The notes beneath the pieces were generated by a model that was not told where the DNA came from, did no database searches, and was given only the letters and a program-made list of their open reading frames with translations. Shown here piece by piece: positions 1-64,000 of a DNA stretch of 64,000 nucleotides. This DNA comes from Dehalobacter restrictus DSM 9455 (GTDB taxonomy: Bacteria; Bacillota; Desulfitobacteriia; Desulfitobacteriales; Syntrophobotulaceae): contig NZ_CP007033.1 of assembly GCF_000512895.1 (NCBI RefSeq), positions 898,001 to 962,000 of the forward strand, written 5' to 3'. A program made the position numbers and the translations under genes. The first letter of the stretch is position 1, and each line of letters opens with the position of its first letter.

Positions 1-584
1 TTCAGCCACAGCCCCAGGGCGCTTAAGCCTGTAACGGCATAGTCCGAGCTGCCGTAATAATGAATGATTCCGATCATATAAGGAATAAAAAAGAGCTTGT
101 GAATATTCTTCCATTTTTCATAATTCATTTTCCAGGCGAACAGCGCAAGCAAGATTAAGACGATAAAAAGCAGCATGCTCAGGTTGGCGATCCCGGAAAA
201 AAGCTCCGCCCCATTTTCCACTCCTGGTGGCGGACCATTCAAACCATGTGGACCCGGTCCCAAATTCACCCTGTTCTCCCCATAATGATTACCCTTACCT
301 GCGTCGAGCGTAAATCGATGCACGAAGATCAAAAGAACACTCGTGATACTTAAAACTTTATGGTAAAGGTAACTTTTGTCCAGGCCATGGAACAGGGAGT
401 CCAGCAGCGGATGACGTGTTGAAATAAAATTGACCCAGGCAAAGCAAACTAGCATGAGCGAAGCAGCCATCTCGGAGTATTGTCTGACCGGGGCAACATT
501 CCTTAATGGTTCGCTGACTGACCAGAAGATAAAGGTCAGGATCAAAGTAAGCAGAATGAACAGGGGGCCTTGACGTTTACGCAT
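1..584 (-). CDS. Ferric reductase-like transmembrane protein (3' part cut by window edge)
   Basis: The reading frame starts at an ATG at 584 behind a GGAGG-type ribosome binding site and runs off the left edge after about 194 residues, so its C-terminus is not seen. It encodes several hydrophobic helices. Histidines occur in pairs on helices (a HK...HR stretch around residues 70-90 and an IHK...IIHYY stretch near residues 165-180), which is the pattern of the bis-heme ferric reductase/NADPH oxidase-like membrane domain. An NAD/FAD reductase domain could follow outside the window. Function is inferred: transmembrane electron transfer. A perfect palindrome lies about 45 bases upstream and probably controls it. 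Confidence 0.7.
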   Translation of the reverse strand, partial: MRKRQGPLFILLTLILTFIFWSVSEPLRNVAPVRQYSEMAASLMLVCFAWVNFISTRHPLLDSLFHGLDKSYLYHKVLSITSVLLIFVHRFTLDAGKGNHYGENRVNLGPGPHGLNGPPPGVENGAELFSGIANLSMLLFIVLILLALFAWKMNYEKWKNIHKLFFIPYMIGIIHYYGSSDYAVTGLSALGLWL

Positions 585-628
585 GTTTTCATCCTCCGAG
601 TGTAATAGAATAGTAAAGGAATAAAGCA

Positions 629-657
629 ATCATACTATAGTGCTGCTATAGTATGAT
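629..657. promoter_or_regulatory. Perfect palindromic operator upstream of the ferric-reductase-like gene
   Basis: Two 12-base arms (ATCATACTATAG and its exact reverse complement) are separated by five bases. The palindrome sits about 45 bases before the start codon of the minus-strand gene. Size and symmetry suit a dimeric repressor of the TetR or MarR type; the cognate regulator is not evident in the window. Confidence 0.6.
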
Positions 658-869
658 GAGGTAATATATTCCACACAGACCTGCTTTTTTCCTTTAAGCG
701 CTATTGGATACAGTGTATCACATCTGCAATTCTCCGTCAGAATGAAGTGTTTATCAAAAAATAGTTCCGGAATCATAATTTTTAATTATCTAACTCTAGC
801 GAAAACTAGGATTATTCAGTATAATGATATTCATGTGAATTGAATAATTGTTTTTTGTTTTGAAACAGT

Positions 870-945
870 GGGGATGTAGCTCAGCTGGGAGAGCGCTTGC
901 TTCGCATGTAAGAGGTCGTGGGTTCGAATCCCATCATCTCCACCA
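870..945 (+). tRNA. tRNA-Ala (anticodon CGC)
   Basis: A full cloverleaf can be folded. The acceptor stem GGGGATG pairs with CATCTCC (one G-U), a normal D-arm is present, the anticodon loop TTCGCAT gives anticodon CGC, the T-loop is GGTTCGAATCC, and CCA is encoded. A strong hairpin follows directly. It is the last conserved gene before the accessory segment that begins with a serine recombinase. Confidence 0.95.
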
Positions 946-954
946 AGTTAAAAG

Positions 955-1000
955 CTACATTTTCTTGTGAAAAGCGCACAAGAAAATGTAGTTTACTTTA
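955..1000 (+). terminator. Terminator of tRNA-Ala
   Basis: A perfect 15-base-pair stem (955-969 with 977-991) with a seven-base loop is followed by a T-rich stretch. It lies ten bases after the tRNA. Confidence 0.8.
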
Positions 1001-1089
1001 TATATCAGCAATAAAAATATAACTTCGGCATGACGGCTCGTTAACTGTCATGTCTTTTTATTTTGTAAGCATAGAAAGGAGCATTTCAA

Positions 1090-1980
1090 ATGAATAACAA
1101 TATAGTCATTGAAATACCGTCTATCAAAAAAGAAGTTTTACGTGTCGCCGCTTACTGCAGGGTCAGCACAGCTTATGAAGAACAACAAACCAGTCTGGAT
1201 TCACAGATTCGATATTATACAGATTACATCAACAATCATGAGGGCTGGGTACTTGCAGATATCTATTCTGAGCAGGCATCAGGTACGCGCTTTGATAACA
1301 GAACCGCATTCAACCGTATGATGAAAGACTGCCGCGCCGGAAAAATTGATTATATCATTACCAAGTCTATCAGTCGTTTCGGGCGAAACACTCTTCCCTT
1401 TTTACGGAGCTTTAATGAACTCCTTGGTTTAGGTATTACAATTTACTTTGAAATGGAGAGGTTGGATTCGTCTGATTGGCGAATGCGAAAAATCATTACC
1501 GCAGCTGCAGCTGTTGCTCAAAGTGAAAGTGAGTCAAAGAGTGCGAATATCAAGTGGGGAATTCAACGCAGCTTTGAAAAAGGGCATGTCAAGCTGAACC
1601 ATACCAACTTCCTCGGTTACACAAAAGATGAGAATGGCAAATTGGTTATCGTTGAAGAAGAAGCCAAAATAGTCCGGCTCATTTATGATTTATACCTGAA
1701 AGGCTATGGCTACCGCAAGATTAAATCTTACCTTGAAAAGAATGACATAAAAACGGTAACGGGAAAGTCTGAATGGAGCACTTCCACCATTGACCGGATC
1801 CTTTGCAATGAAAAATATATTGGAACTATATTATCCCAAAAGAGCTATGTTGAAAATTGCCTGACTCACAAACAGGTAAAAAACAACGGTGAGTCGCCTA
1901 TGTATCTTATGGAGAATAATCACGAAGCGATTATAAGCAAGGAGGTTTTTGAGGAAGTCCAGCATAGAAAATCCTCGTAA
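1090..1980 (+). CDS. Truncated serine recombinase (large resolvase/invertase family)
   Basis: Residues 18-150 form the resolvase catalytic domain: YCRVS with the nucleophilic serine near residue 26, then QxxSLDSQ, and the KSISRFGRN motif near residue 93. A recombinase domain follows (YRKIKSYLEKNDIKT...STIDRILCNEKYIGT, roughly residues 205-250). Large serine recombinases are usually 450-550 residues with a C-terminal zinc ribbon and coiled coil. Here the frame stops at 296 residues, with a second in-frame stop four codons later, then about 25 more open codons (to about 2080). The zinc-ribbon part is missing, so it is probably an inactive remnant of an integrated element. It has a good AGGAG-like site before the ATG. 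Confidence 0.85.
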   Translation: MNNNIVIEIPSIKKEVLRVAAYCRVSTAYEEQQTSLDSQIRYYTDYINNHEGWVLADIYSEQASGTRFDNRTAFNRMMKDCRAGKIDYIITKSISRFGRNTLPFLRSFNELLGLGITIYFEMERLDSSDWRMRKIITAAAAVAQSESESKSANIKWGIQRSFEKGHVKLNHTNFLGYTKDENGKLVIVEEEAKIVRLIYDLYLKGYGYRKIKSYLEKNDIKTVTGKSEWSTSTIDRILCNEKYIGTILSQKSYVENCLTHKQVKNNGESPMYLMENNHEAIISKEVFEEVQHRKSS

Positions 1981-2186
1981 AGTTTGCATTAGAAGTCAGG
2001 CCCTTATATTAAAAAAACAACTGTACATCATTCTAAATATGGCGAATTTGCCATAATAAGCGGGACAATTAATATTCTGTGAACCATTGAGAGTTTTTGT
2101 CGAATTCTCAACTGATTAACCATTGCATTTGTTCGCACCTACGCATATAATATAATTAGATTATTTTGGAAATTGAGGTGTCTGAC

Positions 2187-2366
2187 GTGGGTGCATACAT
2201 AAGTGTAAAAGATGCCGCTCAAAAATGGGGATTGTCAGACCGACGTGTACAAGTTTTGTGTTCTCAGAAACGAATAGAGGGAGCATTTAGACTGGGCAAT
2301 GCATGGGCAATACCTGTTGATGCAAAAAAACCAGATGATCAGCGAAAAAACTGGAATAAGTACTAA
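2187..2366 (+). CDS. Excisionase-like (MerR-type) helix-turn-helix protein
   Basis: This 59-residue protein has the layout YISVKDAAQKWGLSDRRVQVLCSQKRI...GNAWAIP, a winged HTH typical of excisionase/MerR-like DNA-binding modules. The GTG at 2187 is preferred because GAGGTG lies six bases before it; a TTG at 2166 is the only longer alternative. It is the first gene of the ParB-like/methylase/ATPase operon, with 14 bases to the next start, so it may regulate that operon. The same module appears as the N-terminal domain of the regulator at 9010 and as a decayed copy at 16432. Confidence 0.75.
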   Translation: MGAYISVKDAAQKWGLSDRRVQVLCSQKRIEGAFRLGNAWAIPVDAKKPDDQRKNWNKY

Positions 2367-2380
2367 GGGGAAATTTGGAT

Positions 2381-3043
2381 ATGAGTAATCCGATTTATAA
2401 AAGCATTAATATTACTAATCTATTACTTAATTCCAGTAATCCGCGGTTTAATCCTGTGGAGCATCAATCGGAAGCTATTGACGCTATGGTTCGTGACCAG
2501 CAGGATAAACTAGTTACTCTAGCTAAACATATTGCTCTTTATGGATTAAATCCCAGCGACATTGTTCTTGTGAAACCTCATAACAAACAGTGGGTCGTAC
2601 GTGAGGGAAATCGGCGCATAACGACTTTAAAGCTGATAAATGAGCCGGCTCTGATTCCATCTGATTTTCCTAAACTGAAGAAGGAATTCCAACTAATCAA
2701 TATATCTTTTGACAAAGATATATTGAAGAATATTCAGTGTGTTGTTTTAGAGAATGAAGATGAAATCAATGAATGGGTGCGATTGAAACATACAGGTCAA
2801 AATGAGGGTTCTGGCACTGTGAGTTGGGATGGGCAGCAAACCAGTCGGTTTCGTGTAATTGCTGAAGGAAAGCCAGATATGAGGTTGTCCTTTTTAGATG
2901 AATTACGGCTCATAGCTGATGTTCCTCAATCTATAAAGGATGGGTTAGGAAATATCAAGAAAACCAACTTTGACCGTCTCATAGGAGACCCTGATATCCG
3001 TGAAATTATGGACTTGAGATTAGTGGTGACAAGCTTCAACTAA
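2381..3043 (+). CDS. ParB/Srx-like N-terminal domain protein, 5' fragment of a frameshifted gene
   Basis: Residues 1-90 look like a ParB/sulfiredoxin-fold domain: NPRF near the start, LAKHIALYGLNPSDIVLV, then REGNRRITTLKL, the counterpart of the GERR box of ParB. A segment with RLKHTGQNEGSG...WDGQQTSRF follows. The frame ends at 3043, but reading one base back near 3020 continues as SGDKLQLKNGINPF straight into the next frame (3064-3813). The two pieces are therefore one gene of about 475 codons broken by a single-base deletion or a sequencing error. The ATG at 2381 has a GGGGAAA site before it. It probably binds DNA or nucleotides; catalytic activity is unknown. Confidence 0.7.
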   Translation: MSNPIYKSINITNLLLNSSNPRFNPVEHQSEAIDAMVRDQQDKLVTLAKHIALYGLNPSDIVLVKPHNKQWVVREGNRRITTLKLINEPALIPSDFPKLKKEFQLINISFDKDILKNIQCVVLENEDEINEWVRLKHTGQNEGSGTVSWDGQQTSRFRVIAEGKPDMRLSFLDELRLIADVPQSIKDGLGNIKKTNFDRLIGDPDIREIMDLRLVVTSFN

Positions 3044-3063
3044 AAAATGGGATTAATCCATTT

Positions 3064-3813
3064 TTGCTAATGATACTTTATGACCTGATTTATGAAGACC
3101 TTAGTGTCGGGGATATATATCGAAAAAAAGATCGTATTGAATACATAGAATCGTTAAAACAACGACTCATGCAAGAAAATATGGAATCTTCTGATGAGCA
3201 GATTTCCGAGAATACAAGAGAAGCCAATAACAGTCAAGGTGGAGGTTATAAAGCTTCTAATTCATCCGGCAATAATTATTATAATAATGAAAATACAGAT
3301 AGCAAGCAGCAATCTTCATCTGCTAATCAACAAGCATCCAATGCAAACCATAATTCGAAGAGAGGGGACAGTTATCATATAAACAGGAAAACTCTTATTC
3401 CTTCTCCTCATAAGTTAACTATTACACATGCAAGGATATTAAAAATTTTCAATGAATTAAAAGCTCTTGCAGTAGATGATTACCCTAATGCTGTGTCGGT
3501 GCTTTTTAGAGTGTTTATAGAATTAAGCGTAGATTGTTTTATTACGAATAAAAGCCTCATTGATTCGAGATTAAATGTGGACAGTACTCTGGCGTATAAA
3601 ATAAATGCTGTTGCGGCTTATTTTGAAATAAACAAGATTTTGACAAAGCATGAACTCAGAGCTATACGGCAGATGACCGCAAGTGAAAACCAAACGCAAT
3701 CTATAAGAACATTTCACTCATATATACATAACAAAGACGTGACACCATCTTCGACAGATCTGAAATCTGCTTGGGATGATATATGGACATTCATAGAGCA
3801 GGTTTGGAGGTAA
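3064..3813 (+). CDS. C-terminal part of the ParB-like protein, possible HEPN-like domain
   Basis: This frame continues the preceding ParB-like gene after the frameshift; it has no good start of its own (only TTG) and no ribosome binding site. It begins with a helical stretch, then a low-complexity Asn/Gln/Ser linker (about residues 45-105) that links the ParB part to a compact helical domain of about 130 residues. Near the end is R-T-F-H-S-Y-I-H-N, an R-x6-H arrangement like the catalytic motif of HEPN ribonucleases, followed by PSSTDLKSAWDDIWTF. HEPN assignment is an inference from that motif. The gene ends three bases before the methyltransferase start, so the two are co-transcribed. Confidence 0.55.
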   Translation: MLMILYDLIYEDLSVGDIYRKKDRIEYIESLKQRLMQENMESSDEQISENTREANNSQGGGYKASNSSGNNYYNNENTDSKQQSSSANQQASNANHNSKRGDSYHINRKTLIPSPHKLTITHARILKIFNELKALAVDDYPNAVSVLFRVFIELSVDCFITNKSLIDSRLNVDSTLAYKINAVAAYFEINKILTKHELRAIRQMTASENQTQSIRTFHSYIHNKDVTPSSTDLKSAWDDIWTFIEQVWR

Positions 3814-3816
3814 TTT

Positions 3817-4677
3817 ATGGTGCAGTTTTCTTCGCCATTGCGCTATCCAGGCGGGAAGCGTAAACTGGCTGGATTTGTGAAAGATGCAGTTATTAAGAAT
3901 GATATACAGGGCGGGACCTATGTTGAGCCTTTCGCAGGGGGCGCGAGTGTAGCGCTCTATTTGTTGTTTAATGAGTCTGTAAACCAAATCATAATAAATG
4001 ACATTGACAGATCAATCTATGCATTTTGGTATTGTGTTTTAAACAACACACAGGAATTATGCAGCAGGATTGAACAAACAGCAATAACTATGGTTGAATG
4101 GGAAAATCAAAAAGCTGTTCAGCAAGAAAAAGAACAGGCGGAGTTTTTAGATCTAGCCTTTTCGACGTTTTTTTTGAATAGAACGAATAGATCAGGGATT
4201 ATCAAAGGTGGGGTTATTGGAGGCAAAAACCAAACAGGCGAATGGAAGATGGATGTAAGGTTTAATAAGGACGATCTAATTAAAAGAATCGAAAAAATTG
4301 CTTTATATCGTGATAGAATTTCACTTCATTGCTCAGATTCGATTACTTTCATTGATGAGATTTTACCTGACATTGATGACCATACATTAATATATTTTGA
4401 CCCGCCGTATTACAATCAAGGTTCGGCCTTATATGTAAATCATTATACACATGACAATCATGTTGAATTATCTCGATATATCCAGCGCTTGAACTGCAAA
4501 TGGATGTTGACATATGACTATACTCCCAAAATTATTGAAATGTACCGTGATGTTGAAAAAAGGTTGCTAACATTAAGCTACACCGCATCTCAGAAAGTAA
4601 AAGGCAGTGAAATGCTGGCTTTTAGTAACAATTTTATAATTCCAGAAGGTAAATATTCAGCGATTACGATAGAATAG
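3817..4677 (+). CDS. D12-class DNA adenine N6-methyltransferase (Dam-like)
   Basis: This 286-residue protein has the layout of the Dam/DpnM family. PLRYPGGKRKL near the N-terminus (motif X) and YVEPFAGGASVAL near residue 40 (motif I) bind S-adenosylmethionine. YFDPPYYNQG near residue 195 is motif IV, the catalytic DPPY. The target would be adenine in a short sequence that cannot be predicted here. It starts three bases after the ParB-like gene and 27 bases before the ATPase gene. In that setting it more likely protects host DNA from a partner nuclease than acts as a housekeeping methylase, which is inference. Confidence 0.88.
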   Translation: MVQFSSPLRYPGGKRKLAGFVKDAVIKNDIQGGTYVEPFAGGASVALYLLFNESVNQIIINDIDRSIYAFWYCVLNNTQELCSRIEQTAITMVEWENQKAVQQEKEQAEFLDLAFSTFFLNRTNRSGIIKGGVIGGKNQTGEWKMDVRFNKDDLIKRIEKIALYRDRISLHCSDSITFIDEILPDIDDHTLIYFDPPYYNQGSALYVNHYTHDNHVELSRYIQRLNCKWMLTYDYTPKIIEMYRDVEKRLLTLSYTASQKVKGSEMLAFSNNFIIPEGKYSAITIE

Positions 4678-4704
4678 CTACATTAACAGGGGGATGTAAT
4701 GTAA

Positions 4705-6231
4705 ATGATAAAATCTTTGTATATAGAACAGTTCAGAGCAATGAAAAAATTATCTATCCCCTTAGGGCGAAAAATCACAGTTATTGCTGGACAAAATGCT
4801 ACATGTAAATCTACTTTATTAGGAATGATTGGACAACCCTTTGGTTTAAAAGATGAAAAGACCATTTTTGACAAGCCATTTTCAACTAAGTTCTCCGATA
4901 TCTTTAAGTTCTCAAAAAATAATGACTTACCAGGAGAGCATGAGTATCAAATTGAGTTTTTTGACTCAACTCTTTTTGGTAAGAACCTTGAATATATAAA
5001 ATCCTATAAGCGTGCTCAGCATGATACATCACACATTCGCTTGGTAGTAGGGAAAACGAGAGGGAAAGGTGAGGGGAATTTAGATTATCCGGTAATATAC
5101 TTGGGACTTAAGCGTACATATCCAATTGGGGAATTGCGTGAAATCACTGAGTCAAAACCTACTCTCACTGAATCTGAAATTGAGATATTCAATAAATGGT
5201 ATAAAGAGATATTTTTCCCGCAGGAAAAAATATCTCCGATACAGATAACTTCTAAGTTACAAAAAGATACTTTAGCTGTAAACTCAGAAAAATATGATTA
5301 CTTCGCAAACTCTGCTGGTCAAGATAATATTGGCCAAATTTTAGGTGCAATCATATCCTTTGATCGTCTGAAGGCAAAACTTGGTGATGAATACAAAGGA
5401 GGCATTCTTTTAATCGATGAATTTGATGCAACTTTATTTCCTGCAGCGCAGACAAATCTGGTAGACCTGTTTTATAAGCTTGCGGGGAAATATAATTTGC
5501 AATTTGTATTTACAACACATTCTTTGGACACCTTAGAACATATTATTGATAAAAGACAGCATAATAATAGTGATACAGAGGTGCTGTATTTTACCAATGT
5601 CTATGGAAAGCTAGATTTAATAGTAGCGCCTCAAATGCAACGCATTAGGAGCGATTTGAATATGGCTACTATTTCCCGCTCACCGCTTCAAAAAATAAAT
5701 TTGTATTGTGAAGATGCGGAAGCTTCTTGGTTTATTAAAAGAATACTTGGGCCTCAAAAAACAAAGTATCTTAATTTTTGTGCTGCGACATTTGGCGGCG
5801 ATTTTTTAAGTTCTCTTGCAGAGAAGAATATCTCGGAATTTAATAGCAGTATTATAGTCCTGGATGGTGATAAGAAACCTTCAAAAGCGGCGTCCAATGT
5901 TTTATGTTTGCCTGGTAATGCTAATCCTGAAAATGTTTTTCGTCAGTTGTTGGAGGATATGCCTCCTGATCATGTTTTTTGGCAAAATGATTTAAGATAT
6001 ACAAAGCAAGTATTCGAAAAAGAACTATCAAAACAGACAAATGGGCGCTACGATGATAGGAACAAGATGAAAGCTTGGTTTAATAATCAAAAAAAGTTTT
6101 GGGGACGAGGAGGAAGCAATATTTTCAAGTGCTGGTTGGATCATCATCCTGAACAAGCAGAAGATTTTCGTATCCGATTTGTTCGAGTATACAATGAAAT
6201 AGCAAAAAGACGGTCCATACCTACCATCTGA
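4705..6231 (+). CDS. OLD-like ATPase with TOPRIM-like C-terminal domain
   Basis: The N-terminal half is an ABC/RecF-type ATPase: P-loop GQNATCKST (residues 29-37), a degenerate signature SAGQDNIGQ, Walker B GILLIDEFDATLFP and a histidine switch TTHS. From about residue 345, LYCEDAEASWFIKRIL followed by IIVLDGDKK matches the acidic E...DxD layout of TOPRIM nuclease domains in OLD family proteins. The P-loop has cysteine where glycine normally precedes the lysine. Length (508 residues) is normal for OLD proteins. Proteins of this class act in phage defence (for example GajA). It is the last gene of the operon and a terminator follows. Confidence 0.75.
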   Translation: MIKSLYIEQFRAMKKLSIPLGRKITVIAGQNATCKSTLLGMIGQPFGLKDEKTIFDKPFSTKFSDIFKFSKNNDLPGEHEYQIEFFDSTLFGKNLEYIKSYKRAQHDTSHIRLVVGKTRGKGEGNLDYPVIYLGLKRTYPIGELREITESKPTLTESEIEIFNKWYKEIFFPQEKISPIQITSKLQKDTLAVNSEKYDYFANSAGQDNIGQILGAIISFDRLKAKLGDEYKGGILLIDEFDATLFPAAQTNLVDLFYKLAGKYNLQFVFTTHSLDTLEHIIDKRQHNNSDTEVLYFTNVYGKLDLIVAPQMQRIRSDLNMATISRSPLQKINLYCEDAEASWFIKRILGPQKTKYLNFCAATFGGDFLSSLAEKNISEFNSSIIVLDGDKKPSKAASNVLCLPGNANPENVFRQLLEDMPPDHVFWQNDLRYTKQVFEKELSKQTNGRYDDRNKMKAWFNNQKKFWGRGGSNIFKCWLDHHPEQAEDFRIRFVRVYNEIAKRRSIPTI

Positions 6232-6294
6232 ATGATGTCTATCATTCAGTAATATGACATCTTTCATTACCAAACTTCTCAAAATTTTTCCGAG

Positions 6295-6327
6295 AACCCG
6301 CTATTCATGCGGGTTTGATGTTTTTTT
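6295..6327 (+). terminator. Terminator of the methylase/ATPase operon
   Basis: Seven-base-pair stem AACCCGC/GCGGGTT with a seven-base loop, then GATG and a run of seven T. A second small hairpin (6331-6345) with a T-rich tail follows just before the IS66 end. Confidence 0.75.
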
Positions 6328-6481
6328 ACAGCAGGGAAATCCTGCCTTTTTGTTTTTGTGTAAGCGTAAACTATAGCGGCGGATTGTCAGTGAATCGGCA
6401 GAATAAGAAAATATCCCAAAGTATCTGAGTATCCCTAAAAGAGTCTAAGGGAGACACTCAGATAGAAAGGGAGTGTCTCAA

Positions 6482-6814
6482 ATGGAACAGAGCCTGCAAG
6501 TCTTAAGTGCAAAACAACGCATGGCCGAGTGGAGCGAGCGGATCTCATCCTGCCGGAACAGCGGAATAAGCGTCAAACAATGGTGTCAGGAACAAGGAAT
6601 ACCCGAAAAAACATATTACTACTGGCAACGCCGCGTATTTCAGGCATTAACTGCGCAGCAAGAGCCATACTTTGCCAGAGTTCCTGTAGAACGTCAGAAT
6701 AGCAGCCAGGACGTAGCGGTAACTGTACGCATAGGAAATGCACAAGCCGACATCTACACCGGTGCTGATGCAGGAACCATTGAGGCGGTCTGTCGCGCGC
6801 TGAAGACATGCTAA
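6482..6814 (+). CDS. tnpA: IS66 family accessory protein TnpA
   Basis: A small basic protein with SVKQWCQEQGIPEKTYYYWQRRVF, the HTH-like segment characteristic of the IS66 Orf1/TnpA group. The ATG at 6482 follows an AAAGGGAG site; a GTG at 6473 overlaps that site and is less likely. It overlaps tnpB by seven bases, as usual in IS66, which points to coupled translation. Confidence 0.9.
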   Translation: MEQSLQVLSAKQRMAEWSERISSCRNSGISVKQWCQEQGIPEKTYYYWQRRVFQALTAQQEPYFARVPVERQNSSQDVAVTVRIGNAQADIYTGADAGTIEAVCRALKTC

Positions 6815-7164
6815 ATGATTTTACCGGAGCTGACGCCATCTATATTGCCTGCGGGTACACCGATCTCCGATGTGGGATTGACGGTCTTGCCAGTATCGTC
6901 CAGCAAAAGTTCCGGCTGGATCCGTTTTCGAGCATCCTGTTTCTGTTTTGTGGCCGCCGGTGTGACCGGATAAAAGCCCTGTATTGGGAAGGCAATGGGT
7001 TTGTTCTCCTGTATAAGCGGCTAGAAAACGGCAGGTTCCAGTGGCCTAGGAGTGGTGACGAAGCGAAGGCGCTTACTCCTCAGCAGTATCGGTGGCTCAT
7101 GGAAGGCTTAAATGTGGAACAGCCCAAAGCGCATCGGCTGGCAGCAGGCTTAAGCATGGTCTAA
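6808..7164 (+). CDS. tnpB: IS66 family accessory protein TnpB
   Basis: It has the full IS66 Orf2 pattern: YIACGYTDLRCGIDGLASIV near the N-terminus, LFLFCGRRCDRIKALYWEGNGF in the middle and FQWPRSG...LTPQQYRWLMEGL near the end. It is 118 residues, the usual length. The start lies inside the end of tnpA. Its role in transposition is required but biochemically undefined. Confidence 0.93.
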   Translation: MLNDFTGADAIYIACGYTDLRCGIDGLASIVQQKFRLDPFSSILFLFCGRRCDRIKALYWEGNGFVLLYKRLENGRFQWPRSGDEAKALTPQQYRWLMEGLNVEQPKAHRLAAGLSMV

Positions 7165-7224
7165 AAAAGCCTGAAAGCATTGAAAACACTGGAGAATCGG
7201 CATGTTTTATGGTATAATTTAACC

Positions 7225-8826
7225 ATGAAAAATGCGCCGAAAGATGAAATAAATAACGCTGAAATGATCACCATTTCACGTTCAGAATATGAAGCCCTTA
7301 AGGAGCAGATGGCAGAGCAAAGCCGACAGATTGAGTGGCTTATGCAGCAGATACGCCTGGGCTAGAAAAAACGCTTTGGATCTTCTTCTGAGAAAGTACA
7401 TGAAGAAGTCATGGACCAATTAAGCCTTCTTTTTAACGAGGCGGAGGCGTATACCAAAGTTGAGCCACCGGAGAAAACAGCGGTTGCCGCCCATACCCGC
7501 AAAAAGCGATCGGGCAGCCTTGAGGAAATCCTGCCAGATGATGTTCCCGTTGAAGTGGTCGAGCATCGTCTGCCGGAGGATAAGCGGATTTGTTCCGCCT
7601 GTGACACGGTCATGCAGGAAATTGGCAAGGAAGTCCGCCGCAGCCTGGTGATTATTCCGGCACAAGTAAAAATCCATGAGGATTGGTATTTCAGCTATGC
7701 CTGCCAGACCTGTAAAGTAGAGGCTTTGGAAACACCTGTGTTAAAAACGCAGAAAGATAAACCTGTCATCTCCGGAAGCTTTGCATCACCCGAAGCGATA
7801 TCCCACATCATGACCCAGAAATTCGTGATGGGCTCTCCTCTTTACCGGCAGGAACAAGAACTGAACCGAAGCGGCGTGATGCTATCCCGCCAGACCATGT
7901 CCAGTTGGATATTAAGAGCATCCGAAGATTGGTTAAAGCCTGTGTATGAGGAACTGCACCGACTGCTTCTACAACATCATGTTATTCATGCGGACGAAAC
8001 CACCTTGCAGGTATTGCATGAACCCGGCAAGACGGCACAGGCTAAAAGCTACATGTGGTTGTACAGAACCGGCGGGGATACAGAGCAACCGATTGTATTG
8101 TATGAATACAGACCGGATCGGAAAGCTGAAAACCCCAAAAGATTTTTAGAAGGTTTCTCCGGATATTTGCATGCGGACGGCTACCAATCCTATTACACAC
8201 TGCCGGAAAACATAACGGTAGTTGGCTGCTGGGCCCATGCGCGGCGCAAATTTGACGAGGCAGTCAATTCCTTGCCGAAATCCGAGCAAAAAGAATCTTC
8301 TGCAATAATTGGGCAGAGATATTGCAGCGAGCTATTTGCAATTGAGAAAAAGCTAAAAGCTCTTTCTCCGGAAGAACGCTATACCAAGCGGCTGGAGCTG
8401 GCAAAACCGGTTTTGGATGCTTTTTTGGCATGGGCACAGACGAAAAATGCGGCCCCAAAGTCCGCTCTGGGAAAAGCTTTGCATTATCTGCAGGAACAGT
8501 GGCCACATCTTATCCAGTATCTGAAGGACGGTCGATTGGAACTCTCCAACAATCGGGCAGAACGAAGCATAAAACCGTTTGTTATGAGCCGCAAAAACTT
8601 TCTGTTTGCAAATACGCCCAGCGGTGCACAAGGCAGTGCGGTGATGTACAGTATGATTGAAACAGCCAAGGAGAACAACCTGAATCCGTATCGGTATTTG
8701 GTCTATGTCTTAACCACTGCACCCAACCTGGATCGGACACAACCAGACTGGGTAACTCAGCTGTTGCCGGCAAATGCTCCGGAGCTGTGCCGAGTACCGC
8801 GTTTGCAATGCAAAAGTAACGAATGA
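7225..8826 (+). pseudogene. tnpC: IS66 transposase TnpC interrupted by an amber codon
   Basis: The IS66 DDE transposase should read from the ATG at 7225 to 8826, but a TAG at 7363-7365 interrupts it after QIRLG. The remainder is in the same frame and reopens at an ATG at 7411 for 471 residues. The downstream part holds a zinc-binding CSAC...CQTC segment, catalytic acidic residues in HADETTLQVL and HADGYQSYYTL, and the terminal ERSIKPFVMSRKNFLF...ETAKENNLNPYRYL block. Only one base change separates it from an intact gene, so the loss may be recent. Read-through or translation from 7411 could still give a protein, but its N-terminal part would be missing. Confidence 0.8.
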
Positions 8827-8925
8827 TTTTTATATGACGCGGGCCTTCTGGTTTACAGTGGGCTCCTTTTTACGCTGCTAGAGTTTACGCTTACGGACCG
8901 GCGATGGGTTGAATGAAAATCTCTG

Positions 8926-8951
8926 GTATAATACGCACTCACGTATTATAC
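8926..8951. promoter_or_regulatory. Perfect palindrome upstream of the HTH-PAS-AraC regulator
   Basis: Ten-base arms (GTATAATACG and its exact complement) flank six bases. The arms contain TATAAT-like hexamers in both directions, so a bound protein would block a promoter. It lies 59 bases before the regulator start and suggests autoregulation. Confidence 0.55.
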
Positions 8952-9009
8952 TGGAAACCAATAACATATTTGTCTATATGTTCTTATCTAAAATAGAGGA
9001 CGTGATTTT

Positions 9010-9942
9010 ATGGACTACATGACAGTTCGGGAAGCTGCGGAAAAGTGGGGAGTATCTGTAAGACGTGTGCAATATCTATGCAAACAGGATATGATAGCAG
9101 GAGCTGTCCAGTTTGGCAAGGTCTGGACCATTCCCAACGACACTGCCAAACCAAGAGATGGCAGATATAAAGTAATGGAAGAAAGTCCAAAGGACATTGG
9201 CCGTCCTTTTCAATCCTGGGGTGGAAATGAAGAGATGCTTTCAAGGATTATAGAATTTTTTCCTTATCCGATTCAAGTTTATTCACCGAACGGGACGATG
9301 GTTTTAACTAACGAAGCATCATTAAGGCTAATGCATATACCCTCGAAAGATCATTTAATCGGAAAATTTAATGTATTGAAAGATCCAGTTATCGACAAAT
9401 GGGAAGAACGAGCAAGAGAACAAATATTAAAGTCATTTCAAGGTGAAACCGTACAATTTCAAGATTTAGAAATGCCAATTCAAGAAATTATTAATCGATT
9501 TGAGGTAGGCGAGCTTTGCTTTGACATGAGCTTCCAAAACATCACTTGTTTTCCTATTTTTGATGATCATAATCGACTGGCCTATGTCGTCCATGTCTTT
9601 GTTACATCCAAGCTGTATAATGGTAAAGAAGAAATGGTTAAAGCGAAGGTATATATAGAAAGTCATTGGCTGGAAGAATTTGATCTGGACAAGGCGGCAA
9701 GGTCGGTAAATCTGAGTCGATATCACTTTTCCCGTCTTTTCAAAAGGTATACTTCCATGACTCCCTTCAGCTATTATCAGGACGTTAAAATAAATAAGCT
9801 GAAGGAGAAGCTTTGCGATCAGAATCTATCTATTGGCGAAGCTTTTTCTGCCTGCGGTTTGAATTACAATGGAAATTACGCCAGGGTGTTCAAGGAAAAG
9901 GTAGGAATGACACCATCACAATACCGAAAAACACTTGGATAA
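9010..9942 (+). CDS. AraC-family regulator with N-terminal excisionase-like HTH and a PAS-like domain
   Basis: Three parts are visible in 310 residues. Residues 1-55 form a MerR/excisionase-type HTH (MTVREAAEKWGVSVRRVQYLC...GKVWTIP). Residues 75-205 resemble a PAS sensor (FFPYPIQVYSPNGTMVLTNEASLRL...CFPIFDDHNRLAYVVHVFV). Residues 210-308 form an AraC/XylS DNA-binding domain with two HTH motifs (FDLDKAARSVNLSRYHFSRLFKRY and LSIGEAFSACGLNYNGNYARVFKEKVGMTPSQYR). Two separate DNA-binding modules on one chain are unusual. The AGAGGACG site before the ATG is good. Ligand and targets are unknown; the adjacent PAS-only gene and lipoproteins are plausible targets. Confidence 0.8.
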   Translation: MDYMTVREAAEKWGVSVRRVQYLCKQDMIAGAVQFGKVWTIPNDTAKPRDGRYKVMEESPKDIGRPFQSWGGNEEMLSRIIEFFPYPIQVYSPNGTMVLTNEASLRLMHIPSKDHLIGKFNVLKDPVIDKWEERAREQILKSFQGETVQFQDLEMPIQEIINRFEVGELCFDMSFQNITCFPIFDDHNRLAYVVHVFVTSKLYNGKEEMVKAKVYIESHWLEEFDLDKAARSVNLSRYHFSRLFKRYTSMTPFSYYQDVKINKLKEKLCDQNLSIGEAFSACGLNYNGNYARVFKEKVGMTPSQYRKTLG

Positions 9943-9965
9943 AAATAAAAAAGTATAGGATAAAG

Positions 9966-10003
9966 GCTTCCGTGTCTGTGATAAGAACACGGGAGCTTTT
10001 TTA
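9966..10003 (+). terminator. Terminator after the AraC-type regulator
   Basis: A ten-base-pair stem GCTTCCGTGT with ACACGGGAGC (one G-U pair) is followed by six T. Confidence 0.8.
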
Positions 10004-10111
10004 ATTGAGCAATATATTTACTAAAGTCAGGTTGATATTAACTATATTTATTTTCTGAAAATTACTACCATGAGGTAAAAAGGGGCTTTTTATGAAATGA
10101 GGTGGTGAGTA

Positions 10112-10189
10112 GTGAGTGAAAAAAAGAGCAAGGAGAAACTTCTCGAAGATCTAATTCAGATGCAAAAAAACATTGAAAAGAAGGTGTGA
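10112..10189 (+). CDS. Small 25-residue charged peptide ORF
   Basis: A GTG start preceded by GAGGTGG opens a 25-codon frame rich in lysine and glutamate (SEKKSKEKLLEDLIQMQKNI). Its stop overlaps the GTG start of the next gene by four bases, a sign of coupled translation. It could be a real small protein or the separated N-terminus of the PAS protein. No function recognised. Confidence 0.4.
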   Translation: MSEKKSKEKLLEDLIQMQKNIEKKV

Positions 10190-10611
10190 AGGTTAAGATT
10201 CAGGACAGCTTAATAAAAAGCATGCAATTGTTAATTCAAAACGAGGGACTGCATTTTCAGGTAATTGGTAATTTTCCTTATCCTATTGCCATTTTTGAAC
10301 GCAACGGCATACTGATCATGGCCAATCATATCCTGTTGCAAAGAGCAAACATAAAGCCTGACGATGTACAAGCGGGAAAAATCAATTTTCTAAGCCGCAT
10401 TACCAATGAGAATTCTGCTGTGCTGGAAGCTGTGGAAGACATCTTTTTAGGGGAAACAACGTTACTGAAAAATCTAGTTGAGCATCTCTCCATGTTTGTG
10501 AGGGATGACTTCGTCCCGGATTATAGTGACGGTTATGAAAGCGCCGTTTTTTTCCCGGTAGTTGAAAGCAATGATCATATATCTCATGGAGCGGTGATGC
10601 TTATGAAGTAA
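10186..10611 (+). CDS. PAS-like domain protein without output domain
   Basis: The 141 residues carry a single PAS-like fold (GNFPYPIAIFERNGILIMANHILLQRANI ... AVFFPVVESNDHISHGAVMLM) that parallels the PAS part of the regulator at 9010 in order and spacing. No DNA-binding or catalytic domain is present. It may modulate the neighbouring regulator or be what is left of a duplicated regulator that lost its HTH domains. The start is GTG, overlapping the preceding peptide ORF. Confidence 0.55.
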   Translation: MKVKIQDSLIKSMQLLIQNEGLHFQVIGNFPYPIAIFERNGILIMANHILLQRANIKPDDVQAGKINFLSRITNENSAVLEAVEDIFLGETTLLKNLVEHLSMFVRDDFVPDYSDGYESAVFFPVVESNDHISHGAVMLMK

Positions 10612-10669
10612 GCGGTTATTGTGTGATATTAGCGCTTCTTAAAAAGAACTGGAAAGTCAAGGTGAGTAA

Positions 10670-11467
10670 ATGAAAACAATAAGGTATTTTGTTACTGTGG
10701 TGATCATCGTATGTATGGCGTTTATGATGACGGCTTGTGGATCAGGCAGTAAAATTGATGAAAACAGTGAGGCGCAAAGCCAAGGAAATGCGGCCCAAAG
10801 TACGAATAGCGACTTGGATGTCGGAGAAAATTTAAAATGGCCTACCGATAGCATGGGAAATCTACCGGGATTAAAAGGCAAGATCAGCGCCGTGTTGAAG
10901 GATGACAGTACCGGGCAATGTACAGTGGCTTTTTCCGAAATGGCGAAAGAAGATGCCCAAGCCTATATTGCCGAAATGAAAAAAAGGGGATATACCGGGG
11001 AGCTGAGTGTGGCCGACGAGGAAAGTTTGATTCACAGCGGCAAGGCGGCAAACGGTTCAACAGCGGTTTTCACCTATAATGTTACCGCCAAGGAAGGTAC
11101 GATCTCCTTCGGTACCGGTGACGCTTCCGGCCAATCCGCTACGGCCGTCGATATGACCGATGCTGCGTCCTGGCCGGAAAACTATATGGAAGGCGTTCCC
11201 GAACTGGTAGGAAGGATCGTGGATGTTGTCAATGACAATAACAAGAGTGTCACGGTTTCTTTGGAACATGTGGATAAAGCAATTTTTGAAGATTATATCA
11301 AATTGCTTAAGCTGAACGGCTTTACGAAAGATGTGGATGAAAGCACAAGCGTTTCTTCGAGTGATTTTCGGGCTTATAATGCTAAAGGCGAGTGGGCTAA
11401 TGCTTGCCTGAACATTGTGGAAGGCAATAATACAGCGACAATTACAATGGAAAAACCGGCGCAATAG
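10670..11467 (+). CDS. Lipoprotein with two tandem repeats of about 95 residues
   Basis: An N-terminal signal ends in the lipobox MTAC (cysteine about residue 23), followed by a Ser/Asn/Gln-rich linker. Two similar repeats follow: each starts with WP...M...LPGLKGKI or WPENYMEGVPELVGRI, continues with a strand-rich segment ending TV, then a helix with YI...MKKRGYT or YIKLLKLNGFT. The protein should be anchored on the outer face of the membrane. Family not firmly recognised (DUF6591-like at most). It heads a run of three secreted or membrane proteins with similar promoters. Confidence 0.65.
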   Translation: MKTIRYFVTVVIIVCMAFMMTACGSGSKIDENSEAQSQGNAAQSTNSDLDVGENLKWPTDSMGNLPGLKGKISAVLKDDSTGQCTVAFSEMAKEDAQAYIAEMKKRGYTGELSVADEESLIHSGKAANGSTAVFTYNVTAKEGTISFGTGDASGQSATAVDMTDAASWPENYMEGVPELVGRIVDVVNDNNKSVTVSLEHVDKAIFEDYIKLLKLNGFTKDVDESTSVSSSDFRAYNAKGEWANACLNIVEGNNTATITMEKPAQ

Positions 11468-11504
11468 CGATTCGGTTACTTTACAAAAAAGAAGAATTTC
11501 CGCA

Positions 11505-12065
11505 ATGAAAAAACTAATGATGCTTTGTCTTTGCTTTATTTTAATGGCTGCTCTTTCAGCCTGCGGCTCTCAAAAAACCCCTGTACAGGACCAAAAACCG
11601 ATAAGTCAAGGAAAATCCGAACCAAGCGCCCAGCAAACTTCACCGACAACGGCCACAACAGCAGAAACGAAAATTCAGATTACGCCACCCTCCGGCTGGG
11701 AGCCGGTAACCGGTTCCGTTCTCCAGGTCCAATATATGAAAAACACGGCCAGCTTTATGGTTAAAAAAGAAAATTTTAGTGGAAAAACTCTTGGGGATGT
11801 TGTACAGGAAGCCAAAGGATACTTCGAACGATCCTTTGGTGATGTCAAGTACATTGGTCAATCAGAGAAGATAAGTATAGGAGGAATCGACGCCCAAAAA
11901 ATCATGTTCACCTGTACGGTCAGTAGCATGCAGATGAAATATGAATATGTCTATCTTTATGTGGGCGCAGACGTCTATGCGATTACTTTTGGCGATTTAG
12001 CAGGTTCCTTTGATTCACTCTCGGCAGATTATGCGAAAATACTTTCGGATATCCGCTTTGAATAA
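11505..12065 (+). CDS. Lipoprotein, PsbP-like fold candidate
   Basis: The ATG at 11505 gives a clean lipoprotein signal (MKKLMMLCLCFILMAALSACGS). After a Gln/Thr-rich linker, ITPPSGWEPVTG ... YMKNTASFMVKKENF ... YEYVYLYVGADVYAITFGDLAGSFDSLSADYAKILSDIRF fits the PsbP/DUF1795 type of small strand-rich domain found in Firmicutes lipoproteins. Longer upstream starts would bury the signal and were rejected. Function unknown. Confidence 0.65.
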   Translation: MKKLMMLCLCFILMAALSACGSQKTPVQDQKPISQGKSEPSAQQTSPTTATTAETKIQITPPSGWEPVTGSVLQVQYMKNTASFMVKKENFSGKTLGDVVQEAKGYFERSFGDVKYIGQSEKISIGGIDAQKIMFTCTVSSMQMKYEYVYLYVGADVYAITFGDLAGSFDSLSADYAKILSDIRFE

Positions 12066-12127
12066 AAATATGCCTGGTTTCGTCGAAGTTAGATGATTTT
12101 ATATGATTACAGAAGAGGAGGATATTT

Positions 12128-12466
12128 ATGGATCAACAAGAAAACCCAACTCAATTTACAGCGGAAGATATTGAAAAAAACAAAGTGATTTCAGCTCTGG
12201 CATATATTATTTTCTTTCTGCCGCTTATCGTTTGCTCAGATTCACCATTCGGAAAATTCCATGCCAATCAGGGATTATTGTTGTTAATCATGGGGGTTGC
12301 CGGAAGTGTCATTTTGTCATTTATCCCTGTTTTAGGTTGGCTTCTCTTGCCGTTATTTTCGCTGGCGATATTAATTATTGCAATTCTGGGCCTGATTCAT
12401 ACCTTAAACGGTAAGGCAAAAGAACTTCCCGTTATTGGCAAGTATAGAATTATTAAAAATGAGTAA
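12128..12466 (+). CDS. Small DUF4870-like membrane protein
   Basis: At 112 residues it has a soluble N-terminus, then about three membrane helices (AYIIFFLPLIV, LLLLIMGVAGSVILSFIPVLGWLLLPLFSLAILIIAILGLI) and the segment KFHANQGLLLLI seen in DUF4870 and related proteins. An excellent GAGGAGG site precedes the ATG. The end overlaps the start of the next lipoprotein gene by eight bases, so they form one unit. Function unknown. Confidence 0.65.
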   Translation: MDQQENPTQFTAEDIEKNKVISALAYIIFFLPLIVCSDSPFGKFHANQGLLLLIMGVAGSVILSFIPVLGWLLLPLFSLAILIIAILGLIHTLNGKAKELPVIGKYRIIKNE

Positions 12467-14261
12467 TCCGAGCTGTGGAATGATTGCAAAAATTAAAAAA
12501 ATAGTCTGTGTTTTCTTATCTGTTGCCATGCTAATGACTGCCTGTTCCTGCGCGAAAACATCAGCTAAAAAAACAACGGATGATGACCTGAAAAAATTCA
12601 TTGAAAAGCAAGAGGTTACTTTGGCAGATCAGGAAACCAGCAATAACGACAAAGCGAGTTCATATTATTCTTTAGGGAATGCCGCTCTAACCCTGGATAA
12701 AACACACAAAGTTTCCGTCCGCTATGTGCCTCTGGGCGATCCGGTCTTTCTGGAGCTTAAAGATACGGAAGGAAATGTCTGGCGCCTGGATATTCCGGAA
12801 AATGCCCTGCCGTATGCCGAAACGATTTCCATGCAATTGGCTGGAGATATCAGCACAGACATGGTTTCCGGCCAGCTGAATGCCGGTGTCGTTTTACAGC
12901 CCGAAGGCCTGCAATTTATTATTCCGGCTACCCTGTCCATTACCGGGCCAAAGGCCAGTACGGACAAATCCTTTGTTTTTTTCGGGGATCAGTCCGGAAA
13001 GTATCTGAACTTTGCTGCCAAGAAAGCAGAAACGGATAAGCTTTCCGTAGAAGTAGCCCATTTTTCTTCCTATATTCTCTATACACCGGTAAGCGAAGGG
13101 GAATTTCAGCAGGCGGCTGAAATGGCTGCAGAGTCGTACAAAGAAGCCGTAAAAGAAGCTAAAGCTTTTCTCAAGACCCCGATATCCGCCCCCCCTGTGC
13201 CACCGGATTATACCTTTATGTGTAAGGATGAAGATGGCGAAAATGCGTCGGAGGTAAGAAATCGGGCCCTGGATATGTACATTGAAAATGTGGTTCAGCC
13301 GGAGAAGGATTTGATCATCAAGCTTTTGGCCTCAGGCCGTGAAGTTGCTCTGTTGGACCAGAACCAGGAAGCCTTTTATTATGCCGGGCTTCTGCAGCTG
13401 AGAAATATCAAGAAAGCCGATAAATTGATCGCCTCCTACAAAAATGATGTCGATAAACTGATCCCGGTAATGAACGCTTCTTTGAAGATTTTAAAAGAAG
13501 CTCAAACTCTGGGAGTGGATATCTCTATCCAACCTTATTTGGATACGTTTTCCGACTGGATGGTCCGTGCTGCAGACAAGAAGATTAAAGAAATCAGAGA
13601 AGAGCATAATTACAAAGCAATGGGACCGGCAGTGTCATTGATTCAGAGCGCGCTGATTTTTACCTCGGATTTTCAGGTCTCCCAGGACTTTTCCCGGAAG
13701 TACCTGCAGAAGCTTAAGGATGCGATGACCTTCACTGTAAACTACGACGTCTCGCTGCATTCCGGCATCGCCAATCAAAGAATGACGTTAAAGGGCAAAG
13801 TGGAACTGTCCTGGCTGGATGAAAACGACGAAAAAGTGTTTACCGGAAAAGGCGAGGGCGAATATGTAAGCTATTCCAACAGCTCGCCAAATACGACACG
13901 AATTGATTATCCCAACAAATATCCGGTAAATATGAAGTTTGTCAACTTCTCTCCCTGCGACAGTAAAACGGTGGATGTCCAAGTGGATACCATCGGAGCG
14001 CAGACGGAAGTCTGGTATAACCTCGAGCTTGATCAAAAATCGTCCGATGAATACAGCTTTGTCAACTTTATGGCGGAACAATTATTCCAAGATTACAAAC
14101 AGGAAGATGGGAATTACCTTTTCCAAGTGCCCTTCACCAACAACAATGCAGTGATGGGCTCGGAAAATTTCACCAAAACCGCTTCGATCAGCTATCCTGA
14201 AGAAGGTAGCGCCTCTGGAAGCATTGCGTATACGATTGAGATTAAGCATACGCCCAAGTAA
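12459..14261 (+). CDS. Large extracellular lipoprotein of unknown function
   Basis: A lipobox (MLMTACSC) ends the signal peptide. The mature part of about 570 residues has a strand-rich N-terminal domain (VSVRYVPLGDPVFLELKDTEGNVWRLDIPENAL...FVFFGDQSGKYLNF...VAHFSSYILYTP, a ZU5/autoproteolysis-like layout), a long helical middle and a strand-rich C-terminus. The start may be ATG 12459, which overlaps the previous stop, or ATG 12480. No enzyme motif seen. It probably works at the cell surface with its neighbours. Confidence 0.6.
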   Translation: MSNPSCGMIAKIKKIVCVFLSVAMLMTACSCAKTSAKKTTDDDLKKFIEKQEVTLADQETSNNDKASSYYSLGNAALTLDKTHKVSVRYVPLGDPVFLELKDTEGNVWRLDIPENALPYAETISMQLAGDISTDMVSGQLNAGVVLQPEGLQFIIPATLSITGPKASTDKSFVFFGDQSGKYLNFAAKKAETDKLSVEVAHFSSYILYTPVSEGEFQQAAEMAAESYKEAVKEAKAFLKTPISAPPVPPDYTFMCKDEDGENASEVRNRALDMYIENVVQPEKDLIIKLLASGREVALLDQNQEAFYYAGLLQLRNIKKADKLIASYKNDVDKLIPVMNASLKILKEAQTLGVDISIQPYLDTFSDWMVRAADKKIKEIREEHNYKAMGPAVSLIQSALIFTSDFQVSQDFSRKYLQKLKDAMTFTVNYDVSLHSGIANQRMTLKGKVELSWLDENDEKVFTGKGEGEYVSYSNSSPNTTRIDYPNKYPVNMKFVNFSPCDSKTVDVQVDTIGAQTEVWYNLELDQKSSDEYSFVNFMAEQLFQDYKQEDGNYLFQVPFTNNNAVMGSENFTKTASISYPEEGSASGSIAYTIEIKHTPK

Positions 14262-14429
14262 CTACTCTTGTTTTTAAGCATGTTTCAACACAAAGCATAC
14301 GGCATCGTGTAATAAATGAAATCCCACTACCCGAAAGCAGGAGAAATCAATAGGGATGGTACAAGCAAAGGTTTGTGCTATCTGCCTCGGTGAATGCCGA
14401 GAGTCTATATTATTTTTAGGAGGATTATC

Positions 14430-15848
14430 ATGAAACAACCGTCTGTTAGGACTTGTCTGCTATTAATTGTGGCACTTCTCGTTACCGCACTATTCCCGAT
14501 CACTGCATTTGCAGATTTGCCGGAAGGTGTTCCTTCGTCATTAGAAGCTCCTTCTATCCAGAACATCGCGTTAAAGACATATGATGACGGCAGGCCATAT
14601 TTTGAAGCCCAGGTCTATTTCCCCCAGAGCGTTCTCAATCTCGACAGCGAGGCCCCCGGCGGCGGTTCTGTTTTCTGGGAGTATTCGGTGAAGGTTGACG
14701 ACGGTTCCTGGGAAGAGTTCGGCGGCGGCGGATATATTAATGTTTACACCGGCGGCGAGGACGGCGAAGCGCCCGTTAGCGCCGGAACCTTTGCAATTAC
14801 CTTCGATCCCATTGACGAAGGTACCCTGACCTCCGTCGATATTAAAAGCCATATTTATTCCTACCAGCTCCGCGTCTACTACGATTACTACGAGGGCTGG
14901 CCGGACGTACAGCCTATATCTTCCCCCATATCCAACATGGTTACCATCGGTTCGGGGACGTATTCCAAAACGGATCGTTTGAGCGGAGCAAGCCGAATAG
15001 GAACAGCAATTGCGGTATCGCAAGAGGGCTGGCCAAACGGTGCCGGAACCATCATTTTAACAAGAGAGGACAACTATCCCGACGCGCTCACAGGAACGCC
15101 CCTGTCCAAAAAATACGACGCGCCCATTTTATTTACCAACCGTCTGACGCTGACCCCTGCCACGGCAGCGGAAATTACCCGCTTGGGAGTGAAAAAGGTC
15201 ATTATTCTGGGCGGCAGCGGCGCTGTATCCGAGGCGATTGAGAGCAAACTGAAACAGAATTACACTGTGCAAAGGATCGGCGGTACCGACCGGTATGCAA
15301 CAGCGGCCAAAATTGCCGCGGAGCTTGGCTATAAGGGCAAGGTCGTCATAACGACTGGCCAGGATTTCCATGACGCGCTGGTGGTTGCGCCTCAAGCCGC
15401 CTATCAGGGGATTCCCATTTTACTGACCCAGCCGAATTCCCTGCCGGCTGTTATTCAAACGGCGCTGCAAACGATAGCACCTACGGAGACCATTGTGGTT
15501 GGAAACCCAAGTGCCGTCAGCAACAATGTACTGAGTCAACTTACCAACGCCCGGCGCATCAGCGGCAGTGACATCTATGAAACGGCGGTTCTGGTGGCAA
15601 AGAATTTTGGGGCAAATACGGAAAGAGTATTTCTGGCTACGGGTAAGGATTTCCCGGATGCGCTGTCCGGTTCAGCTGTAGCCGCCAAATTCAACAGCCC
15701 GATACTGTTTGTCGGAGACCCGCTTTCCGCTTATGTTAAGCAGTATCTGGGGGATAACAAGCAAAATACCACAACGGTCCAACTTTTAGGAGGGACAGGC
15801 GCTATTGCGGACACGGTTCGCAATGAAATAGAACAAATTTACGAATAA
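14430..15848 (+). CDS. Secreted protein with three cell-wall-binding type 2 (CWB2) repeats
   Basis: A signal peptide (to about residue 30, ending TAFA) follows an AGGAGG site and the ATG at 14430. The first 150 residues are a unique strand-rich region. From about residue 185 three CWB2 (PF04122) repeats follow: DRLSGASRIGTAIAVS...DALTGTPL...APILFTN, then IGGTDRYATAAKIA...DALVVAPQ...IPILLTQ, then ISGSDIYETAVLVA...DALSGSAV...SPILFVG. Such triplets anchor surface proteins non-covalently to wall polymers in Clostridia. The N-terminal unit would carry the specific function, which is not recognised. Confidence 0.88.
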   Translation: MKQPSVRTCLLLIVALLVTALFPITAFADLPEGVPSSLEAPSIQNIALKTYDDGRPYFEAQVYFPQSVLNLDSEAPGGGSVFWEYSVKVDDGSWEEFGGGGYINVYTGGEDGEAPVSAGTFAITFDPIDEGTLTSVDIKSHIYSYQLRVYYDYYEGWPDVQPISSPISNMVTIGSGTYSKTDRLSGASRIGTAIAVSQEGWPNGAGTIILTREDNYPDALTGTPLSKKYDAPILFTNRLTLTPATAAEITRLGVKKVIILGGSGAVSEAIESKLKQNYTVQRIGGTDRYATAAKIAAELGYKGKVVITTGQDFHDALVVAPQAAYQGIPILLTQPNSLPAVIQTALQTIAPTETIVVGNPSAVSNNVLSQLTNARRISGSDIYETAVLVAKNFGANTERVFLATGKDFPDALSGSAVAAKFNSPILFVGDPLSAYVKQYLGDNKQNTTTVQLLGGTGAIADTVRNEIEQIYE

Positions 15849-15894
15849 GTTTAATTGGAATTTAAAGTAGAGAAAATAACCCAATATTGGGGAT

Positions 15895-15937
15895 AAGAAG
15901 CCATTGCCTAAAAAGCAGTGGCTTCTTTGACTTTTTC
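15895..15937 (+). terminator. Terminator after the CWB2 gene
   Basis: A 13-base-pair stem AAGAAGCCATTGC with GCAGTGGCTTCTT (one G-U) and a T-rich tail. Confidence 0.85.
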
Positions 15938-15987
15938 AGTGGCCTTATTTAGTACAGGTCATTTCTGTTACCATAGCTTCATTTAAT

Positions 15988-16360
15988 ATGGATGATTATA
16001 TTTGCATCACTGATATGGCAAAAGCTAAAGGTGGGGATGCACGGGCTGCTGATATCATAAAAATATGTACTGCCACAGAGTGATTATACAAAACAGACAG
16101 AATGGCTTGCTTATGCGGACGAAGCCGATTTATTAAATGTAGCGCTTTTCGGCTGTACGGCGAAACAATGGGGACAGGCTAATGTAGAATTGGCAAAGAA
16201 AAATAATATAAGAGATTTTGCATCGATAAATGAATTAACGGTTTTATCCAATCTCGAAACACATAATGCCGAGTTAATAAAGGAAGGGAAAAGTAAAGAA
16301 GAAAGGCTTGCAACTACAAATAACGCTATTTTTCTAAAAAATAATCAACTTATCGGTTGA
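15988..16360 (+). pseudogene. Decayed KilA-N domain protein
   Basis: The first part reads MDDYICITDMAKAKGGDARAADIIK, the start of the KilA-N/RhuM-type phage proteins, and ends at a stop. After a deletion and frame change the C-terminal part continues: QTEWLAYADEADLLNVALFGCTAKQWGQANVELA...NIRDFASINELTVLSNLETHNAELIKEGKSKEERL. The central region, normally about 100 residues, is absent. It is a phage or plasmid relic. Confidence 0.7.
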
Positions 16361-16431
16361 ATTCGTTGTATTATTTGCGGTATGGAAGCATAATTAAAAT
16401 ATACAAAGTTCTCCTGTGAAAGATTGAATTT

Positions 16432-16615
16432 ATGAATTATATCACAACCCGAGAAGCATCAAGATGATGGGGAATTACACAACGGAGGGTTCAGGTGCTT
16501 TGCATTCATGGGAAAATACCCGGTGCTGTCTCTTTGGAAACGCTTGGGCCATATCGGAAATGCACAAAAACCGAGAGATGAAAGGTATAAGAAGAGTAAA
16601 CCGGAAAAGGAATAG
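16432..16615 (+). pseudogene. Decayed excisionase-like HTH gene
   Basis: The translated pieces read MNYITTREASR-stop-WGITQRRVQVLC..GKIPGAVS, then after a frame change GNAWAI, and after another DAQKPRDERYKKSKPEKE. This is the module of the proteins at 2187 and 9010, with one nonsense codon and two frameshifts. It lies directly before sbcD. Confidence 0.75.
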
Positions 16616-16635
16616 AAATTCGGGAGAATGATACA

Positions 16636-17787
16636 ATGAAACTGCTCCATATTGCCGATCTGCATATCGGAAAGCGCGTCAATGAATTTAATATGATTGA
16701 TGATCAGAAATACATACTGGAACAGATCTTGCGAATAACCGACGAGGGAAAACCGGATGGTGTCCTCATCGCTGGGGATGTCTATGATAAGAGCCAGCCT
16801 TCCGTTGAAGCGGTGGAGCTGCTCGACGAGTTCCTGACAAAATTGACTGCATTCGGACAGCCCGTTTTCATGATCAGCGGGAATCATGACTCTCCTGAGC
16901 GATTAGGCTTTGGAAGCCGGATCATGCAGAAAAACGGACTTCATATCGCCGGTGTATTTGATGGTGTTCTGCAAAAGGTATCGCTGGAGGACGAGCATGG
17001 TATCGTCAATATATACTTGCTTCCCTTTCTGAAACCGGCAATGGTAAAACCTTATTTTGAACAGCTAATGGAGTCCTATGACGAAGCTGTGCGCGCGGTC
17101 ATTTCCGCGACGGAAATCAATGCCCAGGAACGAAATATTTTGCTGGCGCATCAATTTGTGATAAGTGGCACACAGCAGCCGGAGCGTTCGGAGTCAGAAA
17201 GCCTGTCTGTAGGTGGTCTGGACAACGTGGACGTTTCCGCCTTTGAGTCTTTCGATTATGTCGCATTAGGCCATCTCCATAGACCACAGAGAATCGGACG
17301 GGATACCGTCCGCTATGCCGGTTCACCTCTAAAATATTCCTTTTCCGAAGTACGTCATCAAAAATCAGTGACATTTGTAGAGCTTGGCGTAAAAGGCGAG
17401 CTTTTAATCCACCAGCTTCCGCTTATCCCTCTGCATGATCTCCGTGAAATCAAAGGGCCGATTGCCGGACTGCTTCGCATTGGACGGGAAGAACCGAAGA
17501 GTGCGGAAGATTACCTCCATGCAACCCTAACGGACGAGGAAGAAATCTATGACGCGATTGGGCAGTTGCGTCAGGTGTATCGTAATCTGATGGTACTGAA
17601 CTTTGAAAACAGCCGCACTAGACAAGCCGTTTCCGCACAGATTGCCGTTTCCGGTGACATTGCCGAAAAAAGCCCGATGGATTTATTTGCGGCATTCTAT
17701 CAGATGCAAAACAACAACGAGCTAACTCCAGAACAAGTCCAGGTAATGGAACGGATTTTTGAACAGGCGGGAGGTGCTGGAGTATGA
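16636..17787 (+). CDS. sbcD: Exonuclease subunit SbcD
   Basis: A 383-residue Mre11/SbcD metallophosphoesterase. Metal-binding motifs are in order: HIADLHIGK (residues 5-13), IAGDVYD (about 45-51), ISGNHDSPER (about 79-88), AHQFV (about 172) and ALGHLHRPQ (about 213). It forms the nuclease subunit of the SbcCD complex, which opens hairpins and processes double-strand ends. Its stop overlaps the sbcC start by four bases. Confidence 0.96.
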   Translation: MKLLHIADLHIGKRVNEFNMIDDQKYILEQILRITDEGKPDGVLIAGDVYDKSQPSVEAVELLDEFLTKLTAFGQPVFMISGNHDSPERLGFGSRIMQKNGLHIAGVFDGVLQKVSLEDEHGIVNIYLLPFLKPAMVKPYFEQLMESYDEAVRAVISATEINAQERNILLAHQFVISGTQQPERSESESLSVGGLDNVDVSAFESFDYVALGHLHRPQRIGRDTVRYAGSPLKYSFSEVRHQKSVTFVELGVKGELLIHQLPLIPLHDLREIKGPIAGLLRIGREEPKSAEDYLHATLTDEEEIYDAIGQLRQVYRNLMVLNFENSRTRQAVSAQIAVSGDIAEKSPMDLFAAFYQMQNNNELTPEQVQVMERIFEQAGGAGV

Positions 17788-20700
17788 AGCCGTTAAAAGT
17801 AGTGATGAGCGCCTTTTGCCCCTATGCCGGCAGAACTGAACTGGATCTGGCAGCATTTGGTGGTCAGGGATTATTTCTCATTACCGGTGATACCGGCGCT
17901 GGAAAGACAACCATTTTTGACGCCATCGCATTTGCACTGTTTGGCGAGGTGAGCGGTTGCACCAGAACCGTGGACACCCTGCGCAGTGATTTTGCAGAGC
18001 CTAATGCTAAGACTTATGTCGAATTTACCTTTCTGCATAAAGACAAGATGTACTCCATAACGCGGAATCCCCGCTATGAGCGGCCCAAAAAGAGCGGCGA
18101 CGGGGTAACGACTGAAAATTCCGATGCCACGCTGCAACTGCCTGACGGAGACATCATCACCGGCTATCGGGATGTTACGGCAGAAATCGTTGAGCTTTTA
18201 GGTATCAACTATCGACAGTTCAAGCAAATTGCTATGATTGCCCAGGGTGAATTTCTCCAGCTTTTGCTTGCGGACAGTAAAGAACGGGGCGATATTTTCC
18301 GGCGTGTATTCAATACCGATCTTTATCAAACTGCGCAACGCTTATTGAAAGACAGTGAACGCGAATCTAAAAAGCGCTGTGAGAGCATTGAGCAGAGCAT
18401 CTTTCAATATATCTCTGGAATCGCCTGTCCTGAAAGTGAGCAAGGGCAGATACTATCCGCGAAGATAGGCACAGCTACCATACATACCGCGGAGGATATC
18501 CTGTCAGAATTACAGGCTTTGATCACAGTGGACACAACTCTTCGGGATAGCTTAAAGCAGCAGGTAGATAAACTGGATAAGGATCTTGCTTCGCAGATTG
18601 CCATAATCATGCAGGCCCAATATATTAATCAAGCCTTTAACGATTTGAAGATCGTCCAAGAAAAGCGGAACGCTCTGATCGAGCGTCAAGGGGAACATAA
18701 CGTTCAGAAGAAAATGTTGCAGGACGCGGAAAAAGCGCTATATATCGTCTCTCCCCTGGAAGCCGCATTTTTGCGGGAGCAGGAGGCCGAACAGAAATTA
18801 ACACAGAGCATCATGGCACTGGATATTGAAATACAGGCACAGATAAAAGACCTGGAAACAGTACAAACGGCCTACCAAGCAGAGAAAGAAAAGGAACCGG
18901 AGCGGGAAAAGCTTGCTTCCGCAATTGATCGGCTTACAAAAATGCTTCCCCAGTATGAAGCTTCCGAGCTACTTGAAAGAGAATTGGAAAAACTGACGGA
19001 AAAGCAATCGGCAGTTTGTGCGGCGCTGGGAGAACTCCAACAGCAAAAAGCGGATCTTTTGGAGCAGAAAAATAACCTCAATCAAGAATTGGAGCGGCTT
19101 GCGGACATAGAGGCAAAAGCGGCAGTCTGTGAGCAGGAAGCAAAACAACTGCAAGCCACTCAATCCGGATTGCTTGATCTACAGAATTTTTTATCCGGGC
19201 TCAGCAAATTACAAAGTGAGAGCGCCAGGCTGCAGCAGCAGTTCACTAGTGCACAAGGGGCATTCCAAACCGTTAATACAGTTTATATGGAAAAAGAAAC
19301 TGCTTTTTTCCGTGAACAGGCGGGACTTCTGGCGGCATCACTGGAAGATGGAAATCCCTGCCCTGTATGTGGTTCCACTGTTCACCCCAACAAGGCAACG
19401 CTGGGCGCGGATGCTCCTATCGAGGCAGAGCTGAATGAATTAAAACAAAAAAGTGACCTTGCCCGGCAGAATATGCAGGAAGCCAGCGAACAGTCGGCTG
19501 CAAAGCTGGCGGAAGTCAAACTGGCGCGGGAACAGTTGGTACATGCTGCCGGAGCATATTTCCCCGATGTCGATAAGAGCATCATGCAGGAGCAACTTGC
19601 GACCCTGATCGAATCAGCCTTAGCAGAAAGCAGGCAAAAAAAGAAAGAGAATGACGATCACTATCTCCAATTGAAAAAACAAGTCTCTCGTAAAAACCAA
19701 TCTAAGGAACAACTTGCATCTTTAGAGGGATCCTTACAGACCAACGAGGAAGCAACGACTCAGAACGAACAACAGAAAAATAACATCATCTCAGATATTG
19801 CTTCCAAGACCGGAGAACTCAAGGTGCTGAAATCCTCTTTGGAGTATGCAGACCGCCAACAGGCTGTGGCATCTATAGAAGAATGGACGGGAAATCTAAA
19901 TTCTTTGAAAGAAGCTTTCAGGCAAGCTGAAGAAGCATATCATGCACTTCAAAACAAGTTGGAGGGGAACCAAACTCTTCTTAGCGACCAGAGAGAAAGA
20001 CTGAGCAACACCATCCAAACAAAACAACAGGCACTGGCAGCTTACACAAAAAAGCTGTCTGAATGTGATTTTCCCAATGAAGAAGCCTATCATAGCGCAT
20101 TGAAAACAGAATCGGAAATCAGCGAGTTAAAACATTCTATCGACCAGTATCAGAATGAAGTCCAAGCTGTAGAACAGGATTTACGGAGGCTTTTCAAAGA
20201 AACCGAAAACAAGCAGAAGCAGGATATGGAACAGCTTGAAGCCGCAAAACAAAAGCTGGAGCAGGAAAAAAGGAAGGCGGATGAATCTATTCGGACGCTG
20301 ATAGCGCGGTTGGGAACCAATGAACCGATTACAAAAGCTTTCGGCAGAGCAATCTCAGACGCAGCTATCTATCAACAGGAATACCTCCTTCTGAGCAATC
20401 TTTCAAAAACGGCGAACGGCGAGTTGGGCGGCAAACAAAAGCTGGCTTTTGAGCAGTATGTACAGGCTTCATACTTTAACCAGATTCTTATTGAGGCAAA
20501 CAAGCGGCTGAAGATTATGACAAACAGCCGGTTTGAGCTTCTGCGCAGAGAAGACGCGGCAGATCTCCGTGCTCAGACCGGACTGGAAATTGATGTTTTG
20601 GATCATTATACCGGCCGGATACGTTCGGTAAAGTCGCTGTCCGGCGGAGAATCCTTTAAAGCATCCCTGTCCCTAGCGCTGGGACTTTCTGACGTGATTC

Positions 20701-20927
20701 AAAGCTATGCCGGCGGCGTGGAAATCGATACATTGTTTATTGATGAAGGCTTTGGAGCACTGGATACCGAGTCATTAGAGCAGGCAATGCAGACACTTAT
20801 AGGTCTTGCGGCGGGAAATCGTCTGGTCGGCATAATTTCTCATGTGAGTGAGCTGAAAGAGCGGATTGACCGGCAGGTTGTGATTATGAAGAGTAATAGG
20901 GGAAGTAGTATTAATCTCATTTCTTGA
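17784..20927 (+). CDS. sbcC: Exonuclease subunit SbcC (Rad50-like ATPase)
   Basis: A 1047-residue Rad50-like SMC ATPase. Walker A GDTGAGKTT lies near residue 35, long coiled coils flank a zinc hook CPVCG near residues 526-530, the signature LSGGESFKASLSLALGLSDVIQ lies near residue 952, and Walker B TLFIDEGFGALD near 985. Both halves of the ATPase and the hook are intact. It partners SbcD, with translational coupling to it. Confidence 0.97.
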   Translation: MKPLKVVMSAFCPYAGRTELDLAAFGGQGLFLITGDTGAGKTTIFDAIAFALFGEVSGCTRTVDTLRSDFAEPNAKTYVEFTFLHKDKMYSITRNPRYERPKKSGDGVTTENSDATLQLPDGDIITGYRDVTAEIVELLGINYRQFKQIAMIAQGEFLQLLLADSKERGDIFRRVFNTDLYQTAQRLLKDSERESKKRCESIEQSIFQYISGIACPESEQGQILSAKIGTATIHTAEDILSELQALITVDTTLRDSLKQQVDKLDKDLASQIAIIMQAQYINQAFNDLKIVQEKRNALIERQGEHNVQKKMLQDAEKALYIVSPLEAAFLREQEAEQKLTQSIMALDIEIQAQIKDLETVQTAYQAEKEKEPEREKLASAIDRLTKMLPQYEASELLERELEKLTEKQSAVCAALGELQQQKADLLEQKNNLNQELERLADIEAKAAVCEQEAKQLQATQSGLLDLQNFLSGLSKLQSESARLQQQFTSAQGAFQTVNTVYMEKETAFFREQAGLLAASLEDGNPCPVCGSTVHPNKATLGADAPIEAELNELKQKSDLARQNMQEASEQSAAKLAEVKLAREQLVHAAGAYFPDVDKSIMQEQLATLIESALAESRQKKKENDDHYLQLKKQVSRKNQSKEQLASLEGSLQTNEEATTQNEQQKNNIISDIASKTGELKVLKSSLEYADRQQAVASIEEWTGNLNSLKEAFRQAEEAYHALQNKLEGNQTLLSDQRERLSNTIQTKQQALAAYTKKLSECDFPNEEAYHSALKTESEISELKHSIDQYQNEVQAVEQDLRRLFKETENKQKQDMEQLEAAKQKLEQEKRKADESIRTLIARLGTNEPITKAFGRAISDAAIYQQEYLLLSNLSKTANGELGGKQKLAFEQYVQASYFNQILIEANKRLKIMTNSRFELLRREDAADLRAQTGLEIDVLDHYTGRIRSVKSLSGGESFKASLSLALGLSDVIQSYAGGVEIDTLFIDEGFGALDTESLEQAMQTLIGLAAGNRLVGIISHVSELKERIDRQVVIMKSNRGSSINLIS

Positions 20928-21279
20928 AAAAATCGAGAAGAAAACTTCCGGCTGGCCTAAGTAGCGTGTTTAGCCCGATGCTTATTTTAAAAATGGTGTA
21001 TTAATAAATTAGAAGTGCTGCTATTGAATCCACCAGGGAGAGAGAAAGGAGCATGTTTAAAATGACAGAATTAAAAAATATATGCAGGTAATAATTTAAT
21101 TTATGTGCAAAGTAATATATAAGATAAATAAGTTGTTCATGCAGGATCTCGGCATCCACCTGAAATAGTCTGTATGAGTTAATTTCTGCCGAAATTGAGG
21201 AGTATCCGTGAATAGATTCTTAGAAGATTAGCCAAATACATATGTATGCTCAATGAGAATAGGAGGATTGCAGGCTATA
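20928..21279. other. Gene-poor stretch after sbcC
   Basis: No complete gene seen. Only very short frames with ribosome-binding-like sites occur (for example an eight-codon frame at about 21061), and these look like decayed sequence. It merges into recognisable pseudogenes further on. Confidence 0.4.
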
Positions 21280-21393
21280 ATGAATAATAAAAAAACAATC
21301 ATTATTACTGGAGCAAATTCAGGACTTGGGTTATCATGCGCTAAAATGGGTAATGGATATTTGCATATCAATGCTGGAGGCTGTGCAATGTAG
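21280..21393 (+). pseudogene. Fragment of a short-chain dehydrogenase gene
   Basis: After an AGGAGG site and ATG the frame reads MNNKKTIIITGANSGLGLSCAK, the TGxxxGxG nucleotide-binding start of short-chain dehydrogenases, and stops after 37 codons. The rest of the roughly 250-residue gene is missing. Confidence 0.65.
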
Positions 21394-21432
21394 TAATAAG
21401 TTAAATGCCACAACAGCAGTAGGAGATTAAAA

Positions 21433-21618
21433 GGTGGAAATTTTAATTCCCCCGAATTCGAGGGAATTAAAAACGAAGCGGGATTAAACCGTTTTGTATC
21501 AAATATGGAGAACCTGAATGCTGTATTCATTGGCGAAGGCATGTCGTTTTTTACGCACTTAAGGCACGTTGAGTGTATAATTCTGATGACGAATAGTGGT
21601 TCTAAGGCAGAAAGGTAG
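21433..21618 (+). pseudogene. Second KilA-N domain relic
   Basis: The frame reads GGNFNSPEFEGIKNEAGLNRF followed at once by VSNMENLNAVFIGEGMS. The first block is the central KilA-N motif and the second is from the C-terminal part of the same family, joined by an internal deletion. It resembles the relic at 15988 but keeps different pieces. Confidence 0.6.
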
Positions 21619-21687
21619 GTTCTATCACAAGATGTAGTGGTTAGAGACCGATTTTGAAGCGAAAAATGAGCAAAAAAGACTTTTAGA

Positions 21688-21745
21688 CAGACATAAGCGG
21701 AGCTTTTGGGTCGGGATATCGTCACGAATATGTAAAACTACCTTT
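21688..21745 (-). repeat. Short coding relic shared with 52252-52310
   Basis: Read on the minus strand, this segment encodes LHIRDDIPTQKLRLCLS and the segment at 52252-52310 encodes RHIRDDLPTQKLRLCLS. The nucleotide differences are largely synonymous, so both are relics of one protein family rather than a DNA repeat. The family was not recognised. Confidence 0.45.
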
Positions 21746-21928
21746 TTCCTGGTTTGCCGTTTAAGAAGTTTGGAAGCATTGTAAGCGTACTATCTTACTC
21801 CGTTTGGACATTGAAGCAACAGGTGAAAAAAATAAAAGGTGGATTGATAGGGCATTTGGTGTATAATTCTCTGTCTTTGAATGTATAATACGCATAATAA
21901 TTGGGTCGAGTTTACAGGGGTGATTACC

Positions 21929-22651
21929 ATGAACGATAATATCATCAGTATTTTAGATATTGTGCTCAGAAGCATACTTTCAGTTATTATCTTATTTTTG
22001 TTAACTCACTTACTGGGAAAAAAACAACTCTCTCAATTAAGCTTTTTTGATTACACAATAGGCATTTCTATTGGTTCTATTGCTGCATCTTTAGCAATAG
22101 ATAATGAAATTCCTTATTTACACGGAATACTCGGAATTCTTATTTATGGCAGCTTTGTATTACTGTCTTCTTATGTATCCCGGAGAAGTATCCGGGCCAG
22201 AAAATTTTTATGTGGAGTGCCGACGATTTTAATACAGAATGGCAAATTGATCGAACAAAACTTAAAGAAAGCCAGATTTCATATCAATGAAGTAATGGAG
22301 GAATGCAGGAACAAAGGTGCATTTAGTATTAGCGATGTAGAAAACGCAATCCTTGAGACAAGCGGCCAAGTCAGTATTCAACTTAAAGCACAAAAACAAC
22401 CTTTAACACCTGAAGATATGAATATAAATACTTCCGCTAAAGGTATTGCTGCCAACCTGATTATTGACGGAACAGTCTTAAAAAAACATCTCAGCCTTGT
22501 GAACCGGGATGAAAAGTGGTTAACTCATGAATTGAAGAAACAAAAGATTAATTCGGTGCAAGAAGTTTTACTGGGGTCTCTTGATTATGACGGCACATTG
22601 CATATAGACCTAAAAAACAATGATCCAGTCCCTTTTGACGTACTCGAATAA
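21929..22651 (+). CDS. DUF421 family membrane protein (YetF/YdfS type)
   Basis: The ATG at 21929 after GGGGTGATTACC gives 240 residues. Three membrane helices occupy the first 90 residues (with LGKKQLSQLSFFDYTIGISIGSIAASLAID), then a soluble domain: GVPTILIQNGKLIEQNLKKARFHINEVMEECRNKGAFSISDVENAILETSGQVSI. This is the DUF421 pattern of Bacillus YetF, YdfS and related spore or membrane proteins. The biochemical role is unknown. Confidence 0.85.
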   Translation: MNDNIISILDIVLRSILSVIILFLLTHLLGKKQLSQLSFFDYTIGISIGSIAASLAIDNEIPYLHGILGILIYGSFVLLSSYVSRRSIRARKFLCGVPTILIQNGKLIEQNLKKARFHINEVMEECRNKGAFSISDVENAILETSGQVSIQLKAQKQPLTPEDMNINTSAKGIAANLIIDGTVLKKHLSLVNRDEKWLTHELKKQKINSVQEVLLGSLDYDGTLHIDLKNNDPVPFDVLE

Positions 22652-22753
22652 GCGTTATTCTGTTCGAGCTTTGAATAAACATAGCTCCATATAAACTCCG
22701 TATAAACAAGGTAATTGACAAAGTCATTACATCCATAATAGAATGTCGGTAAG

Positions 22754-22850
22754 CTTCCAAGACTGGCGGACATATGGGTTGAACCATAAGGGATTGGAAG
22801 AGTTCAAACGTCGACCGCCTGGGCAGTATAAATATTGTCCAGGTTTTTTT
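22754..22850 (+). promoter_or_regulatory. ZTP (pfl-type) riboswitch with terminator
   Basis: The leader of pflB has the hallmark pieces in order: an outer CTTCC/GGAAG stem, GACTGGCGGACATATGGG with AACCATA, and the pseudoknot segment CCGCCTGGGCA at about 22816. The last segment is part of a hairpin (CCTGGGCAG with TTGTCCAGG) followed by eight T, so ligand binding would break the terminator. Such riboswitches sense ZTP/ZMP, the signal of folate shortage, and were first described upstream of pfl genes. Confidence 0.88.
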
Positions 22851-22904
22851 ATTTTCTGAGTCACCCTCATAAAATTCAGAACCTGGCAAATCAGGAGGAT
22901 TAAA

Positions 22905-25139
22905 ATGATGAATAATACAGGATGGGAAAACTTCAAAGGCGGCAGATGGCAGCAGGAAATTGATGTTAGGGACTTCATACAAGCAAATTACCAGCCTTAT
23001 GAAGGTGATGAAACTTTTTTAACGGAGATAACGAATCGGACGCAGCATATCCTAGAGAAACTTTCAAGGCTGCAAAAGCTTGAGAAGGAATTCGGCGGCG
23101 TGCTGGATATCGATACCTCAACGGTTTCTTCATTGCTAAGCTATGCGCCGGGCTTTCTGGACAAGGAAAAGGAACTCATCGTTGGCATTCAGACCAACAG
23201 GCCGTTAAAAAGAGGAGTCAATCCTTTTGGCGGGATCAATATGGCCAGGAAAGCCTGCAAGGCTTATGGCTATACCATGGATGAGAAAATCGAAAGAGAG
23301 TTCTTTTACAAGACGACGCACAATGACGGCGTTTTCCGTGTTTACACCGATGAAATGAAGGAAGCCCGCAGGAGCGGAGTCATTACCGGATTGCCGGATG
23401 CCTATGGACGGGGAAGGATCATCGGGGACTACAGGCGTGTAGCACTATATGGCGTTGACAGGCTGATTGCAGGGAAAAAAGAAGATAAGCGCAAAAAAGG
23501 TCAGTTACTGATGGACATGGAGAATATCAAAGTAAGCGAGGAATTGTACAAGCAGATCGATTTTTTAGAAAAGCTGAAAAAGATGGCGGAGCTTTATGGT
23601 TTCGATATATCCCAACCAGCCGCAGATTTTAAAGAGGCGGTTCAGTGGTTATATTTTGGCTATCTTGGCGCGATTAAGGAGCAGAATGGCGCCGCCATGT
23701 CCCTGGGAAGGGTCAGCACATTTCTGGATATCTATGCTCAGCGGGATATTGATCAGCAAAGATTGACCGAACAGCAGGTCCAGGAGATCATAGACGATTT
23801 CATCATTAAACTGAGAATGGCCCGGCATCTTCGGACACCAGAATACAACGAGCTTTTTGCCGGGGATCCCATGTGGATCACAGAGGCTATCGGAGGTATG
23901 GGCGAGGACGGAAGGACGCTGGTTACTAAAATGTCCTACCGTTTCTTGCATACGCTATATAATCTGGGACTGGCACCCGAGCCTAACCTAACTGTGCTGT
24001 GGTCCGCGGTGCTGCCGGAGGCTTTTAAACGTTATTGCGCCAAGGTGTCTATCGATACCGACTCTATTCAGTATGAGAACGACGATGTAATGCGTCCTTT
24101 ATATGGGGACGACTATGGGATCGCCTGTTGCGTATCGGCGATGAAGATAGGCAAGCAAATGCAGTATTTCGGAGCACGCTGCAACTTGCCAAAGATGTTG
24201 CTTATGGCTTTAAACGGCGGAAGGGATGAAATCACCGGCAAACAGGTCGGGCCTGTATCCGAAGGGGTTAAGGACAGTTTGCTGGAATACGAGGATGTCA
24301 TGAAGCGGTTCGCTTTTTATCAGGGATGGCTCGCCAGGCTGTATGTCAATACCATGAATGTCATCCATTATATGCATGACCAGTATGCCTACGAAAAGCT
24401 GCAGATGGCATTGCATGACACGGATGTCGAACGCTTTATGGCTTTCGGAATCGCCGGACTTTCCGTGGTTGCGGATTCTTTGAGTGCGATCAGGTATGCC
24501 AAAGTCCGGGCAGCCAGAAACGAAAAGGGCCTGATCCAGGACTTTGAAATAGATGGAGAATACCCGCGGTTTGGCAATGATGACGACCGTGTGGACTCGA
24601 TTGCTGCAGAGCTAACAGAGGATTTTATCGGGGAACTGAGAAAGACGCCTGCTTACAGGAACGCCGTACACACCCTTTCGGTGCTGACAATTACCTCCAA
24701 TGTGGTCTACGGCAAAAAGACAGGTGCAACCCCGGACGGAAGGAAAAAGGGCGAAGCTTTTGCTCCCGGTGCTAATCCGATGCACAACAGAGAGGCAAAC
24801 GGGGCGCTTGCATCATTGAATTCTGTTTCAAAGCTTCCGTATGAAGCCTGCCGGGACGGGATATCCTGTACTTTTTCCATAACTCCTTCCACCATCGGCA
24901 AGAACCCTGAGGAACAGAAGAGCAACCTGGTAGCGGTCCTAGACGGCTATTTTGATATGAAGGCCCATCACATCAATATTAACGTTTTGAACCGTGAACA
25001 ACTGATTGATGCTATGGAGCATCCGGAACACTATCCCAACCTGACGATACGCGTATCGGGTTATGCAGTCAACTTCAACAAGCTAAGCCGTCAGCAGCAG
25101 CAGGAGGTCATCAGTAGGACCTACCATGAAAGGCTGTGA
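22905..25139 (+). CDS. pflB: Formate C-acetyltransferase (pyruvate formate-lyase)
   Basis: A 744-residue glycyl-radical enzyme that converts pyruvate and CoA to acetyl-CoA and formate. The active-site cysteine pair is in IACCVSAM near residues 407-408, and the radical glycine is in [12 protein letters not shown] near residue 719. The N-terminal [17 protein letters not shown] is typical. An AGGAGG site precedes the ATG. It lies 12 bases before its activase gene and behind a ZTP riboswitch. Confidence 0.97.
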
Positions 25140-25151
25140 GGCAGTAAGCAG

Positions 25152-25913
25152 ATGAGCGGTAAAGCGGAAGAGATAGGAAAGACGGGAAGGATACACTCCA
25201 TTGAGACCCTTGGAGGAGCGGATGGACCTGGATTGAGAATGGTTATTTTCATGCAGGGATGTCCATTACGCTGTATCTATTGCCATAATCCCGATACTTG
25301 GGACAGGAATGGGGGGAGGGAGTTCACTGCGGGAGCTTTGGTGCAAAAAGCGATGCGTTACCGCACTTACTTTGGCCGGGAAGGCGGTGTCACGCTTTCC
25401 GGCGGAGAGCCGCTTATGCAGCCCCTTTTTGCGGCAGAACTGTTTAAACAGCTTAAAAAGGCCGGTATCAACACGGCTCTGGATACTGCCGGTACGACAC
25501 CGTCGGAGGAGGTAGCCGAGGTGCTGGCAAATACCGACACGGTCCTGCTGGATATCAAAATGCCGGATCAAGAGCGGTATGATCAATATATCGGAGGCAG
25601 TCTAAGTACGACAATGAATTTTCTGCAGGCAGCTTCGGCGGCAGGCTGTCGGATATGGATACGGCACGTGGTGATACCGGGCATTAACGACAAGAAAGAT
25701 GATATCGGCAGCCTGTGTAGCCTTATTCATGATAGCGGAGTAGCTGTGGAACGAATGGAACTGCTACCTTATCACAGGATGGGTATTGAAAAATATAAGC
25801 TGCTGGGACTGTCATACCGGCTGGCCGATGTTCAGGAACTCGAAGAAGGAAGACTTGCCGAGTTGCTGAAGTATTGCTCCAAAGAGCTGCCGGAAACTGC
25901 TCCGGGCTATTAA
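25152..25913 (+). CDS. pflA: Pyruvate formate-lyase activating enzyme
   Basis: A radical SAM protein of 253 residues with the cluster motif C37-x3-C41-x2-C44 in MQGCPLRCIYCHNPDTW. Further typical segments are GGVTLSGGEPLMQP and DTAGT, and LLDIKMPDQERYDQYIGG. It makes the glycyl radical on PflB. It is co-transcribed with pflB. Confidence 0.96.
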   Translation: MSGKAEEIGKTGRIHSIETLGGADGPGLRMVIFMQGCPLRCIYCHNPDTWDRNGGREFTAGALVQKAMRYRTYFGREGGVTLSGGEPLMQPLFAAELFKQLKKAGINTALDTAGTTPSEEVAEVLANTDTVLLDIKMPDQERYDQYIGGSLSTTMNFLQAASAAGCRIWIRHVVIPGINDKKDDIGSLCSLIHDSGVAVERMELLPYHRMGIEKYKLLGLSYRLADVQELEEGRLAELLKYCSKELPETAPGY

Positions 25914-26011
25914 AAAATGAAAACGTTAAACGGAGCTCTTCTAATATCCGAATAGTTTAATGCCTTAATGGATATCCTAAGCTTGCATATAATATAAAGG
26001 GGATTGCAGTA

Positions 26012-26494
26012 ATGCCAATTTTTTTGTTGCATCCGTTCTATGCTGCGACTTTTATTTTACTCTTAATCGTTATTGTGCCAAAAAAAGATATTCAGCGATT
26101 GTCCTTGTTTGGTGTTGTCTTAGGCGGGATGATGGATTCTATTGTCCACGCTTTTGGATATTTTACCGGACTATTTTCTTGGACGAATTTTGGCCCTTTT
26201 GGCTTCATTGGTGTTCATCTTTTTGCCAATATTGCCTGGACAGCATTTTTCATTATTTATCTTTATTATTTACCAAGACAAAGGCCGTTTTATTATATTT
26301 CTATAGCAGCAGGAGTCTTTGCTTCGATCTTATACTATAATTTATTGCTTGATATAGGGATTTTCAAGGCTTCCAGCAGATTAATTCTGCCGCTGATCGG
26401 TTTTACGGTCTGGTTTTTTGTTGCCACCTGGGCATTTTTAAAATGGAGCCATTTTGTCGAGGATAAAAGCAGAGAGAAAATGTATCCCTACTAA
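26012..26494 (+). CDS. Membrane protein of unknown function
   Basis: A 160-residue protein with about five hydrophobic helices and short loops (FYAATFILLLIVIVP, LFANIAWTAFFIIYLYYLPRQ, YYISIAAGVFASILYYNLLL, LILPLIGFTVWFFVATWAFLKW). The ATG follows AAAGGGG. A hairpin terminator overlaps its stop. Family not identified with confidence. Confidence 0.6.
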   Translation: MPIFLLHPFYAATFILLLIVIVPKKDIQRLSLFGVVLGGMMDSIVHAFGYFTGLFSWTNFGPFGFIGVHLFANIAWTAFFIIYLYYLPRQRPFYYISIAAGVFASILYYNLLLDIGIFKASSRLILPLIGFTVWFFVATWAFLKWSHFVEDKSREKMYPY

Positions 26495-26526
26495 GCATTG
26501 CGATTAAGCAATGCTTGCGGCTTTTT
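26493..26526 (+). terminator. Terminator after the membrane protein gene
   Basis: Eight-base-pair stem AGCATTGC with GCAATGCT, including the stop codon, followed a few bases later by TTTTT. Confidence 0.6.
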
Positions 26527-26560
26527 CATATTAATAATTCATTTTGCAGAGAGTGGGTGA

Positions 26561-27739
26561 TTGGCCTTGGAAAATACCCATAATTTTTTTATCCCCAAAA
26601 CCAATCTGATCGGCGTTGGGGCAATTAAGGATCTTCCTAATCAATTATTGTCTTGGAAACTAAGTAAAGTGTTAATCGTCACGGATAAGAATATGATCAA
26701 ACTTGGGTATGTTGAAAATATTGAAAAAATACTAAAGAGTCTATTTATTTCCTATGATATTTTTGACGGGATTTTACACCCCAATCCGACAGTATCTTTT
26801 GTCGAGGACGGATTAAGATATTTTAAGCAGGGCTGGAATGTCTTTAAACGAGACTATAAATTAATTATATCCATCGGCGGCGGTACAAATCATGATTGTG
26901 CAAAAGCAATTGCTGCAGTTGCTGTAAATGGTGGCTCGATCATAGACTATGAAGGATATAACAAAATAACCAAACCGATGATCCCTCTTATTACAATCAA
27001 CACAACGGCTGGTTCTGCAGCAGAAGTAACACATACTGCAATCGTCACGGATAATACAAGAAAGGTAAAAATGGTAATTACTTCAGCTTTATTGACACCG
27101 TTTATATCCGTAAACGATCCAATTTTTATGACCACGATGCCGAAGGAAGTAACATCCAGTTCTGGAATAGATGTTGTCTCGCATGCGATAGAAGCGTTTG
27201 TTTCGACAGAGGCGTTTCCGATTACAGATGCTTTGGCTTTGGATGCACTGAGGTTGTCATTTGAGTACTTACCGAGAGCCTATGAGAACGGCAATGATTT
27301 GGAAGCCAGAGAAAAAATGATGTATGCCAATATTATGGCAGGGCTTGCCTTTAATAGCGCAGGTCTAGGCTATGTGCATGCAATGGCGCATCAGCTGGGC
27401 GGTTTTTATAATGGTGCTCATGGATTCAATAATGCTGCGCTGCTGCCTCATGTTTTTAGATTCAATTCCACGGCGATACCGGAACATCGGATTTTGAAAT
27501 TATGCGAAGCTATGGGGACTGTTACACATCATAAGGAGCAAGCGATAAATATTATTATCGAATCGATTAAGAATCTGTCTTCTGTAATTGGTATTCCCGG
27601 AAAGCTATCTATGATGGGTCTTGAGGAAGGTGATATTGAAGAACTGGCAAATAATGTGATGCAAGACATTTGCACGTTAACGAACCCCAGGCAGGGATCG
27701 GTTGAAGATATCATCGATATCTACCAAGCTGCATTATAA
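26561..27739 (+). CDS. Iron-containing alcohol dehydrogenase
   Basis: A 392-residue group III alcohol dehydrogenase. Nucleotide-binding IISIGGGTNHDCAKAIA lies near residue 107. The metal ligands are in SGIDVVSHAIEAF (aspartate and histidine, about residue 200) and in YVHAMAHQLGGFYNGAHG (two histidines, about residues 268-285). Its closest style is the short-chain/methanol-type Fe-ADH. Start is TTG 26561 after GAGTGGGTGA. In context with pflBA it may help dispose of reductant by reducing an aldehyde. Confidence 0.9.
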   Translation: MALENTHNFFIPKTNLIGVGAIKDLPNQLLSWKLSKVLIVTDKNMIKLGYVENIEKILKSLFISYDIFDGILHPNPTVSFVEDGLRYFKQGWNVFKRDYKLIISIGGGTNHDCAKAIAAVAVNGGSIIDYEGYNKITKPMIPLITINTTAGSAAEVTHTAIVTDNTRKVKMVITSALLTPFISVNDPIFMTTMPKEVTSSSGIDVVSHAIEAFVSTEAFPITDALALDALRLSFEYLPRAYENGNDLEAREKMMYANIMAGLAFNSAGLGYVHAMAHQLGGFYNGAHGFNNAALLPHVFRFNSTAIPEHRILKLCEAMGTVTHHKEQAINIIIESIKNLSSVIGIPGKLSMMGLEEGDIEELANNVMQDICTLTNPRQGSVEDIIDIYQAAL

Positions 27740-27740
27740 A

Positions 27741-27774
27741 AGCAGAGTAGGAACTCTACTCTGCTGAGTTTTGA
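27741..27774 (+). terminator. Terminator after the alcohol dehydrogenase gene
   Basis: A ten-base-pair perfect stem AGCAGAGTAG with CTACTCTGCT, five-base loop, then GAGTTTTG. Confidence 0.8.
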
Positions 27775-27858
27775 AGATTTTGACAATCTTCTTGTACAAT
27801 ATCACGACGCGCGTATGACAGACCCAATACTATCCGCCTCTTATAGAATCAAGGTCTC

Positions 27859-28023
27859 TTAAGCTTCTTTGGTCTTGTCTAAACCAAACTGCTCTGCGTA
27901 TTTGTTGTATAAGATTAGATCAAATCTGCCATTTTTTTCAGCAGCAGGTTTGACATCGATCAGAAACTGAAGCTTCTGTTTTTTCGATAAATAACTAAAA
28001 TCATACCAAGTATATGGTTTCAA
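27859..28023 (-). CDS. Small 54-residue protein downstream of carD
   Basis: A TTG start lies one base after the carD stop, with a perfect AGGAGGT site inside the end of carD. The 54 residues (KPYTWYDFSYLSKKQKLQFLIDVKPAAEKNGRFDLILYNKYAEQFGLDK) are soluble and charged. The strong binding site and tight spacing argue that it is translated. No family was recognised. Confidence 0.6.
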   Translation of the reverse strand: MKPYTWYDFSYLSKKQKLQFLIDVKPAAEKNGRFDLILYNKYAEQFGLDKTKEA

Positions 28024-28024
28024 A

Positions 28025-28543
28025 TTATTTTACCTCCTGAAATTCTACATCTAAAACGTTGGCTGCTAACACTGAATCTAATAAATCTGTTGCTTTCTCT
28101 TTAGTCATACATCTTACTTGCATCAGTTCACTGATAAATATATTACGGGCACCCTCCAACATTTTGGAATCTTCTTTTCCCAATTTACCAAGGAGGTTTT
28201 TCCGCGTTAAATCACGGATTATTTCTGTCCCTTTGAAAATATCGCCGCTTCTCATCTTTTTCGTATTTAAATCAGTGCAGTATTTCTGGTTTTTATAAAG
28301 CAGGGGATCGGTAATTCCCTCATTAAAATTTTCCAGAATTTCCTCAAAGATAGAGGATTCAACCAGCTTCCGGATGCCAAAGCTTTCAGCTTTATCCTGG
28401 GGAATCATCATCTGCATCCTGGTTTGGGGGACATTGACAATATAGTAAATTCTTTTTTTCCCCAAGATTTCTTTTTCTTCAATAGCTTCAATAGTTCCGA
28501 CTCCATGCATAGGATAGACAATCTGATCACCAACTTGGAACAT
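28025..28543 (-). CDS. CarD family transcription regulator
   Basis: The ATG at 28543 after GGGAGGTGAATAT gives 172 residues. The N-terminal domain (FQVGDQIVYPMHGVGTIEAIEEKEILGKKRIYYIVNVP) is the RNA-polymerase-interacting CarD/CdnL fold, and the C-terminal helical part (MRSGDIFKGTEIIRDL...KEDSKMLEGARNIFISELMQVRCMTKEKATDLL) is the DNA-contacting part. It stabilises open promoter complexes at many promoters. A longer upstream start was rejected because it lacks a ribosome binding site. Confidence 0.92.
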   Translation of the reverse strand: MFQVGDQIVYPMHGVGTIEAIEEKEILGKKRIYYIVNVPQTRMQMMIPQDKAESFGIRKLVESSIFEEILENFNEGITDPLLYKNQKYCTDLNTKKMRSGDIFKGTEIIRDLTRKNLLGKLGKEDSKMLEGARNIFISELMQVRCMTKEKATDLLDSVLAANVLDVEFQEVK

Positions 28544-28772
28544 ATATTCACCTCCCTGAGTCAGTAGCTTATTAAGCATATCATAGAAAATGATATATAG
28601 CAAATCAATTATTTTATCATTTATAAAAATGTATGTCAATGATTAATGTCAATGAATTAATGGTTAATAAATTAATAAGCTTCATTTGTAAAATAAAGCC
28701 ATAATTAATAGCCATAAACATTTTTTATAAAATGGTAAAAGGTTGGGCTGCTTATGGAATAAAAGACCCGAA

Positions 28773-28810
28773 ATAAAAAAGCCTCCCTAGTGTGTGTACT
28801 AGGAAGGCTT
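28773..28810 (-). terminator. Terminator of the zinc-ribbon protein gene (minus strand)
   Basis: A 12-base-pair stem (28779-28790 with 28799-28810, one mismatch-tolerant pair) is followed on the minus strand by a T-run. Confidence 0.8.
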
Positions 28811-28821
28811 CTTTCAAATAC

Positions 28822-29124
28822 TTACCAATTATTACGTGTGCGTGGTTGATAACAATCACGACAATAAACCGGTTTGTCACCTGAGGGTTGGAAAGGGACT
28901 TGAGTTTCTTTTCCACAAGTAGCACAGACGGCTGGGAACATTTCTCGTTGCGGACGACCGTATTGGTTGTTGGATCTACCCTGTGCCTTTCTCGCAGAGC
29001 GGCATTCCGGACATCTGCCAGGTTCATTGGTAAATCCCTTTTCTGCGTAGAATTCTTGTTCGGAAACGGAGAAGGAAAACTCATTTCCACAGTCCTTACA
29101 GGTTAAAACTTTGTCTTCAAACAT
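28822..29124 (-). CDS. Zinc-ribbon protein with two CxxC pairs per unit
   Basis: A 100-residue protein with two zinc ribbons: CKDCGNEFSFSVSEQEFYAEKG...CPECR (residues 9-40) and CATCGKETQVPFQPSGDKPVYCRDC (about 67-91). The first resembles the probable-zinc-binding domain of PF13451 and the second the CxxC-x17-CxxC type. AGGAGGT-like site before ATG. Such proteins are common in Clostridia and Dehalococcoides; role unknown. Confidence 0.85.
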   Translation of the reverse strand: MFEDKVLTCKDCGNEFSFSVSEQEFYAEKGFTNEPGRCPECRSARKAQGRSNNQYGRPQREMFPAVCATCGKETQVPFQPSGDKPVYCRDCYQPRTRNNW

Positions 29125-29310
29125 AAAAAAACCTCCAAAATATATTACCCGCTTTATGGGAAGAATTCATAGCTTCCCAGAGCTTTAGGCAATGGAGAGG
29201 TTATTAGTAAATCCACAAAATGAACGAGCTGCTTAAGTATAACTGCAATGAAAGTATATGTCAAAGGAATATTTCAAATATATAGCAAATTTGGTGGAGT
29301 TTTTTTGATT

Positions 29311-29535
29311 CTAGTAATAACTCAGTTTTAATATATCCTTGAACAAATATTCCATGCCTTTGACTGGGCTGGGTATTTTGACATCTGCTGCTTGTAATAG
29401 AGCCAGTATAAACGCTAACACAAAAAAGACCGAAAAGACGGCAAGTTCCCGCCAATGCTTATTTCTGACAAGAGCAGGGATTTCAAATAATCCTATGGCC
29501 ACAAAAGCTATCGTTAATAAAAAAATCACGGCCAT
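29311..29535 (-). CDS. Small membrane protein of the ger operon
   Basis: A 74-residue protein with two membrane helices (MAVIFLLTIAFVAIGLFEIPALV and LAVFSVFFVLAFILALLQAADV). It starts 11 bases after the gerAB-type gene with a strong AGGAAAGGA site, so it belongs to the germination operon. Proteins like this are found at the end of ger operons; function unknown. Confidence 0.7.
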   Translation of the reverse strand: MAVIFLLTIAFVAIGLFEIPALVRNKHWRELAVFSVFFVLAFILALLQAADVKIPSPVKGMEYLFKDILKLSYY

Positions 29536-29546
29536 TTCCTTTCCTG

Positions 29547-30629
29547 TTATTTTGGCAACTTTCGTATTTTTGCTATTAGTAATGTTATTACAGGCGAAAA
29601 TTCAAACGTAAGGGTGAAAAAAGGCCCTGTCCCAGTTGCAAAACTAACGTTTTGTGCCAGATAAGTAAATGACAGAATAGATAAACTAACAATGATACTT
29701 CCAATCGGAAGTACCAGTGGCCTATAGGAACGTAAATTAAATAATCGGGCTATCCCTAATACAGAGCCATAATACATGACGCTTACTTTGATGAACATTG
29801 CAATTAATAATAAAGTAATAACAAGCATTTCCAGCCTGGTTATGATCTCTGCCAGGTCTATCAGGCGCACTGATTCGATCGAAGGAGAAACCATAATCGT
29901 CGATGTTACTCCCAGCACAGCTGTATTGCGAACCGTATCAATTAATATGCTGCCCCCTCCGATGATTAATCCTAAAATAACGGATTTTTTTGCTTCTACT
30001 CCCTTGTTCACATAGGGCATTACCATGAGAAACACCACGATTTCACTAAAGGGAAGGGTCAGCATGACATGTGTACCCTGAATAAAATCCTTCAGGGAAA
30101 GATCAAAAAATGGCAGGAAATTGGTTAGTTGCATGTCTTTCAGCAGTAGAAAAAAAGTGATTAGGATTACAAATATGATGATCATGACAAATATAACACT
30201 GGTCCGGGCAAGGACCTCTATTCCGTTGCGAACTGTCCAGGCGCAGATGCAAGCAAATAGAATACAAATTGCATACTTAGGAGTTTCCGGCATCATGTAA
30301 TACTTTATGATTTCGCCGACATAGGTTAACATAAAACCTGCAACAGAGCAAAAGAACCAAATATATAAGGCGGAAACCAGTTTGCCTAAATAGGGACCAT
30401 AGACAATACGATTGATTTGTACCAGGTCCTTGCCGGGAAATTTCCTCGCTAAGGCAATATAAACCATCGCAAGGGGGATACTTGCAGCCAATCCGGATAA
30501 AACAACCAGCCAAGTATACTGTTTGGTAATTATATTCGTAATTGCAACTACCATAACAGAACCCTGGACATATCCTGCAACTAAAAACATCAATTGTGAA
30601 CTTGATATGATTCCTCTTTCAAGTCTCAT
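29547..30629 (-). CDS. Spore germination protein, GerAB family permease
   Basis: A 360-residue APC-superfamily permease with about ten helices. The opening IISSSQLMFLVAGYVQGS is the GerAB/YndE hallmark, and LVQINRIVYGPYLGKLVSALYIWFFCSVAGFMLTYVGEIIKYYMMPETP is also typical. It is the germinant-sensing subunit in the inner spore membrane. Third gene of the operon: gerAA, gerAC, gerAB, small protein. Confidence 0.93.
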   Translation of the reverse strand: MRLERGIISSSQLMFLVAGYVQGSVMVVAITNIITKQYTWLVVLSGLAASIPLAMVYIALARKFPGKDLVQINRIVYGPYLGKLVSALYIWFFCSVAGFMLTYVGEIIKYYMMPETPKYAICILFACICAWTVRNGIEVLARTSVIFVMIIIFVILITFFLLLKDMQLTNFLPFFDLSLKDFIQGTHVMLTLPFSEIVVFLMVMPYVNKGVEAKKSVILGLIIGGGSILIDTVRNTAVLGVTSTIMVSPSIESVRLIDLAEIITRLEMLVITLLLIAMFIKVSVMYYGSVLGIARLFNLRSYRPLVLPIGSIIVSLSILSFTYLAQNVSFATGTGPFFTLTFEFSPVITLLIAKIRKLPK

Positions 30630-30632
30630 GAA

Positions 30633-31823
30633 TTACTCCTTGGCAGGTACGGCAGGAGCGCTGATATTGCCTGTACTGCGCAGCGTGGTATCGATATTTA
30701 ACGCTACTTCAATGTCCGGAAAGACCTCGTCCCATTTCATCTTTAGTTTCTTCCACTTGGAGGGGTATTTCCAATAGATTGAATCACCAAAACCGAAGAT
30801 ATCTGAATTGAGATCCCTGGCCGTTTTTAAAGCAGCTATGATTTCCTTTCTGATTTCTGCAGATAGTTCTTTTTCCAGAGAGGCAACATGGACTGGTGAT
30901 GTTATGTCTTCTGAACCACTTTGGCTATTGATAATCCCTTCCGCTTTGATATCCAGCTTTATCAGAATCGTGTCATCTTGGATGACGGGTGTCATTTTAC
31001 TCTTCGCACGCATAATCTCCAGGCTCACTGTACCATCACCGCTAGGGACAGCAACATCAATCATTCCGCCTTTTACTTTGTTGATAACCCATAATAGTCC
31101 GCGCGTTTCACGTTTATTCAGTTCGCCAACCAATTTATCATGCTTAAAAACTGCTGTTCCAAAGACTTCCACTGTTTTTTCATTTCCGTCACCGGTCACT
31201 CTAATCAAGGGTGCGATAGGAGCAGTGGTCTTACTCATTAAACGACGAATAAAATCGATTAATCTAACTGTTGGCGATTCAGACGTTACATTTTGCGTTT
31301 CAACTAATTTGGCAATGTTAATTGCCGGCAGTTTCTCCAATCCAGGCGAAACATCAAGTACCTCACTTGCCCGGTCTTCGGAGACCGCAATCAGAACATT
31401 AAAGCGAGTCTCATTATCCCGTATAAACGTATCAATATATTTTTGTATTCCTTCTTCAGCCAATTTCCTCTCGATTATCAAAACCTGATTATGTGGGAAA
31501 TACAACTTGTGGCTGGATTCATGACTAAAATCTCTGATAATTTCAGAGGCAACATATCCCGTTCTTTTTATGTTCCAGTAAGCATTTGTCCCGTTCCCGC
31601 CGCTCCCACTACTCTTATTTTTAGCAGAAGCAGATTTTAGTTCACCTGGTTTTACCACTTGTGTCGTCAATTGTATTTCTCCGGGTTTCTCGGCTTTATC
31701 TAAACCTACGCCAACCACGAACGATAAAGAATTTAACTCATGACGGCTCCAGCATCCGCTTATAGGTAGAATTAACATGAAGCATACCATGGTTTTTATA
31801 ATGAAACCCATACGATTTTTCAT
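30633..31823 (-). CDS. Ger(x)C family spore germination lipoprotein
   Basis: The ATG at 31823 has a GAGG site before it and gives a signal ending in a lipobox (LPISGCWSRHELN). The mature part has the Ger(x)C pattern with SLSFVVGVGLDKAEKPGEIQLTTQVVKPG. A TTG 30 bases upstream is possible but lacks a binding site. It is the lipoprotein subunit of the receptor and lies three bases before the gerAB-type gene. Confidence 0.92.
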   Translation of the reverse strand: MKNRMGFIIKTMVCFMLILPISGCWSRHELNSLSFVVGVGLDKAEKPGEIQLTTQVVKPGELKSASAKNKSSGSGGNGTNAYWNIKRTGYVASEIIRDFSHESSHKLYFPHNQVLIIERKLAEEGIQKYIDTFIRDNETRFNVLIAVSEDRASEVLDVSPGLEKLPAINIAKLVETQNVTSESPTVRLIDFIRRLMSKTTAPIAPLIRVTGDGNEKTVEVFGTAVFKHDKLVGELNKRETRGLLWVINKVKGGMIDVAVPSGDGTVSLEIMRAKSKMTPVIQDDTILIKLDIKAEGIINSQSGSEDITSPVHVASLEKELSAEIRKEIIAALKTARDLNSDIFGFGDSIYWKYPSKWKKLKMKWDEVFPDIEVALNIDTTLRSTGNISAPAVPAKE

Positions 31824-31859
31824 CAATTGCCTCTTGTTTTCAATGTTATTCAAGCCGGT

Positions 31860-33458
31860 CTAGCTCTTGTCTTCTTCTGACGGACGGCTGGGTTTTAATC
31901 TGAACTCCTGGCGTTCAGGGTCATGCCAGCCTATCGTCCTAGGGCGGGTAAACATTGCCCAAATAGGCGCCCTGATGAATGTATCTTTCAAGTCTTGCGT
32001 ACTGAGAGGAGCGAAAGGTGATAAATAGGGGGTGCCAAAAGATCTTAAGGAAGCCAGGTGAATAAATGTCCCCATTAATCCAAGTGCAATCCCAAACCCT
32101 CCCATTGCCCCGGCTAAGAGAACAAGAATTAATCGTAGGATACTACCGGAATCTGTTTGGGAAGGAACCACAAAACTGCAAATTGCTGTCAAAGCTATCA
32201 CGATAACCATAGGTTCTCCGATTATTCCGGCGCCTACAGCAGCCTCGCCAATAACCAAAGCCCCCACAATACTGACCGCTTGACCAATAGGACGGGGCAA
32301 GCGAACCCCGGCCTCCCTGAGAATTTCAAATGTTGTTCCCATAATGAGTGCTTCTGCCATCGCAGGAAAAGGGACGCCCTCCTCGGATGCAGCCATGGTA
32401 AAAAGTAAGGAAGTAGGAATCAATTCTTGGTGAAAAGTTGTTAAAGCAACATAGATTGCCGGAGCTGTAATGCTAATCAGAAAAGCTAAAAGCCTGAGGA
32501 GTCTAACCACGCTTGCAAAATAAGGCCGGGAATAGTAATCTTCAGCGCTTTGAAAACTTTCAATAAAGACCATTGGAACGGTAAGCACAAAGGGAGTCCC
32601 GTCAACAAAAATGGCCGCCCTTCCTTCCAAGATTTTTGCTGCAACAAGATCCGGTTTTTCACTGTTAGCAACTGTGGAGAAAATAGAAAAAGGAGCATCC
32701 TCAATGAACTGTTCGATATACCCTGATTCCAGAATTGCATCTGTCTTAATTCTATTAAGACGCCGTTGAATTTCTTTGATGAGCTGTGGATGAACGAGAT
32801 CTTTTAAATAGGCAACACAAACAATAGTCTTGGTTCGTTCACCTATTTTCATTGTTTCCAGAGTTAAATTAGGGTTTTTTATTTTACGACGCAACAGGGT
32901 TGTATTGGTAAGCAAATTCTCGGTAAAGCCTTCCCTCGGACCCCGGACAACGGATTCTGTTTTGGGTTCGTCCACACCACGGGTTTCCCAACCTTCGGTG
33001 CCAATGACTAAAGCTTCTTTTGAGCCATCAATCAGTAGAATTGTTTTTCCGGACAAACAGCCATCTACGACTTCATCGATCTTAGAAGCTTTTTGAACCA
33101 TTCCCACTGTAAGCAGCGTTGTCTGAATAATACTCATATTATTCAGTAATGATGTTTCTTGTCTGGAGCTTAACCGGATGTCGTACATCAATGGTTTTAT
33201 AATACTTTCGTTAATTATGGCTGTATCCGTCATCCCGGATAAGAAGACGATCGCACCACGCGTAAGTCCCTGATCACCAAAGTTAAATTCACGCATGTTA
33301 ACATCATAGCTCTTTCCGAACATACCTTTTAAAGCGGTAAGGTTTTTGTTCAGATTGTCGAAAAGGTTAGATTGAGAATTCTCTGAATGATTGGCGTTAG
33401 CGCCGTTATGATTTGCTAACTGCCAAAAACGCAGTTTAGAATGAATGGAGCGGAACAT
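31860..33458 (-). CDS. Spore germination protein, GerA family
   Basis: A 532-residue protein with a large soluble N-terminal domain (about 300 residues) and a C-terminal membrane domain of about five helices. Diagnostic segments are GAIVFLSGMTDTAIINESIIKPLMYD, EGWETRGVDEPKTESVVRGPREGFTENLLTNTTLLRRKIKNPNL, and FVDGTPFVLTVPMVFIESFQSAEDYYSRPYF. It is the channel-forming subunit of the germinant receptor. First gene of the operon, start after AAGGATG. Confidence 0.95.
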   Translation of the reverse strand: MFRSIHSKLRFWQLANHNGANANHSENSQSNLFDNLNKNLTALKGMFGKSYDVNMREFNFGDQGLTRGAIVFLSGMTDTAIINESIIKPLMYDIRLSSRQETSLLNNMSIIQTTLLTVGMVQKASKIDEVVDGCLSGKTILLIDGSKEALVIGTEGWETRGVDEPKTESVVRGPREGFTENLLTNTTLLRRKIKNPNLTLETMKIGERTKTIVCVAYLKDLVHPQLIKEIQRRLNRIKTDAILESGYIEQFIEDAPFSIFSTVANSEKPDLVAAKILEGRAAIFVDGTPFVLTVPMVFIESFQSAEDYYSRPYFASVVRLLRLLAFLISITAPAIYVALTTFHQELIPTSLLFTMAASEEGVPFPAMAEALIMGTTFEILREAGVRLPRPIGQAVSIVGALVIGEAAVGAGIIGEPMVIVIALTAICSFVVPSQTDSGSILRLILVLLAGAMGGFGIALGLMGTFIHLASLRSFGTPYLSPFAPLSTQDLKDTFIRAPIWAMFTRPRTIGWHDPERQEFRLKPSRPSEEDKS

Positions 33459-33619
33459 ACTGCTTTCATCCTTCCACTTTGAACCTAACCTTACGTAGTA
33501 TCTCCCGTTAGGAATGAAGTTATTTATGAATACTGTTTTGGATTCAAAAATTGGCTGAGCACGTAAGATTTGCGAACTGGAATATGGGATGTGATGACGG
33601 CGATATGTGTTATCTCTGC

Positions 33620-33637
33620 TTGTAACTGATATTACAA
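33620..33637. promoter_or_regulatory. Inverted repeat upstream of the MFS gene
   Basis: TTGTAA and TTACAA flank six bases, about 78 bases upstream of the MFS start in the divergent gerA/MFS region. Could be a regulator site. Short arms make this weak. Confidence 0.3.
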
Positions 33638-33714
33638 TGTGTTAGCATTGACGTAACGGATATGACAAAGGGAGCTAGGGCGATGGAGATCGCTCTTTTT
33701 AATGAGAAAAGAAA

Positions 33715-34914
33715 ATGAGCAATAACAATAAGATCCGGGAAAAGAAGATCTTGGGCATAGAGAAGAACATCTTTTTCGTAGGCCTGACAAGTTTTCTAAC
33801 GGATACGACGACGAAAATGATTTATTCTGTAATGCCGTTATTTTTAATGTCCTTGGGAGCAACTAAAACGGAGCTCTCTTTGATTGAAGGGATTGCGGAG
33901 AGTACGGCATCCGTGCTTAAAGCGTTATCCGGATGGTGGAGTGACAAGATCAGAAAAAATAAGCCATTCATGGTCATAGGGTATGCTTTCACGGCAGTTC
34001 TTTCACCCATGTTTTCGATGGTAACCTCGCCGCTGCAGGTTCTGCTTATCAGGTTTACCGAGCGGGTTGGCAAGGGCATCCGGACGGCGCCAAGAGACAG
34101 CCTGATCGCCGCGTCCTCTGAAGACGGCAGCAAAGGCAAAAACTTTGGCTTTCATAAAGCGATGGATAACAGCGGGGCGATCGTTGGGCCGCTTCTGGCA
34201 GCAGGAATCCTGCTGTTGTTTCCAAATGATTACCGGCTGATATTTCTTATAGCAGCCATCCCAGGTTTGCTGGGACTGATAAACATTATATGCTTTGTGA
34301 AGGAAGCAAAATCGGAGAAGATGGAACCGCTTGGGAAAATTACATTGAAGGACTTCCCGAAAAAGTACTATGCCTTTCTTGGAATCATCTTTATCTTTAC
34401 GATGGGAAATTCAACCGATGCGCTTCTTTTGGTCAAAGCCAGTGATATTGGGATCAAAGACTCCTTGATTCCGATGATCTATTTGATCTTTTACGCAGTG
34501 TCAGCGCTCTTCTCCGTACCAGCCGGCATGCTGTCAGATAAAATCGGCAGAGAAAGACTGATTATTTTTGGCTATCTGCTGTATTCAATCCTATATTTCG
34601 GGTTTGGCAGAACAAACAGCGGAACCGTAGTGGTATTGCTTTTTGCGTTGTACGGACTTTACAGCGCAGCCACTGACGGCGTACAGAAGGCATTGGTGTC
34701 TGATTTGATTGACAAAGACAAACGGGGAACAGGACTGGGCATATATAACAGCCTTGTGGGTATTACGCTTCTTCCGGCCAGTGTCATAGCAGGTTTGCTT
34801 TATGATCATGTCAATTACAGCGTGCCATTTTACTATGGCTCTGTGATGGCTCTGATTGCTGCGCTGTTCATGATTATCTTTTATCGGAAAGGGTTAAGGC
34901 ATCTTGAAAACTGA
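33715..34914 (+). CDS. MFS transporter
   Basis: A 399-residue protein with twelve predicted helices. The loop after helix 2 is GWWSDKIRKNKPFMVIGY and that after helix 8 is GMLSDKIGRERLIIFGY, the two forms of the MFS A-motif; ERVGKGIRTAPRDSLIAAS is typical of a Bacteria-wide MFS group of unknown substrate. It converges on mntH with only 15 bases between the two stops. Confidence 0.85.
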   Translation: MSNNNKIREKKILGIEKNIFFVGLTSFLTDTTTKMIYSVMPLFLMSLGATKTELSLIEGIAESTASVLKALSGWWSDKIRKNKPFMVIGYAFTAVLSPMFSMVTSPLQVLLIRFTERVGKGIRTAPRDSLIAASSEDGSKGKNFGFHKAMDNSGAIVGPLLAAGILLLFPNDYRLIFLIAAIPGLLGLINIICFVKEAKSEKMEPLGKITLKDFPKKYYAFLGIIFIFTMGNSTDALLLVKASDIGIKDSLIPMIYLIFYAVSALFSVPAGMLSDKIGRERLIIFGYLLYSILYFGFGRTNSGTVVVLLFALYGLYSAATDGVQKALVSDLIDKDKRGTGLGIYNSLVGITLLPASVIAGLLYDHVNYSVPFYYGSVMALIAALFMIIFYRKGLRHLEN

Positions 34915-34928
34915 TGTTTAGTTCTAAC

Positions 34929-36197
34929 TTAAGCGGAGAAAGTTAAATATAACAGAACAACATTCAGCGAGACAATAAGACTTACGATTACCACACCGGC
35001 AGCATTGGTGATTTTACGGTTTGTCATTTCACCCATAATGTCCCGGCGTTTGGTGATCAGAAGCAGCGGAATGACCGCTGCCGGCAGCGCAAAGCTTAAG
35101 GTAACCTGGCTCATAATCAGCATCTTCATCGGGTTAAAGCCAAGCCACAGGAGAATGATGGCCGGAATCATAGTAATTGCCCGCCGGATATTGACCGGAA
35201 TATCCAGACCGATGAACCCTTTCAGCATACATTCTCCGGCCATAGCGCCAACGGTGGATGAGGAAAGGCCTGAAGCAAGCAGCGCCAGGCCAAAAGCACC
35301 GCTGGATAAACTGCCAAGTAGCGGCGCCAGGGACTTGTGTGCCTGTTCAATGGAATCGACGGGACCCTGGTTAAAAAAAACGGCTGCAGCGATAATAACC
35401 ATTGCAGCGTTGACCAGAAACGCGATGTTCATAGCAAAGGCGATATCCAAGCATTCCATTCGGAAATGCTTTTTTGCTTCGGCCAAATCATCGGAAGTAC
35501 GTCTTGCTTTCATCAAGTCCGAATGGAGATAAATGACGTGCGGCATAACGGTCGCGCCCAACATGCCGACGGCAACCAGAATGCTTTCGGGACCTAGGCT
35601 AGGAACCAAGGTGTGCAAAGCGACCGCGTGCCAATCCGGTTTAGCCAAGAACAGCTCGAGACAATACGAGGCCCCGATGACGGCCACCAGACTGATGATA
35701 ATTCTTTCAACCATATGCTGGCCGAAACGCCGCAAATAAACAATGACGAAGGTCAGACATACGGTTATCAGACCTGCTGCCACGAGCGGTATGCCGAAAA
35801 GTAGGTACAGGCCAAGCGTCGAGCCCAGGAACTCTGCCATATACGTTGCGATGACGGCAAACAGCATGATGATCCAAAGTAAAAGATTTACCGGCCTGGA
35901 GAAAACACGTCCGCACTGCGTAGCCAGATCAACACCGGTAACAATGCCGAGCTTCGCCGACAGTGTTTGCAAGAAAATCGCCATCAGGTTGCTCCATAAG
36001 ACAACCCAAACAAGATTGTAATTGAAATTGGAACCTGCGCTGATGTTGGTGGCAAAATTGCCGGGGTCAATATAGGCGACACTCACGATGAAGGCCGGAC
36101 CCAGGTATCTCAGTGTGTCTTTGATCTTTTCCAGCCAGGTATTTTTAGGCAAAGGTAATGTTAATGAAGTTTGAACAAGGTTGATTTCTTTGCTCAT
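34929..36197 (-). CDS. mntH: Nramp family divalent metal transporter
   Basis: A 422-residue proton-coupled Mn2+/Fe2+ importer. The metal site is complete: D44-P-G-N47 in helix 1 (AYIDPGNFATNISAGS) and M-P-H in GATVMPHVIYLHSDL in helix 6. Length and eleven-helix layout are normal. Divergent from the MntR-like gene, which probably represses it when manganese is plentiful. Confidence 0.95.
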   Translation of the reverse strand: MSKEINLVQTSLTLPLPKNTWLEKIKDTLRYLGPAFIVSVAYIDPGNFATNISAGSNFNYNLVWVVLWSNLMAIFLQTLSAKLGIVTGVDLATQCGRVFSRPVNLLLWIIMLFAVIATYMAEFLGSTLGLYLLFGIPLVAAGLITVCLTFVIVYLRRFGQHMVERIIISLVAVIGASYCLELFLAKPDWHAVALHTLVPSLGPESILVAVGMLGATVMPHVIYLHSDLMKARRTSDDLAEAKKHFRMECLDIAFAMNIAFLVNAAMVIIAAAVFFNQGPVDSIEQAHKSLAPLLGSLSSGAFGLALLASGLSSSTVGAMAGECMLKGFIGLDIPVNIRRAITMIPAIILLWLGFNPMKMLIMSQVTLSFALPAAVIPLLLITKRRDIMGEMTNRKITNAAGVVIVSLIVSLNVVLLYLTFSA

Positions 36198-36393
36198 TGT
36201 TATAACCCTCCGCTTATTTCTAATGAACTGTCATATGAGGCAAGAAAATGATATAGGTATAGAACGAAGCAGTACACATAGATGTGAATCTACTGTGATA
36301 CGGCTGAATAATTCTTTCTTAAATAGCGATAAGCATTTAGGTGGATGCTAACAAATATCAGTAACTTCAGGTGAAGCGAGAGGAGTGGGGAAG

Positions 36394-36816
36394 ATGCTTT
36401 CACCGAGCCTGGAAGATTATTTGGAGGAAATTTATCGCTTTTCGCTGTCACTTGATGAAGTTCGAGTCACGGATATAAGTAATAGGCTTCAGGTCGCTTT
36501 GCCTTCCGTAACGAAAGCTCTCTACAGACTGCGAGACTCTGACTATATAAAGTACGAACCGTATGGCGAAATCAAGCTTACGGATAAAGGAAAAGAGTAT
36601 GGGTTTTACCTGGTTGCCAGGAATCAGCTGCTGCAGGAATTTCTTTCGCTGATATGTAGCAAATGCAATATTGCTGCTGAGGCTGAAGCGATGGAACACT
36701 ACCTTTCAATTGCATCGATTGATGCGATAAAAACGCTGGTGGAGTTCATGAAAAGCAATACGTCCTGGAAACAGGATTTTGACGACTTTGTTCTGCGTCA
36801 TACAAGGGAGAAATAA
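36394..36816 (+). CDS. DtxR/MntR family metal-dependent repressor
   Basis: The protein (140 residues from ATG 36394, GTG 36385 possible) has the DtxR-family winged HTH: LEDYLEEIYRFSLSLDEVRVTDISNRLQVALPSVTKALYRLRDSDYIKYEPYGEIKLTDKGKEYG, followed by a helical metal-binding and dimerisation part (MEHYLSIASIDAIKTLVEFM). The usual HRLLE/HH...H site appears altered (NQLLQEFLSL; CNIAAEAEAMEHYLS), so metal binding may differ. Its position next to mntH supports control of manganese uptake. AGCAT and ATGCT at 36332-36349 form a short inverted repeat that could be its site. Confidence 0.82.
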   Translation: MLSPSLEDYLEEIYRFSLSLDEVRVTDISNRLQVALPSVTKALYRLRDSDYIKYEPYGEIKLTDKGKEYGFYLVARNQLLQEFLSLICSKCNIAAEAEAMEHYLSIASIDAIKTLVEFMKSNTSWKQDFDDFVLRHTREK

Positions 36817-37073
36817 CTGTAGGTATTCTCTGGAGGTTAGCCGAAGCTAACTTTAACGAGTGATTCTAAAACAGAATATGTTGGAGAAGAAAAAAGTGTG
36901 CATCACATAATAAACAACACCCCGAATGTTAGCCGGGGTGTTCGTCTGATTAATGTGGTATGCTCCTGAAGCTGGCGGAGTCTGTTTCCTCAGCATACCA
37001 TGCGTTCAAATGAAGCGGCAAGGTGAGTCGAACGCTTCTTGCTAAATCACCCTATCGGGGGTATGATAAACGA

Positions 37074-39755
37074 ATGAAGAGTCAGGGTGGTGGCGGCGTG
37101 CAGGATATTCGCGCCAGGGCTGCAAAGGAAACCGGAAAACTAAAAATCTTCTTTGGCTATGCCCCGGGTGTAGGAAAAACCTATGCGATGCTTGATGATG
37201 CCCACAGCCAGCTGAAAAGCGGGGTAGATGTTGTCCTAGGTTATCTGGAGCCGCATACAAGTCCTGAAACCATTCAGCTGCTGGACGGACTGCCGGCATT
37301 GCCGCCGAAGACTGTTAACCATAAAAACCGTTACCGCAAAGAATTTGATCTGGACGCCGCTTTGCAAAGAAAACCCGAGCTCCTGCTGGTTGATGTGCTG
37401 GCCCATAGTAACGCGGACGGCATGCGGAACAAAAAACGCTACCAGGATATCGAAGAGCTGCTGAATGCCGGAATTGACGTCTACACCACAGTCAATGTGC
37501 AGCACATCGAAAGCCTGAGAGATCTAATGCAGGATATCACGAAGGTTAATGAGCAGGACACGATTCCGGACTATATGTTTGACAGCGCCGATAAAGTTGA
37601 GCTGATCGATATCGAGCCGGACGAACTGATGAAACGCTGCGGGGGAAAGAAATGTCCCTTAAGTCTTGAAAGCCTGCGCCTCCTGCGTGAGACCGCTATG
37701 CGCAAGGTTGCGGACCGGATCGTCAACGAGAATCAAAATGAACAGCGCTTATCCGTAAAAACAGCCGGAATTAAGCTATTAGTCTGTATCAGTTCTTCGC
37801 CGTCGGCCGCTAAATGCATCCGCTGGACGGCCAGATCGGCAGAGGCCTTCCATGCCCCGTGGACTGCTTTGTATATCGAAGATATGGAAAGCAGGTATTT
37901 TACGGAAGAAGAAAAGAAAAACGTCCAGGAGAATCTGGATCTGGCCGAGCTCTTAGGCGCCAAAATTGTGACGCTGAACGGACATGGTCTGGCTTCCATC
38001 ATTTCGGAATATGCCAAGCTTACGGGCATCACAAATATTGTCATTGGAAAAAGCAGAAATAAAAAGACGCTGAAAACATTATTTGATCCGGCACTTGAGG
38101 ATAAGCTCATCGGGCTGCTGCCAAACATTGAAATTCATATCATCCCAAGCAGCTGGCCTCAAAGATCCTATCGCGAACCGCGAAGGAAGCGGATCAGCCA
38201 AGACCTGTTCTTATCCTGGCCGGATATCTGGAAAACGATAGGGGTTCTGACTGGGGCAACCCTGCTTTCCTTTGGCCTTCGGGCGCTGGAATTTGGCAAT
38301 CAAAATATTATCATGGTCTATATCTTGTCTGTGTTTTTTATTTCCAGACTCACCATGGGGTATGTGTACGGCATGACTGCCTCGGTCTTAAGTGTACTTG
38401 TTTTTAACTTCTTTTTTGTTTCGCCGCTTTTCACGTTTTATGCCATCCAGACAGGCTATCCGGTCACTTTTGTGATTATGCTGGTTGTGGCTTTGATCAC
38501 AAGTACGACGACTGTCCGCATTCAGACCCAGGCACGGCTCGCCGCGGAAAGAGAAGGGCGCACCGAGTTATTGTATGAGATAAATAAAAGGCTTTTAACG
38601 ACCAGAGGACTTCAACATATTGTTACGCTGACGAACGAATACATTGTGAAACTTTTTAAATGCTCCGCGGTTTTTTACACCCGGGATCAGTATGGACCGG
38701 CAAACCTGTATCGTTCATCCAATCATCATGGTTCATCAGGTATTCTGACGCAATCCTCCGCAGAACCTGATGCTTCATTTCTGCTGTCGGAGCGCGAAAG
38801 CAAGGTTGCTCAATGGGTATTTGCCAATCAAAAACAGGCCGGTGCAGGAACAGATACGCATACAGAAGCAGGCGCTTATTATATGCCGATCATTTCCCAA
38901 GGCGATGTGCTTGGCGTGATTGGAATTTCATGTCTCAAAGGCAGATTAAACCGTAATAACCGTCTGCTGCTAAAAATGATTATTTCCCAAGTCGCCATGG
39001 CTTTGGAACGGCAGTACCTGTCTGATGAACAACGGCAAATATTAATCGAATCAGAAAAAGAAAAAATGCGAAGCAATCTGCTGCGCGCAATTTCGCACGA
39101 TCTGAGGACCCCGCTGACCGGCATTCTCGGGGCGAGCTCAGCAATCCTTGAAAATGGTGATCATCTGGATAAAGAGACCCATAGCCAATTGGTCTCGAAC
39201 ATCAAAGAAGATTCGCAATGGCTGATACGCATGGTCGAAAACTTATTGTCCGTGACCCGGATCAAGGAAGGGACCATGAATGTCGCCAAAACATTTGAGG
39301 CCGCTGAGGAGATCGTGGCTGAAGCGATCAGTAGAACCCGTCATCGTTACCCGAACAGTAAAATAGCGGTGCAGGTGCCTGAAGACCTTTTGCTGGTGCC
39401 GATGGATGGAAAGCTGATTGAGCAGGTTTTGATCAATCTGCTCGAAAATGCGGTCAAGCATTCGCCGGATGACACCGTGACCGCGGTGCAGGTGACAAAA
39501 GCCGGAGCTCAGGCTGTCTTTGAGGTCAGTGACAACGGACCAGGAATTGCCGAAGAGGATTTCCCGTATTTATTTGAAAGTTATGTGCCCTGCGGCAAAC
39601 GCAGCTCGGATTCAGCCCGCGGAATGGGAATCGGTCTGTCAATATGCATGTCGATTATCAAGGCTCACAATGGGAAAATGGAGGCTGCCAATAAAGAGCA
39701 GGGCGGTGCCGTATTCCGGTTCACACTGCCTCTGGAGGAGAACATTTATGAGTAA
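37074..39755 (+). CDS. kdpD: Potassium sensor histidine kinase KdpD
   Basis: About 893 residues. The N-terminal KdpD domain has Walker A GYAPGVGKTYAML (about residues 28-40) and LVDVLAHSNADGMRNKKRYQDIEELL; a USP domain follows (KLLVCISSSPSAAKCIRWTARSAE). Then come four membrane helices, a GAF-like region, the phosphorylation box SHDLRTPLTGIL (histidine about residue 675) and the ATPase DNGPGIAEEDFPYLFE. Start is unsure: ATG 37074, GTG 37098 or GTG 37023. kdpFABC is not in this window. The stop overlaps kdpE. Confidence 0.92.
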   Translation: MKSQGGGGVQDIRARAAKETGKLKIFFGYAPGVGKTYAMLDDAHSQLKSGVDVVLGYLEPHTSPETIQLLDGLPALPPKTVNHKNRYRKEFDLDAALQRKPELLLVDVLAHSNADGMRNKKRYQDIEELLNAGIDVYTTVNVQHIESLRDLMQDITKVNEQDTIPDYMFDSADKVELIDIEPDELMKRCGGKKCPLSLESLRLLRETAMRKVADRIVNENQNEQRLSVKTAGIKLLVCISSSPSAAKCIRWTARSAEAFHAPWTALYIEDMESRYFTEEEKKNVQENLDLAELLGAKIVTLNGHGLASIISEYAKLTGITNIVIGKSRNKKTLKTLFDPALEDKLIGLLPNIEIHIIPSSWPQRSYREPRRKRISQDLFLSWPDIWKTIGVLTGATLLSFGLRALEFGNQNIIMVYILSVFFISRLTMGYVYGMTASVLSVLVFNFFFVSPLFTFYAIQTGYPVTFVIMLVVALITSTTTVRIQTQARLAAEREGRTELLYEINKRLLTTRGLQHIVTLTNEYIVKLFKCSAVFYTRDQYGPANLYRSSNHHGSSGILTQSSAEPDASFLLSERESKVAQWVFANQKQAGAGTDTHTEAGAYYMPIISQGDVLGVIGISCLKGRLNRNNRLLLKMIISQVAMALERQYLSDEQRQILIESEKEKMRSNLLRAISHDLRTPLTGILGASSAILENGDHLDKETHSQLVSNIKEDSQWLIRMVENLLSVTRIKEGTMNVAKTFEAAEEIVAEAISRTRHRYPNSKIAVQVPEDLLLVPMDGKLIEQVLINLLENAVKHSPDDTVTAVQVTKAGAQAVFEVSDNGPGIAEEDFPYLFESYVPCGKRSSDSARGMGIGLSICMSIIKAHNGKMEAANKEQGGAVFRFTLPLEENIYE

Positions 39756-40449
39756 CAAACCTTTGCTCCTGATTGTCGAAGATGATGAAAAAATCTGCAA
39801 CTTTATTTCGGCGATCCTGAGTTCCAATGATTATCAGATTATCCGGACAGCCCGGGGGAAAGAGGCTGTCTCAATGGCGGCATCCTATTCGCCCGATTTG
39901 ATCCTGCTGGATCTCGGTTTGCCGGATATGGACGGCGTGGAAGTGCTGCGTACAATCAGGCAGTGGAGCGGAATTCCGATCATCGTTGTGTCGGCCCGTG
40001 GACAGGAGCGGGAAAAAGTTGAAGCCCTGGATCTTGGTGCGGACGATTATCTGACCAAACCGTTTGGTACTTCCGAGCTGCTGGCCAGGATAAGAACCGG
40101 GATCCGTCACAGTCAAAAGAACGTTAGTGTCAGTTTTCCCGAATCAGAGAAGATGACAGTCGGCGATCTAGAGATAAACTATCAGAAAAGACTTGTAGCC
40201 ATGGCCGGTAAAGAAATCCACCTTACACCGATTGAATACAAGATCATTGTGCTGCTTTCCAAAAACACCGGGAAAGTACTGACCCACGATTTCATCATGA
40301 AGGAAATATGGGGACCTTACACCAATGAGATCCAAGCGCTCAGGGTCAATATGGCCAATATCCGCAGAAAGCTGGAAATCAACCCTGCAGAACCCAGGTA
40401 TATTCTAACCGAGGTTGGGGTAGGATACCGGATGGTTGAGGAGATTTAG
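39748..40449 (+). CDS. kdpE: Response regulator KdpE (OmpR family)
   Basis: The ATG at 39748 after GGAGGAGAACATTT gives 233 residues. The receiver domain has D12/D13, phosphoacceptor D55 in LILLDLGLPDMDG and K in YLTKPFG. The winged-helix output domain has IHLTPIEYKIIVLLSKNTGKVLTHDFIMKEIWG and YILTEVGVGYRM. It overlaps the kdpD stop by eight bases (ATGAGTAA). It probably controls the K+ transporter downstream. Confidence 0.94.
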   Translation: MSNKPLLLIVEDDEKICNFISAILSSNDYQIIRTARGKEAVSMAASYSPDLILLDLGLPDMDGVEVLRTIRQWSGIPIIVVSARGQEREKVEALDLGADDYLTKPFGTSELLARIRTGIRHSQKNVSVSFPESEKMTVGDLEINYQKRLVAMAGKEIHLTPIEYKIIVLLSKNTGKVLTHDFIMKEIWGPYTNEIQALRVNMANIRRKLEINPAEPRYILTEVGVGYRMVEEI

Positions 40450-40472
40450 CCCGTACAAACGGGCTTTTTTTA
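40448..40472 (+). terminator. Terminator of kdpDE
   Basis: Seven-base-pair stem AGCCCGT/ACGGGCT including the stop codon of kdpE, followed by seven T. Confidence 0.85.
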
Positions 40473-40483
40473 TTTAACATAAT

Positions 40484-40502
40484 CTTTATACATTCTTTAT
40501 AT
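40484..40502 (+). promoter_or_regulatory. Candidate KdpE binding boxes
   Basis: Two CTTTATA/CTTTAT direct repeats (CTTTATACATTCTTTATAT) lie upstream of the K+ transporter gene. They resemble the TTTATA-type half sites bound by KdpE in other bacteria. This is resemblance only. Confidence 0.35.
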
Positions 40503-40586
40503 GAAGGGCATATATCTGAATTCTTTCTTTATGCCATCGGTGTTATAAATAGGTGTGCGAACGAAATTAACCTTTTTTGGTATATC

Positions 40587-40606
40587 ATGAAGTATAAGTA
40601 CTTCAT
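40587..40606. promoter_or_regulatory. Palindrome in the leader of the K+ transporter gene
   Basis: Perfect eight-base arms (ATGAAGTA/TACTTCAT) around TAAG, about 84 bases before the preferred start. Could be an operator or an RNA hairpin. Confidence 0.35.
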
Positions 40607-40689
40607 AATATATCTAAGTGCAGCAAAGGCTGCCAACGGCTATAGATGGCAAGGAACGCAACTATTTTAATTGGATGGTGAAACATTTC

Positions 40690-42516
40690 ATGGTATCTGC
40701 CCTTAAACGCTTCTTAATCGGGCGTCCTTTAAAATCAACGGAGCTTGGCGAACAGAAGCTGACCAAGAAGAAAGCCCTTGCGATTCTTTCTTCCGACGCT
40801 TTATCCTCGGTAGCGTACGGCCCGGAACAAATCCTGATCGTTCTCTTTACGGTTGGAACGGCAGCATTCTGGTATTCTGTTCCGATCGCGATCGGTGTTT
40901 TGGTTCTCTTAATTGCTTTAATCCTGTCGTACCGGCAGATCATTTTTGCTTATCCGCGCGGCGGCGGAGCGTATGTCGTATCGAAGAACAACCTCGGCAT
41001 GAATTCAGGCTTAATCGCCGGAGGCTCCCTGCTGGTCGACTACATTCTGACTGTAGCGGTTAGCGTGTCTGCAGGAACCGATGCGCTTACCTCAGCTTTC
41101 CCGGCCTTGCATGTCCATGCAGTAGCGATCGCTGTGTTTTTTGTTCTCTTAATTACGGTCCTTAATCTGCGCGGGATAAGAGAATCCGCTACGATCCTGG
41201 CCTATCCTGTCTATTTGTTTGTGGCGGCCCTGTTTATTTTAATTGGTGCCGGTCTGTACAATGTCTTTACAGGTCAGGTGCCGGCCGAACTGCATGCGGC
41301 TGTCGGCACACCTGTCGCAGGGATAAGCTTGTTTATTCTGCTCAAGGCCTTTGCCTCCGGCTGTTCGGCTTTGACTGGTGTTGAAGCTATCTCTAACGCG
41401 ATCCCGAATTTTAAAGAGCCCGCTCCGAATAATGCGGCCAAGACATTAATGGCGATGGGTAGTTTGCTCGCGATATTGTTTTCTGGGATTGTATTTCTGG
41501 CCTTTTATTATGGAATAGCCCCGAATGCACAGGAAACGGTTGTTTCCCAAATGGCTGAGGGAATATTCGGACGTAATTTTATCTACTACTTTATTCAGGG
41601 CACAACCGCGTTGATTTTGATTCTGGCCGCAAACACCGGATACTCGGCTTTCCCTTTACTGGCTGTGAATCTTGCCAAAGACAAATTTATTCCAAGGATG
41701 TTCACGATCCGCGGAGACCGTCTTGGATTCTCCAATGGAATCCTTATCCTTGGCTTTTTATCGATCCTCTTGATTGTGGCTTTTAAAGGGAAAACGGAGC
41801 GCCTGATTCCGCTTTACGCGATTGGCGTGTTTATTCCGTTTACCCTGGCCCAGACCGGAATGATCGTAAAATGGTTCCGCGAAAAGCCGAAAGGCTGGAT
41901 GCCAAAGCTAATTATTAATTCGCTCGGGGCGCTGATCAGCTTCGTCGTTGTCATGATGTTCCTGTTAACCAAGTTCACGCAGGTTTGGCCGATTTTGATC
42001 TTCCTGCCGTTGATTATTCTGCTCTTCCACAGAATCCACAAGCATTATATGGACGTCGCAGAACAGCTTCGGGTATCAGCGGCTGAACCAACAGTACCGA
42101 TTAAAGGAAATATTATCATTATTCCTGTTGCAAGCATCACGCGCGTGGTGGAAAATGCGTTAAACTATGCAAAATCGCTGTCGGCAAACCAGATCATTGC
42201 AGTAAGTGTTTGCTTTGATAAAGAAGAAGAGAAAAAGCTCGAGGAAAAGTGGGAGAAATGGAATCCCGACGTCCGTTTGGTAACGTTGAATTCTCTACAC
42301 CGGAGCATTGTCCATCCGCTGACCAAATTTATCGATATGATCGAACACAAAGCAACCGATCAGAATTATCAGATCATGGTTCTGATCCCGGAATTTATTC
42401 CGAAAAAAGGATGGCACCATATTCTGCATAACCAGTCGAGCTTACTAATCCGCACACATTTGCTATATCGGAGAAATGTGTGCGTGGCTACGATACCGTA
42501 CCATTTACAAAAATGA
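40690..42516 (+). CDS. KimA-like APC-family potassium transporter
   Basis: The preferred ATG 40690 follows GGATGGTG and gives 608 residues. Twelve membrane helices begin after SALKRFLIGRPLKSTELGEQKLTKKKALAILSSDALSSVAYGPEQIL, the start characteristic of the KimA (YdaO) group. A cytosolic C-terminal domain (IIIIPVASITRVVENALNYAKSLSANQIIAVSVCFD) matches the regulatory domain of that group. KimA proteins are proton-coupled K+ importers. Placement right after kdpDE, in the absence of kdpFABC nearby, suggests KdpDE control, which is inference. No ydaO-type c-di-AMP riboswitch was seen. Confidence 0.88.
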   Translation: MVSALKRFLIGRPLKSTELGEQKLTKKKALAILSSDALSSVAYGPEQILIVLFTVGTAAFWYSVPIAIGVLVLLIALILSYRQIIFAYPRGGGAYVVSKNNLGMNSGLIAGGSLLVDYILTVAVSVSAGTDALTSAFPALHVHAVAIAVFFVLLITVLNLRGIRESATILAYPVYLFVAALFILIGAGLYNVFTGQVPAELHAAVGTPVAGISLFILLKAFASGCSALTGVEAISNAIPNFKEPAPNNAAKTLMAMGSLLAILFSGIVFLAFYYGIAPNAQETVVSQMAEGIFGRNFIYYFIQGTTALILILAANTGYSAFPLLAVNLAKDKFIPRMFTIRGDRLGFSNGILILGFLSILLIVAFKGKTERLIPLYAIGVFIPFTLAQTGMIVKWFREKPKGWMPKLIINSLGALISFVVVMMFLLTKFTQVWPILIFLPLIILLFHRIHKHYMDVAEQLRVSAAEPTVPIKGNIIIIPVASITRVVENALNYAKSLSANQIIAVSVCFDKEEEKKLEEKWEKWNPDVRLVTLNSLHRSIVHPLTKFIDMIEHKATDQNYQIMVLIPEFIPKKGWHHILHNQSSLLIRTHLLYRRNVCVATIPYHLQK

Positions 42517-42540
42517 AACTAAATGACCGATCAGACAGAA

Positions 42541-43032
42541 TCACATAGCCTTAGATCTTACTTGTTTCGATTCTTTGTAAGTCAGGAAAATCATGAGCAC
42601 ATCGAAGATCGTAAGCAGAATCAGAAATGCGGAATGTGTGAACGTATAGCGGTAAAGCTGGTAAACGACAAACAAGATTAAGGACAAAATGGCCAAAGGG
42701 TAAGCCCACAGTTTTTGGCGCCATAACAGAAGTACGAGAATGCATTTGATGATCCCGTGTGACAGCAGGTAGAATACCACAAAATGCTGCGTGCTGGAGG
42801 AAAAGCTGGGGCTGGAATTAATCAGGTAATTGGCAAACAAGTCTTGCGGGTCTTCAGATAATTCATGCTGCGTCAAGAGGCGTATCAGCCAGTTGTACCG
42901 GTCCGGCGTCAGAAACAGCAGCAAGATACTGCCGATAATTTCCAGTAGACCGTCAATGCCTTTCATTAGCAAGCCGATTTCGAAGCCGATATGGAAAATA
43001 TCTTTCCGTTTATTTGTCTTAGGTGTTGTCAT
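42541..43032 (-). CDS. DUF2127 family membrane protein
   Basis: A 163-residue protein with four predicted helices. KGIDGLLEIIGSILLLFL, FYLLSHGIIKCILVLLLWRQKLWAYPLAILSLILFVVYQLYRYTFTHS and LTIFDVLMIFLTYKE match the DUF2127 pattern. Function unknown. The start follows AAGGATG. Confidence 0.85.
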   Translation of the reverse strand: MTTPKTNKRKDIFHIGFEIGLLMKGIDGLLEIIGSILLLFLTPDRYNWLIRLLTQHELSEDPQDLFANYLINSSPSFSSSTQHFVVFYLLSHGIIKCILVLLLWRQKLWAYPLAILSLILFVVYQLYRYTFTHSAFLILLTIFDVLMIFLTYKESKQVRSKAM

Positions 43033-43263
43033 CCTTATATCCTTTGCGTAATATTAAGTAATTGGTCTCTTTCAATCGTATACGATATTTATTAAATGTC
43101 CACTAAAATTCAATTAATTATTCATTAAAAAAAGCAGATGCCTTAAAATGTCTAAATAAAAATGTCTAAATAAAATCTGCATAAAATATTGCTTAAAAAA
43201 AAACAATATGGTAAAATTCAACTATCTCTTTGCACTGCATATCAATCTACAGTACAAACTGAG

Positions 43264-43368
43264 CAGGCGATGAACTTGGACACAAGTTCATGGGGCTGGG
43301 CCCGTTGGGCAGCAGGTGATGATACACATATACCTGTGGGACAGTAAAATGTTCTACAGGTATTTTTA
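43264..43368 (+). promoter_or_regulatory. NiCo (czcD-type) riboswitch with terminator
   Basis: The leader of the P-type ATPase has the conserved order CAGGC - hairpin (TGAACTT/AAGTTCA) - GGCTGGGCC - GGGCAGCAGG - CCTGTGGGACAG. The last segment forms the left arm of a 12-base-pair hairpin (43332-43343 with 43350-43361) followed by ATTTTT, so Ni2+ or Co2+ binding would relieve termination. A second copy of the same layout sits before the CDF exporter at 47502. Confidence 0.82.
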
Positions 43369-43400
43369 TATCCTTCAAGACAATAAATGGAGGCATCTGT

Positions 43401-45947
43401 ATGACAGAACAACAAATCAGGGAACTGCAGGGACTTTCAAGTCCCGAAGCCAGACAGCTTCAGGAAAGGTTCGGGAAGAATGAGCTGGTGCCTGAAAAAA
43501 AAGAAAGCTTTCCGCGCAAGATCCTGCAGGTAATTAGTGAACCCATGTTTTTGCTGCTGCTCATTGCGGCTGTGATCTATTTTATCCTCGGAGAACCCCG
43601 GGACGGCGCCATCATGCTTGTTTTTGTTGTCGGGATTATCAGCATAGAAGTCATCCAGGAATGGAAAACCGACCAAACACTTAGGGCTTTGAAGGATTTA
43701 TCCACGCCGAAGATTTCCGTACTGCGCGATGGGATGATGCAGATCATCAACAGTTCGGACCTGGTGCCCGGCGACATCATGTTTATTGCTGAAGGCGTCA
43801 AAGTGCCGGCGGATGGCACGGTTTTAAAAGCGAGTACACTATGTGTCGATGAATCCTCGCTGACCGGCGAATCGGCAGGTGTCTGGAAAGTTGTCAACGG
43901 AGAGAAGGCTGCCGATGGGGAATTGTCCCTCGACAGCAAAGAATACTGGCGACGGGACTATTGCTACGCCGGGACGCTGGTTACCCAGGGCACCGGAGCG
44001 ATCAGGGTCGATCAAATCGGCCCGGCTACCGAATACGGAAAAATCGGGCAGGAAATAGCCGCCGCGCCTGACCGTCCGACCCCGCTGGAAAAACAAACCG
44101 GAAAACTGGTCAAGCTGTGCGCGGGAATTGCCGCAGTCTTATTCGCGCTGGTCGGAGTCGTAACCTATTTCAACCTGCCGGACCATGTTGGCAGTGAACG
44201 GGTCATCGAAAGCATTTTGTCTGGGATCACCCTGGCCATGGCCATGATCCCGGAGGAGTTTCCTGTTATTTTGACCGTGTTTCTATCGATGGGTGCCTGG
44301 CGGCTGGCCAAAAAGCAGTCACTGGTCAGAAGATTGTCGTCCGTAGAAACGCTCGGGGCTGTATCCGTTCTTTGTGTCGATAAAACAGGTACCATTACCA
44401 TGAACCAAATGACGGTCCGGGATACCTGGAGTCTGAACGATGACGGCGAAAGGTTGATCCGGATTATGGGCATGGGCTGCGAGCCGGATGCCTATGACCC
44501 GATGGAGAAGGCTATGATTGCTTACTGTGAAGCGCAAGGGGTAGGCAGAGAGCTCCTTTTTGACGGAGAGCTGATCAAAGAATATGCGTTCACGGATCAG
44601 ACCAAGATGATGGGACACGTCTGGCAAAATGAAAATGAGCTTGTGGTCGCAGCCAAAGGCTCGCCTGAACGTATTCTGGACGTATGCAGTCTGACGGATC
44701 AGGAGAGAAAAGTTGCCGAGCACAAAATCAGAGAAATGTCGCAGCAGGGCCTGCGGGTGATTGCTGTTGGCCAAATGGTACTGACCGGCAAAGAGGAAGT
44801 CCCGGACACCCTGCCGGAATGCCGGCTGCAGCTTTGTGGTATGGTGGGTCTTGCCGACCCGCCGCGGGAATCTGTTAAGCAGGATATTCAAATCTGCAAC
44901 AAAGCCGGGGTTCGGGTCGTTATGATCACCGGAGATAACGGGATTACGGCAAGCACGATTGCCAGGCAGATTAACATGCCGAACTGCGATAAGATTATCA
45001 CCGGCGATGAGCTGAATCAAATGAGCGAGGAAGAACTGCGTGAGAAAGTCAAGGATGTCAGTATCTTTTCCAGGGTAATTCCGGAACATAAAATGAGAAT
45101 CGTCAAAGCTTTTAAAGATAACGGCGAGATTGTCGCGATGACCGGAGACGGCGTCAATGATGCGCCAGCCTTGAAATATGCCGATATTGGGATTGCGATG
45201 GGCAAGCGCGGTTCTGAGGTTTCTCGTGAGGCTGCCGATCTGGTCCTGCTGGATGACAACTTTTCAACCATTGTTGATACCATTAAGGATGGCCGAAGAA
45301 TCTATGATAACATCAGAAAAGCCGTGGGCTATGTTTTCACGATTCATATCCCGATCGCATTTGCCTCTTTACTTGCACCCTTCCTGGGAATCAGTCCGGC
45401 GAGTCTTTTGCTGCTGCCGCTGCACGTGGTACTGCTTGAAGTTGTCATTGACCCCACCTGTTCCATTGTGCTGGAGCGGCAGCCGGCCGAACGGGATATC
45501 ATGGATCAGCCTCCGCGCAATCCCAATGAAAAGCTGCTCACTGCAAAAATACTGACCAAAAGTGTCCTACAGGGTCTCGTGATCTTTGGGGCATCATTCG
45601 GTACCTATTTCACTATTTTAAACAACCATCCTGATCAGGCTTCTCTGGCCAGGACTATGGCACTAGCGATTATTTTGCTGGCAAACCTAGTGCTGGTTCA
45701 GGTGAACAGCTCCAATACGGATTCTGCTTTTCGGTCTTTTGCGAAACTAATCAGAGATAAGGTCATGTGGATGGTAAATATTGGGACCCTAGCAGGATTG
45801 CTTCTTATTATCTATACGCCGCTGAATCACTTATTGAAGCTCGCGCCGTTGTCCTGGAAACAGCTTATCCTGGCTGCCGCTTTGGCCGTCGTATCTGTTG
45901 GCTGGTATGAGGTTGTCAAAGGGTTTAAACGCTGGAAAAGAACATAA
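43401..45947 (+). CDS. Cation-translocating P-type ATPase (Ca2+-ATPase-like subgroup)
   Basis: An 848-residue P-type ATPase. TGES (LTGESAGV) in the actuator domain, MIPEEFPV in helix 4 (in place of PEGLP), the phosphorylation motif CVDKTGTIT with D327, and TGDGVNDAPALKYADIGIAMG are all intact. There is no N-terminal metal-binding domain. PEEFPV marks a subgroup of type II-like ATPases whose ion is not established. The NiCo riboswitch in its leader argues for Co2+ or Ni2+ efflux. Confidence 0.9.
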   Translation: MTEQQIRELQGLSSPEARQLQERFGKNELVPEKKESFPRKILQVISEPMFLLLLIAAVIYFILGEPRDGAIMLVFVVGIISIEVIQEWKTDQTLRALKDLSTPKISVLRDGMMQIINSSDLVPGDIMFIAEGVKVPADGTVLKASTLCVDESSLTGESAGVWKVVNGEKAADGELSLDSKEYWRRDYCYAGTLVTQGTGAIRVDQIGPATEYGKIGQEIAAAPDRPTPLEKQTGKLVKLCAGIAAVLFALVGVVTYFNLPDHVGSERVIESILSGITLAMAMIPEEFPVILTVFLSMGAWRLAKKQSLVRRLSSVETLGAVSVLCVDKTGTITMNQMTVRDTWSLNDDGERLIRIMGMGCEPDAYDPMEKAMIAYCEAQGVGRELLFDGELIKEYAFTDQTKMMGHVWQNENELVVAAKGSPERILDVCSLTDQERKVAEHKIREMSQQGLRVIAVGQMVLTGKEEVPDTLPECRLQLCGMVGLADPPRESVKQDIQICNKAGVRVVMITGDNGITASTIARQINMPNCDKIITGDELNQMSEEELREKVKDVSIFSRVIPEHKMRIVKAFKDNGEIVAMTGDGVNDAPALKYADIGIAMGKRGSEVSREAADLVLLDDNFSTIVDTIKDGRRIYDNIRKAVGYVFTIHIPIAFASLLAPFLGISPASLLLLPLHVVLLEVVIDPTCSIVLERQPAERDIMDQPPRNPNEKLLTAKILTKSVLQGLVIFGASFGTYFTILNNHPDQASLARTMALAIILLANLVLVQVNSSNTDSAFRSFAKLIRDKVMWMVNIGTLAGLLLIIYTPLNHLLKLAPLSWKQLILAAALAVVSVGWYEVVKGFKRWKRT

Positions 45948-46047
45948 TATTCAATGAATGCTCATCAATAGTTCATCAAACTGTCACATGGGTCATTTAA
46001 TATAAAACAGAAATCGATGACAGAAGACAGGAGTGTTCATTGGCAAC

Positions 46048-46992
46048 ATGAAAAAATCCCTATTCAAACCCTACCGTTGGGCAGCCGTCTTAGCTGTTTT
46101 ACTGACATTTTCTTTTGTTTTTGTTCTGTTGGACACCTTTGTAATTCCAAAGAACGTGACTGAAGTCAAGCAGCGTGAGGCTACCGAACAGCAAAATACA
46201 GCCTCTGAGAAGCAAAGTGCAGCAGAGGATCCGCCCGAGTCCGGGTCAGAGACTGAAGCTGCAGTTACCGATCATTCTTATCAGGATAAAAATATCAAAA
46301 TAACGATTGACACAGTGCAAGCGTATGACACAACCTTTTATGTCGCCGATATCCGGCTCAGCAATGCGTCTTACCTGAAAACAGCGCTGGCCGAAAACAG
46401 CTTTGGGCGCAATCTCAAGGAAACAACCTCGGATATGGCCGAAGAACATCAGGCAATCTTTGCGATCAATGGCGACTACTATGGATTTAGAAATAACGGT
46501 TATGTTTTACGCAATGGTGTCTTGTACAGGGATACGGCCCGTCAGGCTGGAAACGATGAAGCCTTGGTGATTGACGGCCACGGGGATTTCTCAATTATTA
46601 ATGAAAATGCGGTCAGTGCCGATTCCCTGACAAATCCCTGGCAGGTACTTTCATTTGGACCGACCCTGATCGAAAATGGAGAAATCGTGGTAGACAGTAC
46701 CACTGAGGTATCCCAGTCCAAAAACAGCAATCCGAGGACCGCGATCGGTCAGGTCTCCGGTCTGCATTACATCGTAATTGTCGCTGACGGCCGGACGGAA
46801 GAGAGCGCAGGACTTTCCTTGCTGGAGCTTGCGCAGGAGTTTGCCGAAAGAGGATGTACGGTCGCGTATAATTTGGATGGAGGAGGCTCTTCGACCATGT
46901 ACTTTAATGGAGAAATCGTCAATCATCCGACCGATGGCAGGAGTTCTCAGCAGAGAGAGGTGAGCGACATTGTCTATATCGGTAATGAATAG
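46048..46992 (+). CDS. Membrane-anchored phosphodiester glycosidase (NAGPA-like)
   Basis: One N-terminal membrane helix, then a Glu/Ser/Ala-rich linker, then the NAGPA domain (PF09992) with AIFAINGDYYGFRNNGYVLRNG, FGPTLIENGEIV, NPRTAIGQVSG and a C-terminal YNLDGGGSSTMYFNGEIVNHPTDGRSSQQREVSDIVYI. These proteins cleave N-acetylglucosamine-1-phosphodiester or similar wall-polymer links. The ATG 46048 is used; a GTG at 46033 overlaps the AGGAG site. Confidence 0.87.
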   Translation: MKKSLFKPYRWAAVLAVLLTFSFVFVLLDTFVIPKNVTEVKQREATEQQNTASEKQSAAEDPPESGSETEAAVTDHSYQDKNIKITIDTVQAYDTTFYVADIRLSNASYLKTALAENSFGRNLKETTSDMAEEHQAIFAINGDYYGFRNNGYVLRNGVLYRDTARQAGNDEALVIDGHGDFSIINENAVSADSLTNPWQVLSFGPTLIENGEIVVDSTTEVSQSKNSNPRTAIGQVSGLHYIVIVADGRTEESAGLSLLELAQEFAERGCTVAYNLDGGGSSTMYFNGEIVNHPTDGRSSQQREVSDIVYIGNE

Positions 46993-47398
46993 TACGGAAG
47001 GATCACGGCAGATCCGTAAAACAGTAATTGTCTATCTGATACTCACAGCGGTATCCATCGCTGTGGCGAATATCTATGCACAGTTCGGTCATGGGGTTCG
47101 TTCGGCGGCAATGACCCTGATGTTTCTGTATCCGCTTCTGGGCGGCGCATTGTTCTACTTTACGCTGGGGCTGATCGTTTCCCGGATCAGCGACCGGAGA
47201 AACTACCGTTTGTTCTACAATATCTATAATTCCGGCATTGCGGTATTAACCGTGGGCAGTCTGCTGAAGGGGATACTCGATATTGCCGGGACTGCATCCG
47301 GCTACGTTCAGCTGTTCCAAGTGGCCGGCTGGGCCGGAACGGCAGCAGGATTGGGGTACTTGATTGCAATGGTATTTAAAAGCAGGAAGCTATCCTAA
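46970..47398 (+). CDS. Four-helix membrane protein of unknown function
   Basis: A 142-residue protein with four predicted helices (VIVYLILTAVSIAVANIYAQFG, MTLMFLYPLLGGALFYFTLGLIV, NSGIAVLTVGSLLKGILDIAG, FQVAGWAGTAAGLGYLIAMVF). A GAGGTGAG site fits the TTG 46970 start; ATG 46985 is an alternative. Both overlap the end of the glycosidase gene, so the two are translationally coupled. Confidence 0.6.
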   Translation: MSISVMNSTEGSRQIRKTVIVYLILTAVSIAVANIYAQFGHGVRSAAMTLMFLYPLLGGALFYFTLGLIVSRISDRRNYRLFYNIYNSGIAVLTVGSLLKGILDIAGTASGYVQLFQVAGWAGTAAGLGYLIAMVFKSRKLS

Positions 47399-47501
47399 AT
47401 TTTAGGCAGAGCTATCTCAAGTTTTAGGCAAAACGATATTGACAGTAGAGGTTGTTTTCAAATATACTAATTCTTGATTTATCAAAGAATACTGCGCATC
47501 G

Positions 47502-47619
47502 ATCAGGCCGATACACACGACACTTGATTTAGGTGTATAAGGCTGGGCCGGTATACTGGCAGCAGGAGACAAACCCTGTGGGACTATATTTCCAACAATT
47601 ATAGTTCCACAGTTTTTTT
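47502..47619 (+). promoter_or_regulatory. Second NiCo (czcD-type) riboswitch with terminator
   Basis: The leader of the CDF gene shows CAGGC - hairpin - GGCTGGGCC - GGCAGCAGG - CCTGTGGGAC, aligned with the copy at 43264. CTGTGGGACTATA (47576 onward) pairs with TATAGTTCCACAG (47600-47612) and seven T follow. Upstream of a CDF exporter is the classical place for this riboswitch. Confidence 0.85.
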
Positions 47620-47759
47620 ATATAAGAAGGGATTCCTCAATTATTTGCCTTGTCTTACAAGAAATCTGCTCGTCATTATATTGTAATTTTAGGGTTAACA
47701 AGGTATTAGGTAATTTTAAGAAATTGATATTTTTGGTGATTTTGGGAGGAAGAAAAGCT

Positions 47760-48647
47760 GTGGCTGACAGAAGAGTCAAGTTTGCATTGTTATCCATTAT
47801 TTCGAATACTGCGCTGATCATATTTAAGGTCATAGCAGGCATTTTGAGCGGTTCCGTCAGTATTATTTCCGAGGCGATCCACTCAAGTATGGACCTTGCC
47901 GCATCGATTGTCGCCTTTTTCTCGGTGAGACAGTCAACGAAGCCGGCGGATAAGGATCATCCCTACGGACATGGAAAGATCGAAAATATTTCGGGCCTTG
48001 TCGAAGGGCTTCTAATTTTTGTTGCAGCGGCACTGATTATTATTGAAGCTATTAAGAAAATATTTGAGCCTTCGGAGATTGAACAGGCGGCTGTTGCCAT
48101 CGGGGTGATGCTGGTATCGGCGCTTGTCAATCTGGTTGTATCAAAAAAATTATATCAGGTGGGCAAAGAAGAGGGATCGATGGCCCTGGAAGCAGATGCG
48201 CTTCACCTGAAAACCGATGTTTATACGTCGTTAGGCGTCGGCGTTGGAATCCTGCTGATTAAACTTACCGGACTTGCCATACTGGACTCCGTTGTCGCGG
48301 TCATTGTGGCTTTGTTGATCATCAAAGAAGCGTTTCACTTATGCAAAACAGCCTTTAACTTTCTTCTCGACTCGAAGCTCTCTGATGAAGAAGAAGCTGA
48401 GATTGAAAAGATTATTTCTGAGCACAGTCATCAATTCAGAGATTATCACAAGCTTAAAACAAGAAAATCAGGAAATATGAAACACATCGATTTTCACATT
48501 ACGATCGATCACAACGTTACCGTCAAAGAAGCGCATGATATTATTGGAACCCTGAAAAAGGACATGAGTGACAAGTTGAAAAATACCCGCGTGAATATCC
48601 ATCTTGACCCTTATCAAGATCAGAAAGATAAAGAGATAGACGAATAA
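47760..48647 (+). CDS. Cation diffusion facilitator (CDF) metal exporter
   Basis: The GTG at 47760 after GGGAGGAAG gives 295 residues; an upstream TTG has no binding site. Six membrane helices, with the metal-site residues in SEAIHSSMDLAASI and LEADALHLKTDVYTSLGVG. A cytosolic C-terminal domain (IEKIISEHSHQFRDYHKLKTRKSGNMKHIDFHITIDHNVTVKEAHDI) is typical. The NiCo riboswitch in the leader points to Co2+ or Ni2+ export, with zinc possible. Confidence 0.93.
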   Translation: MADRRVKFALLSIISNTALIIFKVIAGILSGSVSIISEAIHSSMDLAASIVAFFSVRQSTKPADKDHPYGHGKIENISGLVEGLLIFVAAALIIIEAIKKIFEPSEIEQAAVAIGVMLVSALVNLVVSKKLYQVGKEEGSMALEADALHLKTDVYTSLGVGVGILLIKLTGLAILDSVVAVIVALLIIKEAFHLCKTAFNFLLDSKLSDEEEAEIEKIISEHSHQFRDYHKLKTRKSGNMKHIDFHITIDHNVTVKEAHDIIGTLKKDMSDKLKNTRVNIHLDPYQDQKDKEIDE

Positions 48648-48756
48648 AAATATGCGTAAAACTGCCACAAGACAGCATGATAAATCCGTTATGAGAACTT
48701 TTTTGTGACAATGGACAGATGAAACAGAATTACAATAGTATAGGATACCTAGTATA

Positions 48757-48784
48757 AGGCCGGTTCGATCTGAACCGGCTTTTA
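48757..48784 (+). terminator. Terminator after the CDF gene
   Basis: Eight-base-pair perfect stem GCCGGTTC/GAACCGGC with TTTT after it, about 110 bases past the CDF stop. Confidence 0.75.
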
Positions 48785-48892
48785 ATTGTTGTTTGTTGAA
48801 TGTTTTCATCATTTTGTCACATTGCCTACACCTCATGGTCACAAACCTGTTGTACAATCACAAAAAAAGATTCCTGGAAAGGATGAAGATTA

Positions 48893-50473
48893 ATGGGCCC
48901 TAAGCCCCCCAAGAAAAAAATAGTTTCCATTGGCATGATTGCTATATTGTGCATATTCCTTTTAACGTTAACAGCTTGTTCTTCACAGAATACAGCGGAA
49001 TCGGACAGCTCCGGCGTCGCCGGGGACAGTACTGAGGACCGTATCTCCGTTGATTATGACGACGAAGATACCAATGCACAATGGGATGATACCCAGGCCT
49101 CGCATATTACTTTTTCAGGGGACTCCATGAAGACAGAGGGAAACGGAGTTAGCGTTGTCGATAATGTTGTAACCATTCTATCTGCAGGTACGTATGTTAT
49201 CAGCGGTGCAATTGCCGACGCTCAGATTATCGTCTACACTGAGGACAAGAATACCGTCAGACTGATCCTGAATGGTGTCGATATGACCTGTTCAACCAGT
49301 GCACCTATTTATGTGCTGAAATCTGAGAAGACTGTCATTACCCTGGCAGACGGTACGAAAAATACGCTGAAGGACGGCTCATCCTACACTTACTCGGATC
49401 CTAAAGCAGAGGAACCGGATGCAGTGATCTTCAGTAAAAGTGACCTGACGATTAATGGCAGCGGATCATTAAATGTCAAAGCCAACTTCAAAAATGGCAT
49501 AACGAGCAAAGATGAACTCAGAATCGTGAGCGGCAACATTTCCGTGGATGCTGTGAATAACGGGATCATTGGCCGTGACTTTCTTACCGTTAAAGATGGC
49601 AATATCACGGTGAACGCCGGAGATGACGGGTTCAAATCTTCTAATGATGCGGATGCTGCTAAAGGCTTTATTCTGATTGAAGCAGGAACAATTAATATTA
49701 CAGCCGGTGATGACGGGATGCATTCTGATGCAACGCTGGATATTTACGCCGGAGAGGTTACGATTGCGAAATCTTATGAAGGAATTGAAAGTGCTGTGAT
49801 CAATATCCATGGCGGGGATGTGAACGTGAAGTCAAGCGACGATGGTATCAACGGTGCAGGAGGTACAGATTCTTCCTCAGTGAATGGCCGGCCGGGTCAA
49901 AATGATTTTGCGTCTTCGGGTGACTGCAGTATGAGCATCAATGGTGGTACCATCGTTGTTGATTCAGGCGGTGATGGGATTGATATCAACGGATCGGTCA
50001 CCATGACCGATGGAAAGATCATTGTCAACGGACCAACGGACAACGGTAACGGTGCTCTGGATTATACCGGATCATTCACCGTAACCGGCGGGTTCCTGGT
50101 AGCGGCAGGCAGCGCAGGCATGGCAGAGGCTCCGGATACGAATTCATCCCTCTATGCTTTGAACATTAACCTGCCGTCTGATCAGCAGGCCGGTACGATC
50201 ATCAGGATCGAAAATGCAGATGGTAAAGAAGTGCTTACTTTCGCGCCGACCAAAATGTTCCGGAACCTGGTCGTATGTTCATCGGAATTAACCAAAGGCA
50301 CAACCTATAAGATTTATTATGGAGGAAGTTCATCAGGCACATCGGTAAACGGTCTCTATTCAGGGGGAACCTATACGCCTGGAACACGCTACGAAGAGGT
50401 TGCGATTTCCGAGAAGGTTACGCGTGTCGGTTCCTATAGCGGAGGAATGGGCGGCAGAGCCTTCAAACGATAG
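48893..50473 (+). CDS. Carbohydrate-binding domain-containing lipoprotein (DUF4353)
   Basis: A lipoprotein signal (lipobox LTLTACS) after GGAAAGGATGAAG and ATG. The body of about 480 residues is a right-handed strand-rich fold with many repeats of the GNISVDAVNNGIIG / GTINITAGDDGMHSDATLDIYAGEVTI kind, matching the DUF4353 carbohydrate-binding family. The end is Gly-rich. It probably sits on the cell surface and binds a polysaccharide. Confidence 0.87.
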   Translation: MGPKPPKKKIVSIGMIAILCIFLLTLTACSSQNTAESDSSGVAGDSTEDRISVDYDDEDTNAQWDDTQASHITFSGDSMKTEGNGVSVVDNVVTILSAGTYVISGAIADAQIIVYTEDKNTVRLILNGVDMTCSTSAPIYVLKSEKTVITLADGTKNTLKDGSSYTYSDPKAEEPDAVIFSKSDLTINGSGSLNVKANFKNGITSKDELRIVSGNISVDAVNNGIIGRDFLTVKDGNITVNAGDDGFKSSNDADAAKGFILIEAGTINITAGDDGMHSDATLDIYAGEVTIAKSYEGIESAVINIHGGDVNVKSSDDGINGAGGTDSSSVNGRPGQNDFASSGDCSMSINGGTIVVDSGGDGIDINGSVTMTDGKIIVNGPTDNGNGALDYTGSFTVTGGFLVAAGSAGMAEAPDTNSSLYALNINLPSDQQAGTIIRIENADGKEVLTFAPTKMFRNLVVCSSELTKGTTYKIYYGGSSSGTSVNGLYSGGTYTPGTRYEEVAISEKVTRVGSYSGGMGGRAFKR

Positions 50474-50531
50474 GAAGGTTACAGATTAGCTGATAGCGTA
50501 GATAGAATATTGAACCGAAGATCACCAGAAG

Positions 50532-50564
50532 CAAGAAACCTCCCGATTGCAGGGGGGTTCTTGT
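50532..50564. terminator. Hairpin between two convergent genes
   Basis: GCAAGAA-ACCTCCC pairs with GGGGGGT-TCTTG. It lies between the convergent DUF4353 and cupin genes and could end transcription both ways, but neither side has a clean T-run. Confidence 0.5.
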
Positions 50565-50578
50565 GTAAGCAAAGTCTA

Positions 50579-50926
50579 TTATGAGTCAATATTGAATACA
50601 ACGATCAGTAGCATTTTGAATTTCGCGGCAGCAAATATTGCGTGCGGGATAGCTGCAGGCATGACGATGGTCTGGCCTTTTTCCAGCACATAGTCCTGAG
50701 ATCCGATCGTGATCCGGGCGCTGCCATCAAGGATGTAGACCATCGCATCTCCGCCAGAGGAGTGGGAGCTGATCTCTTCTCCCAGATCAAACGCAAAAAG
50801 TGTCAGACTTAAGGCTTTGCTCTGGGCCAGCGTTCTGCTGACGACCTGACCGTTCTGGTAATCTACCAAAGAAGCCATATCCAGAACTTTACCAAAATCA
50901 ATGTTTTTAAGAAAATGTTTTTCCAT
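50579..50926 (-). CDS. Small cupin-domain protein
   Basis: The ATG at 50926 after AGGAAG gives 115 residues, a single cupin barrel: FDLGEEISSHSSGGDAMVYILDGSARITIG and LEKGQTIVMPAAIPHAIFA. Cupin motif 1 has one histidine (SSHSS) and motif 2 one (PHA), fewer than a standard four-ligand metal site. It may be a small-molecule-binding cupin. Role unknown. Confidence 0.85.
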   Translation of the reverse strand: MEKHFLKNIDFGKVLDMASLVDYQNGQVVSRTLAQSKALSLTLFAFDLGEEISSHSSGGDAMVYILDGSARITIGSQDYVLEKGQTIVMPAAIPHAIFAAAKFKMLLIVVFNIDS

Positions 50927-51110
50927 AAGGATCACTTCCTTTCTTTATTCACATATTCTTAAGCTTTACCCTGTATCTTATATTGTATCTGAAGTATTCC
51001 TTTGTCAAATGGGCTGGAATTATGTATTATTAGGATTATAGAATTTTATCCCCTTGATGTGGCGACCTCTCAAAAGTTAAGAGAACAAATTACCCGAAAG
51101 GAAGTAAAGC

Positions 51111-51740
51111 ATGGATTTTGATATTGTTCAAACCCTTTATATGTTACCCGGAATCATTATTGGTCTTACCTTTCATGAGTTTGCCCACGCCCAGACCGCA
51201 GTGTGGTTGGGTGATGATACGCCCAGACTGCAGGGCAGGACGTCGCTTAACCCGTTGGTTCATATTGACATTATTGGATTTCTGATGCTGGTCATCGCCC
51301 ATTTTGGCTGGGCTAAGCCTGTTCAGGTTGACACCAGCAATTTTAAAAACAGAAAAAGAGATGACATTCTGGTATCCCTGGCCGGACCGGTGATGAACTT
51401 GTTGCTTGCAGTATGTTTCGTGATCCTGATATGGGCCATCAGTTATATTCCGGAAAGCATCCTCGATAGCAATACTTTAAATATTCTTCAAAGTATCTTT
51501 GTTAATGCGGTCTGGATGAATGTCGTCTTGTTTGTCTTTAACCTTCTGCCAATCCCGCCGCTCGACGGTTCCCATGTTGTCTTTGGTTTGCTCGGTTTGA
51601 AAGACAGCAGTCTGTACAGCCAAATTTATCAGATGAGTACGTTTATCTTACTGATTTTGATTATTACAAATGTGATCAATATCGTGATCGGGCCGCCGAT
51701 TGAGTATGTCTATAAGTTTCTAATCAGTCCTTTGCTTTGA
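51111..51740 (+). CDS. Site-2 protease family intramembrane zinc protease (M50)
   Basis: A 209-residue protein with six helices. The zinc motif HEFAHA lies at about residues 23-28 and the third ligand in LPIPPLDGSHV near residue 150. Short length and no PDZ domain match the YwhC/Rip3-like small group. Possible role in membrane-protein or sigma-factor processing. Confidence 0.9.
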   Translation: MDFDIVQTLYMLPGIIIGLTFHEFAHAQTAVWLGDDTPRLQGRTSLNPLVHIDIIGFLMLVIAHFGWAKPVQVDTSNFKNRKRDDILVSLAGPVMNLLLAVCFVILIWAISYIPESILDSNTLNILQSIFVNAVWMNVVLFVFNLLPIPPLDGSHVVFGLLGLKDSSLYSQIYQMSTFILLILIITNVINIVIGPPIEYVYKFLISPLL

Positions 51741-51820
51741 TACAGATTGTTCTTTTTAGAGCTTTTAGGGTAGCATTTCTCAGATAATAGCGCTATAATA
51801 AACCATGTGCATGCCATTGT

Positions 51821-51897
51821 GGGTTTGTAGCTCAGCCGGTTAGAGCACCGTGTTCACATCGCGGGGGTCGTAGGTTCGAATCCTATCAAACCCACCA
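51821..51897 (+). tRNA. tRNA-Val (anticodon CAC)
   Basis: Acceptor stem GGGTTTG pairs with CAAACCC, the anticodon loop TTCACAT gives anticodon CAC, the T-loop is GGTTCGAATCC and CCA is encoded. Confidence 0.95.
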
Positions 51898-52025
51898 TTT
51901 TAAAGTTATTCTAAATACCATAAACTTACTTGAGAGATATTAGGGATTGGGAAAGTTACCAAAATATATTTAAAATGCCTAAGACTCCGATCCATTTATA
52001 CTTATAACAAAGGAGATACTTTCTA

Positions 52026-52217
52026 ATGGATAAACTTGATATTATCCTAGAAAAATTATCATCCATTGATAATAGAATCAATTCTATTGATGATAAACTG
52101 GAAGCAATGGAAAAGAAAAACCAAACAGAACACAAAGAAATTCACCGGAAACTTGATACATTGATTTCAGCAACGGCGAAAAATACTGAGGATATTACAG
52201 AACTAAAGGCTTTATAA
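52026..52217 (+). CDS. Small coiled-coil protein
   Basis: A 63-residue, highly charged helical protein with heptad-like spacing (ILEKLSSIDNRINSIDDKLEAMEKKNQTEHKEIHRKLDTLISA). An AAAGGAGA site precedes the ATG. Such proteins are common and unassigned. A hairpin with T8 overlaps its end. Confidence 0.65.
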   Translation: MDKLDIILEKLSSIDNRINSIDDKLEAMEKKNQTEHKEIHRKLDTLISATAKNTEDITELKAL

Positions 52218-52238
52218 ATAGCTCTTTAGTTTTTTTTG
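52201..52238 (+). terminator. Terminator overlapping the small coiled-coil gene
   Basis: AACTAAAGGCT pairs with AGCTCTTTAGTT (one bulge) and eight T follow. Confidence 0.75.
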
Positions 52239-52251
52239 CCTCAAAAAACTC

Positions 52252-52310
52252 TGAGAGGCATAAGCGCAACTTTTGGGTTGGTAGGTCATCCCGAATATGC
52301 CGTACAGCAA
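52252..52310 (-). repeat. Short coding relic shared with 21688-21745
   Basis: On the minus strand this encodes RHIRDDLPTQKLRLCLS, nearly the same peptide as the segment at 21688-21745. It lies downstream of the DUF3102 gene. No complete gene with this motif is in the window. Confidence 0.45.
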
Positions 52311-52332
52311 AACCGGGATATATAGCGGGCAT

Positions 52333-53067
52333 TCAGTTTGCCGGGTTATCCTTTTTAATATCTAAATTCGTTCTAATCGCGGGCGGATATTCTTGCAGCG
52401 TCTTAACCATGTTGGCCGCAATCTCCAAGGCCTTTTTCCGGTTGACTTCTTTTCGCACCGTGTCTACTCTGCTTTGGGCAACGAGTATTTTTAGTAGTTC
52501 ATTATAGGCGCTGAGCATGTTGTCACGGTGCAGGGCAAATTGTTCGTCGTATTTTGCGCTTTCGGCGTAAGTTCCGGTGGTTGGCTGCACGGTCTGAGGC
52601 TGTATTTTTCTCAGCTTTCTGGATACTCTTACGATCGGGACCAGTTCCACGCTTTGTTTCTTTTCTTGAACAGCCTCCTTAAGTTCCCGTTTGCTCATAT
52701 TTTCAACATCATGACAGGCCATAAATTCCTCCCGCTCTTCCGTCGGAATCCCCAGAAGGATGACCGCCTGGGAAAAACTAAGATTCGAATCCGGATTCGA
52801 ATCTGGCAAGTCTCCGCCGGGGGAGGCGGGTCTAGGCCCGAATTCCTTGCAGATCCGCATCAGGTGCTCGGCTGTCCGCTGGGAATAGCTGACCTCTTCT
52901 TTCAGCCACTTTCCCCACTCCCCATAGGGAACCGCTGCCTTGGCCTCCGTCAGGCAGGTGCCGATTTGAACGCAGTTCTGGAGCATGATTTTGTCGGTCC
53001 GGCTTTTAATTAAGTTAATCTCGGCCGCGATTTGCGCCGGTGTCCGGGTAGATAATTCAACATTCAT
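52333..53067 (-). CDS. DUF3102 family protein
   Basis: A 244-residue protein with the DUF3102 start: RTPAQIAAEINLIKSRTDKIMLQNCVQIGTCLTEAKAAVPYGEWGKWLKEEVSYSQRTAEHLMRICKEFG, then LSFSQAVILLGIPTEEREEFMACHDVENMSKRELKEAV. The family is found in Firmicutes genomes near mobile elements and is presumed DNA-binding. A decayed copy is at 59868-60256. Confidence 0.85.
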   Translation of the reverse strand: MNVELSTRTPAQIAAEINLIKSRTDKIMLQNCVQIGTCLTEAKAAVPYGEWGKWLKEEVSYSQRTAEHLMRICKEFGPRPASPGGDLPDSNPDSNLSFSQAVILLGIPTEEREEFMACHDVENMSKRELKEAVQEKKQSVELVPIVRVSRKLRKIQPQTVQPTTGTYAESAKYDEQFALHRDNMLSAYNELLKILVAQSRVDTVRKEVNRKKALEIAANMVKTLQEYPPAIRTNLDIKKDNPAN

Positions 53068-53282
53068 TCTGGTTTCACTCTCTTAACCGATGATATTTTA
53101 CAGATAACGCTATAAAATATTCCGGTCCCCAGACAAGTGTGAGGGTTTCAGCCCCGATCTGGCGGGATTAGCGTGTTTTATCCCTCCTTTTGCCCTTGAA
53201 TTAATTGATCAGTTTGTATAGTATTCCATATGTAGGGTTCCAAGCTTCCTGCGTGCCAAAAATAAAAAAGGGGCTGAAGAAA

Positions 53283-53813
53283 ATGGATCTTAGAGAGCGG
53301 TTAATCGAAGCCTTCACCAAATTGGGATTTGACGAATACAGAGAAATTAAAGTTGATAACATTGTTTTTTCACAGGATGTATTCAATCAGTGCGCCAGAA
53401 ATACCTGCGGCAATTTTGGCAAGAACCATGCTTGCCCGCCCGGAGCAGGGACGGAGGAGGAAAGGAAAGCCAGGGTCCGGAAATATGATCAGGCTTTTAT
53501 TCTCTGTAAAATCATCTCGATCCTCTCCGGAGATGATATGATGGAGTCGATGGGGATTCTGGGCAATTTGAACAAAGCGCTGCGGAAAGAATTTGCTGCG
53601 GAAGATGTTCTGATTTTGGGGGCAGGTCCCTGTACATTGTGTGAGAAATGCTCGGCTCTTGACGGAGAACCCTGCCGCTTCCCGGACAAAAAGCAATATT
53701 CGATGGAAGGCAACGGGATTGATGTCGTCCGGATGTCCATGGACCAGAAGATGACGTATAACGCAGGAATGGGAAAAGTCGGCTTTTTTTCGCTTGTACT
53801 TTATAACCATTAA
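53283..53813 (+). CDS. DUF2284 metal-binding protein
   Basis: The ATG at 53283 gives 176 residues. Cysteines are grouped in CARNTCGNFGKNHACPPG and CTLCEKCSALDGEPCRFP, matching the DUF2284 pattern that likely binds an iron-sulfur cluster. Upstream starts lack a binding site. Role unknown. Confidence 0.88.
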   Translation: MDLRERLIEAFTKLGFDEYREIKVDNIVFSQDVFNQCARNTCGNFGKNHACPPGAGTEEERKARVRKYDQAFILCKIISILSGDDMMESMGILGNLNKALRKEFAAEDVLILGAGPCTLCEKCSALDGEPCRFPDKKQYSMEGNGIDVVRMSMDQKMTYNAGMGKVGFFSLVLYNH

Positions 53814-53917
53814 GGAAGATAGTTGCCCTCAATAGCAGTTAATTGTTTTTTGGGGCGTTAACAAAGTAATTATGAATTTAAAGGATACTGGGATTTCCTT
53901 TATTTTATTTGGGATGC

Positions 53918-53923
53918 TATAAT
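53918..53923 (+). promoter_or_regulatory. Candidate -10 element for the smsCB pair
   Basis: A TATAAT hexamer preceded by TGC (extended -10 type) lies about 90 bases before the ABC ATPase start. Confidence 0.45.
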
Positions 53924-53969
53924 ATCCGGAGAAATATCTATCAGAGATAATGATGGAAGATGTTGCAAC

Positions 53970-53989
53970 CATTTTCAAATTGGAAAATG
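53970..53989. promoter_or_regulatory. Palindrome before the SMS operon start
   Basis: Seven-base arms CATTTTC/GAAAATG around AAATTG, about 20 bases before the start codon and downstream of the -10 element. It could be a repressor site for the Fe-S assembly pair. Confidence 0.4.
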
Positions 53990-54008
53990 CTTAAAAGGTG
54001 GTATTGAG

Positions 54009-54758
54009 ATGTTGGAACTGATAAATGTCGGCCTGACGTTAGACGATGACAAGGGAACAGATGTAGAAATCCTTGAGAACATCAGTCTCACCCTGGATAA
54101 GAAAAAGATTTACGTCATGACAGGTCCGAACGGGGGAGGAAAATCCTCGATCGCCAAAGTGATTATGGGTATTTACCAGCCTACGGCAGGAAAAATACTT
54201 TTGGATGGTACCGATATTACCGGTATGGGAATTACGGAAAGAGCACGGCTGGGTATCGGCTATGCGTTTCAGTCACCGCCCCGTTTCAAAGGAATGAAAG
54301 TCCGCGATATTTTGAAGCTGGCTGCCGGTCCGGATAAAGAGGTGAATTCCTGTGATTTGCTTTATGATGTGGGTTTATGTGCGCAGGATTATTTGGATAG
54401 GGAAATTAATGCGAGCTTTTCGGGCGGGGAATTAAAGAGAGTTGAAATTGCCAGTATTTTGGCGCGCAACCTGAAAGTGGCTGTCTTTGATGAACCGGAA
54501 GCAGGGATTGACCTGTGGAGCTTCCAGAAGCTGACCGAGACGTTCCAAAATTTAAATAAAAAGTATGACACGACGATCGTGATTATCTCTCACCAGGAGA
54601 GGATTCTCCGTCTGGCCGACCAGGTTGTTTTAGTGTCCGACGGAAAAATCAGCGAAGTGACCACCAAGGCTAAAATTCTGGGTGAAATCGAGCTGCTGGA
54701 TTCCAACTGCGAATGCAGAAACAACTGTACCATTGTAGGAGGAAAAGCACAATGTTGA
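54009..54758 (+). CDS. SufC-type ABC ATPase of a minimal Fe-S assembly system (SmsC-like)
   Basis: A 249-residue ABC ATPase: Walker A TGPNGGGKSS near residue 38, signature SFSGGELKRVEIASILARN, Walker B VAVFDEPEAGIDLWS, and a histidine switch ISHQE. The SufC-type GID after Walker B and the partner gene place it in Fe-S assembly. Its C-terminus is a cysteine-rich tail (CECRNNC...C) not usual in SufC. It overlaps the partner gene by seven bases. Confidence 0.9.
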   Translation: MLELINVGLTLDDDKGTDVEILENISLTLDKKKIYVMTGPNGGGKSSIAKVIMGIYQPTAGKILLDGTDITGMGITERARLGIGYAFQSPPRFKGMKVRDILKLAAGPDKEVNSCDLLYDVGLCAQDYLDREINASFSGGELKRVEIASILARNLKVAVFDEPEAGIDLWSFQKLTETFQNLNKKYDTTIVIISHQERILRLADQVVLVSDGKISEVTTKAKILGEIELLDSNCECRNNCTIVGGKAQC

Positions 54759-55669
54759 ATGCGATCGATAAAAAAATCTTAGCTGAAGTCGCTGATTTGC
54801 ATGAAATCCCGCATGGAGCCTATAATATCCGTAAAAATGGCGAGAAAGCGGGACGAAATACGACTGCAAACATTGATATTATTACCAAGCAGGACAAGCC
54901 CGGCATTGATATCATTGTGAAACCCGGAACCAAAGGAGAAAGCGTGCATATTCCGGTTATTCTGTCTGAAGGGATGGATGACCTCGTTTACAATACATTT
55001 GAAATCGGCGCCGACTCGGACGTTCTGATTGTAGCCGGCTGCGGTATTCATAACCCGGGAAGCAAGAAAGCCCAGCATGACGGCGTTCACGAATTTTTTG
55101 TCCGCAAGGGTGCCAAGATGAAGTATGTAGAAAAACACTACGGCGAAGGCGATGGCAGCGGGGAAAGGATTTTGAATCCGAAGACGATTATTGAAGTCGA
55201 AGAGGGCGGTGTGGCTGAGCTGGAAATGGTTCAGATTAGAGGCGTCGACCAGACCAAAAGGGATACGGAAGTGCGCCTGCACAAGAACGCGCGTTTGATT
55301 GTCATGGAAAGACTGCTGACTACCACCAACCAGAATGCCGAATCCAATATTACAGTTGAGCTGACAGGAGAAGATGCTGCCGCCCAGATCATTTCGCGTT
55401 CCGTGGCGCAGGATCATTCCACCCAAGTTTTTCATTTGAATATGCGCGGCTATGCCCAATGCCGCGGACATATTCAATGTGATTCGATTATTATGGATCA
55501 AGCGAAAGTTTCTTCCATTCCGGAGATTTCGGCCTTCCATTCGGATGCGCAGCTGATCCATGAGGCGGCTATCGGCAGGATTGCAAACGATCAGCTGATC
55601 AAGCTGATGACGCTTGGTCTCACGGAAAAAGAGGCTGAAGATATGATTCTGCAAGGTTTTTTGGCCTAA
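54752..55669 (+). CDS. SufB/SufD-like Fe-S scaffold protein (SmsB-like)
   Basis: The ATG at 54752, in the overlap with the ATPase, gives 305 residues, shorter than SufB (about 470). The core has VIVAGCGIHN..., LEMVQIRGVDQTKRDTEVRLHKNARLIVMERLLTT and RSVAQDHSTQVFHLNMRGYAQCRGHIQCDSIIMDQAKVSSIPEISAFHSDAQLIHEAAIGRIANDQLIKLMTLGLTEKEAEDMILQGFLA. The last part is the characteristic end of the SufBD fold. No SufS, SufU or SufD gene is adjacent, which fits a minimal SMS-type system. Confidence 0.9.
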   Translation: MLNAIDKKILAEVADLHEIPHGAYNIRKNGEKAGRNTTANIDIITKQDKPGIDIIVKPGTKGESVHIPVILSEGMDDLVYNTFEIGADSDVLIVAGCGIHNPGSKKAQHDGVHEFFVRKGAKMKYVEKHYGEGDGSGERILNPKTIIEVEEGGVAELEMVQIRGVDQTKRDTEVRLHKNARLIVMERLLTTTNQNAESNITVELTGEDAAAQIISRSVAQDHSTQVFHLNMRGYAQCRGHIQCDSIIMDQAKVSSIPEISAFHSDAQLIHEAAIGRIANDQLIKLMTLGLTEKEAEDMILQGFLA

Positions 55670-55744
55670 TATCAATGATAGGGTTATCTGATATAATATT
55701 AGGGTTAAGTAATCTATTAATAGGGCAATTTGAAGTTTTTCATT

Positions 55745-56060
55745 AATAGATAAATTTGATCGGAGATGGGAAAATGCGCAAACTTTCTTGCTAAACGTGA
55801 AGTTAAAAGAGCGTTCCAGAGTAAGCAGCAAGTACTGCTGGCTTTGTGACGCCCACGGATGGGCTAATGCCGCGGTGCCAAGGATGTCAAGGAGCGGTAA
55901 GCCCGCAAAGCAAGAAAGTTACAATTTTTTAAGCAATCAAAATTAAACCAACAGCATTTGGAATGTGCATTATATTGACATTTTTTCTGCACATCAACTG
56001 CGTTCAAGGATATTTTGGGGCTGCAAGAATAAACTTTCTTGCAGCCTTATTATTTTTAAC
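55745..56060 (+). promoter_or_regulatory. Leader-peptide attenuator of the ABC-F gene
   Basis: A six-codon ORF (M-R-K-L-S-C, 55774-55794) follows a GGAGATGGG site. Its coding bases AAACTTTCTTGC (55780-55791) pair with GCAAGAAAGTT (55910-55920), and the same AAACTTTCTTGC recurs in the 3' arm of the terminator hairpin (56019-56046, GGCTGCAAGAA/TTCTTGCAGCC, then a T-rich tail). A ribosome stalled on the leader would free GCAAGAAAGTT to pair with the terminator arm and prevent termination. The region between (55800-55905) folds into further hairpins. Confidence 0.7.
55774..55794 (+). CDS. Leader peptide of the ABC-F attenuator (MRKLSC)
   Basis: Six codons with a Shine-Dalgarno sequence GGAGATGGG five bases upstream. 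Its coding bases are one arm of the long-range stem described in the attenuator entry, which argues that it is translated for regulation. Confidence 0.6.
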   Translation: MRKLSC

Positions 56061-56075
56061 AGTGAGGTGATCGTG

Positions 56076-57554
56076 ATGGCGTTGATTAACATCGACCATT
56101 TAACGTTTTGCTATGACGGCAGTTATGACAATATCTTTGAAAATGTATCTTTTCAGATTGATACGGACTGGAAGCTTGGGTTCACAGGCCGAAACGGGCG
56201 CGGTAAAACGACCTTTTTGCAGCTGCTGTGCGGGAAATACGAGTATCGTGGGACAATTGACTCCCCCGTGTCTTTTGATTATTTTCCTTTTCAGGTTACC
56301 GATCCCAGTCAAAATGTCATTGAGGTAGTGGCGGGTATCTGTCCTGATTTTGAACATTGGGAACTTCAGAAAGAATTGTCATTGCTCGAAGTTGCAGAGG
56401 ATGTCATGGAGCGGCCTTTTGCAGCCTTAAGCCAGGGGGAGCAGACCAAGGTTTTGCTTGCGGCACTGTTTATTAAACCCAACAACTTTCTTTTGATCGA
56501 TGAACCGACCAACCATCTGGACATAGAGGGCAGGCGCGTTGTCGGGAAATATCTGAACAGGAAAACCGGCTTCATCCTGGTTTCGCATGACAGGGTTTTT
56601 CTGGACCGTTGTATCGACCATATCCTGACCATCAATAAAACCAATATTGAACTTCAAAAAGGTAATTTTTCAAAGTGGTGGATCAATAAAGAGAGAACGG
56701 ATTCGTTTGAGACAGCGGAGAATGACAGGCTGCAGAAAGAGATCAAACAATTATCGGCAGCAGCCAGGCGGACGGCCGGCTGGTCGGATAAAATTGAGAA
56801 AACCAAGAAGGGAACACTGAACTCCGGCATCAAGCCGGATAAAGGCTATATCGGCCACCAGGCGGCAAAAATGATGAAACGGTCCAAAGTGATCGAAACT
56901 CGGCTGCAAAAGAACATCCAGACGAAAGAAAAACTTTTAAAAAATATTGAGCTGGCCGACAGCCTGAGTATGAAACCCCTTTCACACCCGAAAAATACAC
57001 TCGTGGAATTGTCTGACCTGGCAATCTATTATGCGGACAGGAATGTCTGCGAGAATGTCCATTTTACCGTAGAGAGAGGAGAGCGCGTGGCCTTAAGCGG
57101 CCGCAACGGGTGCGGTAAATCCAGTGTTTTAAAGCTGCTGACTGGAGAAGAGCTGACTTACAGCGGCAAACTAAGTATCGGAAGCAATCTAAAAATCTCC
57201 TATATTTCGCAGGACACCGCTTACTTGCAGGGCAGCCTGCACAGTTTTGCCGAGCAGTACCAGATCGAGGAAAGCCGTTTTCTGACCATTCTGCACAAGC
57301 TCGATTTATCAGGCGTTCAGTTCGAAAAAGATATGCGTATGTTCAGCGCAGGGCAGAAGAAAAAGGTGCTCCTGGCCAAAAGTCTCTGCGAGCAGGCCCA
57401 TCTGTATATCTGGGATGAACCACTGAACTATATTGACGTTCTGTCCCGGATGCAGATTGAGGACCTCATTGTAAGATGCCGGCCGACCTTGCTGTTTGTG
57501 GAGCATGACAGTGCGTTTGTGCAATCAGTGGCAACAAAATATATCAGGCTTTGA
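56076..57554 (+). CDS. ABC-F ribosomal protection protein, Lsa/CplR-like
   Basis: The ATG at 56076 after GAGGTGATCGTG gives 492 residues. Two ABC domains without membrane segments: first with TGRNGRGKTT (residues 37-46), LSQGEQTKVLLAALF and LLIDEPTNHLD; second with SGRNGCGKSS, SAGQKKKVLLAKSL and IWDEPLNYID. The N-terminus INIDHLTFCYDGSYDNIFENVSFQIDTDWKLGF is the Lsa/CplR group signature, and the linker between domains is of antibiotic-resistance length. Such proteins displace lincosamides, pleuromutilins or streptogramin A from the ribosome. The exact drug profile is not predictable. Confidence 0.9.
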   Translation: MALINIDHLTFCYDGSYDNIFENVSFQIDTDWKLGFTGRNGRGKTTFLQLLCGKYEYRGTIDSPVSFDYFPFQVTDPSQNVIEVVAGICPDFEHWELQKELSLLEVAEDVMERPFAALSQGEQTKVLLAALFIKPNNFLLIDEPTNHLDIEGRRVVGKYLNRKTGFILVSHDRVFLDRCIDHILTINKTNIELQKGNFSKWWINKERTDSFETAENDRLQKEIKQLSAAARRTAGWSDKIEKTKKGTLNSGIKPDKGYIGHQAAKMMKRSKVIETRLQKNIQTKEKLLKNIELADSLSMKPLSHPKNTLVELSDLAIYYADRNVCENVHFTVERGERVALSGRNGCGKSSVLKLLTGEELTYSGKLSIGSNLKISYISQDTAYLQGSLHSFAEQYQIEESRFLTILHKLDLSGVQFEKDMRMFSAGQKKKVLLAKSLCEQAHLYIWDEPLNYIDVLSRMQIEDLIVRCRPTLLFVEHDSAFVQSVATKYIRL

Positions 57555-57607
57555 TCGGTTGCCCTCGAACAAAATTTTCAGGGTCCTGAAGCACCGCGGA
57601 TTTTCTG

Positions 57608-57662
57608 TTGACAAATGAGGTCTATTGGAATAGACTTACAAGTAGGGTCTATTGAGATAAAC
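57608..57662 (+). promoter_or_regulatory. Promoter and BlaI-type operators of the blaI/blaR1-like pair
   Basis: TTGACA (57608-57613) and TAGACT (57631-57636) are 17 bases apart. A perfect palindrome GTCTATTGGAATAGAC (57620-57635) overlaps the -10 element, and a weaker second copy (GTCTATTGAGATAAAC, 57647-57662) lies downstream. This is the classical arrangement for autorepression by a BlaI dimer. Confidence 0.75.
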
Positions 57663-57675
57663 CTTCGGAGGTATC

Positions 57676-58035
57676 ATGGAAAGCTATAAATTATTTGATG
57701 CGGAGTATAAATTTGTCAGTATCGTCTGGGAAAAGGAACCGGTGAATTCGACTGAGCTTGTAAGGCTTTCTTTGGAAAGATTGGGCTGGAAGAAGTCAAC
57801 CACTTACACGGTTTTGCGAAAGCTATGTGAACGGGGCATTTTAGACAATGCTGATGCAGTAGTCACTTCACTTGTTAAAAAGGAAGAAGTGCAGAAATAT
57901 GAAAGCCAATCTTTAATCGAAAAAAACTTTGAAGGTTCTCTGCCGCAGTTTTTAACAGCGTTCCTCGATCGGAAAAAGCTTACGGCCAAGGAAGCTGAAG
58001 AACTGAAACGAATTATTGAGGAGGCGATGCAATGA
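57676..58035 (+). CDS. BlaI/MecI family transcriptional repressor
   Basis: A 119-residue winged-helix protein: FVSIVWEKEPVNSTELVRLSLERLGWKKSTTYTVLRKLCERGIL is the BlaI DNA-binding domain; the C-terminal helices (SLPQFLTAFLDRKKLTAKEAEELKRIIEEA) dimerise. It overlaps its partner by four bases. BlaI is inactivated by proteolysis after the membrane partner senses a signal. Confidence 0.93.
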   Translation: MESYKLFDAEYKFVSIVWEKEPVNSTELVRLSLERLGWKKSTTYTVLRKLCERGILDNADAVVTSLVKKEEVQKYESQSLIEKNFEGSLPQFLTAFLDRKKLTAKEAEELKRIIEEAMQ

Positions 58036-59861
58036 ACAGCTTGATGACAGTATTCAGCACTGTTGTCGATATGAGCATAACAGCTTCCTATGTGGCTCTG
58101 GGTGTGATCCTGATTCGACTGCTTCTGAAAAGGGCACCGAAAATCTTCTCTTATCTGTTGTGGCTGGCGGTTTTTTTCAGACTGGTTTGTCCAGGTTCAT
58201 TTACCTCAGTTTTTAGTTTCTTAAACGTTGTCAGACCCGCAATGCAGCCTGATGCTTTGTCTGAGACGCTGGTGATGGCAGGCCTTGAGAACATAAATTA
58301 TGCAATAAACGGTACAATAAACGGTTCAGTTGGCAGTACGCTGCCTCTGGTCGCAGCAATGGGTGTAAGTCCGCTTCCTATGCTGATGTTGCTTGGCAGT
58401 ATGGTCTGGATTGCCGGAGTTACGGTGTTGCTGATTTGGAATATTTTTTCCTATTTTAAAATTGCAGGAAAGATCAAAACGGCTACGCTGCTGGATGCTT
58501 CTTTACCGCATATTTATGAGACAGATCAAATCAGCACGCCGTTTGTTTTTGGCTTTATCAGACCCAGAATTTATTTGCCTGCAGGCATTTCGCCCCGGGG
58601 ATTGCCCTATGTACTGGCGCATGAAACGGTGCATATTAAGAGACGCGATTATCTGATCAAACCGGCGGCATTTCTGATTCTGATCATCCATTGGTTTAAT
58701 CCGTTGATGTGGCTCTGTTTTGCGCTGATGGTTAAGGACATGGAAATGTCCTGCGATGAAACGGTTATTAGAAACAAGGGGCAAGGGGTCAAAGCGGATT
58801 ATTCCAATTCCCTGCTGGCGTTGGCAGTTCAGAAGAACAGCTTTTGGCAGGCTGCGCCTTTAGCTTTTGGTGAAAACAATATTAAAGCGAGAATCAAAAA
58901 TGTGATCCATTACAGAAAGCCCGGTGTTTGGATTGGTACGGCGGCAGTTGTTGCGATTGTAGCGTTGATGATTGGATTTGTGGCCAACCCGGTCAATGAC
59001 ACGGCTGCAGGACAGGAAACATACGCTGGTTATGCAGTAGATAAATTACTGGCCAACAAAACACCGTATGTAGGCAATGCCGTTAAAGTTATCGCGCTAA
59101 TTGACGCGATGCCTTTGCCGGAAGGGGTTGTCCGGGATAAAGTCGAGTTGCAGACGTCGACCGCGCCGTATGGTTTAACCATTCATTACCGGATCAACGA
59201 CGATTCAGCGATTTCTGCGGAAGACGGAATGATCGGTGATGTGTTTGGGCGCAATGCCATCCTGTTGTTCAGCCTAGTAGATAATGTTGAAGTCATTAAC
59301 ATAAAATTTACCGACAGCGTGGGAAAATATGAAGGATATAGCACGACTTACTTAAGAAGCAGAATGGAGCAAATGATGCAGAGAGATGTACGTGTATATG
59401 CCGAAAGTGCCGATTTGCTGAAGGAATTGCTTACGCGTCTGGAGCATGCGTACTTCAGTCTTGGAAATGAAGGAAATACGGCGGTCAACAAAGCCAAGCA
59501 GATTGAGCTGTGCTTGGAGAAAATCATGTCATCGCCTTTACCTTCCTCCAATCCCTATGATTATATCAAAGCGCATCAGGCAGAGTACAATATCATTCTG
59601 GCCATGGATGAACAAGCACTGCCTTACCTGTTTTCCGAATTTGCGAAAGGCGGGCAGACAGGCTTAAAGGGAAGTCTGATGGAGATCCTGTGCCGAAAGA
59701 TCCTTGGCAGTGAGGATATCAAATATGCCAGTACGAATCATCAGGACTGGTATGATGCCTATAAGAAACATATCCAGGAGATAACAGACAAAAATAGTTT
59801 GATCTGGGTGCAGGATCATTATCCGAAAGGTGTACTTATTTTGGGCGGAGAACAGAATTAA
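58032..59861 (+). CDS. M56 (BlaR1-type) membrane metallopeptidase with DUF4825-like region
   Basis: A 609-residue protein. Four membrane helices in the first 330 residues enclose the zinc protease HETVH (residues 197-201) and SCDETVI near 238. After the last helix (about residue 310) an extracellular part of about 300 residues follows, but it lacks a beta-lactam-binding SxxK domain; it has a DUF4825-like segment (LLANKTPYVGNAVKVIALIDAMPLPEGV). The signal is therefore probably not beta-lactam. It should cleave the BlaI-like repressor. Confidence 0.88.
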   Translation: MNSLMTVFSTVVDMSITASYVALGVILIRLLLKRAPKIFSYLLWLAVFFRLVCPGSFTSVFSFLNVVRPAMQPDALSETLVMAGLENINYAINGTINGSVGSTLPLVAAMGVSPLPMLMLLGSMVWIAGVTVLLIWNIFSYFKIAGKIKTATLLDASLPHIYETDQISTPFVFGFIRPRIYLPAGISPRGLPYVLAHETVHIKRRDYLIKPAAFLILIIHWFNPLMWLCFALMVKDMEMSCDETVIRNKGQGVKADYSNSLLALAVQKNSFWQAAPLAFGENNIKARIKNVIHYRKPGVWIGTAAVVAIVALMIGFVANPVNDTAAGQETYAGYAVDKLLANKTPYVGNAVKVIALIDAMPLPEGVVRDKVELQTSTAPYGLTIHYRINDDSAISAEDGMIGDVFGRNAILLFSLVDNVEVINIKFTDSVGKYEGYSTTYLRSRMEQMMQRDVRVYAESADLLKELLTRLEHAYFSLGNEGNTAVNKAKQIELCLEKIMSSPLPSSNPYDYIKAHQAEYNIILAMDEQALPYLFSEFAKGGQTGLKGSLMEILCRKILGSEDIKYASTNHQDWYDAYKKHIQEITDKNSLIWVQDHYPKGVLILGGEQN

Positions 59862-59867
59862 CTTAGA

Positions 59868-60256
59868 CTATCTGTAACGCATTTTTCGCCCTTCTTCCGG
59901 GACTCCTAAGAGGATCACCGCCTGGGAGTATGTCAAATTACGCACCAGGGCGCAATTTGAGCTGCAGGCGGAAGCCTCGGGCAGTTTGCTCCCGTACTCT
60001 CTGAAGACCTTCATCAGTCTGTCGGCCGTACGCTGAGAGTAACTGACCGACTCCTCCAGCCACTGGCCCCATTCTCCAAACATAAGCAGGGCCTTGGCTT
60101 CCGTCAGCCGCCTTCTAATCTCGACAGCGGCGGCAAGGTAGATACTCTCCGTCCAGTATTTGATCATGTTAATTTCAGCCGCGATGACATGCGGCGTGCG
60201 TCCCCTGATGATATCCGTTGTGTATTAGATACTGTATTAGTTATTGGATCAGTCAT
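59868..60256 (-). pseudogene. Decayed DUF3102 gene
   Basis: Starting at ATG 60256 (after AAGGAGTG) the frame is MTDPITNTVSN, then a one-base shift leads to TTDIIRGRTPHVIAAEINMIKYW...EIRRRLTEAKALLMFGEWGQWLEESVSYSQRTADRLMKVFREYGSKL...LTYSQAVILLGVPEEGRKMRYR. The copy matches the DUF3102 protein at 52333 for its N-terminal half, then ends about 120 residues early. It is a frameshifted and truncated paralogue. Confidence 0.7.
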
Positions 60257-60432
60257 GATATCCACACTCCTTGGGGCTAACTTCACTCGTAGGATCTGTG
60301 GACAGGCTTAAAAGTGTGACAACCTCAGTCTTAACAACGGACAATCTTTCTCATCGTATATAAGGTCACCGAAAGTCGAGATACTAAAAAATCAGTAATG
60401 CTCAAACCCTTGTAATTTGATATCCTTAAGTG

Positions 60433-61938
60433 TTATAACAGGTACATTGTTGCCAGTAAACCTGTTGCAGTCATAACGACGGCGTATGGCAGAGCCAGTT
60501 TTACCATCTCAGCGTAAGACAGGCGAATCAGCGGTGCAAGTGCAGAAGTCAAGAGAAACAGAAACGCCGCCTGACCATTTGGTGTGGCAACGGAAGGGAT
60601 ATTTGTACCCATGTTGATGGCAACTGCCAGCTTGTTGTACTGCTCCAGCGCAATAGCTCCGGCTTCAAACGCTTGCTGTGTTTCAGTCATATATACCGTA
60701 GCCACAAAAACATTGTCACTGATTGCCGAAAGGACACCGTTGGCCGCAAAGAAAGCCACAAGCTGGTTCTGCCCTTCCATGTTCAGCACCCATTGAATAA
60801 TCGGCGTAAACAAATGCTGGTCATGAATAACCGCAACGACGGCAAAAAATACGACCAGCAGCGCAGTAAACGGCAATGCTTCTTCAAACGCATGACCGAT
60901 GCGCTTTTCTTCAGTAACCCCGTTGAAAGCAGTAAGCAGGATAATAATCATAAGACCAATAATACCTACTTCCGCCAAGTGCAGTGCCAGGGAGAAGATC
61001 AGCATAACGCCGCACAAAGCCATAACAATCAGGCGCACACGTCCGCGCATATTCCTGGCAGCATCTTTGACTTTTACATCATCTTCCATAACATTTCTCA
61101 CAGATTCCGGAAGCTGGTAGCCGTACCCCCAGAACTTAGTAACTTCAAGGATAATGGTGGTCAGAAGACCAACGATCAATACCGGGATAGACACAGGGGC
61201 ACATTGTATAAAGAAATCTACGAAGTCCCATTGCATAATGGAGCCAATCAACAGGTTCTGCGGTTCACCAACCAGTGTTATTGCTCCGCCCAGCGCAGTG
61301 CCCACAGCACCATGCATCATAAGATTACGCAGAAAACCACGAAACTCGTCCAGGTCCTCATGAAGTTTCTCATCAACACTATGGTCGTGATTAATGTCAT
61401 ACGTTTCGTATACTTTTTCGCTGGAAGCAAACTTGTGGAAGATGCTATAGAAACCATAGGCCACGGCGATAATCACTGCCGTTACGGTCAGCGCGTCCAA
61501 AAACGCGGAAAGAACCGCACCCAGTACAGCGAACAGGAATGAAAGCGCGACTTTAGAGTGTACTTTAGTAAGGAGCTTGGAAAACAGGTACACAAGACCT
61601 TCTTTCATAAAATAGATCCCGGCAACCATGAACATCAGAAGAAGAATAACCGGCAGGTTCATTTCAACCTCGTGATAGACCATATGAGGGTTAGTAAGTC
61701 CGAGCACAACGGCTTCGATCGCCAGAAGCCCACCGGCAGGAAGCGGATAACATTTTAACGCCATTGCCAGGGTAAAAATAAATTCGACAATCAACACCCA
61801 CCCGGTAACGTACATACCGGCGGTAACCATCAAAATAGGGTTCAACACCAGAAAAGCAAGAATTGTTCTTTTGTACCAGTCCGGAGCATGACCCAGAAAA
61901 TTTGCTCTGAATGCTTGTCCGATGCCCATTTGTTTCAT
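60433..61938 (-). CDS. nhaB: NhaB-type sodium:proton antiporter
   Basis: A 501-residue protein with about twelve helices. The start [31 protein letters not shown] and segments [59 protein letters not shown] and [34 protein letters not shown] match the NhaB family. NhaB exchanges 3 H+ for 2 Na+ in Gammaproteobacteria. A c-di-GMP-I riboswitch lies in its leader. NhaB in Firmicutes is uncommon, so horizontal transfer is possible. Confidence 0.93.
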
Positions 61939-61969
61939 ATGTACTATCCTCCCAAGTGAAAATTAAAGA

Positions 61970-62004
61970 TATAAAAAAGAGAGTACTCCAAAACGGAACT
62001 ACTC
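61970..62004 (-). terminator. Riboswitch-controlled terminator before nhaB
   Basis: On the minus strand GAGTAG...GTACTC forms a short stem followed by CTTTTTT. It lies between the c-di-GMP aptamer and the nhaB start. Confidence 0.6.
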
Positions 62005-62025
62005 CCCCCCAAGAAGTTCATATTA

Positions 62026-62116
62026 CTTGCAGCCTGGCAATCATAGCAACTTACAAGCAACCTTAGACCCATAGCTTTAGCGTCCTTCACTTTCACGAAG
62101 TTTGCATCAACCTGTA
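62026..62116 (-). promoter_or_regulatory. c-di-GMP-I (GEMM) riboswitch upstream of nhaB
   Basis: Read on the minus strand, the leader shows in order GATGCAAAC, a CTTC...GAAG hairpin with GTGAAA loop, GGACGCTAAAGCTATGGG, TCTAAGG, a variable hairpin TTGCTTGTAAGTTGC, and TATGATTGCCAGGCTGC. These are the conserved parts of the GEMM-I aptamer for cyclic di-GMP. The terminator just downstream makes it an expression switch for nhaB. Confidence 0.85.
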
Positions 62117-62314
62117 CAACTATATATTGTTATTTTTGCTTAAGCTTTTATATTATAACAGAAAATTATTCTTTTGAATACCCTGAATATATCCACTTTA
62201 TGCTGAAGTGTCCAGGTATTTATCTTAAGTATTTTGTTTTTTAATATAATCCTTTAGCAAATCAGGCTATCTCTCAAAAATCTTCTTCCCCTTGACTTAC
62301 AAAATAGTATTTTA

Positions 62315-63163
62315 CTATTTTAAAGTTTTTACCCAAATATTCATATCTTCAAAACCGCCGCAAATATGGCAGTTGTTGATTAGTCTACCCCGATACATAT
62401 ACCCCAGCTTGCTTAAAGACCTGTTGATTCCAAGATTGTTAGCTCTTGAAAGGCTATATGCTGTAGCAAAGCCATTGCGTTTCAAGTGTGTTTCCAGTTG
62501 GAATATCAATTCGCTTAATATGTTTCTGCCTCTATACTTTGGATAAGTGGCGCAATCAGTTATTTCAGCGTTCATGTGTTGTTTGTCAAGATCCGCCGAA
62601 GCAATACTGATAATTTTTCCTTCTTCTTCCGCTACCATATACAAAATATGATCCTGCATGACTTTTTGAAGATACTCTCTGCTGAAAATAGGAGTTGGAT
62701 AGGTTTCAAATGCCGTTTGAAAAAGCTGAATTATCTGGGGAATATCGTCCGGCACGGCCTGCCTTATCGTATAGTTTTTATTCTTAGTCAGCTCGAATTT
62801 ATTGGTATTCTTAACGCAATAATCGATAATTCTGTTTTCTTTCTCCTCATAGAGTGAATTTTTGCGCTTCGTATCAAGAAAAAGGGACATACAAGTTGCA
62901 TCCTCTCCCTGAAAAAAACCGTCGATAACCCCCTCTGCTACAAACCCACATTCCTCAAAGAGACTAAGATCTTGTTTATAACAATTCGCAATAATCTTAC
63001 CCAGATTTTCTTTTTTGGAATAATCAATAATCTCTTTGATTATCAACTCAGACAAAAGAGAATGACTCAATATTTTAAGCCTTTTATTGCGATAATCCAC
63101 GTACATGTCCACACCCGAAAAGTTTGTATATAAATTTTTACATTCGTCTTGATCTATATTCAT
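62315..63163 (-). CDS. ablB: Putative beta-lysine N-acetyltransferase AblB
   Basis: A 282-residue GNAT protein. The N-terminal part ([19 protein letters not shown] ... [30 protein letters not shown]) and the C-terminal acetyl-CoA-binding domain ([79 protein letters not shown]) match AblB. It acetylates beta-lysine to N-epsilon-acetyl-beta-lysine, an osmolyte. It overlaps the end of ablA by 26 bases. Confidence 0.93.
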
Positions 63164-64000
63164 GGAAGTCCTCCCTCTTGTTGAGTCTTACGTTTGTACT
63201 TGGAATCAAGCACACTTGTTCATCTCTGTATAACTTTTCTAATCCCCGGTATTCTTTATTCTTGAATTTACTGCACGTGCCGCATTTTCGGCACTGGTGC
63301 GTTTTATCCCGAGGCTCGCTATACGTGCAAATTACACCTTCATAATTTCTAAGAATGACCTTTTCAGGGGAATATGAAATCAAGTATTGTGGATTGACTG
63401 GGATCTTCCCCCCGCCTCCAGGCGCATCCACAACAAACTGTGGAATAGCTAGACCCGAGGTATGTCCACGCAGCATTTCTATGATTTCAATCCCTACAGA
63501 AACCGGAGTTCTGAAATGCTCTATTCCTTCTGAAAGGTCGCACTGATAAAGGTAATATGGTCTAATTCTGGAGCTTACCAGTTTCTGAACCAAATCACGC
63601 ATTATATAGGGGCAATCGTTAATGTCTTTTAAAAGTACAGATTGGTTGCCAAGAGGAATTCCGGCATCTGCCAATTTCTCACATGCCATGCGAGCCTCAA
63701 CTGTCAATTCCTTGGGGTGGTTAAAGTGAGTATTCAGCCAAATTGGATGATATTTTTTCAGCATTTTGCAGAGCGTATCGGTAATTCTCTGAGGCATGAC
63801 AACTGGTGTTCTTGTGCCTATCCGTATTATTTCCACATGTTTGATTTCTCGTATTGATCTTATGATTGCTTCCAGCCTTTCATCAGAGAGGCATAAGGCG
63901 TCCCCTCCTGACAAAAGTACATCTCTGACTTCTTTATGCGCTCTGATATAATTAATCGCCCGTTTGATATTGTCCTGGGAAAGAGCCCTATCCTCATGCC
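63138..64000 (-). CDS. ablA: Lysine 2,3-aminomutase AblA, 3' portion (5' part beyond window)
   Basis: The frame enters from the right edge ([34 protein letters not shown]) and runs about 287 residues to its end. [45 protein letters not shown] is the central radical SAM/PLP region of KamA/Abl[20 protein letters not shown] is near the PLP lysine, and [10 protein letters not shown] is the C-terminal zinc-binding part. The radical SAM cysteine motif lies outside the window. With AblB it makes the osmoprotectant N-epsilon-acetyl-beta-lysine. Confidence 0.94.

What the first reader, a model, noticed from the sequence alone, without database searches (positions are those of the whole stretch)
2187..6231. 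Candidate new defence-type operon: HTH + ParB-like/HEPN-like + Dam methyltransferase + OLD-like ATPase/TOPRIM
Four tightly packed genes (gaps 14, 3 and 27 bases, one terminator) pair a D12 adenine methyltransferase with a predicted nuclease-bearing OLD ATPase and a ParB/Srx-fold protein carrying a possible HEPN RNase domain. They lie between a truncated serine recombinase and an IS66 element, a typical defence-island setting. I know of no described system with exactly this set, but I cannot search. A methylation-guided or abortive-infection role is inference.
Basis: partly seen in the sequence, partly recalled or inferred. Interest (0 to 1): 0.75.

Follow-up and report, generated by a model that had tools for sequence, protein, structure and literature searches.

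The report
Methylase-linked OLD ATPase beside PD-λ-5
A small bacterial antivirus operon combines a known two-gene defence (PD-λ-5, here with its first gene broken by a one-base frameshift) with an ATP-driven, probably nucleic-acid-cutting protein whose relatives nearly always sit beside a DNA-methylating enzyme, which points to a widespread and apparently unnamed methylation-coupled immunity module.

Summary
The genes are real: HTH, ParB/Srx-HEPN ("A"), D12 adenine methylase ("B") and OLD-like ATPase ("C"), co-directional at 2187-6231. A and B match a named system, PD-λ-5 (PADLOC E 1e-79/3e-66 and 3e-122). The window's A is frameshifted near 3010 but intact in two close relatives. C is not part of published PD-λ-5. 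C relatives lie within 4.5 kb of a D12 methylase in 138 of 150 usable loci, against 1 of 24 other OLD-like ATPase loci. A+B+C recurs in 35 loci, in several gene orders, with at least 12 gains or losses on the C tree. A supported C subclade without D12 partners includes members inside type I RM operons or beside cytosine methylases. A-B trees agree (r 0.71), B-C agree (0.43; 0.66 without A), A-C barely (0.17): the methylase is the hub. Best reading: PD-λ-5 joined to a methylase-coupled OLD ATPase that acts when modification fails or is evaded; this mechanism is inferred. No paper found describes the methylase-OLD pair. The HTH occurs only in the closest relatives.

The parts
870..945 (+). tRNA-Ala (CGC), left edge of the region shared with L008
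   Evidence: ARAGORN; shared segment begins at 855
1090..1980 (+). truncated serine recombinase, probable relic of the island's integrase
   Evidence: Pfam Resolvase + Recombinase; CcrB-like over its first ~280 of 542 positions; further deleted in L008
2187..2366 (+). small HTH_17 protein (local regulator or excisionase-like)
   Evidence: HTH_17 E 1e-5; phrog excisionase E 8e-7; conserved only in L008, L009, L222
2381..3043 (+). A, N-terminal part: ParB/Srx domain (PD-λ-5_A)
   Evidence: PADLOC PD-Lambda-5_A E 1e-79; ParB fold Z 10.3 on the intact relative L008
3034..3813 (+). A, C-terminal part: linker plus HEPN domain, out of frame with the first part
   Evidence: PADLOC E 3e-66; HEPN Z 8.1; one-base frameshift near 3010 against L008 and L009
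3817..4677 (+). B: D12 (Dam-type) N6-adenine DNA methyltransferase, PD-λ-5_B
   Evidence: PADLOC PD-Lambda-5_B E 2.8e-122; PF02086 E 9.5e-23; the only PF02086 gene in the genome
4705..6231 (+). C: OLD-type ABC ATPase with probable TOPRIM nuclease domain
   Evidence: phrog_3940 E 3e-124; AAA_15; model pLDDT 89; Foldseek top match OLD nuclease 6p74; catalytic residues invariant in 46 relatives
6294..6316 (+). terminator-like hairpin followed by T-rich sequence

Best explanation
The operon is a PD-λ-5-type module (A = ParB/Srx-HEPN effector, B = adenine methylase) joined to a methylase-coupled OLD-type ATPase-nuclease (C). Proposed working: B marks the host's DNA. C is held inactive while its partner modification system is intact and the DNA is marked, and is unleashed through its ATPase when the mark is missing or the modification enzyme is inhibited (unmodified phage DNA or an anti-restriction protein). 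It then cleaves nucleic acid through its TOPRIM-like domain, as a guard or back-up in the style of PrrC or PARIS. A is a second effector hung on the same methylase. In this genome A is frameshifted, so the working part is most likely B+C; the two halves of A might still be made separately. Shown here: gene identities, recurrence, co-inheritance, partner exchange, conserved catalytic residues. Inferred: activity, trigger, target and the guard logic.
For: C lies near a D12 methylase in 63/74 genome and 75/76 viral-contig loci, against 1/24 other OLD-like ATPase loci; 114 of 133 full-length pairs are within 100 bases. B and C trees correlate (r 0.66 without A, 0.43 with A; 0 of 2000 permutations as high). 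A+B+C recurs in 35 loci and needs at least 12 changes on the C tree. C without a D12 partner is mostly one supported clade; it holds members inside type I RM operons (L018 hsdM-hsdS-C-hsdR; also L031, L084) and beside cytosine methylases (L059, with NgoPII; L029); the closely similar L065 and L066 add NgoPII examples. C therefore joins complete RM systems that already have a nuclease, which favours a guard over a plain restriction enzyme. PrrC is likewise embedded in a type IC RM operon (PMC3874165) and PARIS senses an anti-restriction protein (PMC9122126). The only gene families common around the pairs were two phage-like clusters. PD-λ-5 defends E. coli and was cloned in a host lacking the mrr region (PMC9519451).
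Against: No biochemical data. In most B-C pairs no separate restriction enzyme is seen, so C itself could be the restriction nuclease. The TOPRIM assignment is not confirmed by sequence search. Type I and cytosine-methylase cases are few (three and four loci). Some C loci (e.g. L011, L041, L082) have no methylase within about 4 kb. A-C tree agreement is weak (r 0.17), so A and C need not interact.
Confidence: 0.5

Rival explanations
1. C is itself the restriction nuclease of a minimal RM system: B methylates a site and C cuts DNA lacking that methylation; A is an optional second nuclease or abortive-infection arm.
For: Most B-C pairs show no recurrent separate nuclease; B and C co-evolve (r 0.66); OLD-family proteins are DNA nucleases (PMC10568477).
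Against: C also occurs inside complete type I and NgoPII RM operons that have their own nuclease. No target-recognition domain was recognised in C.
Confidence: 0.3
2. Two independent defences sharing an island: PD-λ-5 (A+B) and a solitary OLD-like gene that merely landed beside it.
For: A-C trees hardly agree (r 0.17); gene order varies widely; C is sometimes without a nearby methylase.
Against: 138/150 loci have C near a D12 methylase against 1/24 controls; B-C tree correlation; B-C pairs exist without A in prophages.
Confidence: 0.13
3. A decaying island: recombinase truncated, A frameshifted, whole operon on its way out and not functional here.
For: A frameshift; recombinase remnant; in the related locus L222 A is also broken, by a stop and an IS3-like insertion.
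Against: B and C have intact reading frames and catalytic residues and low dN/dS; B and C are also intact in L222.
Confidence: 0.07

Closest known systems
PD-λ-5 (Vassallo et al. 2022, PMC9519451)
   Same: A and B match its two components and are adjacent, in one operon.
   Different: Window A is frameshifted; a third gene (OLD-like ATPase) is added; it lies in a Bacillota tRNA-Ala island, not an E. coli prophage.
OLD-family ATPase-nucleases, classes 1-5 (single genes, Gabija, retron, PARIS, Cran1)
   Same: Predicted fold of C: Foldseek top matches are OLD nuclease 6p74, GajA and Retron-Eco8.
   Different: None of the five published contexts (PMC12796447, PMC10568477) is a DNA methylase; no GajB helicase, reverse transcriptase or AriB was seen beside C.
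PrrC/EcoprrI and PARIS
   Same: An ATPase-nuclease tied to restriction-modification; in L018 C sits in a type I RM operon between hsdS and hsdR, the place I recall for PrrC.
   Different: C has a TOPRIM-like rather than HEPN C-terminus (unlike PrrC) and no separate or DUF4435-type AriB (unlike PARIS).
HEC-04 / IbfA (ABC ATPase-TOPRIM)
   Same: Same general ATPase + TOPRIM architecture; the HEC-04 profile aligns to residues 126-421 of C.
   Different: Only 57 bits against 417 bits for phrog_3940; described as embedded in Hma systems, not paired with a D12 methylase (PMC12111858).
HEPN-ParB-methylase neighbourhoods listed by Anantharaman et al. 2013 (PMC3710099)
   Same: ParB-HEPN fusions and HEPN + ParB + methylase operons were already noted.
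   Different: The passages I read do not mention an accompanying OLD-like ATPase.

Membership tests
PD-λ-5 | A component matching the PD-Lambda-5_A profile | tested here: met
   Two parts, E 1e-79 and 3e-66; intact relative L008 E 2e-148
PD-λ-5 | A as one intact reading frame | tested here: not met
   One-base frameshift near 3010; intact in L008 and L009
PD-λ-5 | Adjacent methylase matching PD-Lambda-5_B | tested here: met
   E 2.8e-122; but this profile also hits the methylase of an A-less B-C pair (L089, E 2e-119), so it is not specific
PD-λ-5 | Protects against phage | not testable with these tools
   Shown for the E. coli system only (PMC9519451)
OLD family | OLD-type ABC ATPase domain with Walker A/B, signature and H-loop | tested here: met
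   K35, S203/G205, D238/E239, H272 invariant in 46 relatives; Foldseek top match 6p74. The Walker A reads GQNATCKS, without the usual second glycine
OLD family | C-terminal TOPRIM nuclease | tested here: inconclusive
   E336, D387, D389 invariant and long Foldseek alignments, but no sequence-profile support
Gabija (class 2 OLD) | Adjacent GajB UvrD-like helicase | tested here: not met
   No such gene in the operon
PARIS (class 4 OLD) | AriB/DUF4435 TOPRIM partner | tested here: not met
   C scores only 58 bits to AriA; no DUF4435 match in C and no AriB gene in the operon
Retron OLD effector (class 3) | Adjacent reverse transcriptase and ncRNA | tested here: inconclusive
   No reverse transcriptase among the operon proteins; the non-coding RNA was not searched for
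Type II restriction-modification | Methylase plus a recognised restriction endonuclease | tested here: inconclusive
   Methylase present; no known restriction-endonuclease family matched in the operon

The most novel reading that the evidence does not exclude
C defines a new context class of OLD-family ATPase: a modification-coupled guard that pairs with chemically different DNA methylation systems (D12 adenine, C5-cytosine and type I RM) and triggers nucleic-acid cleavage when modification is evaded or inhibited, a TOPRIM analogue of PrrC.
Probability: 0.35. Interest if true: 0.75.

Novelty: new variant of a known kind. Interest (0 to 1): 0.6.

Why it matters
It ties a known but mechanistically open defence (PD-λ-5) to a widespread methylase-OLD pair, common in prophages, that the 2023 PADLOC library does not name. 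Recurrence of one ATPase family with three kinds of DNA modification makes a specific idea testable: that OLD-type nucleases can guard modification systems.

Tried and rejected
HTH as a core member: rejected, only in close relatives. Chance ORFs: rejected (dN/dS). Gabija and PARIS membership: rejected on missing partners. C as HEC-04 or NsnB: profile scores far below phrog_3940. Confirming TOPRIM by sequence (PDB profile, Pfam, comparison with P2 Old): nothing found. Single-protein viral-contig scans with P0005, L008-A and L221-A found no relatives; an over-diverse A alignment could not be used; a narrower one gave 10 loci, not analysed further. Surveying A in other phyla was not possible because the search centre must be a genome handle. 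A duplicate of the tRNA-Ala 3' end as the island's right edge: not found in the window. Eight paper searches found no description of the methylase-OLD pair; no preprints are held, and the 2020 ABC-ATPase survey that might list it is not in the library. More frequent breakage of A than of B or C (4/38 against 5/314, p 0.01) is suggestive only: it was post hoc and includes the window.

Full report
OBSERVATION. The window (in a 2,943,336-base single-contig genome) holds, on the + strand, an HTH_17 gene (2187-2366), a ParB/Srx-HEPN gene in two frames (A; 2381-3043 and 3034-3813), a D12 adenine methylase (B; 3817-4677) and an OLD-type ATPase (C; 4705-6231), with intergenic gaps of 14, 3 and 27 bases and a terminator-like hairpin at 6294-6316. 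It lies between tRNA-Ala (870-945) plus a truncated serine recombinase and an IS66 element.

A IS BROKEN HERE. Compared with the two closest intact copies (L008 and L009; A is one reading frame in each), the window has a one-base frameshift near 3010. The break falls in the region between the ParB/Srx and HEPN parts, so two separate polypeptides cannot be excluded; in Vibrio phage ValB1MD-2 (L002) A is also two overlapping genes. In another genome of the same phylum (L222) A has a stop and an IS3-like insertion while B and C are intact. Purifying selection is visible on every part, including both halves of A (dN/dS 0.06-0.23), so the window's frameshift is probably recent. A sequencing error cannot be ruled out.

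IDENTITY. A and B match PD-λ-5 A and B (PADLOC). PD-λ-5 protects E. coli against most phages tested; [quoted passage not shown] AlphaFold models: A (intact L008 copy, pLDDT 80) matches ParB (Z 10.3, 2.0 Å over 95 residues), sulfiredoxin (Z 8.4) and, in its last 130 residues, HEPN proteins (Z 8.1 to 3o10 and MntA-HepT). C (pLDDT 89) has Foldseek top match OLD nuclease 6p74, with GajA and Retron-Eco8 close behind; its ATPase head aligns to SMC and PtuA heads at Z 15-18. Walker A lysine, signature, Walker B, H-loop and a TOPRIM-like E...DxD set are invariant in 46 relatives. The TOPRIM assignment is otherwise unconfirmed by sequence.

RECURRENCE. Scans with a C alignment gave 80 genome and 80 viral-contig loci. 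Among usable loci (flanks long enough, or B seen), a D12 methylase lies within 4.5 kb of C in 63/74 and 75/76, and A as well in 30 and 5. Orders differ: A-B-C 15, C-A-B 11, A-C-B 3, convergent C/B-A 3, and others. As a control, 24 loci of other OLD-like or ABC ATPases from Bacillota, taken from the weaker phrog_3940 hits, have one D12 methylase. The host genome has a single D12 methylase, this one. L008 shares the tRNA-Ala, recombinase remnant and operon with the window (window 855-6281) but has other genes on both sides, which suggests a mobile island.

WHO GOES WITH WHOM. On 33 A+B+C loci, tree distances correlate A-B 0.71, B-C 0.43, A-C 0.17; on 69 non-redundant B-C loci without A, B-C 0.66. 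On the C tree the A+B+C label needs 16 changes, at least 12 forced by supported branches. The methylase is the hub to which A and C attach separately. Around the pairs no other gene family recurs widely except two phage-like clusters, which by inspection look like repressor and integrase genes.

PARTNER EXCHANGE. Most C relatives lacking a D12 methylase form one supported clade (11 rows, support 99). In it C lies in type I RM operons (L018 hsdM-hsdS-C-hsdR; L031 hsdS...C-hsdR; L084 hsdR-C-hsdS...hsdM) and beside C5-cytosine methylases (L029; L059 with NgoPII). The closely similar L065 and L066, not in the reduced tree, also carry cytosine methylase + NgoPII + C. Several members have no methylase within about 4 kb (e.g. 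L011, L041, L069, L082), and L056 is near an EH_Signature protein. These are small numbers.

MECHANISM. C's presence inside complete RM systems argues that it is not simply their restriction enzyme. PrrC, a latent nuclease embedded in a type IC RM operon and released on phage infection (PMC3874165), and PARIS, which senses an anti-restriction protein (PMC9122126), are the nearest models. The exact place of PrrC between hsdS and hsdR is from memory. For two-gene B-C modules, C as the restriction nuclease is a strong rival. Nothing here measures activity, trigger or target.

KNOWN OR NEW. A+B is known. The passages I read on OLD classes 1-5 (PMC10568477, PMC12796447) give no methylase-paired class, and eight paper searches found no description of the pair. 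Preprints and some surveys are not held, so this is absence of evidence. The PADLOC B profile also hits the methylase of an A-less B-C pair (L089), so by itself it would not separate these from PD-λ-5.

CAVEATS. The loci are selected by similarity to C and by a few conserved motifs, so frequencies are not population estimates; near-identical phage contigs are included in the 76, though the B-C test and the tree are reduced to non-redundant sets. The control loci come from one phylum only. A few loci with truncated methylases are labelled 'none/other' in the tree, which can only blur the grouping. The A breakage comparison is post hoc. The organism was not established; from memory the genome length resembles Dehalobacter restrictus.

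Noticed in passing
window 855-6281 and L008 4688-9580: The tRNA-Ala, serine recombinase remnant and operon are shared with a Clostridia MAG that has other genes on both sides, suggesting a mobile island at tRNA-Ala whose recombinase has decayed, more so in L008.
   Followed up: partly
L222 5074-8099: In another Bacillota genome A carries a stop and an IS3-like insertion while B and C are intact: repeated loss of A beside a kept B-C pair.
   Followed up: partly
L248 1-3284: A Vibrio phage carries a PD-λ-5 A-like gene next to a gene annotated as a type II restriction enzyme, with no D12 methylase listed beside it.
   Followed up: no
L250 228-3266: A P2-type phage has a ParB-like gene, an unknown gene and a BspRI-type cytosine methylase at one end of its genome, another ParB-methylase combination.
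   Followed up: no
window 9010-9942: An AraC-type regulator begins with an N-terminus resembling the operon's small HTH protein (hit at E 3.8e-13).
   Followed up: no
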